This document shows positions 1 through 37,528 of a stretch of 37,528 nucleotides of DNA, piece after piece; position 1 is the stretch's first letter, and each line of letters begins with the position of its first letter. The stretch is from a virus: the IMG/VR virus record IMGVR_UViG_3300030085_000171, positions 1 through 37,528 of that record. One strand, given 5' to 3'. Position numbers and translations under genes: made by a program. The notes below the pieces were generated by a model. The model did no database searches. It had not been told where the DNA came from and saw only the letters and a program-made list of their open reading frames with translations.

Positions 1-27
1 TTTACCTTTAGGACAAAGTTTAGCCAT
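1..27 (-). CDS. Start of a small phage protein, cut by the window edge
   Basis: An ATG at 27-25 overlaps the stop of the upstream 41-aa gene (TAATG) and opens a frame reading MAKLCPKGK before the window ends. This N-terminus resembles a short conserved protein I recall from aquatic phages (MAxLCPKGKAAAKRKF type), so the gene probably continues outside the window. Function unknown. Joining the two window ends would stop it after 13 residues, which argues against simple circular closure here. Confidence 0.5.
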
Positions 28-152
28 TACCTAGCCCTACCACCAGACTTACGACGAACCGTACCACCACGACGACGCTTTACAGCACCACCTTTAGATT
101 TATATTTTGTCATCTTTCCACCTTTAGACATATACTTAGTTTTTTTACGCAT
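27..152 (-). CDS. 41-aa very basic protein
   Basis: The frame runs from ATG at 152 to TAA at 27-29 and encodes 41 residues, about half of them Lys or Arg, with repeated S-K-G-G motifs and a RRKSGGRAR tail. It overlaps the 3' end of the preceding gene and the start of the next, as expected for translational coupling. There is no recognisable domain. Its charge and place among other tiny basic genes suggest a nucleic-acid-binding or virion-internal protein, but that is inference. Confidence 0.6.
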   Translation of the reverse strand: MRKKTKYMSKGGKMTKYKSKGGAVKRRRGGTVRRKSGGRAR

Positions 153-813
153 CATCGTCCTCCTGATATAAATTATTAAAAGTTATGTGTGGATCAGTAT
201 AACTATCATGTATCTCTGATGAGTGTATATACTGACTTGGTGCAAAGTCTGGAGCGCCTTCTCCTGTTACCCACAAAGCAGGATTTGTAACTCTGACTCT
301 GTTGTTAGGTAATGCTACAATATTACCTGTCCATTTATCTGCATCAATTAATTGTAATACGTGACTTTGTTTATGTTGTGCTGGATCATCGCTTATGTAA
401 CTATCAGTATAATCTATGGTAAACATATAGCGAGCTTTAAAAAATTCTCCATGAATTTTACATAACCAAGGACTTGAACTAACTCTATCCATTACAATTA
501 TAGCATGATTTCTTGATGAGCAATCCCACGGTTGAGCTAAATGAGTATCCATCCTATCTGGCATTTCTTCTAAAACTTCATCTGCTATTAAAGCTGTTAT
601 AGGCATTCTTGCCCACATTGCTCCACCATGTATATTTTCTTCTTCATCAATACCTGTAAATACAACTTGAAAACTAAGACATCGATCTGGAATTGTATTT
701 ACTGCTATGGCTAAACCGTGTAAATATTCTCCTTGATATTCTTGATGGTTATGTGTAAACTCTTTACGTACCCAACATTTAAAGTGTGGTATATTACTAA
801 TTAAATATGAAAT
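145..813 (-). CDS. Conserved phage protein of unknown function, probable ATT start
   Basis: The frame is open well upstream of its first ATG (618). Upstream codons read ISNIPHFKCWVRKEF, then HQEYQGEYLHG and PDRCLSFQVVF. This resembles a conserved aquatic-phage protein that begins close to FxxWVRKE, so the coding part almost certainly extends upstream. The same-frame stop of the previous gene lies at 831-829, and no ATG, GTG or TTG lies in frame between it and 618. A perfect AAAGGAGG sits 6 nt before an ATT at 813, giving a 222-aa product. ATC at 816 is an alternative, and 618 remains possible for a shortened product. Function is unknown; the location suggests a virion or assembly gene. Confidence 0.6.
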   Translation of the reverse strand: MSYLISNIPHFKCWVRKEFTHNHQEYQGEYLHGLAIAVNTIPDRCLSFQVVFTGIDEEENIHGGAMWARMPITALIADEVLEEMPDRMDTHLAQPWDCSSRNHAIIVMDRVSSSPWLCKIHGEFFKARYMFTIDYTDSYISDDPAQHKQSHVLQLIDADKWTGNIVALPNNRVRVTNPALWVTGEGAPDFAPSQYIHSSEIHDSYTDPHITFNNLYQEDDDA

Positions 814-819
814 GATGCA

Positions 820-827
820 CCTCCTTT
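820..827 (-). promoter_or_regulatory. Strong Shine-Dalgarno before a non-ATG start
   Basis: AAAGGAGG on the minus strand lies 6 nt upstream of ATT (813-811) and decides the start of the 222-aa gene. An overlapping GTG at 820-818 is out of frame and reaches a stop after a few codons. Confidence 0.6.
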
Positions 828-828
828 G

Positions 829-1134
829 TTAACATCTCCAACGTCGCCTTGCTTGACGTAATCTTGAATTAGGATTCTTAGCTGCCTTTGGAAACTTTTT
901 CATTTGTCCTGCTGATCTAGCACAAAAACTTTTACGTCTCTTTGCACGTTTACCTGTAGGTTTTCTTTCAGTAACAGCAGTCTTTAGTTTACTTCCAGGA
1001 TTCTCTCTACGATACTTAGCCACACCTTTAGCAGTCATACCCGCTCCACTTCTAGTAGGACGTTTATGACCGCCACGTATGGTATGACCTTTCATACCTG
1101 TACCAGTGCGTCTGCGTTTACGTTTAGGAGGCAT
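829..1134 (-). CDS. DUF6321-like small basic protein
   Basis: 101 aa, extremely rich in Lys and Arg. The central stretch KYRRENPGSKLKTAVTE followed by PTGKRAKRRKSFCARSAGQM and a C-terminal arginine-rich RRRWRC matches the pattern I recall for DUF6321 proteins of T4-like and other aquatic phages (ENPGSxLKxPVTEKxPxGKRAKRRKSFCARMxGM). Function is unknown in the family. The start overlaps the upstream gene by one base (TAATG). A related KYRRDNP motif recurs in the LysM protein at 1397-2260, suggesting a shared ancestry or binding module. Confidence 0.65.
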   Translation of the reverse strand: MPPKRKRRRTGTGMKGHTIRGGHKRPTRSGAGMTAKGVAKYRRENPGSKLKTAVTERKPTGKRAKRRKSFCARSAGQMKKFPKAAKNPNSRLRQARRRWRC

Positions 1135-1385
1135 TAAACCTGCCCACCTTTTTTGTAACCATACATTACACCTTGAGTAACCATTTCTTTAGGAATTTTT
1201 ATTTCCATATCAAAAGTTCCACCACCACGTTTTTTAACTAGAGGTGCCTTTGAACCTTCAACAAAGTTTTTAGGTTTAATATTAGGTTTGTTTTTCTTTT
1301 TTCTTGCTTTACTTTTAGCTTTTAAATTTGATTGTAAAAAACTTTCAAATGATGGGTCTTTTGGTTTGTTATTTTTATTAGACAT
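1134..1385 (-). CDS. 83-aa basic hypothetical protein
   Basis: A lysine-rich N-terminal half (NNKPKDPSFESF, then KAKSKARKKKNKPN) is followed by a GGGTFDMEIKIPKEMV segment and a YGYKKGGQV tail. ATG at 1385 follows a GGAGAAG ribosome site. No known domain is recognised. It lies in the head-gene operon between the LysM protein and the DUF6321-like protein, with a one-base overlap downstream. Confidence 0.6.
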   Translation of the reverse strand: MSNKNNKPKDPSFESFLQSNLKAKSKARKKKNKPNIKPKNFVEGSKAPLVKKRGGGTFDMEIKIPKEMVTQGVMYGYKKGGQV

Positions 1386-1396
1386 ATAACTTCTCC

Positions 1397-2260
1397 TTAA
1401 TCGTACAGAGATGCAACAAGATCATTACCTGATCCTACCATACCTCCACCTTTACGGTTTATAACTTTACCGCCAGACTTTGCATAACCCATGCGATTTC
1501 TAACATTTGAAGGAAGTTTAGCCAGACCTGGATTTTTTTGTTTATCTACAGCTTTAAGATTACCACCACCTTGCTTACTAATTTTTTTCATTTCAGATTT
1601 AGTCATGCCTTGATATACAGATTTACGATCTTTAACTTTAGGCATAGGTATTTTAATCTTTTGACCTGGTTTAATTTTATTAAGGTTTTTAATTTGTGGA
1701 TTAGCTGCTTTAAGTTTCTTTAGTGTAGTTCCATTATCTCGCGCAATTTCAGAAAGCGTATCACCTTTTTTAACTGTATAAGATTTAGAAGAACTTTTAG
1801 CTTTAGCCTCTTTACTATCATCACCTATAAATGGTGTTGCAGCAATAGCAGCGGCAGTAGCACCTGTACCTACTTTTGTAGCTACCCTTCGACGTTCTCT
1901 AGCCTTTACACGTTTTTCAGCAGCAGCAGCAGTCTTAGAAAGTTTACCATCTTTACCTGTTACAGTTTTTCGTTGTCCTGCTCCTGGACGACCTTTAGGA
2001 GTTCTACGTACAATAGCTTGTTGAGTTTCACTTGTTTTAGCTGTACCACCCTTACCTTCAGTAGCTATTGTTCCCTCTGGACGTTGCTTAATATTTTGTT
2101 TTTCTGCTGTTTTTGTAGAAGGTCTATTTCCTTTACTACCTATATTAGGATTATCTCTACGATATTTTTTACCACTCTTAGTTGCTGGTGAAGGTTTAAG
2201 ATCACGTATAATATTACTTATACCTTTAACAGCAGCACTAGCTAATTTACCTGATGCCAT
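1397..2260 (-). CDS. LysM-domain basic protein, probable virion component
   Basis: 287 aa. Residues 1-145 are a low-complexity basic region rich in Lys, Thr, Gly and Ala, with KYRRDNPN near residue 33. Residues about 160-207 form one clear LysM domain: SYTVKKGDTLSEIARDNGTT, then LKKLKAANPQ and IKPGQKIKIP. LysM domains bind peptidoglycan or chitin-like glycans. The C-terminus ends in a glycine/lysine-rich tail. No signal peptide and no catalytic domain are visible. Position in the head/tail operon suggests a virion protein that contacts the cell wall during entry, but this is inference. Confidence 0.7.
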   Translation of the reverse strand: MASGKLASAAVKGISNIIRDLKPSPATKSGKKYRRDNPNIGSKGNRPSTKTAEKQNIKQRPEGTIATEGKGGTAKTSETQQAIVRRTPKGRPGAGQRKTVTGKDGKLSKTAAAAEKRVKARERRRVATKVGTGATAAAIAATPFIGDDSKEAKAKSSSKSYTVKKGDTLSEIARDNGTTLKKLKAANPQIKNLNKIKPGQKIKIPMPKVKDRKSVYQGMTKSEMKKISKQGGGNLKAVDKQKNPGLAKLPSNVRNRMGYAKSGGKVINRKGGGMVGSGNDLVASLYD

Positions 2261-2262
2261 AA

Positions 2263-2427
2263 CTAGTCCTCCTCTTTCATGAGGTCTTTGTCAGAAGAGG
2301 CAACTACATTTGGTCCTTTCCTAGCTGCACCAAATCCCTGACCTGTAGGGCGACCTACAATCTCATTCAAATCTGGATCAAGATTTGGAAGCTTACGTGC
2401 TGCTGAACCTGATACAAAGTCTTTCAT
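2263..2427 (-). CDS. 54-aa hypothetical protein
   Basis: ATG at 2427 overlaps the stop of the preceding 31-aa gene (ATGA), with AGGAG upstream. The 54 residues begin MKDFVSGSAARKLPNLDPDL and end in an acidic DKDLMKEED tail, the opposite charge of its neighbours. No family recognised. The tight coupling on both sides supports it as a real gene of the late operon. Confidence 0.6.
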   Translation of the reverse strand: MKDFVSGSAARKLPNLDPDLNEIVGRPTGQGFGAARKGPNVVASSDKDLMKEED

Positions 2428-2519
2428 TTTTTTCTCCTTTTATAAACTGTCTTCTTTTTTTTCTTTTTATTTTTAGGTTTTGAAATTTGATTAGAAATAT
2501 TACTTCTACCGATAGCCAT
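2424..2519 (-). CDS. 31-aa lysine-rich micropeptide
   Basis: ATG at 2519 overlaps the adaptor stop (TAATG) and the frame ends TGA at 2426-2424. It begins MAIGRSNISNQISKP, then has six consecutive lysines and a KRRKK tail. Short basic genes beginning MAIGR occur beside adaptor genes in related phages as far as I recall. Function unknown. Confidence 0.5.
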   Translation of the reverse strand: MAIGRSNISNQISKPKNKKKKKKTVYKRRKK

Positions 2520-3199
2520 TATGTTGATCCCATAATCACCGTATCAGGACTGCCAGCAGGACTTGCCGCTTGTGCCATATCATCTTGACGAGTACGACGA
2601 GCTTGGTTTCTAAGTTGATTAATAGCATTTTGGTATTGACCTTCCCATATTTGAAGATCATTCCAACTCTTCATGTACATGGTAGCTTCAATCATACAAC
2701 CATAGAATAAAGCGTTATAGCAAAACTCACTAAAGTAATTAGTAGTTGTTACACTTGTTCCAGTTGCAGAAGCTAGACCTATAGGTTTGCGTACAAACTG
2801 TACCTCAATATCAACTGCTGATGCAGGAGTGGGTACAATATAAATCTCTGTGTTTGTCTTACGTGAATAATATCGAGGATCACCTACAGATGCACTTGCA
2901 TGAGGCCAGTAATCAATAGCGTACTCATACGTTCTTTGTAGCAAACTTGTTCTTGTAGATGATGCACTAGATATAACATTTACATTTCTAACAATTTTTG
3001 TATCTACAGGCAAGGATACAATTGGATTTCCAATTGAGCAAGATACTGTAGTAAAAAAATCTAGACCAAAATCGTCTAGATCATTTGAAAGTCTATTCTC
3101 TGTTTTCTCTACAAAAAAAGGTATTTGATCTGAAAACTCAGTTGAGTCGTTCTCAGTTGTATTTATCAAATCATTTTTTAAAAATGCAAAGTCAGGCAT
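2519..3199 (-). CDS. Head-tail adaptor/connector protein (SU10-adaptor-like)
   Basis: 226 aa, the usual length for connector proteins that dock beneath the portal. The N-terminal helical part (FLKNDLINTTEN...), the middle beta-rich section (SLPVDTKIVRNVNVIS, TNTEIYIVPTPAS, DIEVQFVRKP) and the late helical YFSEFCYNALFYGCMIEATMYMKSW resemble adaptors of podovirus-type phages (SU10 gp/T7 gp11-like fold). It sits two genes downstream of the major capsid gene, the expected place. The assignment is by pattern only. Confidence 0.55.
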   Translation of the reverse strand: MPDFAFLKNDLINTTENDSTEFSDQIPFFVEKTENRLSNDLDDFGLDFFTTVSCSIGNPIVSLPVDTKIVRNVNVISSASSTRTSLLQRTYEYAIDYWPHASASVGDPRYYSRKTNTEIYIVPTPASAVDIEVQFVRKPIGLASATGTSVTTTNYFSEFCYNALFYGCMIEATMYMKSWNDLQIWEGQYQNAINQLRNQARRTRQDDMAQAASPAGSPDTVIMGST

Positions 3200-3203
3200 T
3201 GTA

Positions 3204-3470
3204 TTAGCCTACAATTAATGTTAAAGCAGCGCCATCAGCAGGAACTGAAACACTTACACTTCCTACCATTGGAACGCCCATATCTCCAATATAAATATCT
3301 GCACTTTCATTAGCTGCTACGAAAAATTTTAAGACACCTGACGTTGCTCCTTTGATATCAAAAGAACCTGCAACAGTGCTATGAGCATGGACCGCAATAA
3401 TACGAGTTTTTTCTGCTGTAGAAATAACTCCTGCACCTGCCTGAAAAAGAGCATTATAATTATTTGCCAT
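3204..3470 (-). CDS. Small structural protein, possible head decoration
   Basis: 88 aa, with a beta-rich, Gly/Ala/Val-rich composition: STAEKTRIIAVHAHSTVAGS, then LKFFVAANESADIYIGDMGV and a VSVSVPADGAALTLIVG end. It directly follows the capsid gene and precedes the adaptor. Small beta proteins at this spot are commonly capsid decoration or head-completion proteins, but no specific family is recognised. Confidence 0.5.
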   Translation of the reverse strand: MANNYNALFQAGAGVISTAEKTRIIAVHAHSTVAGSFDIKGATSGVLKFFVAANESADIYIGDMGVPMVGSVSVSVPADGAALTLIVG

Positions 3471-3486
3471 TTTATTCTCCTAAGAT

Positions 3487-3520
3487 AAAGTCAGGGAGAA
3501 AATTAATTCCCCCTGACTTT
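3487..3520 (-). terminator. Hairpin after the capsid gene (terminator or attenuator)
   Basis: A perfect 10-bp inverted repeat, AAAGTCAGGG / CCCTGACTTT, with a 14-nt loop lies just past the major capsid stop codon on the minus strand. The following bases (TATCTTAGG) give only a weak U-tract, so it may act as a partial terminator or mRNA-end stabiliser that makes capsid transcripts more abundant than downstream ones. Confidence 0.55.
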
Positions 3521-3525
3521 TAGCA

Positions 3526-4446
3526 TTACGATCCTTGCGAACCGAACCATCCACGCCAATCAGACACACCGAACGCATAACGCTCGCGAGCCTTGAAGCG
3601 AAGATTACCAGTATCGAAATCAGGCTCCATCTTCGTTTGAAGAGGAGTGCGGACAAACATCTTCGTACCATTCGGCACGTCCGTTTTAATCCACCAAGAA
3701 GTCGTATCGGTAAACCGCCGATTAACATAGAAGCCGTCAGGCAACATGCCCATATGGCGCGTTGCATTAACAGCGTTAGTATTCGGATTAGCAGCAGCGG
3801 CACTAACCTGAGTCGTACCTGGGCTGTTAAGAACCCGATCCGCAATCGCCCACGAATCAACAGGAACATGAAGCGAAACCGAACTGGCACCAATCAAGAT
3901 ACCACGGTCATCTTCAATCTTCTGAACATTCGTCAGAGCCGTTTCCAGAGTTGCCTCCGAAAGATCAGACGCAGCAATCAAGTTGGACTGATTACCCGCA
4001 CTGATCGTTGGGTGAGAAGCAGAGAAGAATGCCGCACCGTCACCAATGGTATCCGTAAATCCATTGTTGAAGAGATTGGCAGCTTTAACCTGCTTCGTGT
4101 TAGCCATTGCACGGGCAAGACCTTTGGCACGTAGCTTTGCAAACGTGTCATAAAGATTGTCTTCCATAGCTTCTTCCGTAACGGCAAAAGCCAGTGCAAC
4201 AGTTTCCATCGTGTAACGAGCAGTGTAACTTTCCTGCGCGTCATCATAAGCAACAGAAGCACCCTCACCTTTGGTGGGAGCAGTTCCGAAACCCGTAAAG
4301 AGAACTTCTTCCTCAAATGCACGATCAGAGTTTTCCGTTTCATAAAGAGGCTCATGCTCATTATTAACGTCACCATACTCCAGACCGAAAACAGCATTAA
4401 GGCCAGGAAGGAGTTCTTTAGCAATACTTGAACGATTAATAGCCAT
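3526..4446 (-). CDS. Major capsid protein (Mu gpT-like, HK97 fold)
   Basis: 306 aa. AINRSSIAKELLPGLNAVFG at the N-terminus, EDNLYDTFAKLRAKGLARAM in the spine-helix region, ASHPTISAGNQSNL mid-protein and a C-terminal RFKARERYAFGVSDWRGWF match the Mu gpT-like major head protein pattern. The order scaffold, capsid, adaptor supports this. A good AAGGAAGG site precedes ATG 4446. The gene is clearly richer in G/C and in C-ending codons than its neighbours (for example many AAC, TTC, GTC, CGT), consistent with selection for high expression or a different origin. No protease motif was seen nearby. Confidence 0.85.
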   Translation of the reverse strand: MAINRSSIAKELLPGLNAVFGLEYGDVNNEHEPLYETENSDRAFEEEVLFTGFGTAPTKGEGASVAYDDAQESYTARYTMETVALAFAVTEEAMEDNLYDTFAKLRAKGLARAMANTKQVKAANLFNNGFTDTIGDGAAFFSASHPTISAGNQSNLIAASDLSEATLETALTNVQKIEDDRGILIGASSVSLHVPVDSWAIADRVLNSPGTTQVSAAAANPNTNAVNATRHMGMLPDGFYVNRRFTDTTSWWIKTDVPNGTKMFVRTPLQTKMEPDFDTGNLRFKARERYAFGVSDWRGWFGSQGS

Positions 4447-4461
4447 GATACACCTTCCTTA

Positions 4462-5064
4462 TTAAGCCGTGGATGCGGTAGCAGTAACGTACCGATCTCG
4501 GTGAGTGTTAAGCCAAACTTCCACAATTGGGAAAGCATCGCTATCCTTTTCATCAGGAAGTTCTGCTCGCTTTACTACTCGCGCAGCTTGTTCAGTTTCT
4601 GCGCCAGACGCTGCCAAGAGATAGTAACTGGACTGACCAGTCGTGGTATCTCCTGAACTTGCCGTCGAGCTAACAGTAACATTGTAGTTTTTTACGACAT
4701 TGATCTCTCCAACAGAAAGCGAGAGAGAAGCTTGAATGTAATAAATCTGATCAGGATCAGTGATAACATGGAATTTCAAATCCGTTACGCACGTTCCTCC
4801 CGTCCAATGCCGACGAAACTTTTGTTCGCCATCTTCTACATACTGACAACCAGCAAACACGCCAGACGGCTTGAGAGTGGCAGCAATAAATGGTTGAATC
4901 GTAGCAAGGTTCGCTCCTGGCATCACAACAAGATCACCAGTGAAAAGATTGTTGCTACAAAGACCACCAGAAGTAATCGGCAGAACTTCTACACCTTCAG
5001 AGTTATAGTTACTACCTTTTTTTCGGACAGGAATGAACCCACGAAATGCTTTAGTTGTACTCAT
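4462..5064 (-). CDS. Structural protein upstream of the capsid gene
   Basis: 200 aa. Contains Gly- and Thr-rich beta-like segments (GGLCSNNLFTGDLVVMPGAN, then HWTGGTCVTDLKFHVITDPD) and a charged C-terminal helix region. It shares the GC-rich codon style of the capsid gene directly downstream, separated by 15 nt with a good ribosome site. This position and matched composition suggest an abundant virion component such as a capsid cement protein. No named family is recognised. Confidence 0.55.
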   Translation of the reverse strand: MSTTKAFRGFIPVRKKGSNYNSEGVEVLPITSGGLCSNNLFTGDLVVMPGANLATIQPFIAATLKPSGVFAGCQYVEDGEQKFRRHWTGGTCVTDLKFHVITDPDQIYYIQASLSLSVGEINVVKNYNVTVSSTASSGDTTTGQSSYYLLAASGAETEQAARVVKRAELPDEKDSDAFPIVEVWLNTHRDRYVTATASTA

Positions 5065-5092
5065 TTCTAGTTCCTCCTAGTTATAGAGAGGC

Positions 5093-5590
5093 TTAGTCCT
5101 GAAAATTTGGAGTGCGTCCTCTCATAGTGGTTGATCTACTACTATTAGAGACAGGCATATTACGTAAACGAGCATCTGAATTATTGTAAAGCTGTGCGTT
5201 AACAGCATCCATCATATCATTTGCTTTCTTTTCGTAGAAAGCCCGTCTTGCTTTTACTTGGTTAATTGGTTTCTTAGCCAAGGCTACATCTCCGCGACAG
5301 ACTGTACCCAAGTATCTGCCTTCATCCCTCACGTAGGATGTTGATGCCATTTCAGGAACTTCACCAGGTTCTACAAAAGTCCATCCTTCTTGCTCACGCT
5401 TTCCAACATTCATAATGTCTTCTTGCCCTCGCAAAGAAATCCTGATCCATCGAAGGTCTAGTCCTTCATTTTGAAACCTTTCTTGTACCGTATTTGGTAT
5501 AGACAAGGCATCAGGTTCTTCAAAGATATACTCTTCTTCCCTAGTGTTTGTTTCTCTTAGAGTATCAATACGTGATTTTTCGCGTGTCAT
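5093..5590 (-). CDS. Conserved phage structural-region protein
   Basis: 165 aa, highly charged. Features include DLRWIRISLRGQEDIMNVGK and YLGTVCRGDVALAKKPINQV, then a helical ARRAFYEKKANDMMDAVNAQ segment and a Ser/Arg-rich tail. The WIRI...R.QED...V..R..EGW.FV.P.E pattern is typical of a small protein found between scaffold and capsid genes in several aquatic podo- and siphophages. Function unknown; probably head assembly. Confidence 0.55.
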   Translation of the reverse strand: MTREKSRIDTLRETNTREEEYIFEEPDALSIPNTVQERFQNEGLDLRWIRISLRGQEDIMNVGKREQEGWTFVEPGEVPEMASTSYVRDEGRYLGTVCRGDVALAKKPINQVKARRAFYEKKANDMMDAVNAQLYNNSDARLRNMPVSNSSRSTTMRGRTPNFQD

Positions 5591-5605
5591 TTCATGTCCT
5601 CCGCA

Positions 5606-6547
5606 CTAACTAATTTGCGTATATTCGCCATCTGCTTCAGCAACTTTAAGCTTCTGAGCAGCATATGTTTCAAGGGGTATGTTCCATTTATTAGCAAGCC
5701 TAACATCTTCTTTTGTTAGTTTAACCTTGCTTTTAGAGGAATTAGGAGCAGAGCGCGAACTGCTTCCTACCACTTGAGCAGGAACTGACGTATCTTCCTG
5801 CACACGATTTTGATTTTCTTCCACAGGCACTTCAGAAGATTTAAACTTGTGTGGAAAAGCTTCTGAAAGCCGCCGATCAACTTCTTGATAAAATTCTTCA
5901 TCATCTGGATCATATCCTTCTGCTTTAAGTTCTTGATCAATAGTTAAAGCTGAAACAGTTAAAATTTTATCTTTACCAAACCATTCATTATTAGCCGCCC
6001 ATTCTTCCGCTCTAGGATCAGGGGTCTGTTGTACTGATTGTTGTACAGGTGCTGCTTGTTCTGGTTCAGGTTGTTCAGCAACTTCTTCCATTTGAGCTTT
6101 AGTAAGATTTAAATGTTTTAAATCTACTTGAGCTTCATTCAGCATTTCTTGAGCTTGCAGAAGCTTTTCTTTCTCACCACTTTCAAATGCTTCCATATAG
6201 GCGTTACGTGCCAGTGTAACTTTATCTGTAAGTTGTTTTTCAGAAGCATCTAGATTAAGTTTACTTACTTCATTAAAAGAACTTTCTTTTTGTTTTAAAT
6301 TATTAGATAGTTCTTCATTCTGAGCCAACAACTGAGCAATCTGTTCATCTCGCTCTTTGCGTTGACGAACCAACTGCCTAATACGTTTCTCGGCTCCTTT
6401 AGTTTTAATACCATCAAGTTCTTGAGGTTGCTCTTCTTCTTGAACAGGTTCAGCTTGTTGTGGCTCTACCTGTTCTTCTTCAATCTCATAACTTGCTTCT
6501 TCATTTTCAGGGATATCTACTTCTTCCCAGTTTTCATCATTATTCAT
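5606..6547 (-). CDS. Scaffold-like coiled-coil protein
   Basis: 313 aa, strongly acidic at the N-terminus (runs of E and D, many Gln-Pro). A long predicted coiled coil at about 55-150 includes KGAEKRIRQLVRQRKERDEQ, AQLLAQNEELSNNLKQKE and KLLQAQEMLNEAQVDLKHL. A Pro/Gln linker and a short C-terminal domain (LTKEDVRLANKWNIPLETYA) follow. This architecture, with a position between portal and capsid, is typical of phage scaffolding proteins whose C-terminus binds capsid subunits. A consensus-like promoter lies about 45 nt upstream. Confidence 0.7.
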   Translation of the reverse strand: MNNDENWEEVDIPENEEASYEIEEEQVEPQQAEPVQEEEQPQELDGIKTKGAEKRIRQLVRQRKERDEQIAQLLAQNEELSNNLKQKESSFNEVSKLNLDASEKQLTDKVTLARNAYMEAFESGEKEKLLQAQEMLNEAQVDLKHLNLTKAQMEEVAEQPEPEQAAPVQQSVQQTPDPRAEEWAANNEWFGKDKILTVSALTIDQELKAEGYDPDDEEFYQEVDRRLSEAFPHKFKSSEVPVEENQNRVQEDTSVPAQVVGSSSRSAPNSSKSKVKLTKEDVRLANKWNIPLETYAAQKLKVAEADGEYTQIS

Positions 6548-6591
6548 TATATACTCCGTTGTTTACGAAACAATCGTTTTACGTTAATACT

Positions 6592-6620
6592 ATTATAACA
6601 TATTTCTAAGTAAATTACAA
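6592..6620 (-). promoter_or_regulatory. Sigma70 promoter for the scaffold/capsid genes
   Basis: On the minus strand, TTGTAA (6620-6615), a 17-nt spacer and TATAAT (6597-6592) lie between the GroES-like gene and the scaffold gene. This would give the head genes an internal promoter separate from the terL promoter. Confidence 0.6.
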
Positions 6621-6621
6621 G

Positions 6622-7050
6622 TCATGCAGAAAAACTAGTTAAATTAAATGTAGGATCGAGAAATGCAGGGTTCTCTACCTTCATCATGACTTGATCATCA
6701 AACATAAGAATTAGCCTGACGCTTTTGTAAAATAGCTTTGTACCTGTGTGTTTACCATAACAAATATAATCTCCTACCTCACACCAAGGACCAAAAGGAA
6801 ATTTCTCTTGATCTTTATAAGCCATATCTCCAAGAGCTAGTACACGCCCGACTGTGGTGAGATATGCCATATCGTCTTTGGTAGAGTCTGGTAGAATAAT
6901 ACCTCCTTTGGTTTTTGTTTTAATTGATACAGGTCTTACAAGAACATGAAATCCTGGAAGTTCTGGTAGTACATCTGGATCAGAATGTTCATCTTCGTCT
7001 GTAGTCCAAAGATTATTTTTTACTGCATTTCCTAGTTGTGCCTGTTGCAT
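6622..7050 (-). CDS. Phage co-chaperonin, GroES-like
   Basis: 142 aa. After a 25-residue extension the sequence follows the GroES fold: PGFHVLVRPVSIKTKTKGGI, ILPDSTKD (mobile-loop region), VGRVLALGDMAY, then WCEVGDYICYGKHTGTKLFY and LILMFDDQVMMKVE. Phage GroES analogues such as T4 gp31 replace host GroES on GroEL so that the capsid protein folds. Its place just upstream of scaffold and capsid genes fits that role. The C-terminal extension past the last strand is unusual. Confidence 0.75.
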   Translation of the reverse strand: MQQAQLGNAVKNNLWTTDEDEHSDPDVLPELPGFHVLVRPVSIKTKTKGGIILPDSTKDDMAYLTTVGRVLALGDMAYKDQEKFPFGPWCEVGDYICYGKHTGTKLFYKSVRLILMFDDQVMMKVENPAFLDPTFNLTSFSA

Positions 7051-7051
7051 C

Positions 7052-7243
7052 TTACTCCTCTTCTATATAAAGTTGTTTTTGTACAATATCTCTTAGGTTT
7101 TGTTTAGCCCATTCAATTCCTGCAATATATCCTACAACTTGTTTATATGAGTGATAATCTACAGGATTACCTTGAGCTAAACTATTCTTTTGATTCTCTA
7201 TCTCTTCTTGATATACTTGAGCTATTGTTTCAAATATATCCAT
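7052..7243 (-). CDS. 63-aa hypothetical protein
   Basis: A mostly helical, acidic small protein (FETIAQVYQEEIENQKNS, then YKQVVGYIAGIEWAKQNL) without a known domain. It overlaps the upstream gene by a base and abuts the GroES-like gene, so it is translationally coupled within the head operon. The pattern of a central G.I.G.EWA helix is common in small phage head-region genes of unknown function. Confidence 0.55.
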   Translation of the reverse strand: MDIFETIAQVYQEEIENQKNSLAQGNPVDYHSYKQVVGYIAGIEWAKQNLRDIVQKQLYIEEE

Positions 7244-7449
7244 TAAGAATATTTAATTTTACTCGGTGCTGGCATCTCCCAATACTTAGGATCATATTCA
7301 GCTAGTCGTGAACGAGTGGCGCGAGAACCTTGAATATCTTCTTTAGTCCAATCTCCATATGATGTAGAACGATCTACAACATGGGTAGGTTTCCCATCTG
7401 TAATTCCTGCTGCATCATTAGGATAATGAATCTTTCCATAGTTAGGCAT
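7243..7449 (-). CDS. 68-aa hypothetical protein
   Basis: Starts with ATG at 7449, overlapping the portal stop by 8 nt. The sequence is polar and rich in Tyr, Asp and Pro (YGKIHYPNDAAGITDGKPT, RATRSRLAEYDPKYWEMPAP). No family is recognised. The tight overlap with the portal supports expression. Confidence 0.55.
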   Translation of the reverse strand: MPNYGKIHYPNDAAGITDGKPTHVVDRSTSYGDWTKEDIQGSRATRSRLAEYDPKYWEMPAPSKIKYS

Positions 7450-9976
7450 TAGTTGTCTCCTTTATTAAATTTAGTATCATATCTACAGCTTGCATCTGAG
7501 ATTTATCTTGAGAGTCTGCTCTGTCTTTAATCATAGACATCATTGCTCTCTCATCTTGACCTTCTTCTTTCATTTGTTCTGTCAAAAGTTTAGTAAGCAT
7601 TTCAAGTGCTTTAATCGTTTCTTTACTGTTTCTATCTGATATACCTTTTTCTTCTTTTATTGCTGATGTAACACCAGACCTGGTAGCCTCAAGAATTTGT
7701 TTGTTCTCTTCAAGATCAAGCTTTTTATTTTCAAGAGCAACTTCAGCATTATTAACGGCCAAGTCCATTTGCATCTTTTGTTTTTCTAGCTCAACCTTTG
7801 CCTGTTCAAGAGCAACCATTTGCTGCTCTGGAGACTGAACCATACCCATTGCCTGATTAGCATTCTGAACTTTTTTAGCTGCTTCTGTAAGTGCTAGTTC
7901 AATAACTTCTGGTTTCTGAGCAGACTCTGGAGCAACAGTACCAAGCTCTTGTTGTGCCATACCATTAACTTGTTCTTGATATTTCATAACAGAATGTTCT
8001 TGAATATTAGCTTGCAGTACAGGCTGTACTCTTTGCATAATAGGATTAGCACCATTCATTGGGTCTTGAAGATAAGCCATCTTTACTTGAATGTGTGCAT
8101 CATGATTTTGTCCTGGAAATGCTGCAATAGGAATACCTTTAACAGCCGCCATAATATCTGATACAGGATCAAGAGCTTTAGCTTCTGGTTTAGGTGGTAG
8201 TATCTCATCTAGGTTAGGCATGTTGGCAGCACTAAGAATTGTTCTGTTCAATGCTTCAGTATTAAACATACCAGGAGGAGACTGCTGTGCCATTTGCAAT
8301 GCCATGTTAGCCAACATCATACGATGAGCATTAGATGGAATGTTAGGATCACTTACAGGAATAACATCAATCTTACCATCAAAGTCTGTTTGATAAATAC
8401 TACGTTCTGCCAGAGGAACCTCATAAGGATATTCTTGTGGTAAATAATCTTTATCAATACTGGCAAGAATTTTAAATTCATCGCGTTGTGATTTATGTAG
8501 TCGCTTATGAATAGCTGTAAAGAATTTACTAGATGCTTCTAGCAGTGCCATTGTAGTTCCAACAGGTCCATAGGAGGCAGCATCTGAAACAATTTGTTCA
8601 GTGCTGTCTGCAAACTTCTGACCAGCAGCAGTTACAAACTGAAGCATTTGGTAGAGCGTCGAGGAAGGCTCTTTGTACGGGAGAGATATAATTGCCTTGT
8701 TCAAATCAATACCTGTTGCTTCAACCTCCTTGAACTCTCCTGGGGCTATAGGCTCATTGTTGCCTACCATACGCACACCTTTAGCCTTAAAGCCACCTGG
8801 AAGATTCGCAAATTGACCTGCGTCTATCAATGCTCGCATTGCAGCGGTTGCACTCATAGTCAGATTACCAAGGAAATGCATGAGTCCCAAACCATAGAAC
8901 CCAAATCCTGGAACAAAACGATAATGTACAAAGTGTACTTTCTTTTGTTTTGTAGGATCATCCTTGTCGTAATTACGTCGAATACTTAGTACCTGTTTAG
9001 ATTGTTCTTCTATTGTAACAATGTAAGGAAGAGACTCGCCATCCTCTGAGTTAGGATCGTTTATATCAAGATAACAGTGTTGCTCTAGCAATACATACTG
9101 TGGATCAGAATCACTGGAGGGAGACAACCCAATAATAGTATCCATCTTTTCTGAGAACGATGTTGGATTAATCATTCCTGCTTCAGGAAGATCGACATCT
9201 GCATACATCTCTGCTTTTATTTCCCGATAAAGATCAACAGGACTTTTATAAATAACATGTGTATAACGATCAGCATTCCTTAGATTAGATGCATTATAGG
9301 AAACATAGAACTGATCAATAGGAATAAACTCTGATACAGGACGTTTAAAAGAAGCATCATAATATAGTTTCTTAAACGAAGAACCTATCAAGGGTAGATG
9401 AAAAAGCATTCTTTCAAATTCATCAAAGTATTCTGGCATTTGTTCAGTAAGTTGATAGTTCATAAAGTTCTGAACACGCATAGCTTGATTTTCTTTTTCA
9501 AGCGTGTGCTTACCTAGTATCTGTGCCTTGACAGGACCATTAGGAGGAAACAACTCCTGTGATGCTTTTGATTGAAACTTAACTGCTGATTCAATAAGCA
9601 GGGGATGTACGGCTGTACATGCACCCTCAAAAGGTTCAGATGCTTCTTCTATCTTTAGTCCTAGAAGATCAAAGCCTCTTTCAAACATAGACTCCCATTC
9701 ATGACGGGACTCCTTGTCTGCTTCATAATTATCATAGAGAGTACGTGCAATATCCTGAAGTTCATCCTCTTCAAGATCATCTCGCATATTGCGATACCAT
9801 TCACCAACAGAATCCTCTGCGCCCATTTCAATAGTTGTTTCTTCAGTAAAGTCTACAAGAACTCCACCATCATCATCAAGCTCAAAGGTAGCTTTAGACT
9901 CATCTACCGTAGGCATAGGAACAACATTATCCTCCATAGGATTAATTTGTTCAAAGGGATTTTGTTCAACTGCCAT
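7442..9976 (-). CDS. Portal protein
   Basis: 844 aa, in the size range of large P22-like portals. Recognisable blocks include ESAVKFQSKASQELFPPNGP, MNYQLTEQMPEYFDEFERML, GSSFKKLYYD and a clip/stem-like segment PVGTTMALLEASSKFFTAIH followed by HKSQRDEFKILASI. A long C-terminal Gln/Glu/Lys coiled coil (about 690-800) would form the barrel reaching into the capsid. The portal dodecamer is the DNA channel and binds the terminase and adaptor. It lies downstream of terL as usual, separated by the ART-like gene. Confidence 0.85.
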   Translation of the reverse strand: MAVEQNPFEQINPMEDNVVPMPTVDESKATFELDDDGGVLVDFTEETTIEMGAEDSVGEWYRNMRDDLEEDELQDIARTLYDNYEADKESRHEWESMFERGFDLLGLKIEEASEPFEGACTAVHPLLIESAVKFQSKASQELFPPNGPVKAQILGKHTLEKENQAMRVQNFMNYQLTEQMPEYFDEFERMLFHLPLIGSSFKKLYYDASFKRPVSEFIPIDQFYVSYNASNLRNADRYTHVIYKSPVDLYREIKAEMYADVDLPEAGMINPTSFSEKMDTIIGLSPSSDSDPQYVLLEQHCYLDINDPNSEDGESLPYIVTIEEQSKQVLSIRRNYDKDDPTKQKKVHFVHYRFVPGFGFYGLGLMHFLGNLTMSATAAMRALIDAGQFANLPGGFKAKGVRMVGNNEPIAPGEFKEVEATGIDLNKAIISLPYKEPSSTLYQMLQFVTAAGQKFADSTEQIVSDAASYGPVGTTMALLEASSKFFTAIHKRLHKSQRDEFKILASIDKDYLPQEYPYEVPLAERSIYQTDFDGKIDVIPVSDPNIPSNAHRMMLANMALQMAQQSPPGMFNTEALNRTILSAANMPNLDEILPPKPEAKALDPVSDIMAAVKGIPIAAFPGQNHDAHIQVKMAYLQDPMNGANPIMQRVQPVLQANIQEHSVMKYQEQVNGMAQQELGTVAPESAQKPEVIELALTEAAKKVQNANQAMGMVQSPEQQMVALEQAKVELEKQKMQMDLAVNNAEVALENKKLDLEENKQILEATRSGVTSAIKEEKGISDRNSKETIKALEMLTKLLTEQMKEEGQDERAMMSMIKDRADSQDKSQMQAVDMILNLIKETTNA

Positions 9977-10169
9977 TTTTATAGGTATCCTTAAATTTTA
10001 AATGTATATATTCCATTAAATCTTTTTGATATTTTTTCCATCGTCCTTTACACATTTCTGGTATAGAACAGATACAATTCTTTTTTTCACATCTATAGTG
10101 TTGATAGTGAGGTCGTTCAATAGACTTATTAATTCCAACTTCAAAAGGCCACATTGTTAAGCTCAACAT
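9966..10169 (-). CDS. Small cysteine-containing hypothetical protein
   Basis: 67 aa starting at ATG 10169, directly after the stop of the ART-like gene, and overlapping the portal start by 11 nt. The cluster HYRCEKKNCICSIPEMCKG suggests a metal-binding or disulfide knuckle (four Cys). A lysine-rich helix follows. No family recognised. Coupling on both sides supports it. Confidence 0.5.
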   Translation of the reverse strand: MLSLTMWPFEVGINKSIERPHYQHYRCEKKNCICSIPEMCKGRWKKYQKDLMEYIHLKFKDTYKNGS

Positions 10170-11549
10170 TTATATTGCTTTAGGTTCATAAGGGTTTGGA
10201 TTACGCTGAACCACAGAGCCACCTTTCTTTTTATACTTATATCTAACTTGACTTTCTGCTTCTGGTTTAGGTGCTTTGGATTTTCTAAAATATGTAACAT
10301 TTTTTGCATAAACTCTATCACCTATAACTGTTGCAGCATCTGCCTCTTTTACTGCTTGACCTGTTTTTAAATCAATAAATAGATGATGTGCTTTAGGATT
10401 AAATCCAATTTCTACTACATCATCATCTGTTGGTAATATTTTTAAATTAGGTTCATATGCACCATTAACAGACATAGCTGGAAATTTTGATTTTTCTCCT
10501 TTAGCTATTTGTTCTCTTCCTGTAGGACTTACATAAAATTGTACTTTTTTATTTTTTGTTCCCACAACAGTAACAAAAGGTTGATATGATAATGCTTTGC
10601 CTTTTGCATTTTTATCGTGTACTGTTTGAATCATAGGTTTAAGATTTTCAGGAGCATCAATAATTTTAGAGTTTAAATTTAAACGAATGCCTACTTCTCT
10701 GCCTTGCTCAATAGGAGCATTAATAAGTTTATTTGCAGCTTTTGTTCCTGCTGATGCTTTACCTTGATTAACTAAATCTTCTAAAATATTAAAGTCTTGT
10801 TCAGTATAATTTTTTAAAAGTTTACCATCTACTAATTTTTCATCAACCCCTATTCCTAAAGGTTTTGAAAATGATTCTTGAAAAGGAGAAACTAAAGTAT
10901 TTGAATCTTTAATAGCATATATATCAGACCTATATGAGGAATAAAAAGGATCATCTTCTGGGTCTATTCCTGGTTTTTTAATATATGTAGGACCAGGGTC
11001 TACCACATTTCTATTTACTAAAACTTCTCCCTCTTTTAAATTTTGTGCTTGTCTATCAAATTCAAAAAAATCAAACTTGCCACTATCTCTTAAATATTTA
11101 TTTTTTTCTTCATATTCAATTATTTTTTTAGGTTTAAGTAAATGAGGTGTAAGCACTCCAGTATTTTCACCAGTGACTAAATCTTTACCCATATAAGTTT
11201 GTGACATATATGGATTATCTGATAAGAAAGTAGCATATCCTTTTCTTGATTTACCTTTTAATATATCTTTAACATCTTTTTTAGAAGTTTCTTCATTTAT
11301 TTCGCTTCCTCTATATACAATAATAGGTTTACCATCTTCTCTTTTTAAAACATCTTCATATAATTTCTCATCTATGTTTACAGAAGATAATCCTTTTTTA
11401 TGCTTTGGTAAATCTTTATCAATATTTTTTAAAGAACTTAGCCCTTCTTCTTGAGGAATAGGCATGGCACGCTTTGCTTGAGGCGCAGATTTCTTTACAG
11501 CTTGCGTAGCCAATCCTGTTAGTAATTTTGTTAGTGCTGCCGATGACAT
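10170..11549 (-). CDS. ADP-ribosyltransferase-like polyvalent protein next to the portal
   Basis: 459 aa from ATG 11549 (GGAGAAG six bases upstream; a TTG at 11561 overlaps this site). An N-terminal basic helix is followed by an ART-like core: IIVYRGSEI near residue 76-84, YATFLSDNPYMSQTYMG near 105-121, and GEVLVNRNVVDPG near 174-186 with DIYAIKDSNTLVSPF. YRG...FLSDN...YM resembles the R-S core of R-S-E class and polyvalent (ART-PolyVal) transferases. The C-terminal half ends with VEIGFNPKAHHLFIDLKTGQ and GDRVYAKNVTYF, like large-polyvalent-protein domains. It could be an injected effector that modifies host targets. The third catalytic Glu is not assigned with certainty. Confidence 0.5.
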   Translation of the reverse strand: MSSAALTKLLTGLATQAVKKSAPQAKRAMPIPQEEGLSSLKNIDKDLPKHKKGLSSVNIDEKLYEDVLKREDGKPIIVYRGSEINEETSKKDVKDILKGKSRKGYATFLSDNPYMSQTYMGKDLVTGENTGVLTPHLLKPKKIIEYEEKNKYLRDSGKFDFFEFDRQAQNLKEGEVLVNRNVVDPGPTYIKKPGIDPEDDPFYSSYRSDIYAIKDSNTLVSPFQESFSKPLGIGVDEKLVDGKLLKNYTEQDFNILEDLVNQGKASAGTKAANKLINAPIEQGREVGIRLNLNSKIIDAPENLKPMIQTVHDKNAKGKALSYQPFVTVVGTKNKKVQFYVSPTGREQIAKGEKSKFPAMSVNGAYEPNLKILPTDDDVVEIGFNPKAHHLFIDLKTGQAVKEADAATVIGDRVYAKNVTYFRKSKAPKPEAESQVRYKYKKKGGSVVQRNPNPYEPKAI

Positions 11550-11578
11550 TATCTTCTCCAAAAAATATTGTTTCTTAT

Positions 11579-11607
11579 ATTATACCATTAAACTCTCCAA
11601 TATGCAA
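11579..11607 (-). promoter_or_regulatory. Sigma70 promoter before the ART-like gene
   Basis: Minus strand: TTGCAT (11607-11602), 17-nt spacer, TATAAT (11584-11579). It overlaps the last codons of terL and would start RNA about 20 nt before the ART-like ribosome site. The same TTGCAT-17-TATAAT combination occurs at 18797. Confidence 0.6.
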
Positions 11608-13132
11608 CCCTCTTATTAACAATTTCATCTTCCCAGTCTGGATCGTCAGGATGTGTTACATGCCAGGATTCCTTGAGATAATGAATTGCCATGACCAAGG
11701 CATCTACCTGATCATCATGAGCAGCATGTGGAAATCTGGTGAGTTCCTCTATTAATTCATCTGCCCACTTTTTATTCTTAGGTATCCATACTCTACCTGA
11801 TTCCATGAGAGGAGATGCTGCATATGCTCTAGCCACCTTGTCTCTGTCTGGTGTATAATCTTTTACAGGAAGACCACTACGTCTCATATCCTGTATAAGA
11901 GATTGACCGCTTGCCTTCTTCTCAATAATACATACATCTGGTCTGTGTGTATTATACAGCATCTGTGCTGTTCTTCGTAGTTCAGGATATTCAAATCTTC
12001 CTCTGACATTACCAAGAAGAATTAGGTTAGGAGCAAAGTCTTCTATTCCCATCTCATCCTGTTCGTACAAAGAGAATATACCCCATGTCTGTATAACACT
12101 AAAGTCAGCAGTTGTTCTAGTAGAGAATGCTGTATCATATGTTTGTATTATAAAATCACAGACAGGAGGCTCATCATATTCCCATTCCTGTATCCATTTC
12201 TTTTTTATAAGCCCACCTTCCTCTGGTGTTGGGTCTTGCATGTACAGAGAGTTCCAGTATCGAGAACCATTAGATGCTTTGATCTCTGCTTCATCTATTT
12301 TTAATAAATCATCTGGTTTCCATTCTGGAAAATACGAGCCACCTATGGGTAACTCTAAAAGATCAGCAGCTTCTTCGTCTAACCATGCAGGAATCTTAAC
12401 AACTTCCCAAGGTAATGTATCATACTCTGACATTTCTTCTTCTTGTTTTAAAAGCCAACCACATAAGTCATCGTAATGATAGCGTGTATTAATAATTAGT
12501 ATAGCACCGTTAGGCATAATACGTGTACGTAAACCAGCAGGATACCATTCTTTAACATATCTCCTACCTGCTTCTGAATATGAGTCCTCTTCTGACATAA
12601 CATCGTCTAGAATTGCTATGTGCGCTCCACGACCTGCAATTTGTGAGCGAACACCAGCAGCATAATAGGTTCCATTCTGGTTTGTTTTCCATTTACCTGC
12701 TGCCCTAACATCACTTCGTAGAGTAACACCTTTAAAGATATCCTGAAATTCCTGTGTGGTAACAATATCTCTGACTGATCGTCCAAAATCACTGGCTAAT
12801 TGGTCGGAGTGTGAGACTGTCATTATCTCATGTTCAGGATTCCTACCAATATACCAGGCAGGAAACAATTTAGAACATAATACAGACTTAGATGAGCGAG
12901 GTGGCAGGAAAACCATTAGTCTTTTTATGTGACCATTCTCTAAATCATCTAATTTATTTGATATTACTTCTATATGTTTACCCATTCTCCAGTCAGAAAC
13001 AAGAGAAGGAGCCATTAATCTAACAAAAGTAAGGAAATCATCCTGTGCTTCTAGGTATGTCCTTGCTTTTAACAAACTAGATAAGTTAATATAGTTATCT
13101 ATAGTATTATCTGTAGTTGATTCTAGTTCCAT
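11588..13132 (-). CDS. terL: Terminase large subunit
   Basis: 514 aa from ATG 13132; an upstream in-frame start at 13204 adds a hydrophobic stretch that does not belong to the family and is less likely. ATPase: MVFLPPRSSKSVL (Walker A variant at 77-83) and HIAILDDVMSE (Walker B, Asp175-177 region). RNase H-like nuclease: TYDTAFS (Asp333), CIIEKKASGQ (Glu404) and AHDDQVDAL (Asp473/474). It packages DNA through the portal and cuts concatemers. The small subunit is encoded more than 20 kb away on the other strand. Confidence 0.92.
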   Translation of the reverse strand: MELESTTDNTIDNYINLSSLLKARTYLEAQDDFLTFVRLMAPSLVSDWRMGKHIEVISNKLDDLENGHIKRLMVFLPPRSSKSVLCSKLFPAWYIGRNPEHEIMTVSHSDQLASDFGRSVRDIVTTQEFQDIFKGVTLRSDVRAAGKWKTNQNGTYYAAGVRSQIAGRGAHIAILDDVMSEEDSYSEAGRRYVKEWYPAGLRTRIMPNGAILIINTRYHYDDLCGWLLKQEEEMSEYDTLPWEVVKIPAWLDEEAADLLELPIGGSYFPEWKPDDLLKIDEAEIKASNGSRYWNSLYMQDPTPEEGGLIKKKWIQEWEYDEPPVCDFIIQTYDTAFSTRTTADFSVIQTWGIFSLYEQDEMGIEDFAPNLILLGNVRGRFEYPELRRTAQMLYNTHRPDVCIIEKKASGQSLIQDMRRSGLPVKDYTPDRDKVARAYAASPLMESGRVWIPKNKKWADELIEELTRFPHAAHDDQVDALVMAIHYLKESWHVTHPDDPDWEDEIVNKRVAYWRV

Positions 13133-13232
13133 TGGTATCCTATAGGGTAAAAATAAAAAAATAAAGAAAGTACTATTAGTGTTAATTGTACTTTGGAGGA
13201 ACATTTTTAATTATTTTCTTTCTCTATAGACT

Positions 13233-13261
13233 ATTATACAGAGTTTGAGTGCTGATGTCAA
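13233..13261 (-). promoter_or_regulatory. Consensus sigma70 promoter for the late head operon
   Basis: Minus strand: TTGACA (13261-13256), exactly 17 nt, TATAAT (13238-13233). Both boxes are perfect consensus. Predicted RNA start is near 13226, about 95 nt before the terL ATG. It faces away from the promoter at 13697-13727. Confidence 0.75.
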
Positions 13262-13340
13262 CCCTTGTATTTTAAATAATTTTATTCTAGCCTATTATTC
13301 TATATATATAGTATGCGATGCTGTTTTTTTTGTGGCGGTA

Positions 13341-13543
13341 TGCAACATTTATGCCAATGCAATAACCATGCCAATAAAAGATACCTTGCAAAAACCATGC
13401 CAGAATCGATTTGGCACAGCAATTGCATAGAATCCAGCCTTATGCAATAACTATGCCAAGATTTTATGGCATGAATTATGTATAATGCAATAAATATGCC
13501 AAGATTTTATGGCACAATTCTAGCCAATGCAAAGAATATGCCA
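13341..13543. repeat. Six direct repeats (iterons) TGCAA-N6-ATGCCA
   Basis: Six 16-bp copies start at 13341, 13358, 13387, 13443, 13486 and 13528; consensus TGCAATAAnnATGCCA. Copies 3-5 are followed by GATTT(TA)TGGCAC/T, so ATGCCA and TGGCAT/C also form inverted pairs (ATGCCA-N8-TGGCAT at copy 4). The last three are about 42-43 bp apart, four helical turns. They lie between the divergent promoters. Repeated boxes like this bind an origin initiator or a regulator; which one is not shown. No gene is seen in 13262-13696. Confidence 0.8.
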
Positions 13544-13634
13544 AGTTATATCATCCTCTTTGTCTTATTAATGGCAAAATATCCCACAAATCGGGCTTCT
13601 ATCGTTCTCCCCAAATCATCAAATTATGTTAAAA

Positions 13635-13660
13635 GACGATAAAAGTTTTTTTCTATCGTC
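13635..13660. promoter_or_regulatory. Inverted repeat upstream of the rightward promoter
   Basis: GACGATA (13635-13641) and TATCGTC (13654-13660) form a 7-bp inverted repeat with a 12-nt loop containing seven T. TTCTATCGT also occurs in direct orientation near 13597. It could be an operator for the promoter 37 nt downstream or a small terminator separating the repeat region from it. Confidence 0.4.
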
Positions 13661-13696
13661 ATTCTAAACCATTGAAATCATTGAATAAAAAAATTG

Positions 13697-13727
13697 TTGA
13701 CAATCAATAATCAATTCATGCTATAAT
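13697..13727 (+). promoter_or_regulatory. Rightward sigma70 promoter of the leader RNA/early genes
   Basis: TTGACA (13697-13702), a 19-nt spacer and TATAAT (13722-13727), with TGC immediately before the -10 box (extended -10). Both hexamers are perfect, and the long spacer is compensated by the extended -10. Transcription would begin near 13733, about 520 nt before the first coding sequence. Confidence 0.7.
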
Positions 13728-13732
13728 GAGCA

Positions 13733-14240
13733 TATCGTTAATTACTGGATACCGAATGCAACCACTTAAATGAACAGCCCCTGATAACGGCTTAAAACCA
13801 TATATCACCCGTGCTGGAAAATACCGCTCCTTTCGGCAATTGCTGCACTTCCAAAAATGCCTTGGCATATTGGTGGAACCAGATTGCGAAACAGATTGCG
13901 GAACTACTCAGACGGACCCTTGAAAAGGGCAATGCGATAGCATGACGGGTATCCGATCACCCATACCTTAGAAGTGGTAGAAGACGGAGCGCCAATAGCA
14001 TGGCGCGAATTTATGTTATGAGTTTGGACGCTTAAGGTGAGAAACCTAAAAACAATCCCACGTTATAAGGTAACTTCTCAATGCTAGGCCATTGCCAAGG
14101 CGATAGGCCAACATGTTGCGAGAATGCGCTTTATTGCGTGTATTGCATGACTGATAGCAAGGTCGTGCAATGCACAAAGTTCACGCCTGGATTCTGCCTG
14201 GATTTTGTGCATTGCATGGGCAATGCGTCACTTAATCAAA
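13733..14240 (+). ncRNA. Candidate structured long leader or noncoding RNA
   Basis: This stretch has no convincing reading frame, is visibly more GC-rich than the DNA to its left, and starts at a strong promoter. Many hairpins can be drawn: a TTCCAA..ATGCC / GGCAT.TTGG.GGAA stem (13849-13878), CCCTT-GAA-AAGGG (13917-13929), GCGCCA-N6-TGGCGC (13989-14006), GGCC..GGCC (14087-14109), TGAGAA..TTCTCA (14037-14080), and a 13-bp stem at 14166-14216. A long-range GGATACC / GGTATCC pair (13747, 13948) could close the 5' part. It may be a stand-alone RNA or a regulatory leader of the 155-aa gene. It matches no RNA family I can recall. Confidence 0.5.
14166..14216 (+). promoter_or_regulatory. 13-bp hairpin with duplicated loop motif
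   Basis: TGCAATGCACAAA (14166-14178) pairs perfectly with TTTGTGCATTGCA (14204-14216). The 25-nt loop carries GCCTGGATT twice (14185-14193 and 14196-14204, the latter touching the stem). A third copy of GCCTGGATT forms the 3' arm of the terminator-like hairpin at 14801-14836. This is the last strong structure before the ribosome site of the 155-aa gene. Confidence 0.7.
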
Positions 14241-14254
14241 CAAGGAAATAAGTC

Positions 14255-14722
14255 ATGGACACGAAAACAATGCTACGCAAGATTGCTGGAATTAAAAAAT
14301 CTGGCACAACATTAATAGCCAACATTGTCGCCGTTGAACTTGCGGCAATGCGTCATGCCGAAAAGCATGGCGATTTTACTTATTTGTTGCGCCTTATTTT
14401 GGCTATGCCGAAAGGCGTGCGCGTCAAAGCACTCATTCAACACATTGTTGACCATACGCCTTATCGCTTTGACGATAAGACGAACACGCTTGTTAAACCT
14501 AAAAAGACTAACAAGCAATTTATGATTAAAGAAGCCGAGGCCGTACCGTTCTATGAATACACTAAAGAGAAGGTTTCGGCATTTGATATTGATAAGGCGA
14601 TCCAATCTGCCTTGTCTTTACAATCGCGCTATGAGAAGGCCGTCGAAAAAGGTCAAGAGATTAAGGGCGATGTCGCCAAACTTAAAGCGGTAGTACAGCA
14701 ACTTTCCGCCATCAAAGTTTAG
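14255..14722 (+). CDS. Conserved early phage protein of unknown function
   Basis: 155 aa, starting at ATG 14255 behind AAGGA. The N-terminus MDTKTMLRKIAGIKKSGTTL, the internal RLILAMPKGVRVKALIQHIV and the FRFD..T-type KTNTLVKP section resemble a small protein recurrent in early regions of proteobacterial phages (MDxKTMLRKIAxIKKxG; ALPKGxRxNAL). A C-terminal helix/coiled coil (SALSLQSRYEKAVEKGQEI) follows. It is the first gene after the structured leader. Role unknown; it may be a DNA- or RNA-binding early protein, which is inference. Confidence 0.7.
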   Translation: MDTKTMLRKIAGIKKSGTTLIANIVAVELAAMRHAEKHGDFTYLLRLILAMPKGVRVKALIQHIVDHTPYRFDDKTNTLVKPKKTNKQFMIKEAEAVPFYEYTKEKVSAFDIDKAIQSALSLQSRYEKAVEKGQEIKGDVAKLKAVVQQLSAIKV

Positions 14723-14800
14723 GCTTATGTTCAAGCCATTGGTGTCTATGGTAACGCCACAGGTGCCGATGGCTTGTGCGATAAGTCATTCGGACTATCG

Positions 14801-14836
14801 ATCCAGTGGTAGTGTATCTATCGCCTGGATTTTTTG
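14801..14836 (+). terminator. Intrinsic terminator after the 155-aa gene
   Basis: ATCCAG (14801-14806) pairs with CTGGAT (14825-14830), with additional GTAG/CTAT pairing inside, followed by TTTTT. It lies about 80 nt past the stop codon, so the unit from the 13.7-kb promoter would be a transcript of about 1.1 kb. Confidence 0.55.
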
Positions 14837-14861
14837 TGTTTAAATATGATAGGAGAGAACC

Positions 14862-14984
14862 ATGCGTCAACGATATCGCATGTACGAAAGCCATAGCGCC
14901 CGTCTTGGGCGTCTCGTGATTCATTGGACAGGAGCTATTATCACTTTGATAATCCTGAATAACACGCTAGATTTACTATTGTAG
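14862..14984 (+). CDS. 40-aa single-pass membrane micropeptide
   Basis: ATG at 14862 follows AGGAGAGAA. A basic N-terminus (MRQRYRMYESHSARLGR) precedes one hydrophobic helix (LVIHWTGAIITLIILNNTL). The positive-inside pattern predicts the N-terminus in the cytoplasm. No family recognised. Confidence 0.5.
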   Translation: MRQRYRMYESHSARLGRLVIHWTGAIITLIILNNTLDLLL

Positions 14985-14997
14985 GGGAGGGCGAAGT

Positions 14998-15138
14998 ATG
15001 TCAAAGAAAGATGTGGCATACTTGCCACAATGTGATACAAAAGGATGCACCACACATGCCCCTATTAAGGAGAGGGGCAGACTGTGGTGCGCTGAGTGTT
15101 ACCTGAAGGAGAAGAAGAATGTTCGTAACGAACGCTAG
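14998..15138 (+). CDS. 46-aa putative zinc-ribbon micropeptide
   Basis: ATG 14998 follows GGGGAGGGCGAAGT. Four cysteines in two pairs, QCDTKGCTTHAP and RLWCAECYLKEK, look like a C-x4-C ... C-x2-C metal knuckle. The gene overlaps the next one by 20 nt. Zinc knuckles in tiny early phage proteins often bind nucleic acids or host proteins; function here unknown. Confidence 0.55.
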   Translation: MSKKDVAYLPQCDTKGCTTHAPIKERGRLWCAECYLKEKKNVRNER

Positions 15139-15277
15139 TATTAGGCGTTACATACGCCAACAATTAGAGACTCTCCCAGACGCTCCACCAAAATGTGTGG
15201 AGAGGTATGAATGCTACGTATGGTGCGTAGCACAATCAGAACATCCGAAAAGTTTTAAGGAGTGGATTAATGACTGA
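15119..15277 (+). CDS. 52-aa early hypothetical protein
   Basis: ATG 15119 lies inside the end of the upstream frame, after AAGGAGAAG. Sequence includes SIRRYIRQQLETLPDAPPK and CVERYECYVWCVAQSEHPKS. Three Cys and several aromatics, no family recognised. The 3' end overlaps the next gene by 8 nt. Confidence 0.5.
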   Translation: MFVTNASIRRYIRQQLETLPDAPPKCVERYECYVWCVAQSEHPKSFKEWIND

Positions 15278-15443
15278 CTTTGAAAAGCAAGTAGACGATG
15301 CCATTGTAGCATGGTATCATAACAATCAATACGAGTGCCATCTAATCCTTGGTGACTATTTTGATAATCGTAGTTGGAATCAGTTATATGACGAGCAGAA
15401 ACAAATAGCTGCTCAATTATTCTGGGAAGAGATGTTATCTTGA
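15270..15443 (+). CDS. 57-aa early hypothetical protein
   Basis: ATG 15270 follows AAGGAGTGG in the end of the upstream frame. The product (MTDFEKQVDDAIVAWYHNNQ, then QLYDEQKQIAAQLFWEEMLS) is acidic and probably helical. No known domain. Stop TGATG overlaps the start of the next micropeptide. Confidence 0.5.
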   Translation: MTDFEKQVDDAIVAWYHNNQYECHLILGDYFDNRSWNQLYDEQKQIAAQLFWEEMLS

Positions 15444-15517
15444 TGGTGCTAGAAACGGTTGCCATAGCCTTATGGGCTATGATATTATTTATAACAATCA
15501 CATACATGAGGAGATGA
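15443..15517 (+). CDS. 24-aa membrane micropeptide
   Basis: ATG 15443 overlaps the upstream stop (TGATG). The product MVLETVAIALWAMILFITIT ending YMRR is essentially one hydrophobic helix with a positive end. Very short, so support is only the frame, the coupling and the membrane-helix pattern. Confidence 0.35.
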   Translation: MVLETVAIALWAMILFITITYMRR

Positions 15518-15520
15518 ATC

Positions 15521-15691
15521 ATGCGAGTTTACAAAACAGAGAAAACAATACGGGCCTATGACAAGGCCATTCTAACATGGGCCTTGACGGACGATGGCCC
15601 TGCTCATACGAGCAAAGTCAAAGGCAACACCATTATCTATTGGCAACCTAAGAGGTGGGTGCTGACTAACGTGGAGATGCGACATGGTTAA
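15521..15691 (+). CDS. 56-aa early hypothetical protein
   Basis: ATG 15521 follows AGGAGATGAATC. The sequence includes TIRAYDKAILTWALTDDGPA and IIYWQPKRWVLTNVEMRHG. Small, mixed alpha/beta, no family recognised. Overlaps the next gene by 8 nt. Confidence 0.5.
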   Translation: MRVYKTEKTIRAYDKAILTWALTDDGPAHTSKVKGNTIIYWQPKRWVLTNVEMRHG

Positions 15692-15845
15692 AATCGAACG
15701 GAGTCCCGTTGATAGTCACTTCATTTATGTGAGTGACAATCATGTGGATGGGCATATACCTATTCACTCTAAACGTGACTTACTAATGCTAATTAAGTTA
15801 GCGAGTGAGTCTTTGTTAATGCTAGAGGAGAAGAAAAAGAAATGA
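15684..15845 (+). CDS. 53-aa early hypothetical protein
   Basis: ATG 15684 lies within the end of the upstream frame, preceded by GGAGATG. The product begins MVKIERSPVDSHFIYVSDNH and ends LASESLLMLEEKKKK. A short beta part is followed by a helical lysine-tipped tail. No known domain. Its stop overlaps the start of the next gene (ATGA). Confidence 0.5.
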   Translation: MVKIERSPVDSHFIYVSDNHVDGHIPIHSKRDLLMLIKLASESLLMLEEKKKK

Positions 15846-16009
15846 CATACAAGGAAAAGAAAAAACTTTCTTATCTTGCATACAAGGAAAAGAAAAAACT
15901 TTCTTATCTTGAGTGGCGTCAGGAAATGGAGAGGCGTTATGATGTAATGCCTCGCCGTTACTTTAGAGAAGCACATATCATGTATCAGGAGTATTTAGAA
16001 GATGTTTAA
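15842..16009 (+). CDS. 55-aa protein with an internal tandem duplication
   Basis: ATG 15842 follows AGGAGAAG. Residues 3-13 and 14-24 are the same YKEKKKLSYL repeat, encoded by an exact 33-nt tandem duplication. The second half (WRQEMERRYDVMPRRYFREA) is helical and charged. It overlaps the DUF932-like gene by 8 nt. No family recognised. Confidence 0.5.
   Translation: MTYKEKKKLSYLAYKEKKKLSYLEWRQEMERRYDVMPRRYFREAHIMYQEYLEDV
15848..15913 (+). repeat. 33-nt tandem duplication inside a small gene
   Basis: Two copies (15848-15880 and 15881-15913) are identical except for the last two bases (GCA versus GAG). The unit is 11 codons, so the frame is kept. Near-identity implies a recent duplication. 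Confidence 0.9.
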
Positions 16010-16883
16010 CCATGAAGCTATTGACTTTAGTGTAGAGAAGTTCCCGTTGGTAGACGTACCCTCTGACATTGGAGTAGGATTGCGTCGTAAAGATACGGGA
16101 GAAACGCTTGCTATTGTGAGCGAACAGTATACACCCACCCAGTATCTGGAGATTACAGATGCAGTCGAGGAAGCTCTTAATCAATCGGGATTAGACCTGA
16201 CAGATGCAGAGTTTCAAACAATCCCGCATGATGGTGGAGCTAGGCTAGAACTTATTGCCAAGTTTCCTGCCCATCCTATGGAGATATCTGAAGGAGATGT
16301 GGTAGTTCCTGAATTTAAATTTAGGACAAGTCACAATAGCACATGGTCTAACAATGGATATGTAGGAGCGTTTAGATCATTCTGTTATAATAGTTTAGTG
16401 TCAGGTAATGTATTAGGATACGTGTACGGTAAACACACTCGGAACTTCAGTGTTCCACAGTTTGCCGCTAAGATTAGAAGTGCTGCTGAATACATAAGCG
16501 GCGATGGTATGGAGCAGATGCGTAAGTGGTATAACACTCCTATCAAACGTGATACTGCTATTGATCTGTTCACAGAAACGCTTGCCCATCGGCAGGATAA
16601 TGTTAAGCGTGAGCAGGTAGCTAACAAAAAGAAACTATCTAATCTTATGAAGATATTCGATGAAGAGAATCGTTATCTGTTAGGTCAAGGTAGGTATGAG
16701 AAGTACGCTCAACGTGATGAGGGTACATTGTGGACTGTATACCAAGCAGCTACATACTGGTCTAGTCATCCAGAATATGGTGGAAAGGAGGGATCGAAAG
16801 CACATACAACTAAGGTAACAAGAGAAGATCAAGTTAAGAAGATGTTAAATCACAAAATGTGGAAAGAGTTAGAAACTGTATAG
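16002..16883 (+). CDS. DUF932-type phage/plasmid protein
   Basis: 293 aa. Typical family blocks: PLVDVPSDIGVGLRRKDTGE near the N-terminus, VSEQYTPTQYLEITDAVEEA, FKFRTSHNSTWSNNGYVGAF and FRSFCYNSLVSGNVLGYVYG, KHTRNFSVPQF, and LWTVYQAATYWSSHPEYGGK near the C-terminus. These match the DUF932 (phage/plasmid-like) group, widespread in phages and plasmids with no proven biochemical role. It is the largest gene of the early block and follows a run of overlapping micro-genes. ATG 16002 overlaps the upstream stop. Confidence 0.8.
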   Translation: MFNHEAIDFSVEKFPLVDVPSDIGVGLRRKDTGETLAIVSEQYTPTQYLEITDAVEEALNQSGLDLTDAEFQTIPHDGGARLELIAKFPAHPMEISEGDVVVPEFKFRTSHNSTWSNNGYVGAFRSFCYNSLVSGNVLGYVYGKHTRNFSVPQFAAKIRSAAEYISGDGMEQMRKWYNTPIKRDTAIDLFTETLAHRQDNVKREQVANKKKLSNLMKIFDEENRYLLGQGRYEKYAQRDEGTLWTVYQAATYWSSHPEYGGKEGSKAHTTKVTREDQVKKMLNHKMWKELETV

Positions 16884-16895
16884 AAAGGAAAATAA

Positions 16896-17093
16896 ATGTC
16901 GGCAGAATCAAAGGTACTCCGCGCTCTTAAAAAGCGCAATAGGGTAACACGCAAGACAGCTATCGAACGAGGATGGGCAGAGAACTTGACTGCTACCATT
17001 TCTCGATTGAGAGCAATGGGACATGATATTGTCCCTGTCAAAGCACGTACACCAGAGGGTGAAAGCTATACACGCTATCGCCTAGTGGCTTAA
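16896..17093 (+). CDS. Small winged-helix DNA-binding protein
   Basis: 65 aa, basic. VLRALKKRNRVTRKTAIERG forms helices 1-2, NLTATISRLRAMGHDIV gives the recognition helix and wing, and SYTRYRLVA is the last strand. This resembles HTH_36-like or other small winged-helix proteins. It sits directly upstream of a region with nested inverted repeats (17105-17275), so it may bind those and control the genes that follow. That link is inference. Confidence 0.6.
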   Translation: MSAESKVLRALKKRNRVTRKTAIERGWAENLTATISRLRAMGHDIVPVKARTPEGESYTRYRLVA

Positions 17094-17104
17094 TCTACGG
17101 ACCT

Positions 17105-17275
17105 GGACATGTCTTTAAACTGTCCATTTGTCACGGTTACAGATACGAAAGTGACCCATTTATCGTATCTGTGAGAGTGTCAAAATGCTCGTAAGTAATT
17201 GAAATAATTGGACGAATAAAACCGTGACATTTCTTTGCACGATATGGAGATTAGTGTGCAATTTGTCACGGTTTT
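17105..17275 (+). promoter_or_regulatory. Three nested or serial inverted repeats with TGTCACGGTT boxes
   Basis: The 193-nt gap 17094-17286 has no gene after the false extension of the next frame is discounted. It holds GGACA/TGTCC (17105, 17121), a perfect 10-bp pair ACAGATACGA / TCGTATCTGT (17139-17148, 17163-17172), and a perfect 12-bp pair AAAACCGTGACA / TGTCACGGTTTT (17218-17229, 17264-17275) enclosing TTGCAC/GTGCAA. TGTCACGGTT appears twice in direct orientation (17129 and 17264) and once inverted. This suggests operators for a dimeric regulator or a structured 5' leader. Confidence 0.65.
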
Positions 17276-17286
17276 GGAGAGGCACC

Positions 17287-17469
17287 ATGAGTATAGAAAA
17301 AGACACTGAGAAATATGTTTATGCTTTGCGCTCTGCTCCTAACGGATGGGGTCAACATATGATTGATGGAATGCAAAGTCATGAGTGGCTGAGAATAATG
17401 TTTGACAACTATGGAAAAGATAAGGTAAACGATTATCTCGAAGACAACTACTGGAGTAAAGAAAGATGA
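17287..17469 (+). CDS. 60-aa early hypothetical protein
   Basis: ATG 17287 follows TTGGAGAGGCACC; an earlier GTG at 17224 would read through the inverted repeat and is rejected. The product (YVYALRSAPNGWGQHMIDGM, FDNYGKDKVNDYLEDNYW) is acidic and rich in aromatics. No known family. It overlaps the next gene by 4 nt (ATGA). Confidence 0.6.
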   Translation: MSIEKDTEKYVYALRSAPNGWGQHMIDGMQSHEWLRIMFDNYGKDKVNDYLEDNYWSKER

Positions 17470-17714
17470 AGAAAATAATCCATGTTAATCAACATGTGAT
17501 AAAAGCTAATCGTAAGAATGATACAAGAAAGCCGCCTTTGACTTGCAAGACAAGCACAGATAATATCTATGCTAAAGATATTATTATTGATGGACCCTGC
17601 CGAATACGCTATAGTCCAGATAAGCCGCTATCCTGTGGCGCTCATGTTTGGATTGAAACAGAATCAGAAGTTACCTTTATAGGTAAAGTTCAACATTGGA
17701 AGGAACTGGTATGA
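17466..17714 (+). CDS. Conserved small phage/proteobacterial protein
   Basis: 82 aa. KKIIHVNQHVIKANRKNDTR, then IDGPCRIRYSPDKPLSCGAH and VWIETES match a small family I recall in phages and proteobacteria (IHVNQHVIRxN...YSPDKPLSCGARVWIET). The compact beta-rich fold has no assigned function. Starts at ATG 17466 within the upstream stop and ends overlapping the GP88-like gene. Confidence 0.65.
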   Translation: MKKIIHVNQHVIKANRKNDTRKPPLTCKTSTDNIYAKDIIIDGPCRIRYSPDKPLSCGAHVWIETESEVTFIGKVQHWKELV

Positions 17715-18400
17715 CTACAACTACAGAACTGAACGATCTCTTTCGCTGGTGTGATGACATAGGACAGTTCGCTATTGACCGTCCTATTAATGACACAAAC
17801 AACCATCAAGGCTCTTGCGTACACAAGACAGAGTTTTGCAAGGCTACTTGTTTCAATAATAAGTTATATAAACTTTATCCTAACATGCATAACAGGGATG
17901 ATAGGATTGAAAGTATCTGGCAAAGTCTTGATCCTCTTTCCATCAAACCTTTTCTTCAACGTAAGCGTAAGCAAACCAAGCGAGTGCGCTTCATGACTAG
18001 AGGTGAGGCATTCGCTACTTGGTCGGATGTGCTCAAGGTCAAGGCTATCCTAGAAGATAATCCAGATACTCAATGGTGGATACCCACTAGAGCATGGCGT
18101 GATCCAATCTTGAAAGCACTGATTGAAGATATGATAATGCCATTGAAGAATGCAGCAGTAAACGCAAGCGTTGACCCATCCAATACGAAAGATGAATGGC
18201 AAATGCTACGAGAGGATGGATGGAACGTCATGTTCTATGGAGATGAAGACTTGACTAGCGTTCCAGACTCTGATATAAAAATGTTCTTGTGTCCTAAGAC
18301 TCACAAGAAACTGAAAGGACATTGTGATATCTGTAAGGCTGGATGCTTCAGTCCAGTGACAAGACAGCAGCAGCAGTTCGTCCATCTGTCACAACATTAG
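17711..18400 (+). CDS. GP88-like cysteine-rich phage protein
   Basis: 229 aa from ATG 17711 (overlaps the upstream TGA; GGAAGGA precedes). Key blocks: QGSCVHKTEFCKATCFNNKL near the N-terminus (three Cys), VRFMTRGEAFATWSDVLKV, DTQWWIPTRAWRDPILKALI and NAAVNASVDPSN, then KMFLCPKTHKKLKGHCDICK AGCF near the C-terminus (four Cys). This pattern resembles the phage gene product 88 family, which looks like a metal- or Fe-S-binding enzyme of unknown reaction. No classical CxxxCxxC radical-SAM motif is seen in the expected place. Confidence 0.6.
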   Translation: MTTTTELNDLFRWCDDIGQFAIDRPINDTNNHQGSCVHKTEFCKATCFNNKLYKLYPNMHNRDDRIESIWQSLDPLSIKPFLQRKRKQTKRVRFMTRGEAFATWSDVLKVKAILEDNPDTQWWIPTRAWRDPILKALIEDMIMPLKNAAVNASVDPSNTKDEWQMLREDGWNVMFYGDEDLTSVPDSDIKMFLCPKTHKKLKGHCDICKAGCFSPVTRQQQQFVHLSQH

Positions 18401-18409
18401 GAGTATGTA

Positions 18410-18658
18410 ATGAAAGATGAGGCAATCAAGCATGGGCATGTAAGCGTGCCTGTACTCAAGGCAATAAAAAATAATTGCATTGAGTGTAGTGGTGGGAGCT
18501 TTGCAGAAGTAAAGCTATGCACAGTTTACTCCTGCCACTTGTGGCCGTTCAGAATGGGAAAGAATCCTTGGCGTAAAGGAATGAGCCAGGAAGAAAAAGA
18601 TAAGCGCAGTAAACGATTAAAAGAGGTAAGGAAATCATGGGCTACAGAACAGGACTAA
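18410..18658 (+). CDS. Small zinc-knuckle protein paired with the GP88-like gene
   Basis: 82 aa. The core NNCIECSGGSFAEVKLCTVY followed by SCHLWPFRMGKNPWRKG carries four cysteines spaced as in a common phage/bacterial family (NCxxCSGGxxxEVxxCxxxxCxLxPYRxGxNP). A basic charged C-terminal helix follows. It probably binds zinc and nucleic acid. ATG 18410 follows AGGAGTATGTA and lies 9 nt after the GP88-like stop. Confidence 0.65.
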   Translation: MKDEAIKHGHVSVPVLKAIKNNCIECSGGSFAEVKLCTVYSCHLWPFRMGKNPWRKGMSQEEKDKRSKRLKEVRKSWATEQD

Positions 18659-18795
18659 TACCAGAATTGTTTTGTGATATCAATGACTTAATAGATCAAG
18701 TAAATGATCTTAAACCTACAGATTCTACCTTTGAGATTGCTAAATCTCTTTCTGATTTAAAGAGTAAAATCAGAGAAGAATTTGTAGGCTTCTAG
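18637..18795 (+). CDS. 52-aa acidic hypothetical protein
   Basis: ATG 18637 lies inside the end of the upstream gene after AGAGGTAAGG. The product (ELFCDINDLIDQVNDLKPTD, FEIAKSLSDLKSKIREEF) is helical and acidic. No known family. A promoter follows immediately after the stop. Confidence 0.5.
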   Translation: MGYRTGLIPELFCDINDLIDQVNDLKPTDSTFEIAKSLSDLKSKIREEFVGF

Positions 18796-18796
18796 A

Positions 18797-18825
18797 TTGC
18801 ATACTTAGATATAGTATGATATAAT
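18797..18825 (+). promoter_or_regulatory. Sigma70 promoter of the 18.8-20.1 kb unit
   Basis: TTGCAT (18797-18802), 17-nt spacer, TATAAT (18820-18825), with the predicted start about 10 nt before the ribosome site of the 70-aa gene. Confidence 0.65.
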
Positions 18826-18844
18826 ATATAGATTGGAGATTAGA

Positions 18845-19057
18845 ATGAGTAAGTTTAACTTCAAAGATCACGTACAAATTAGTCTGTCTTCCGATACTAT
18901 TTGCGGAGAAGATTTAAACACTATCATCATGCGATACAGTGACACCACATCAGTTACAGATATATCAGTAAGAGAGTGTAACAAAATACTCAACCATCAG
19001 ATGGAGGAGTGGGAACATGAGTACAATCAATACCTCGATTCCTTTAAATATAACTAG
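18845..19057 (+). CDS. 70-aa early hypothetical protein
   Basis: ATG 18845 follows TTGGAGATTAGA; a TTG at 18833 would overlap the ribosome site. Sequence includes FNFKDHVQISLSSDTICGED and VRECNKILNHQMEEWEHEYN. No known family. The end overlaps the next gene by 41 nt. Confidence 0.5.
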   Translation: MSKFNFKDHVQISLSSDTICGEDLNTIIMRYSDTTSVTDISVRECNKILNHQMEEWEHEYNQYLDSFKYN

Positions 19058-19205
19058 GAAAGTAGAACGTATTCATAAATCAGGAATGCGTGATCCTTAT
19101 TGGAAAGAGCGCAGACAACATCAAGTTATCCCTGATAAAAAGAAACAGGAAAGCAAAAGAAAGTGTAGAGAAAATGTTTATTATAGTTCAGGGAACGAAG
19201 AATAA
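19017..19205 (+). CDS. 62-aa basic hypothetical protein
   Basis: ATG 19017 follows GGAGGAGTGGGAAC within the end of the upstream frame. The product is strongly basic (ITRKVERIHKSGMRDPYWKE, KKKQESKRKCRENVYY). No known domain. It overlaps the next gene by 32 nt. Confidence 0.5.
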   Translation: MSTINTSIPLNITRKVERIHKSGMRDPYWKERRQHQVIPDKKKQESKRKCRENVYYSSGNEE

Positions 19206-19371
19206 TATACATACATGTTTAGAAGAATTACATCCTCTACCTAATGCTTATGGTAATGCTGTTGAAACATTTAAAACTAAAGAAGATGCAGCTAAATTAC
19301 TTGAGCTATTGTGGGATGTAGAGATTTCTGAATACGAAGAAAATAATATTCATGTATGGAGACTTCACTAA
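19174..19371 (+). CDS. 65-aa hypothetical protein
   Basis: The start at ATG 19174 gives a compact product (MFIIVQGTKNNIHTCLEELH, NAVETFKTKEDAAKLLELLW, NNIHVWRLH) with a beta-alpha-beta look. An earlier ATG at 19090 would add a lysine-rich stretch that duplicates the shadow of the upstream gene. The ribosome site is weak, so the start is uncertain. Confidence 0.5.
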   Translation: MFIIVQGTKNNIHTCLEELHPLPNAYGNAVETFKTKEDAAKLLELLWDVEISEYEENNIHVWRLH

Positions 19372-19442
19372 TGTTTCCACCTAATGATTTTATCGATGTG
19401 CTTGTACTTATAGTAAAAGCTATCGTGGATGCTCTAACATAG
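19371..19442 (+). CDS. 23-aa hydrophobic micropeptide
   Basis: ATG 19371 overlaps the upstream stop (TAATG), and the frame reads MFPPNDFIDVLVLIVKAIVD then ALT. It could be a membrane-associated amphipathic helix. Support is limited to coupling and pattern. Confidence 0.3.
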   Translation: MFPPNDFIDVLVLIVKAIVDALT

Positions 19443-19451
19443 GAGGTTAGC

Positions 19452-19661
19452 ATGAATTTATTAAATGTAATTACTACTTTATCTGAGATAAAAAGTAAAA
19501 TAGATGTAATCTATAACAATACTGAAACTAAAAATGTCAATGATAAATATATGAGTAGTTTAAAAGATGAAACATATAATGATATGACTAATTTAATAAA
19601 TGATTTAAGAGCAATACATAGAGAGAGACGAGGCTTGGAGATAAATGCATGGCGTATGTAA
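19452..19661 (+). CDS. 69-aa helical hypothetical protein
   Basis: ATG 19452 follows a strong AGGAGG. The product (VITTLSEIKSKIDVIYNNTE, TNLINDLRAIHRERRGLEIN) is helical and probably coiled. Ends 13 nt inside the hydrolase gene. No known family. Confidence 0.5.
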   Translation: MNLLNVITTLSEIKSKIDVIYNNTETKNVNDKYMSSLKDETYNDMTNLINDLRAIHRERRGLEINAWRM

Positions 19662-20125
19662 AAATATTTGTATGTCTGTTTGTACTATGTATATCTTCAA
19701 TCGCATATGCAGAAGAAGAGACAAATAATTTTGAGTGTTTAGTCGAAGCAGTATACCATGAAGCTAGGTCTGAACCTTTTATAGGACAGTTAGCAGTTGC
19801 TAATGTGATCTTAGAAAGAGTTAACCTAGCTCATTTTCCAAACAGTATATGTGAAGTTGTTCATGCAGGACACAGATGGAAAGGAAACATAATTAGAAAT
19901 CGATGTGCCTTTAGTTATTTCTGTGATGGAAAAAAAGAATGGTACAGTATGGATAAGAAAGCAATAGATATAGCTTATGACGTTGCTTCCCTAGCTATGC
20001 AGGGAGTAATGGTATTTTCTACACTGGGAGCCACTCATTACCATGCTAGTTATGTAGCACCATCCTGGTCTAACCACTTGGAAAGATTAGAACAAATAGG
20101 TACACACATTTTCTATGTTGACTAG
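19649..20125 (+). CDS. Secreted SleB-like cell wall hydrolase (Hydrolase_2)
   Basis: 158 aa. Signal peptide 1-21 (basic start, hydrophobic IFVCLFVLCISSIAYA, cleavage after AYA). Catalytic-domain motifs: LVEAVYHEARSEPFIGQLAV with the conserved Glu, ANVILERVNLAHFPNSICEV, CAFSYFCDG and GATHYHASYVAPSW. This is the SleB/CwlJ cell-wall hydrolase pattern, lytic-transglycosylase-like, acting on peptidoglycan. The signal peptide would allow Sec export, as in SAR-type endolysins. It lies far from the holin, so it may act in late lysis or earlier. Confidence 0.8.
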   Translation: MAYVKIFVCLFVLCISSIAYAEEETNNFECLVEAVYHEARSEPFIGQLAVANVILERVNLAHFPNSICEVVHAGHRWKGNIIRNRCAFSYFCDGKKEWYSMDKKAIDIAYDVASLAMQGVMVFSTLGATHYHASYVAPSWSNHLERLEQIGTHIFYVD

Positions 20126-20146
20126 TACTTGAAAATATGATACTAT
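20118..20146 (+). promoter_or_regulatory. Sigma70 promoter with TTCGTTTGAAA downstream
   Basis: TTGACT (20118-20123), 17-nt spacer, TACTAT (20141-20146). Both -35 and stop codon of the hydrolase overlap. Downstream, TTCGTTTGAAACGA contains a palindrome TCGTTT-G-AAACGA. The same TTCGTTTGAAA occurs after the promoter at 24776. Confidence 0.55.
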
Positions 20147-20166
20147 TCGTTTGAAACGAGGTTGAT

Positions 20167-20376
20167 ATGGGTAGAGTTAAAGATTTAGTATACACTGGAG
20201 TTCATGCTATGACTTATGAAAGTGATAAATATCTCTCTATAGCAGATGACTTATTAAGAGAGAATAAAATACTAAGAAAAAATGTTAAAGATTTACAAGA
20301 ACAATTACATAAAGCTCACCAAAGAATTAAACATCTTACAAATAATAAATGGTCTGAAGAAAAAGATACAAAATAA
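20167..20376 (+). CDS. 69-aa coiled-coil hypothetical protein
   Basis: Residues about 25-60 (ADDLLRENKILRKNVKDLQE, QLHKAHQRIKHLTNNKW) form a clear heptad coiled coil. ATG 20167 follows GAGGTTGAT. The stop is immediately followed by the next ATG. No family recognised. Confidence 0.55.
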   Translation: MGRVKDLVYTGVHAMTYESDKYLSIADDLLRENKILRKNVKDLQEQLHKAHQRIKHLTNNKWSEEKDTK

Positions 20377-20613
20377 ATGGATGAAGATAAAAAACAGTGC
20401 CAGGTATTTGACTTTGTTTCTATCAAGGAAGCGATAGAAGAAAAGAAAAATGAATTTATAAGTCAAGTTTCTGAAGAAGAGTGGGAAGATTGTATACATA
20501 CCTTGTTTATTTTCATGTCTGAAAACGGATATGACCCACATAAACAATCAGAGATAATAGAATTTGTTAAAGATTATTTTCCTGATCTACCAATCAATGA
20601 CAATGAGGACTGA
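20377..20613 (+). CDS. 78-aa acidic hypothetical protein
   Basis: Acidic and helical (FDFVSIKEAIEEKKNEFISQ, EEEWEDCIHTLFIFMSENGY, SEIIEFVKDYFPDLPIND). No known family. Located at the head of the replication operon, directly joined to the upstream gene. Confidence 0.55.
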   Translation: MDEDKKQCQVFDFVSIKEAIEEKKNEFISQVSEEEWEDCIHTLFIFMSENGYDPHKQSEIIEFVKDYFPDLPINDNED

Positions 20614-20616
20614 CCA

Positions 20617-20805
20617 ATGACTAAAAATTTATGGGAGAAAGAGGAACGTCAAGTATTTCGATCTCTCACTCGACAATACAAACAAGAAGGATATGATATC
20701 AAAGAAGCTAAGAAGTTAGCTAGAGAAGAAACAAATGAGATTATGTTAGACAAGAAAGAGTTTGCAGAAAACTTATATCAACAGGCTTTAGAAGACTTTG
20801 ATTGA
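20617..20805 (+). CDS. 62-aa helical hypothetical protein
   Basis: A charged helical product (EKEERQVFRSLTRQYKQEGY, KEAKKLAREETNEIMLDKKE). Short spacing (3 nt) to the upstream gene and overlap with the next. No known family. Confidence 0.5.
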   Translation: MTKNLWEKEERQVFRSLTRQYKQEGYDIKEAKKLAREETNEIMLDKKEFAENLYQQALEDFD

Positions 20806-21007
20806 TAACATTATAGATAAGATAATTTTAGTTAGAGCATTAAACTATGACGCATCCTTTAAGTTTACTCGTAAGAAAGGAGGTATGTTGTCTGTTTACA
20901 ATTCTAACAAAGTTGTTTGGATATATCCGTATCCAAATGTGCTATCACAATCTTATATTAGAAAAGTTCTTACAGATTATTTTGGTAACTCTATTATTAG
21001 GAACTAG
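20798..21007 (+). CDS. 69-aa hypothetical protein, likely TTG start
   Basis: The frame opens at TTG 20798, overlapping the upstream stop by 8 nt. The product (IIDKIILVRALNYDASFKFT, SVYNSNKVVWIYPYPNVLS) is beta-rich with a basic middle. The first ATG is about 17 codons in and would give a shortened product. No known family. It ends 2 nt before the primase-helicase start. Confidence 0.45.
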   Translation: MIDNIIDKIILVRALNYDASFKFTRKKGGMLSVYNSNKVVWIYPYPNVLSQSYIRKVLTDYFGNSIIRN

Positions 21008-21009
21008 TT

Positions 21010-22647
21010 ATGTCTGGTAAATGGTTAGAAAGAGGAGAGTGTCCTGAGTGTGGATCAAGCGATGCTAACGTAAGACACTCTGATGGATACTCACATTGCT
21101 TTTCTTGTAACACACACTTTCATGGAGAGGATGGACAAGTGGTCGTGCCAATGCAAAATAAACGAGATGGTTTTTCGGTTGGAGAACTTAAAGGTATCGA
21201 TGATCGTAAGATTAGCGCAGCTACATGCAAGACATACAATACGTATGTTAAAACTAAAGGTGGTACGGTTACACATCACATCTATCAGTACTTTAATTCA
21301 CAAGGAGACTTTGTAGGTAATAAGGTTAAACAAGTAGAAGGCAAGAAGTTTTGGTCTGAAGGCGACATGCAAAGCGCAGGTCTGTTTGGTCAAAACTTAT
21401 TTGGTAAAGGTGGAGGGAAGTATATCACTGTCTGTGAAGGCGAGCTTGATGCTATGTCTGCTTATGAGTTGCTTGGTTCTAAATGGCCCGCTGTATCAAT
21501 TAAATCTGGAGCGCAGTCTGCCTTGAAGGATTGCAAGCAAGCCTTTGAATATCTAAATAGCTTTGATAATATTGTTTTATGCTTTGACTCTGATAAACCT
21601 GGACGAGAAGCAGCGCAGAAGGTAGCTCAACTATTTGAGCCTAACAAATGTCGTATCATTAGCCTTGAGTATAAGGATGCTAATGAATACATCAAGATGA
21701 ATAAGCGTAAAAAGTTTACAGAAGAATGGTGGAATGCTGAACCCTTTACACCAGCAGGTATTATTAATCTTAGTAGTTTAAAAGATTCTCTGTATGATGA
21801 AGCTCACTTTGAGACTTGTCTATATCCTTGGTCAGGTCTTAATGAAAAGACTTATGGTATGCGGACAGGAGAACTAGTAACATTTACTAGTGGTGCTGGC
21901 ATGGGTAAGTCTAGTATTATCAGAGAGCTTATGCATCATCTGTTAAAAAATACAGAAGATAATATTGGTGTTCTTGCTATGGAAGAAAGCATTCGCACTA
22001 CAGCATTCAACATCATGGCTGTTGAAGCTAATGCTCGATTGTATATCAAAGAGATCAGGGATCAGTTTGATCGTAAGGACTTGTTGAAGTTCCAAGAGGA
22101 TACCATTGGTACTGGTAGGTTTTTTGCCTTTGATCACTTTGGTTCTATAGGTAATGATGAGATACTAAATCGTGTTAGGTTTATGGCTAAAGCTCTTGAG
22201 TGTAAGTGGATTGTGCTTGATCACCTGTCAATCTTAGTCTCTGGTCAAGAAGAATTTGGTGATGAGCGTAAGTCTATTGATATCTTGATGACTAAGTTAC
22301 GTAGCCTAGTTGAAGAGACAGGGTGCGGCTTGCTACTCGTATCTCATCTGCGTAGACCATCAGGTGATGTAGGACATGAAAATGGTAAAGAAATTACCTT
22401 GTCACACCTGCGTGGAAGTGCTAGTATTGCACATCTGAGCGATAGTGTTATTGGTCTAGAAAGAAATCAACAAGCGACCGATGAGGTTGAAGCTAACACA
22501 ACTGTTATTCGTATCTTAAAGAACAGATACACAGGTGATACTGGTATTGCTACGTATCTGCATTATGATAAAGAGACAGGTCGTATGGCTCAAATAGATA
22601 ACCCATTTGATGCGGGTCTAGAAGTAGATGAGGAGATACCTTTTTAA
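21010..22647 (+). CDS. DNA primase-helicase (T7 gp4-like)
   Basis: 545 aa. Zinc finger with Cys11, Cys14, Cys30, Cys33 (CPECG ... HCFSC). TOPRIM primase core: TVCEGELDAMSA near 140 and LCFDSDKPGREAA near 190. RecA-type helicase: GAGMGKSS (Walker A) near 295, LAMEES, KWIVLDHLSILVSG (Walker B) near 400, and GLLLVSHLRRP near 440. The C-terminal acidic DAGLEVDEEIPF is like the tail by which T7 gp4 contacts the polymerase. The protein unwinds DNA and makes RNA primers. It overlaps the polymerase gene by a base. Confidence 0.92.
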   Translation: MSGKWLERGECPECGSSDANVRHSDGYSHCFSCNTHFHGEDGQVVVPMQNKRDGFSVGELKGIDDRKISAATCKTYNTYVKTKGGTVTHHIYQYFNSQGDFVGNKVKQVEGKKFWSEGDMQSAGLFGQNLFGKGGGKYITVCEGELDAMSAYELLGSKWPAVSIKSGAQSALKDCKQAFEYLNSFDNIVLCFDSDKPGREAAQKVAQLFEPNKCRIISLEYKDANEYIKMNKRKKFTEEWWNAEPFTPAGIINLSSLKDSLYDEAHFETCLYPWSGLNEKTYGMRTGELVTFTSGAGMGKSSIIRELMHHLLKNTEDNIGVLAMEESIRTTAFNIMAVEANARLYIKEIRDQFDRKDLLKFQEDTIGTGRFFAFDHFGSIGNDEILNRVRFMAKALECKWIVLDHLSILVSGQEEFGDERKSIDILMTKLRSLVEETGCGLLLVSHLRRPSGDVGHENGKEITLSHLRGSASIAHLSDSVIGLERNQQATDEVEANTTVIRILKNRYTGDTGIATYLHYDKETGRMAQIDNPFDAGLEVDEEIPF

Positions 22648-24281
22648 TGCCTTACTGTGTAGTAGATATTGAAACTGATGGTTTAGATGCTACTAAATTA
22701 CACTGCATTGTAGCTAAAGATATAGCAACAAAGGAGATTTATACCTGGGCAGAAGATGAATGCAAAGAGTTTCCTGCATGGGCTAGTAAATATGATAAGT
22801 TAATCATGCACAATGGAATTAACTTTGATGGGTACTGGTTAAACAAGTTACTTAATATGAATATACCATTAAATAAGATTGAAGATACTCTTATCATGTC
22901 ACAGTTATATAATCCAGTGCGAGAAGAAGGACATTCTCTTAAAGCATGGGGTGATAAGTTAGATATGCCTAAAGGTGATGTAGATAGTTTTGATTACTAT
23001 TCTCCTGAGATGCTTGAGTATTGTAAACAAGATACAAACATCACTTATAAATTATATACTGTGTTAGCAGAGGAAGGTAAAAGATTTTCTACTCAATCTA
23101 AACAATTAGAATACAAGGTACGTGCAATCATTGATCAGCAGGAACGTAATGGTTTTGCTTTTAACATGCAGAAGGGTCAGACACTATTGGCTACCCTTGA
23201 AGATGAAGCAAATGAGTTAAGCGATACTGCACAAGAGATGGTTCCACCTACAAAAGTAGAGTTAAAAACAAAGACAAAGTATATACCTTTCAATATTGGC
23301 TCTCGTCAACAGATAGCTACCGTGTTACAGGATCGTGGATGGGAACCTAAGTTGTATACTGAGAAAGGTAACGTCATAGTTAATGATGAAGTTTTATCTA
23401 AGATTGACATGGACGAGGCTAGAATGTTCAGTCGCTATCTTTTATTACAGAAGCGTATAGCCCAGATTCGATCTTGGATAGAGAAGTGTGGGGATGAAGG
23501 CAGAGTTCATGGAAAAGTGATGACTCTCAAAACAATCACAGGGAGAATGGCACATAACAATCCTAATATGGCACAAGTGCCAGCCTCTTACTCTCCCTAT
23601 GGTGCTGAGTGTCGTGAGCTTTGGACCGTTAGTAATCCCCACACTCATAAGTTAGTAGGTACTGATGCTTCAGGACTTGAGCTACGTATCTTAGCCTCTT
23701 ACATGAAAGATCAATCTTTTATTGACGAGGTTGTTAATGGTGATGTGCATACAGCTAACATGAAAATGGCTGGCTTGCAGGATCGATCTCAAGCCAAGAC
23801 ATTTATCTATGCTTTGATGTATGGAGCAGGACCAGCAAAGATTGGTGCAGTGGTAGGTGGCTCTGCAAAAGAGGGACAAGAACTTACCAATAGGTTCTTG
23901 AAAAACATGCCACGCTTACGTAACCTACGTAATCAAGTGACAGAGGCAGCAGAGTCTGGTTTAATTAAAGGATTAGACGGTAGACTTTTACATATACGTA
24001 ATGCGTTCTCTGCTTTGAATACCTTAATACAAGGAGCAGGTGCAGTTGTATGTAAACAATGGCTTGTGCATATGATGTCTAATGTATATGCTCAAGGTCT
24101 TGACGTTAAACTAGTAGGGAGTATTCATGATGAATATCAGTTTGAAGTAGCGAACCAGGATGTTAAAAGATTTACAGAGATTACCAAGTATGCTATGACT
24201 AAGACTACAAAAACTTTAAACTTAAACTGTCCTCTGGATAGTGAACATAAGGTAGGAACCACATGGCTACAAACGCACTAA
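22647..24281 (+). CDS. Family A DNA polymerase with 3'-5' exonuclease
   Basis: 544 aa, shorter than T7 gp5 (704). Exonuclease motifs: VDIETDG (Asp7, Glu9), MHNGINFDGYWLN and YCKQDTN. Polymerase motifs: GRMAHNNPNMAQVP, GTDASGLELRILAS (motif A, near 337), RSQAKTFIYALMYGAG (motif B, near 379) and IHDEYQFEV (motif C, near 492). The Tyr in the motif B helix (FIYALMYGAG) is like T7-type enzymes. No 5'-3' exonuclease domain. The gene pair with the primase-helicase forms the core replisome. Confidence 0.93.
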   Translation: MPYCVVDIETDGLDATKLHCIVAKDIATKEIYTWAEDECKEFPAWASKYDKLIMHNGINFDGYWLNKLLNMNIPLNKIEDTLIMSQLYNPVREEGHSLKAWGDKLDMPKGDVDSFDYYSPEMLEYCKQDTNITYKLYTVLAEEGKRFSTQSKQLEYKVRAIIDQQERNGFAFNMQKGQTLLATLEDEANELSDTAQEMVPPTKVELKTKTKYIPFNIGSRQQIATVLQDRGWEPKLYTEKGNVIVNDEVLSKIDMDEARMFSRYLLLQKRIAQIRSWIEKCGDEGRVHGKVMTLKTITGRMAHNNPNMAQVPASYSPYGAECRELWTVSNPHTHKLVGTDASGLELRILASYMKDQSFIDEVVNGDVHTANMKMAGLQDRSQAKTFIYALMYGAGPAKIGAVVGGSAKEGQELTNRFLKNMPRLRNLRNQVTEAAESGLIKGLDGRLLHIRNAFSALNTLIQGAGAVVCKQWLVHMMSNVYAQGLDVKLVGSIHDEYQFEVANQDVKRFTEITKYAMTKTTKTLNLNCPLDSEHKVGTTWLQTH

Positions 24282-24772
24282 TAAAGAGTGAGAGTTTTCA
24301 AACAGGAGAAAGAGCAGAAAGTGTTTTTGAAAGGGTAGCAAAGAAAGGACATTTTAAAGTACGTAAAGCTAATAGAGATCAGAATATAAACCAACATATT
24401 GATTTCTTTATTAGTTGTTATCATTTTAATTTTAGCGTGGACGTTAAAGCTAGAAAGAAAATTAGTAGAGGAGATTCAGAAGTTAATGATGCATGGACTT
24501 GGATTGAGTTTAAAAATGTGAGAGGTAGACCTGGATGGTTGTATGGTAAAGCAGATTACATAGCCTTTGAAAGAGAGTTTGATTTTCTATTAGTCAATAG
24601 ATACAAACTGATAGAGTTTTGTGAAGATAAGATTGACTTAGAAAATATTGTACCATCTACTCATCTAGCTGAGTATGCAGCGTATCAGCGTAAAGGAAGA
24701 AAGGATTTAATTTCAAGAGTTTGTATGGATGATATAAATAAATTAGAAGGGAATATCATATTGAAAAAATAG
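24263..24772 (+). CDS. Putative PD-(D/E)XK-type endonuclease
   Basis: 169 aa. The order GERAESVFERVAKKGHFKVR, QHIDFF, FSVDVKARKKISRG, WTWIEFKNVRGRPGWLYGKA and DYIAFEREFDFLLVNRYK resembles small restriction-fold nucleases: an Asp in HIDF, then DVK as the D-x-K motif. In T7-like gene order a Holliday-junction endonuclease lies here (between polymerase and exonuclease), so a recombination role is possible. It overlaps the polymerase by 19 nt. Confidence in the fold is moderate. Confidence 0.5.
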   Translation: MATNALIKSESFQTGERAESVFERVAKKGHFKVRKANRDQNINQHIDFFISCYHFNFSVDVKARKKISRGDSEVNDAWTWIEFKNVRGRPGWLYGKADYIAFEREFDFLLVNRYKLIEFCEDKIDLENIVPSTHLAEYAAYQRKGRKDLISRVCMDDINKLEGNIILKK

Positions 24773-24775
24773 TTG

Positions 24776-24804
24776 TTGACACGTAGTTTTATATCATGTA
24801 TAAT
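24776..24804 (+). promoter_or_regulatory. Consensus sigma70 promoter for the ssDNA-binding protein
   Basis: TTGACA (24776-24781), 17-nt spacer, TATAAT (24799-24804): both perfect. It continues TTCGTTTGAAA as at 20147. The leader then has GCAGA-GATA-TCTGC before the ribosome site, and a strong terminator follows the gene, so this one gene has its own transcription unit. Confidence 0.8.
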
Positions 24805-24854
24805 TCGTTTGAAATCATGCAGAGATATCTGCTAACTAGTAAGGAGAAAATACT

Positions 24855-25334
24855 ATGGGTGTAATTAATGGCACTGCTTATTGGGCTTCTGTAACCACAC
24901 CAAACACCACCTTCAATGAGGATGGTGAGTGGAAGATTGATGTAGGTAATCTTTCTGAATCTACTATTGCTAACTTGGTTGCAGACGGTCTTGAAGATCG
25001 TATTAAAAACAAGGATGACGAACGAGGTGATTACATTACCTTGAAACGTCAGGTTAAGAACCGTCGAACTGGACAAGCTAACTCTGCTCCTGATGTTATG
25101 GATGCACAGAAGAAACCTATCTTGAATACTCTGGTAGGTAATGGTTCGATTGTAAATGTTCTGTATCGTCCATATGATTGGACGTATCAGAAGCGTAAGG
25201 GACGTTCTGCTTCGCTTGAGGCAGTACAAGTTCTAGACTTGGTTCCTTATGGTGGCTCTGCGTCAGATGCGTTTGATGTAGTAGATGAAGGCTTCTCCTC
25301 GATGGACGAGGACATTATTCCTCTTTCGTCTTAA
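24855..25334 (+). CDS. Single-stranded DNA-binding protein (Enc34/DUF2815-like)
   Basis: 159 aa. GTAYWASVTTPNTTFNEDGE, ADGLEDRIKNKDDERGDYIT and GNGSIVNVLYRPYDWTYQKR match phage OB-fold SSBs of the Enc34/DUF2815 group. The acidic C-terminal tail (DAFDVVDEGFSSMDEDIIPL) is typical for binding partner replication proteins. Own perfect promoter and terminator indicate high, separate expression. Codons are more GC-rich than the neighbours, as in the capsid gene. Confidence 0.75.
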   Translation: MGVINGTAYWASVTTPNTTFNEDGEWKIDVGNLSESTIANLVADGLEDRIKNKDDERGDYITLKRQVKNRRTGQANSAPDVMDAQKKPILNTLVGNGSIVNVLYRPYDWTYQKRKGRSASLEAVQVLDLVPYGGSASDAFDVVDEGFSSMDEDIIPLSS

Positions 25335-25342
25335 ACTAGGGA

Positions 25343-25380
25343 AGGGGGAACTCTGGATATCTGGAGTTCCCCCTATTTTT
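25343..25380 (+). terminator. Strong intrinsic terminator after the SSB gene
   Basis: AGGGGGAACTC (25343-25353) and GAGTTCCCCCT (25364-25374) form an 11-bp perfect stem with a 10-nt loop, followed by A and a run of T. It ends one base before the next gene's ATG. Confidence 0.9.
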
Positions 25381-25381
25381 T

Positions 25382-26251
25382 ATGAAAACAATTGATACAT
25401 TAGTCGCTGATATTTACTCTTTGTTTGAATCATCTGTACCTGATATGTCAGATGATCAAGTAGATAATATTATAGATAAATTTGGTGATGCGCTAAAGGT
25501 ACATTTAAAAAGATTTATCTATGAAGAAGAACGAAGAAGAGATACTCTTCGACTGTCTGCTATTGGTAAACCTGAAAGGCAGCAGTGGTATAGTGCTTCA
25601 CCTCATTCAAAAGTTAAAGAGAATGTAGAACTTCAAGGTAAAGATAAGATTAAATTTTTATATGGTTATATTTTAGAGGAACTACTGCTTACCTTGTCTT
25701 CTCTTGCGGGACATGAGGTTAAAGATGAGCAGAAGGAAGTATCCATTGAAGGTGTTTTAGGACATCAAGATGCTATTATAGATAATGTATTGGTTGATTG
25801 TAAGTCCTCATCAGGTAGAGGCTTTGATAAATTTAAAAACAATTACGTATCTTCTGATGATCCCTTTGGTTATATCGCACAGATATCTTCTTATGCTGAA
25901 GCTAATGGGTTGACTGAAGCTGCTTTCCTGGCTATTAATAAACAAACAGGTGAGATATGTTTATCTAAAGTTCATTCAATGGAAATGATTAATGCATCTG
26001 ATAGAGTTAAGTATATTAAAGACATGGTTAATCAAAGTAATCCACCAGCTAAATGTTACTCTGATGTTCCTGATGGTAAGTCTGGCAACCGTAAGCTGGA
26101 TGTTGGTTGCATCTATTGTGATTATAAGCGTGATTGTTGGAAGGATGCTAATGATGGTCAAGGATTACGTGTGTTTGATTATGCAACAAACCCTCGATAT
26201 CTTACGCAAGTTTATAAGATGCCTAACGTAGAAGAGATTACAGACTGGTAA
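25382..26251 (+). CDS. RecB/Cas4-like PD-(D/E)XK exonuclease
   Basis: 289 aa. LRLSAIGKPERQQWYSASPH, FLYGYILEELLL, GHQDAIIDNVLVDCKSSSGR (Asp and Asp-x-Lys of the nuclease fold) and PFGYIAQISSYAEANG are the family motifs. C-terminal Cys (NPPAKCYSDV, VGCIYCDYKRDCW) may hold a 4Fe-4S cluster with Cys upstream, as in Cas4/AddB proteins. It probably resects or recycles DNA ends, like T7 gp6. No ribosome site is seen; the start abuts the terminator. Confidence 0.75.
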   Translation: MKTIDTLVADIYSLFESSVPDMSDDQVDNIIDKFGDALKVHLKRFIYEEERRRDTLRLSAIGKPERQQWYSASPHSKVKENVELQGKDKIKFLYGYILEELLLTLSSLAGHEVKDEQKEVSIEGVLGHQDAIIDNVLVDCKSSSGRGFDKFKNNYVSSDDPFGYIAQISSYAEANGLTEAAFLAINKQTGEICLSKVHSMEMINASDRVKYIKDMVNQSNPPAKCYSDVPDGKSGNRKLDVGCIYCDYKRDCWKDANDGQGLRVFDYATNPRYLTQVYKMPNVEEITDW

Positions 26252-26649
26252 TGCATTGGAAATACGCAGGTAAACCTGACATTGAAAATAAGTTTGGTTT
26301 TGTATACATTATTACAAATAAGAAAACAGGTAAAGCTTATATAGGATGTAAACAATATTGGCACTATAAGAAAGGTAAGAAGGCTAGACAATCTAATTGG
26401 AAAGTTTATATGGGTTCTTCTAAATCTTTAACAGAAGATATTAAAAAATTAGGTAAAAGAAATTTTAAGTTTGAGATGTTAGCTGAATACAAAAACAAAA
26501 GAAGCTTGAGATATTATGAATGTTATTATCAAATGAAATATAATGTTCTTGCTTCTGTTCTTGAAGGCACAGACGAACCAGCATTTTATAATAACTATGT
26601 AGGAGGAAAATGGTACAGACCAGTAGAGAGCTATGAATCAGAATTATAG
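26251..26649 (+). CDS. GIY-YIG endonuclease
   Basis: 132 aa. GFVYIITNKKTGKAYIGCKQ has the paired motif (VYII ... AYIG), KWVYMGSS-type and NFKFEMLAEYKNKRSLRYYE (catalytic Glu region) follow. This matches free-standing phage GIY-YIG nucleases of seg/homing type. No intron is visible around it. It overlaps the exonuclease stop by one base and the next gene by 17 nt. Confidence 0.7.
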   Translation: MHWKYAGKPDIENKFGFVYIITNKKTGKAYIGCKQYWHYKKGKKARQSNWKVYMGSSKSLTEDIKKLGKRNFKFEMLAEYKNKRSLRYYECYYQMKYNVLASVLEGTDEPAFYNNYVGGKWYRPVESYESEL

Positions 26650-26992
26650 AAACATACTTAATAATTTAACTTCGATAACAAACGAATCTATTTTTAATGA
26701 TACTCATAATACAGAGTATCATTCTTTATTTATGGGTGTGATCTTTCGAGCATTGTTGGATGCTACTAAACCAGTGTCTACCAATGAGCCTACTCATATT
26801 AAAGTAGATCGTCGTGCTGCTAAAGCCTGGTTCTATGCTTGTTCAGGCGTGACTTGTGAAAACTTTGAATACATATGTGATGTAGCAGGAGTTGATCCTG
26901 TTGCTATGAGAACAATCGCTGACAAAATATTTAGTGAAGAGGATACTAGTTATGCCAGAAAACAAATCAACTCGTTCTTCTACGAAACATGA
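26633..26992 (+). CDS. 119-aa phage protein with a helical motif
   Basis: YHSLFMGVIFRALLDATKP, RRAAKAWFYACSGVTCENFE and YICDVAGVDPVAMRTIADKI resemble a common phage/prophage family (ARAWL...DFExVCxLAGLDPxxVR) that may carry a helix-turn-helix. Function unknown. Starts inside the upstream gene and overlaps the next by 41 nt. Confidence 0.6.
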   Translation: MNQNYRNILNNLTSITNESIFNDTHNTEYHSLFMGVIFRALLDATKPVSTNEPTHIKVDRRAAKAWFYACSGVTCENFEYICDVAGVDPVAMRTIADKIFSEEDTSYARKQINSFFYET

Positions 26993-27197
26993 TATGGTTA
27001 ATAGCCCCAAGCATTACCGTATGCAGGGTGTAGAGGCAATAGATATTCTAGAAATGTCCATGACTGAAGAAGAGTTTATGGGTTACTTGAAGGGTAACAT
27101 GCTTAAATATATTATGAGATATAAACATAAAAACAAACCAAAAGAAGACTTGCAAAAAGCAGAATGGTATCTTAAAAAATTAATTGAAAAGATATAG
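26952..27197 (+). CDS. DUF3310 protein
   Basis: 81 aa from ATG 26952 (GAAGAGGATA upstream; a GTG at 26934 would overlap that site). NSPKHYRMQGVEAIDILEMS, GYLKGNMLKYIMRYKHKNKP and DLQKAEWYLKKLIEKI are the diagnostic blocks of DUF3310, widespread in T7-like and other phages and sometimes labelled nucleotide kinase without direct proof. Stands between small HTH-like gene and RNR. Confidence 0.85.
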   Translation: MPENKSTRSSTKHDMVNSPKHYRMQGVEAIDILEMSMTEEEFMGYLKGNMLKYIMRYKHKNKPKEDLQKAEWYLKKLIEKI

Positions 27198-27208
27198 AGG
27201 AGAACAAC

Positions 27209-29131
27209 ATGAATCAAATTACTTTACCAACTAATTACCAATCATTCATTCACATGTCTCGTTATTCTAGATGGTTGGAAGAAGAGCAGCGCAGAGAAAC
27301 CTGGGAAGAAACAATAGATCGATATCTTTCTTTCATGGTAACTCATTTAAGTAATAATTATACTTACGATTTGTTTGGTGAAGAATTGTCTGAGATTAGA
27401 AATGCTATGCTTAATCTTGAAGTGCTTGGTTCTATGCGAGCTTTAATGACTGCTGGTCCTGCTCTAGCCCGTGAGAATGTTGCTGGTTATAATTGTTCTT
27501 ATCTTCCTATTGATTCACCTCGTTCTTTTGATGAGTGTCTTTATATTCTTATGAATGGTACAGGCGTTGGCTTTTCTGTGGAGCGTCAGTATATTGCTAA
27601 ACTTCCTACAATTCCTGATGTATCTTTTGAAGAAACAGATGATGTTGTTTCTGTTGCTGACTCTAAAGAGGGATGGGCTAGAGGACTACGTGATCTAATA
27701 TCTCTTCTTTATACTAATCGTATACCTAAGATTGATACTAGTAAAATTCGCCCTGCTGGTGAGCGACTTAAAATATTTGGTGGTCGGGCTTCTGGTCCTG
27801 CTCCTCTGGAAGAGTTGTTTGATTTTACTATTCAAACATTTAAAAAAGCACAGGGCAGGAAACTCAACTCTGTTGAATGTCATGATATCATGTGTAAGAT
27901 TGGTCAGGTAGTAGTTGTTGGTGGTGTTAGAAGGTCTGCTTTGATTTCACTTTCTAATCTAACTGATGAGCGTATGCGTATGGCAAAGAGTGGTGAGTGG
28001 TGGGTAGACAATCAACAACGCGCACTCTCTAATAATTCTGTATGCTATACAGAGAAACCTGACATGGGTATCTTTATGAGAGAGTGGTTGTCACTGTATG
28101 AGAGCAAGAGTGGAGAGCGTGGCATCTTCAACCGTGTATCTGCACAGGAGAAAGCAGCATCTAATGGTAGGCGTGATGGGTCTATTGACTTTGGCACCAA
28201 CCCTTGCTGTGAGATTATCCTACGTCCTTATCAGTTCTGCAATTTATCAGAAGTTATTTGTAGAGCAGACGATACCATCGCTACATTAAAAGAGAAGATT
28301 AAGATCGCAACTATTTTGGGTACATTTCAATCTACTCTTACAGACTTTGGTTATCTACGTAAACGATGGAAAGATACCACAGAAGAAGAACGTCTGCTAG
28401 GCGTATCTCTCACAGGTATCATGGACTGTCCTGCTGTGTACAATGCCAAGCCAGAGACGCTAAGAGAACTAAGAAATGTAGCTATTAAAACTAATAAGAA
28501 ACTAGCAGAAAAGTTAGATATTAATCAAAGCACTGCTGTTACTTGTGTTAAACCTTCAGGCACTGTATCACAACTTGTTGATGCTGCATCTGGTATACAT
28601 GCTCGACATAATCCTTATTATGTCAGAACTGTTAGAGGAGATAACAAAGACCCTCTTACAATGTTCCTTAAAGATAAAGGTATACCAGCAGAGCCAGACT
28701 TTACAGCACCTGATAGCGTAACAGTATTCTCTTTTCCTATGAAGAGTCCAGACAATGCTGTGTGTCGTTATGATATGGGTGCTATTGAACAACTTGAACT
28801 GTGGCTAAAGATAGCTGATAACTATTGTGAACATAAACCCTCTGTAACTATATCTGTTAAAGAACATGAATGGTTTGAGGTAGGTTCTTGGTGTTGGAAT
28901 CATTTTGATTCTCTATCAGGTATTTCTTTTCTACCTTTTTCAGACCACACTTATAAGCAAGCACCTTATCAAGATATTAATGCTGAAGATTATGATAAGT
29001 TATCTAGTGAGATGCCTCCTGCTATTGACTGGTATCAGCTTCAAGAGTATGAGCGAGGAGATACTACTAGTGGATCACAAGAGTTAGCCTGTACTGGTGG
29101 TGTTTGTGAAGTAGTAGATATAGGAGCATAG
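27209..29131 (+). CDS. nrdJ: Adenosylcobalamin-dependent ribonucleoside-triphosphate reductase (class II)
   Basis: 640 aa, against about 740 in Lactobacillus RTPR. YNCSYLPID near 94 (first redox Cys), RPAGERLKIFGGRASGPAPL, TNPCCEIILRPYQFCNLSEV near 330 (radical Cys and Glu), CVKPSGTVSQLVDAASGIHA and RHNPYYVRTVRGDN, and C-terminal ACTGGVCEVVDIGA (the C-x4-C re-reducing pair). It makes deoxynucleotides from ribonucleotides using host-derived B12, without oxygen. Ribosome site AGGAGAAC precedes ATG. Confidence 0.9.
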   Translation: MNQITLPTNYQSFIHMSRYSRWLEEEQRRETWEETIDRYLSFMVTHLSNNYTYDLFGEELSEIRNAMLNLEVLGSMRALMTAGPALARENVAGYNCSYLPIDSPRSFDECLYILMNGTGVGFSVERQYIAKLPTIPDVSFEETDDVVSVADSKEGWARGLRDLISLLYTNRIPKIDTSKIRPAGERLKIFGGRASGPAPLEELFDFTIQTFKKAQGRKLNSVECHDIMCKIGQVVVVGGVRRSALISLSNLTDERMRMAKSGEWWVDNQQRALSNNSVCYTEKPDMGIFMREWLSLYESKSGERGIFNRVSAQEKAASNGRRDGSIDFGTNPCCEIILRPYQFCNLSEVICRADDTIATLKEKIKIATILGTFQSTLTDFGYLRKRWKDTTEEERLLGVSLTGIMDCPAVYNAKPETLRELRNVAIKTNKKLAEKLDINQSTAVTCVKPSGTVSQLVDAASGIHARHNPYYVRTVRGDNKDPLTMFLKDKGIPAEPDFTAPDSVTVFSFPMKSPDNAVCRYDMGAIEQLELWLKIADNYCEHKPSVTISVKEHEWFEVGSWCWNHFDSLSGISFLPFSDHTYKQAPYQDINAEDYDKLSSEMPPAIDWYQLQEYERGDTTSGSQELACTGGVCEVVDIGA

Positions 29132-29132
29132 T

Positions 29133-29327
29133 ATGAAAAACACATTAACTTCTTTTTACTTACGAAAATATAAAGAGGCTGTTCCTAAAGGTGATTCCAA
29201 TATACATGAAGCTATTGATTTATTGCTACGTTATTTGGATGATACTTTGGATGAACCTGTAGAAGAATTTCCTGACTCTGGATTTACAGATAGCTTTGAT
29301 GCTAAAGCTACTATGGCTCTTAAATAA
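29133..29327 (+). CDS. 64-aa hypothetical protein
   Basis: MKNTLTSFYLRKYKEAVPKG, IHEAIDLLLRYLDDTLDEPV and a short acidic tail. Helical, no known family. It lies one base after the RNR stop and 15 nt before thyX, so it is probably coexpressed with them. Confidence 0.55.
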   Translation: MKNTLTSFYLRKYKEAVPKGDSNIHEAIDLLLRYLDDTLDEPVEEFPDSGFTDSFDAKATMALK

Positions 29328-29342
29328 AGGAGATAATTATTA

Positions 29343-30029
29343 ATGGAAGTTACACTCATCGATCATATGGGTTCTGATCTTACAGTTGTAAATGCAGCAA
29401 GAGTTTCTTTTAACAAAGAATCAACCTGGGAAACAATACCAGAGGCTGGGCCTGTGCGTGATCTTCTTAAAGAAACAGATGAGAAACTAATTACTTATCT
29501 TGCTAAACATAAACATTGGACACCCTTTGCTCACACCTCTCTACAGTTTAGAATTAAGGCTCCTCTCTTTGTAGCTAGACAACTTGGTAAGCATCAGGTA
29601 GGTCTAGTATGGAATGAGATTAGCAGGAGATATGTTGACTATGAACCAGAGTTCTACTACCCAGAATACTGGAGAGGTAGACCAGAGAACAAGAAGCAAG
29701 GTAGTTCAGAGGAGGAGATAGATATTAATCCTTCTAACGGTTCTGGTCCTATGATGGTAGATCACTACACGCAAGCTATACATTCATGCAATTGGACATA
29801 TAAAGAGTTGTTAAGAAAAGGCGTGGCACCAGAGATGGCACGTATGGTTCTCCCGCAGAGCATGTTCACTGAGTGGTACTGGACAGGTAGTTTAGTTTCT
29901 TTTGCTAGGGTTTGTTCGTTAAGAAGTAAAACAGATGCACAAAAAGAAACTAGAGAAGTATCTTCTATGATTGAAATACAATGTGCAAAGTGTTTTCCCT
30001 CCTCTTGGCAAGCCTTAATGACACCATGA
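29343..30029 (+). CDS. thyX: Flavin-dependent thymidylate synthase ThyX
   Basis: 228 aa. HKHWTPFAHTSLQFRIKAPL, FVARQLGKHQVGLVWNEISR RY and VLPQSMFTEWYWTGSLVSFA are the ThyX landmarks. The usual RHRX7S motif is replaced by KHQ-X8-S with one extra residue (the Trp before Asn), a form I recall from phage enzymes. Makes dTMP from dUMP with FAD and NADPH. It sits just after the RNR, so both feed dNTP synthesis. Ends ATGA with the next gene. Confidence 0.9.
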   Translation: MEVTLIDHMGSDLTVVNAARVSFNKESTWETIPEAGPVRDLLKETDEKLITYLAKHKHWTPFAHTSLQFRIKAPLFVARQLGKHQVGLVWNEISRRYVDYEPEFYYPEYWRGRPENKKQGSSEEEIDINPSNGSGPMMVDHYTQAIHSCNWTYKELLRKGVAPEMARMVLPQSMFTEWYWTGSLVSFARVCSLRSKTDAQKETREVSSMIEIQCAKCFPSSWQALMTP

Positions 30030-30202
30030 AACTTTATACTAACGATGAAGAATTTGATCTGTTACACCAGGCAGTAGATAAAGCTAGAAAAAATGCTAAA
30101 GAAGTAAAAGTTCCTAGACAGGCACTTATAAATCTACTTATGGATCATTCACATTTAGTAAAGTTAGTAAAAGAATTAGGAGGTGATGTGGATTTTAGTT
30201 GA
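30026..30202 (+). CDS. 58-aa hypothetical protein
   Basis: ATG 30026 overlaps the thyX stop (ATGA); an upstream start is unneeded. NDEEFDLLHQAVDKARKNAK and QALINLLMDHSHLVKLVKEL form two helices. No known family, although this layout recurs after phage thyX genes as far as I recall. Its stop overlaps the -35 box of the Hsp20 promoter. Confidence 0.55.
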   Translation: MKLYTNDEEFDLLHQAVDKARKNAKEVKVPRQALINLLMDHSHLVKLVKELGGDVDFS

Positions 30203-30227
30203 CTTTACATATAAGATATGGTATAAT
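30199..30227 (+). promoter_or_regulatory. Sigma70 promoter for the Hsp20/sugar-gene unit
   Basis: TTGACT (30199-30204), 17-nt spacer, TATAAT (30222-30227), then TTCG? no: TCGTAATATAG. The -10 box is perfect and is followed by TCG as in the promoters at 20118 and 24776. Confidence 0.7.
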
Positions 30228-30237
30228 TCGTAATATA

Positions 30238-30284
30238 GTAGAGAATGCTTTTGGTTCTCTACATTCTTGCTAACAAAGGAGAAC
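30238..30284 (+). promoter_or_regulatory. Possible RNA switch in the Hsp20 leader
   Basis: GTAGAGAA (30238-30245) pairs with TTCTCTAC (30255-30262). The same GTTCTCT (30254-30260) can instead pair with AGGAGAAC (30277-30284), which holds the ribosome site AAAGGAG. The two folds exclude each other: one leaves the site free, the other hides it. Such alternatives occur in thermosensing leaders of small heat-shock genes. No experiment supports it. Confidence 0.45.
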
Positions 30285-30287
30285 AAT

Positions 30288-30731
30288 ATGAACAGATCGT
30301 ATCCTAACTTTCCATCTCATGTGTGGAATAACTTTTTTGAGCAATCAGTTGGTTTTGATAAATTACTATCTAATATAGATAACTATTATCTTAACGTAGA
30401 TAAGAAACCTTCTTATCCTCCTTATAATATTATTAGAAATAGCGAGTCATCTTATCAAATTGTTATTGCCCTAGCAGGTTTTAACAGTAAAGATATTACT
30501 GTAAGTTTAAATGAAAATATTTTAACTGTAACGGGAGATATAAAATCAGATGACGATCCAGATAAATATTTAATAAAGGGCATTGCTTCTAGAAAATTTG
30601 AAAAACTATTTTCACTAAATGAATATGCTATTGTAGATAGTGTATCATTTAAAAATGGTGTGCTAGATATTAAAATTAATATTGTGTTACCTGAAGAGAA
30701 ACAACCTCAGACCTTTAACATAGAGGAGTAA
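30288..30731 (+). CDS. Small heat-shock protein Hsp20 (IbpA-like)
   Basis: 147 aa from ATG 30288 (AAAGGAGAACAAT upstream). N-terminal part FPSHVWNNFFEQSVGFDKLL, alpha-crystallin domain from about 45: PPYNIIRNSESSYQIVIALA, GFNSKDITVSLNENILTVTG, YLIKGIASRKFEKLFSLNEY and NGVLDIKINIVLPEEKQPQ. The KGIASRxFxxxFxL motif is typical for IbpA-like proteins. It holds unfolding proteins for refolding, and aquatic phages often carry one. The C-terminal I-x-I/V motif is not obvious. Confidence 0.88.
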   Translation: MNRSYPNFPSHVWNNFFEQSVGFDKLLSNIDNYYLNVDKKPSYPPYNIIRNSESSYQIVIALAGFNSKDITVSLNENILTVTGDIKSDDDPDKYLIKGIASRKFEKLFSLNEYAIVDSVSFKNGVLDIKINIVLPEEKQPQTFNIEE

Positions 30732-30733
30732 CC

Positions 30734-31513
30734 ATGTCACAGACCTATAATATCTACATAGGATTTGATCCTAAAGAAGAAGCTGCATACGAGGTTCTTA
30801 AATGGAATCTAGAACGTATTGCAAAAAATCCTTTGAATATTTTTCCACTTAAAAAAGATGTTCTAGAAAAAATAGGTCTGTATAATAGAGAATACACAGA
30901 AGAGAATGGACAAAAGATTGATAAGATCGATGGCAAACCATTCTCTTCTGACTTCTCTTTCACACGTTTTCTAGTTCCTGCTTTAACTATGTATAAGGGA
31001 TGGGCCTTATATATGGACTGTGACATGTACCCAAGGAGTGATATCTGTGAGTTGTTTGAAGAGTATAATGATCCTTTCCATGCTTTATATTGTGTTAAGC
31101 ATGAGTACACACCTAAAGATAATACGAAGATGGACAATCAGAAACAAGAATCATATTATCGAAAAAACTGGTCAAGTCTCATGCTGTTCAATTGTGAGCA
31201 TCCTCAAAATCAAATGCTTACTCCGCATGTAGTAAACACTCAAACAGGACAGTACCTACATAAGTTTGGATGGTTGCCTGATAAGCCAGCAGATATTGGT
31301 AGTATTAATGAAGAATGGAACTGGCTTGATGGGCATTCTCCTGAAGAACTAGAAGCAAAGAATGTTCACTTTACAACAGGTGGTCCTTGGTTTTATAATT
31401 GGAAATGTAAACGTGAGATGGATGGTAAGTATGCAGCAGAGTGGAACAATGATGCTGTATATATGCAAACAATTGGTGTACTTAAAGATGAAGTACATAA
31501 GTATTTTTTATAA
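30734..31513 (+). CDS. GT-A glycosyltransferase-like protein (GT8-like)
   Basis: 259 aa. IYIGFDPKEEAAYEVLKWNL at the start, SSDFSFTRFLVPALTMYKGW and ALYMDCDMYPRSDICELFEE give the nucleotide-sugar site with a D-C-D motif near 95. CEHPQNQMLTPHVVNTQTG, GWLPDKPADIGSINEEWNWL and HFTTGGPWFY follow. The layout is that of retaining glycosyltransferases of GT8-like type that use NDP-sugars. Target unknown: it may glycosylate virion or host surface, or phage DNA bases. It is 2 nt after Hsp20. Confidence 0.65.
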   Translation: MSQTYNIYIGFDPKEEAAYEVLKWNLERIAKNPLNIFPLKKDVLEKIGLYNREYTEENGQKIDKIDGKPFSSDFSFTRFLVPALTMYKGWALYMDCDMYPRSDICELFEEYNDPFHALYCVKHEYTPKDNTKMDNQKQESYYRKNWSSLMLFNCEHPQNQMLTPHVVNTQTGQYLHKFGWLPDKPADIGSINEEWNWLDGHSPEELEAKNVHFTTGGPWFYNWKCKREMDGKYAAEWNNDAVYMQTIGVLKDEVHKYFL

Positions 31514-31528
31514 GGAATAATAATAAAA

Positions 31529-33949
31529 ATGACCAACATTAATTTTGTAACATCTTTCAATGAAAGTCTATTTGTTGATACTTCATATAAGTTTCTAGAA
31601 TCTGTCATTGATAAGTGGGAACCTAAGATTAATCTTACATGCTACACTCATGATCTTGATCTTAGTAATTATGTAACTCCTAATGTAAAAAATATTACAT
31701 TTAAATCTTTACATGATGTAGATACATATGATACGTTTCAAAAAACATTTGCTAAACATAATGGCACTGAAGGTCAGACAGTAGATTATAACTGGAAGAT
31801 TGATGCGTTGCGTTGGTCACATAAAGTATTTGCATTGACTCAATCTGCATTCAATCTAGTAGCTAATCATAAATCTCCTGGTTGGCTTATCTGGATTGAT
31901 GCAGATTCTTATACTCTAAAGCGCATGACAACTAAAGATGTATTAGCTCTTCTTCCTGAAGGTGCTGACGTAGTTTGTCTTGAACGGTCTGATCAAGAGT
32001 ATCATGAAGGTGCGTTCATTGCATTTAATTTAAATAGTCAGGCTACTCAAGACTTGTTAGGAGATTTACGTGGTGCTTATATCTCAGGAGAGATATTTAA
32101 TTATCGAGAGTGGCACGATACTTTTATATTTACTCGTCTTCTTACTTTGTATAAAGCACATGGCTTAAAGGTTCTTAATTTAGGAATGAATGCAGATACA
32201 AAAAATTCTACTGCATTTGAACAGTCTCCTCTTGCACCTATGTTCCTTCACTTTAATGGAGCAAGTGCAGCATCATTAAAAAATATTCGTGATGAAAATG
32301 GCGAACGATTTATTTCTTTGTCAGATGATACATCACATGACATTCTACCCAGTCGTTATACATTGTTGTCTGATGTAATGAAACATTATAAACCAGAGAA
32401 AACTATACTAGAAACAGGAACCTGGAATGGTGGCCGTGCTATTCAAATGGCTATGACTATGTTTGAACATACAGATACTGTTCATTATATTGGTTATGAT
32501 TTGTTTGAAGATGCGACTCCTGAAACAGATGAAGAAGAGTTTAATGTTAAAGCTCATAATAAAATGAGCGCAGTTGAAAAAAGATTTACAGACTTTGCTA
32601 ACATTATGCTAAAGCGTAAGTCTAAATATTTTACCTTTGAATTAATTAAAGGTAATACACGGCAGACTATGACAAAACAAGATGCTGACTTTGTGTTGTT
32701 AGGTAGTGGTAACAGTATACAAACTGTACAGAATGAATACGAACATGTTAAACATAACAAGATAATTGTACTAGATAATTATTATATGCAAGATAGTTCA
32801 GAGCGAAATGTTATTGATAAGTACAAAGGTGTGAATGAAGTCTTTGAAAATATTAAAGAGTCTAAAGTAAAAGAAGATCAAGAGACAGATGATGGTTGGA
32901 CATCCTTTGATAAAGAAGATACAGGTATTAGAAAACTTATTCTACCTTCATCAGATGATGTAAGGGGTGGAGGTATTGCTCACATTTGTTTAGTTTTAAA
33001 TGATCCTAGTTTACCTGAAGTACCTAAAAAATTTAGGCAAGTACCTATCATAGTTAATCCTAGAGATTGTGTCTCTAAAGATTATATTCGTGATAATATT
33101 AAAGCTAATCTTAAAATGATTGAACCTAATAGATTTATGCATCGTATTAGCCCACACAATCAAACAGCTTTAATTGTTTCTGGTGGTCCTTATTTAAATA
33201 TTAAAGAGCTTAAAGATACAATTAAATCTATTCCAGGATGTAAAGTAGTATGTGTTAAACACAGTTATAATAAACTAATTACAAATGGTATTAAACCGTG
33301 GGCTTGTGTTGTGCTTGATCCTCGTCCTATTACAGGCGTAAGCACTCATGGTATTGTACGAAAAGAATTATTCAAAGAGGTTGATCCTGATACAAAATTT
33401 TTTGTAGCATCTATGACAGACCCATCTGTAACAGAATATCTAATGTCTAAAGGTGCTGATATCTATGGATGGCACGCCTTTACAGAATCTCTACGTGATG
33501 AAGATGAACGAGGTGTACAGATTGTTAATAATCAAGTTCATCTCGTAAGTGAATTAGGTATACCTCAAGGGTCTACATTAATTACAGGTGGTACTTGTGC
33601 AGCAATGAGGTCTATTGGTATCATGAATACAATGGGCTTTAGGGAGATGCATCTATTTGGCTTTGATTGTTCTATGGAAGAGCCTACTGAAGAACAGATG
33701 AAAGAGACTACAGGTGCTGAAGATGAAGAACCTAAACCTAAGTATATGAAAGTTACAGTAAATGATATAGATTTCTGGACTACAGGCGAACTTCTAGCTA
33801 TGGCGCAGGATTGTGAGCGTAGTTTTAGAGATGAGAACTCTTCAATTAATTTTACTTTTCACGGTGAAGGAACAATGGTAGCAGAACTATGGAAGATTAT
33901 TGATTCAGAACGACCTACTCCTAAATTTGAGGAGGTGTTCGATGACTAA
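31529..33949 (+). CDS. Three-domain glycosyltransferase/methyltransferase/MptE-like fusion
   Basis: 806 aa. Residues about 1-260: GT-A-like domain with LRWSHKVFALTQSA, WLIWIDADSYTLKRM (DAD near 122) and a late LHFNGAS. Residues about 285-425: class I SAM methyltransferase-like, with TILETGTWNGGRAIQMAMTM near 294 and VHYIGYDLFED, then a degenerate VLLGSGNSIQ. Residues about 540-740: LIVSGGPYLNIKELKDTI, KHSYNKLITNGIKPWACVVL DP and STLITGGTCAAMRSIG, the DUF115/MptE-like pattern seen in sialic-type flagellar glycosylation proteins. All three domains in a single protein suggests glycan assembly. Confidence 0.6.
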   Translation: MTNINFVTSFNESLFVDTSYKFLESVIDKWEPKINLTCYTHDLDLSNYVTPNVKNITFKSLHDVDTYDTFQKTFAKHNGTEGQTVDYNWKIDALRWSHKVFALTQSAFNLVANHKSPGWLIWIDADSYTLKRMTTKDVLALLPEGADVVCLERSDQEYHEGAFIAFNLNSQATQDLLGDLRGAYISGEIFNYREWHDTFIFTRLLTLYKAHGLKVLNLGMNADTKNSTAFEQSPLAPMFLHFNGASAASLKNIRDENGERFISLSDDTSHDILPSRYTLLSDVMKHYKPEKTILETGTWNGGRAIQMAMTMFEHTDTVHYIGYDLFEDATPETDEEEFNVKAHNKMSAVEKRFTDFANIMLKRKSKYFTFELIKGNTRQTMTKQDADFVLLGSGNSIQTVQNEYEHVKHNKIIVLDNYYMQDSSERNVIDKYKGVNEVFENIKESKVKEDQETDDGWTSFDKEDTGIRKLILPSSDDVRGGGIAHICLVLNDPSLPEVPKKFRQVPIIVNPRDCVSKDYIRDNIKANLKMIEPNRFMHRISPHNQTALIVSGGPYLNIKELKDTIKSIPGCKVVCVKHSYNKLITNGIKPWACVVLDPRPITGVSTHGIVRKELFKEVDPDTKFFVASMTDPSVTEYLMSKGADIYGWHAFTESLRDEDERGVQIVNNQVHLVSELGIPQGSTLITGGTCAAMRSIGIMNTMGFREMHLFGFDCSMEEPTEEQMKETTGAEDEEPKPKYMKVTVNDIDFWTTGELLAMAQDCERSFRDENSSINFTFHGEGTMVAELWKIIDSERPTPKFEEVFDD

Positions 33950-34574
33950 TTTTTCTAGACAAGCTCCATCTTCTCGATACAGTGAGTTGATTAAAAAGTA
34001 TGAAACAATTCATGCAAAAGGTAAGGGATATTTTAATGGTAAAAGCTTGTTAAAATATATCTCTGTTATTCAAACAAAACTTATTGTTCATGAATGTAAA
34101 ACACTTCTTGATTATGGTTGTGGCAAAGGTCTTTTGTATACAGATGAGTGTCATACTGTAATGCCATCATCTCCTAAAGCTAAACCTATCACTCGACCAT
34201 TGCAAGAACTTTGGAACTTAACCAGTCATACGTGTTACGATCCTGCTTATCCACAACATGCTACTAAACCTACAGGAAACTTTGATGCTGTTATTTGCAC
34301 AGATGTTCTTGAGCATGTTAACGAAGAGGATATAGAATGGGTACTGAATGAAATTTTTTCTTATGCAAACAAAATGGTTTTCTTAAACGTAGCTTGCTTT
34401 AAAGCAGCTAAACATTTTGATGATGGTGAGAACGTACATATCAGTGTATTTAATCCTGAGTGGTGGTACATTTTAATATCAGATATAATGAAACAATATC
34501 CTGATCTTACAACATATTTAACATGTGAGAAGATAGGACATGCAACAGACTATACAATAAGAGGAGGAGAATAA
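33942..34574 (+). CDS. SAM-dependent methyltransferase
   Basis: 210 aa from ATG 33942 (GAGGAGG upstream, overlaps the fusion stop). SELIKKYETIHAKGKGYFNG, TLLDYGCGKGLLY (motif I), DAVICTDVLEHVNEEDIEWV (motif IV) and MVFLNVACFKAAKHFDDGEN are those of class I methyltransferases of the Methyltransf_23/11 type. It probably completes a modification with the two upstream genes. Acceptor unknown. Confidence 0.75.
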   Translation: MTNFSRQAPSSRYSELIKKYETIHAKGKGYFNGKSLLKYISVIQTKLIVHECKTLLDYGCGKGLLYTDECHTVMPSSPKAKPITRPLQELWNLTSHTCYDPAYPQHATKPTGNFDAVICTDVLEHVNEEDIEWVLNEIFSYANKMVFLNVACFKAAKHFDDGENVHISVFNPEWWYILISDIMKQYPDLTTYLTCEKIGHATDYTIRGGE

Positions 34575-34575
34575 A

Positions 34576-34980
34576 ATGTTAGGAATTGCAGAGAGTGTTA
34601 TTGGTGTAGCAGGTAAAGTCCTTGATAAATTTGTAGAGGATAAAGATTTAAAAACTAAACTTAGTGCAGAGCTTCAATCACAATTAATTAATCTAGATGC
34701 TCTTCAAGCACAAACAAATCTAGAACAAGCGAAACATGATTCTATTTTCGTTGCGGGAGCAAGACCTGCTATCATGTGGATATGTGCCTTTGCTTTGGCA
34801 TGGCAGTATATCCTAGCACCTATGGCATCATGGGCGCTGGCTGTATGGTATCCTGTAGTTACGCTTCCACAGTTAGGTACTGAAGAGCTTACAGGTCTTG
34901 TCATGGCATTGCTCGGATTGGGAGCGGCCCGTTCATATGAAAAGGCTAAAGGTGTTGCTAGAAACAGCATGAAACGGTAA
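34576..34980 (+). CDS. Holin of the 3-TM GTA type
   Basis: 134 aa. N-terminal amphipathic helix (ESVIGVAGKVLDKFVEDKDL), a coiled linker, then hydrophobic helices AIMWICAFALAWQYILAPMA and ASWALAVWYPVVTLP with LTGLVMALLGLGAARSYEKA, plus a basic tail. This is the Holin_3TM (GTA holin) pattern. It makes inner membrane holes at lysis. The next gene starts at its stop (TAATG). Confidence 0.8.
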   Translation: MLGIAESVIGVAGKVLDKFVEDKDLKTKLSAELQSQLINLDALQAQTNLEQAKHDSIFVAGARPAIMWICAFALAWQYILAPMASWALAVWYPVVTLPQLGTEELTGLVMALLGLGAARSYEKAKGVARNSMKR

Positions 34981-35123
34981 TGAAGATTTTATTATTAGGA
35001 GCTATGTGTTTGTTGTTAAATGGATGTATACATTTAGCAGTTGTTTCTATTATAAAAGAAACTGCTACATGGTCATATTATGATAAGAAATTTAAAAATC
35101 TTGAAGAAAAACAAAAGCCCTAA
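34980..35123 (+). CDS. 47-aa lipoprotein, o-spanin-like
   Basis: ATG 34980 overlaps the holin stop. MKILLLGAMCLLLNGCIHLA has a lipobox LNGC (lipidated Cys16), followed by a short helix and charged tail (IIKETATWSYYDKKFKNLEE). It is of the length of Rz1-type outer-membrane spanins, though Pro-rich sequence is absent. The next gene overlaps its end in another frame. Confidence 0.5.
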   Translation: MKILLLGAMCLLLNGCIHLAVVSIIKETATWSYYDKKFKNLEEKQKP

Positions 35124-35223
35124 TTATTTATTAAGATGTATGATCATATTACTAGTATCTTATTTTAGCTATATAGTAGGATCAGCAATAATTAATACAG
35201 TATGTGGAGGATGTTTAGTATGA
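35080..35223 (+). CDS. 47-aa membrane protein overlapping the lipoprotein gene
   Basis: ATG 35080 opens a frame overlapping the lipoprotein by 44 nt. A basic N-terminus (MIRNLKILKKNKSPNYLLR) precedes a hydrophobic helix (CMIILLVSYFSYIVGSAIIN) and a Cys-rich end. Ribosome site is weak. Rz/Rz1 pairs are typically overlapping, but here the lipoprotein comes first. A cytoplasmic start and one TM would fit a small inner membrane partner. Confidence 0.35.
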   Translation: MIRNLKILKKNKSPNYLLRCMIILLVSYFSYIVGSAIINTVCGGCLV

Positions 35224-35666
35224 TAGAGGGTAAGATATGGGGTACTACACAAAATATTTTTTCAAATAACTCTTTTGAGTTTCATCGTATAGAGTTTAAA
35301 AAAAATAGTGAGTGTAGTAAACATAAACATCTATACAAATGGAATGGATTTTTTGTAGAGCGTGGTAGGCTCTTAATAAGAGTATGGAAAAATTCTTATG
35401 ATTTGATTGACCAAACTATTTTAAGAGCAGGAGAGTTTACCAAGGTAAAGCCTGGAGAGTATCATCAATTTAAAGGGCTTGACGATGGTGTAGCATTTGA
35501 GATATACTGGGCTGAGTTTAACCATGAAGATATTGAAAGGGAAAGCGTTGGAAAAGGACCAAGAGGGTACACTGAAGAAGACGACACCGCTTCACACCAA
35601 GGATTGGTACATCAAGTGGGCAGCTTCTCTGATCCTATTAGTTGGAATGCTGCTGACAAGCAATAA
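35220..35666 (+). CDS. Cupin-like protein
   Basis: 148 aa from ATG 35220 (GTGGAGGATGTTTAGT upstream). FHRIEFKKNSECSKHKHLYK contains an H-x-H pair, and GRLLIRVWKNS, LRAGEFTKVKPGEYHQFKGL supply a later His in the second strand (E..H). This is the metal-binding beta-barrel cupin pattern. It might be a small-molecule epimerase or sugar enzyme linked to the glycan genes. A polar tail (GKGPRGYTEEDD) overlaps the next gene. Confidence 0.6.
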   Translation: MIEGKIWGTTQNIFSNNSFEFHRIEFKKNSECSKHKHLYKWNGFFVERGRLLIRVWKNSYDLIDQTILRAGEFTKVKPGEYHQFKGLDDGVAFEIYWAEFNHEDIERESVGKGPRGYTEEDDTASHQGLVHQVGSFSDPISWNAADKQ

Positions 35667-35820
35667 TCTTTTTCCTTATAATCTTTTTGTACATATTATA
35701 GGATTAACAGGATGGTTGATTGTGGCATTAATGTGGAATGATCGAGCTTTGATTATTATTAATGCTGTATCAATAGCTATCTTATCTAATGGGTTATTAA
35801 ATTATTATGTCGTTAAATAG
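35524..35820 (+). CDS. 98-aa three-helix membrane protein
   Basis: ATG 35524 gives a 30-residue charged start, then WYIKWAASLILLVGMLLTSN, HIIGLTGWLIVALMWNDRAL and INAVSIAILSNGLLNY. I recall this KW.AS...LTSNN..P.N...H..G.TGWL pattern from aquatic phages. It overlaps the cupin gene by 143 nt and the small terminase by 14 nt. Function unknown; it may serve in lysis or host-envelope interaction. Confidence 0.65.
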   Translation: MKILKGKALEKDQEGTLKKTTPLHTKDWYIKWAASLILLVGMLLTSNNLFPYNLFVHIIGLTGWLIVALMWNDRALIIINAVSIAILSNGLLNYYVVK

Positions 35821-36214
35821 TAAACAAGAAAAATTTGCACAGTCCTATGTGTTACATCGTAACGCAACGGATGCAGCAAAAGCAGCAGGGTATTCTGAGA
35901 AGTCTGCAAATAATCAAGGGTACAGATTGTTGCAGATAGATGAAGTCGTAGCCAGAATTGAGGAACTGGAAAGCGAGCTTGTTACAGATATTGATGTTGT
36001 TGATGAACTAGAATCTCAGTATACCTTTGCTGCTACTCATGGTCATACAAACAGTGCTATCAAAGCACTTGAATTATTATCAAGAGTACGAGGTGCTAAG
36101 TCTGATAGGACAGCACACTTATCTACAGAAACAATTGAACAAGAAATTATTAATTACATGCAAGCTCTTGGTAAAGATAAGATAGATGAGTTAATTAAGA
36201 AATGTAAATTTTAA
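35807..36214 (+). CDS. terS: Terminase small subunit
   Basis: 135 aa. NSKQEKFAQSYVLHRNATDA, AKAAGYSEKSANNQGYRLLQ is the helix-turn-helix typical of Terminase_2/small terminases, followed by a helical oligomerisation core (RIEELESELVTDIDVVDELE) and a C-terminal LSTETIEQEIINYMQALG. It recognises the packaging site and recruits TerL, which is encoded on the other strand more than 22 kb to the left. Ends convergent with the Hint gene (4-nt overlap of stops). Confidence 0.75.
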   Translation: MSLNSKQEKFAQSYVLHRNATDAAKAAGYSEKSANNQGYRLLQIDEVVARIEELESELVTDIDVVDELESQYTFAATHGHTNSAIKALELLSRVRGAKSDRTAHLSTETIEQEIINYMQALGKDKIDELIKKCKF

Positions 36215-37528
36215 GCTGCAAGTTTACTAAACTTTTTATTATATTCATCTTGCATACTTCCTTCGTAAGAATTTTTATTGCCAGACAAATAATCTTTACC
36301 CCACTGCTCTCCTCTTACAGCGCGTCCACGTATTGTTCTCATACCATCTGCAATGTAAGTATAGTTATCTTTAGTTTCAAAGTTGTAGATAACTTGTTTC
36401 TTTAGTTGTCCTTCAGCAGGTTCAACTCTCGTAATTTCTACTAAGTTATTATCGGGTCCGAGAACTGTATCGCCTACATTTAACCACTGTACGATAGCTG
36501 CTGTTCCATCACCTTTAATCATCCATTCAGTTCCAGACACCATTGAATTATTTAGATGCCAAATTTCAGGATGCACATCTACAAGAAGAGACACAATAGG
36601 TTTAGCTTCAAGCGGTGTATTCCAACGTCTTGTTTTCTTAGTTTCAGGATAAGACATAACCATATCACCTATTTGTAAATCTTCAATATTACGATATGTA
36701 TTGTCGGCCATAAGTATTTGAGTTCCTGCTACCCAACAAGCAGAACCAGGATCATCTCCAACATCACCTCCTGCCTGATCTCCACCAGATGTTGGTTCTC
36801 CAGTAGGCATTCCCGCAGCAATTAGTGATTCCGTTATATTTGGTATATCTCCAAAATCAGTAAAATCATCTGTAAATGCAGTTTGATCTTGGTCTTCAAA
36901 ACCTGCATCAGTTAACCCTGTCCAGAATCCATACTTTGGTCCTTCACTAAATTGTATACCTAGTCCTCCCATAGCAGCATCTACAGCACCGCCAGCAGGT
37001 GAACCTGCACCACCTGGACCAGCATCTGATCCACCATCATAATCAGGGTCTGAAAATAAACTTATTAAACCTTGTATTGCAGATACAATTAACGGCCCTA
37101 TTGGTCCAAGCGCAATAGCTGCTAGACCTTTTGCACCAGCGAATACAACATCTCTTCCTTCTATCTGTTCTGGGCCTTCAAATAAAGCTTTTGATGCTAA
37201 ATCTACAAGCGGAGCAGCGATAAAAGCATTCTTACCTAATAATGCAGTAAGTCCTTGGTCTACTGCAAATTCAGTACCCTTTTGTGCAACATCAAACTCT
37301 TGACCCAAGAATTGACCTCTTCCTAAAAGACCTTCGTCTGGATCAAAAGAAAAAGGATTATCTATAATATCTGCTATTGTATCTTCAAATTCTGATATTT
37401 TATCTCCAATTGTTTCTGAAATATCTTCTAAACCTGGAATATTTATATCTATTTCTTGCGTGGTAGTAGTAGATAGTGGTCCTTCTTCCTCATCAAACCC
37501 TGGTTGCCTATCACTAGCAAGAGGAATA
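36211..37528 (-). CDS. Hint-domain virion protein, 5' end missing
   Basis: The frame runs open from the right edge (about 73 codons before the TTG at 37308), so the gene starts outside the window. The N-terminal part is acidic and Gly/Ala-rich with IAAPLVDLASKALF and GLAAIALGPIGPLIVSAIQG hydrophobic helices. Near 36737 starts SACWVAGTQILMADNTYRNI EDLQIGDMVMSY: a Hint/intein block A/B. VGDTVLGPDNNLVEITRVEP and VIYNFETKDNYTYIADGM follow, but ADGMRTIRGRA lacks the terminal His-Asn. So autocleavage, not splicing, is likely. Probably a structural or tail protein. Confidence 0.6.
   Translation of the reverse strand, partial: IPLASDRQPGFDEEEGPLSTTTTQEIDINIPGLEDISETIGDKISEFEDTIADIIDNPFSFDPDEGLLGRGQFLGQEFDVAQKGTEFAVDQGLTALLGKNAFIAAPLVDLASKALFEGPEQIEGRDVVFAGAKGLAAIALGPIGPLIVSAIQGLISLFSDPDYDGGSDAGPGGAGSPAGGAVDAAMGGLGIQFSEGPKYGFWTGLTDAGFEDQDQTAFTDDFTDFGDIPNITESLIAAGMPTGEPTSGGDQAGGDVGDDPGSACWVAGTQILMADNTYRNIEDLQIGDMVMSYPETKKTRRWNTPLEAKPIVSLLVDVHPEIWHLNNSMVSGTEWMIKGDGTAAIVQWLNVGDTVLGPDNNLVEITRVEPAEGQLKKQVIYNFETKDNYTYIADGMRTIRGRAVRGEQWGKDYLSGNKNSYEGSMQDEYNKKFSKLAA

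Follow-up and report, generated by a model that had tools for sequence, protein, structure and literature searches.

Covariation supports a conserved structured RNA ahead of the first early gene of a phage and its relatives

Introduction

To our knowledge, few large structured RNAs are known from phages, and what GOLLD and ROOL do has yet to be established. About 500 nt lacking a convincing gene, which immediately precede the early genes of a phage genome, raise the question of whether a further RNA of this kind is encoded there and what it might do. The window analyzed is the whole stretch of 37,528 nucleotides that makes up nearly all of a 37,828-base IMG/VR virus record (IMGVR_UViG_3300030085_000171), and the phage behind it is uncultured and probably marine. 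An initial annotation, made from the letters alone, had proposed that positions 13733-14240 give rise to a long structured RNA that is transcribed from a consensus promoter and matches no familiar family. Here we describe homologues of this RNA, the covariation within it, and its association with the adjacent gene, and we weigh the explanations for its presence.

Results

Open reading frames and family matches divided the window into two arms. The structural arm, headed by the terminase, runs leftwards, and the early/replication arm, which encodes p155, a T7-type primase-helicase and PolA, runs rightwards from 14.2 kb. The first gene of the early arm (14255-14722, + strand) encodes p155, a basic 155-residue protein of PHROG 1448, and is preceded by a Shine-Dalgarno-like AAGGA (14242-14246, +). 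The consensus promoter of the initial annotation was found in full (13697-13727, +), with TTGACA at 13697-13702, a 19-nt spacer ending in an extended -10 TGC, and TATAAT at 13722-13727. The same layout, TTGACA/TTGACT-19-TGN-TATAAT/TATACT, was kept in the relatives L002, L008, L013 and L017 and was weaker in L010 and L019. From the position of this promoter, transcription is expected to start near 13734, and homologue alignment, covariation and the G-U strand test described below placed the non-coding RNA, or 5' leader, at 13734-14240 (+), present as a single copy in the genome.

A second sigma70 promoter, TTGACA-17-TATAAT, points towards the terminase and structural arm (13261-13233, - strand); it is a perfect match at 12 of 12 positions, which is unusual for late genes. 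Between the divergent promoters lies an AT-rich iteron array (13341-13545) with six direct copies and one inverted copy of TGCAA-N5-ATGCCA. Three to five iteron copies were present in every RNA-bearing relative read, and none in L009, L012 or L016; an origin, an operator and packaging repeats are the candidate roles. The idea that such arrays generally mark p155 phages was rejected, since repeat arrays also occur in p155-free loci. VpV262 (Zobellviridae) resembles the window in its two-arm genome, in a p155-like ORF1 that comes first after ~0.9 kb of non-coding DNA, and in a hairpin before ORF1, but differs in giving no match to the RNA models. It has a 138-bp terminal repeat at either end, immediately beyond the early gene that comes first. 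By likeness to VpV262, the genome ends may lie within the interval at 13.2-13.7 kb; if the analogy is right, the structured RNA is probably the first region transcribed.

Several genes elsewhere in the window were also observed. A free-standing GIY-YIG SegE-like endonuclease (26251-26649) lies amid the early genes, and an 806-residue protein with an MptE-like (PF01973) domain (31529-33949), odd for a podophage, is encoded behind another glycosyltransferase-like gene. The protein encoded at 36211-37308 (- strand) contains a Hint/intein-like stretch (a partial PF05203 match, below the cut-off of that family), and a GroES-like co-chaperonin (6622-7050) and an Hsp20-like small heat-shock protein (30267-30731) were recognized by eye.

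The region was GC-richer than its left flank (0.41-0.49 vs 0.26-0.36), and no sense ORF was common to the four full-length homologues, both in agreement with the initial annotation. Its RNAfold z-score relative to shuffled sequence was -3.4, which is weak evidence given coding controls of +1.7 to -4.3. Strongly folding upstream DNA was also found in the p155-less relatives L016, L044, L047 and L033, with z down to -6.5 (L044), which means that structured leaders are not necessarily linked to p155 as a rule. Because coding and p155-free controls folded as strongly, folding energy alone is not decisive, and MFE z-scores were rejected as evidence across lineages owing to this overlap. No T run follows the terminal hairpin, and thus no intrinsic terminator was found between the RNA and p155. 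Whatever else it does, the RNA is therefore the 5' leader of an early operon, and it is likely co-transcribed with p155.

Homologues were collected by a terminase search (80 related loci), by blastn within those loci and by a p155 search. Eight independent carriers were obtained: the window, L010, L002, L019, L004, L008, L013 and L017. The first four hold full-length copies that are ~70-85% identical, with 84% (L010), 78% (L002) and 74% (L019) identity to the window RNA. L004 retains the 3' half only, its 5' end being lost at a contig end, and L017 has lost its 3' end in the same way. The middle part differs in L008 and L013; L008 keeps both ends, with the middle replaced. Pseudoknot 1 and/or a shared 3' element, located behind an early promoter and before p155, define the family and were found in all eight. 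The 5' covariance model recovered L008, L013 and L017, none of which was in its training set, at E values of 4e-13 to 1e-6, and the 3' model recovered L013, also outside training, at 9e-10; neither model found anything at E≤1 in the 75 other loci with related terminases. No DNA-level match was obtained when the locus was compared by blastn with 50,697 INPHARED phage records. DNA-pattern searches of IMG/VR from conserved stretches returned only known p155-linked relatives and unrelated chance matches. No published description of the RNA was found in the open-access literature.

Compensatory changes, the check that the initial annotation had called for, were present in the 5' domain, in pseudoknot 1 and in the 3' domain. 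For the 5' domain, 53 named pairs were assessed in the four full-length sequences, which share ancestry, and 98.6% of the 212 cells were paired. Twenty-one pairs had changed on both sides, compared to a shuffled mean of 8.6, with 0 of 500 shuffles as high, and pairing fell to 35-43% when the partners were slid. In a column-shuffle test, four stacks that pair in all four sequences had at least three compensatory pairs each, while column shuffling produced a mean of 0.03 such stacks and a maximum of 1 (30 shuffles). Across the 5' domain and state Y of the 3' domain, 21 G-U cells were counted vs one A-C cell; this excess indicates that the functional strand is the + strand and that the molecule is RNA. 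Compensatory changes, tolerance of G-U on one strand and the lack of a conserved ORF were thus all found, and judged from these alignments the 13733-14240 region is almost certainly a conserved structured RNA.

The 5' domain contains an H-type pseudoknot (pseudoknot 1, 13776-13807, +), in which the loop 13782-13786 of the stem 13776-13779/13789-13792 pairs with 13803-13807. In seven sequences, 92% of its cells were paired and 12 cells were double-changed, with 0 of 500 shuffles as high; this count includes L008, L013 and L017, which were absent from the four-sequence alignment that first showed the pairings. It is followed by a long interrupted stem (13814-13911, +) made up of 13814-13817/13908-13911, 13824-13827/13898-13901, 13831-13835/13887-13891 and 13837-13840/13883-13886, in which all cells were paired and six pairs were double-changed. 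Two hairpins follow on the + strand, CCCUU/AAGGG (13917-13929) and AUGC-GAUA-GCAU (13932-13943). In pseudoknot 2 (13947-13988, +), 13947-13950/13959-13962 crosses 13952-13955/13985-13988, and the pair 13952/13988 was of four types in four sequences; the accompanying helix 13964-13967/13976-13979 was double-changed at 4 of 4 pairs. Next is a hairpin (13989-14006, +) whose AUAGCA hexaloop is invariant and whose stem differs between the sequences (GCGCCA, GCGCCG, GCGAUG, GCGCUG), and then two hairpins (14019-14047, +; 14019-14023/14030-14034 and 14035-14038/14044-14047), in place of which L008 has different paired stems.

These structures bear on the hairpins that had been drawn from the single sequence. 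Of the five, those at 13917-13929, 13989-14006 and 14166-14216 gained support from double changes, the one at 14087-14109 was weak (two compensatory pairs), and only the inner UGCC/GGCA of 13849-13878 was retained, the remainder of that stem being unsupported. The proposed long-range GGATACC/GGTATCC pair is missing from L002 and L019 and is not conserved. The twofold occurrence of CAGATTGCG is explained by each copy forming one side of a separate helix (13883-13891 and 13898-13901), and that of ATAGCATG proved to be part of a stronger signal, A(U/C)AGCA, which recurs three times. A(T/C)AGCA was found exactly three times per RNA in the four full-length homologues, spaced by 58 and 158-159 nt; in the window the copies are located in the hairpin 13932-13943, in the hexaloop of 13989-14006 and in the loop 14154-14159. 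An AUAGCA loop was also found in the hairpin preceding the terminal hairpin in the distant p155 leaders L102, L133 and L134. As a putative protein site or docking motif, this loop is the strongest candidate.

The 3' end of the RNA contains a possible two-state element (14140-14226, +) composed of strands A (14140-14152), B (14161-14173), C (14209-14218) and D (14220-14226). State X consists of A:B and C:D, and state Y is a long hairpin of ~20 pairs (14164-14183/14199-14218), which contains B:C. In six sequences, states X and Y were each ~99% paired. One position was changed jointly in B, C and D in L002, L019 and L004, probably in a single event, such that both B:C and C:D remain paired; this essentially single linked set of changes suggests a switch between X and Y. 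For 14130-14232, the RNAfold energy of X was -36.4; Y as drawn came to -27.7 to -30.3, and a Y-like minimum in which the upstream strand is folded too came to -41.5. By these energies both states are reachable.

The expectation that no known family would match was borne out, as the region gave no Rfam 15 match at the gathering cut-off; at E≤5 only spurious microRNA hairpins appeared, the best of them fitted to the 14166-14216 stem. A group I intron, considered from a CUCAGACGG-like stretch, was dropped since no Rfam match was obtained. The initial annotation had also likened the region to large phage ncRNAs, and a long structured RNA behind a strong promoter is consistent with this, but it is neither GOLLD nor ROOL: neither model matched, at E values up to 5, and no tRNA gene was found within the window. 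GOLLD is similarly a large ornate phage RNA, conserved in its 3' part and more variable in its 5' part. Many of its members exceed 800 nt, and it often lies near tRNA islands (PMC12286853), whereas the window RNA is placed at an early promoter. ROOL is phage-borne, of similar size (the solved example has 659 nt) and contains several pseudoknots, but it is often near tRNA islands and without a known protein partner (PMC12286853), in contrast to the linkage of the window RNA to p155.

In every carrier with a downstream gene on the contig, that gene is p155, and the distance from terminase to first gene is 1.1-1.35 kb. The p155-less loci read closely have a gap of ~0.5-0.8 kb and a different first protein of ~190-220 residues; unrelated proteins of this size occupy the first early position in L009, L012, L016, L027 and L044, which have a related terminase. 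Among the 75 non-carrier terminase loci, a diverged p155 is encoded in L046 and L049, which gave no match to the RNA models, and no p155 was seen in the other 73, a fair share of which are cut near the terminase and hence of little weight. PHROG 1448, labelled as of unknown function, has relatives in 344 phage records, mostly of Acinetobacter and Pseudomonas phages, and its gene stands first, or close to first, in the early region of hundreds of podophages, though it is the third or second gene in phiKMV-like and LUZ24-like phages. Each of the 14 p155 homologues assessed is basic, with a pI of 8.3-9.8, which would suit a protein that binds nucleic acids but is no proof of it. The protein is predicted to be helical (AlphaFold2 mean pLDDT 84); its fold had no match in the PDB, where no RNA-binding fold was recognized, and in BFVD it matched only its own family, including VpV262 and ICP2 proteins. 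A search of bacterial genomes found no p155.

The other PHROG 1448 records read have ~0.35-1.5 kb of gene-free DNA before the p155 gene block, often with annotated sigma70 promoters. In the Autographiviridae leaders (e.g., Friunavirus phiAB1, Acibel007), as in the window, ~350-550 nt of non-coding sequence extend from the last sigma70 early promoter to the p155 block and end in a terminal hairpin before the ribosome-binding site. Whole-stem covariation was seen in the leader of Friunavirus, a group of Acinetobacter phages; this leader occurs in 157 records, and stems were exchanged from TTATCGAG/TTCGATAG to TCCTCTAG/TTAGAGGA. The Autographiviridae leaders differ in giving no match to the window covariance models R1 and R2, and none of the records read lists them as an RNA. 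In a marine p155 group (L103, L128, L131, L133, L134), whose leaders are 44-55% identical between groups, a 5' three-way junction covaries, its third helix with six compensatory pairs. The window models found no match in L046, L102, L103, L106-L110, L128-L134 or L174-L182. A single homologous RNA family of PHROG 1448 leaders was thus set aside, as the window models miss the other leaders; on sequence grounds the latter are positional counterparts of the window RNA with undetectable homology. Tandem sigma70-like promoters, each with its own non-coding stretch, precede the p155 homologue in L106, L107, L108 and L110, which are Acinetobacter, Vibrio and Pseudomonas phages, and a GTCCACGGTGGTGCAGTGG-like segment is common to L107 and L110.

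Discussion

Our preferred reading, put forward tentatively, is that the region encodes a ~490-nt folded early RNA that is functionally paired with p155, possibly bound by it, and contains a candidate RNase III site in its terminal hairpin. Host RNA polymerase would transcribe the RNA from the consensus promoter soon after DNA entry, and transcription would continue into p155, as the RNA is followed by no intrinsic terminator. A long hairpin before the p155 ribosome-binding site (~20 pairs, state Y) would be a likely RNase III site at which the folded core is freed, and RNase III processing at the early junctions of T7 provides a model for such release; this step is conceivable, somewhat short of an even chance. 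The basic p155 would bind the RNA, with the AUAGCA hairpins as best candidate sites, and its binding could lead to an early RNA-protein particle, to feedback on p155, or to both. That p155 is the protein partner of the RNA is a real possibility that we put forward with reserve. This reading is favored over its rivals because the RNA is linked to p155, and the rivals are not sharply separated from it.

A cis-acting antiterminator would place the nascent leader on host RNA polymerase, which would then pass terminators of the early arm, as with HK022 put, where a structured leader likewise follows the early promoter of a phage. The position directly behind a strong rightward promoter fits this model, sequence conservation between hosts would not be required, and none of the large ORFs in the window was recognized as a phage RNA polymerase, so that ~22 kb would be left for the host enzyme to transcribe. 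However, the put sites are ~70 nt long with two simple stem-loops, far shorter than the ~490 nt with pseudoknots found here, and Friunavirus and phiKMV relatives keep long leaders despite encoding their own RNA polymerase; we consider antitermination unlikely. The released core could instead act in trans as a takeover RNA on host RNA polymerase, the ribosome, an RNase or an RNA chaperone, p155 being merely the next gene. Such a role agrees with the RNA being probably the first transcribed region, with a large compact pseudoknotted fold like that of other phage ncRNAs, and with a hairpin able to release the core. It leaves the linkage to p155 unaccounted for, and a conserved host target would predict a shared motif, yet only the AUAGCA loops are common across lineages, which makes this role improbable in our judgment.

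A further rival is an origin element made up of the iterons and the RNA, in which a structured transcript would prime synthesis by the phage PolA as in ColE1, whose RNA II is a ~500-nt folded transcript that primes DNA synthesis with a PolA-type polymerase involved; in the window, unlike in ColE1 RNA II, iterons lie upstream. Iterons and AT-rich DNA directly upstream in all RNA-bearing relatives read, missing from L009, L012 and L016, are consistent with an origin, as are the encoded PolA-type polymerase and T7-type primase-helicase and a minimum of cumulative GC skew near 13.9 kb. That minimum is equally explained by the change of gene direction there, the VpV262 analogy puts genome ends at this site, where the repeats may serve packaging, and nothing in the RNA suggests a primer junction, so that we regard an origin as very unlikely. 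The same low standing applies to a purely cis-regulatory leader, in which the A/B/C/D element would switch p155 translation or mRNA stability and the rest would act as sensor or stabilizer. The mutually exclusive helices near the ribosome-binding site are both supported, but the Shine-Dalgarno sequence lies outside both states, 490 nt is large for such a role, and the switch rests on one linked change.

The function of the RNA is directly testable, since p155 is a candidate partner, a promoter and a predicted start are available, and Acinetobacter and Pseudomonas phages that can be cultured have counterparts by position. In the podophage genomes read, among them those of Friunavirus and phiKMV-like phages, an RNA at this position would also account for long stretches at the early end that carry no annotation. 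More speculatively, and with the odds clearly against it, the arrangement could represent a widespread early phage ribonucleoprotein: hundreds of podophages would begin their first transcript with a folded RNA of 350-550 nt that partners the adjacent PHROG 1448 protein and redirects the host in the first minutes, the RNAs having diverged beyond sequence recognition with the arrangement kept. The RNA may be a new kind of phage tool for the start of infection.
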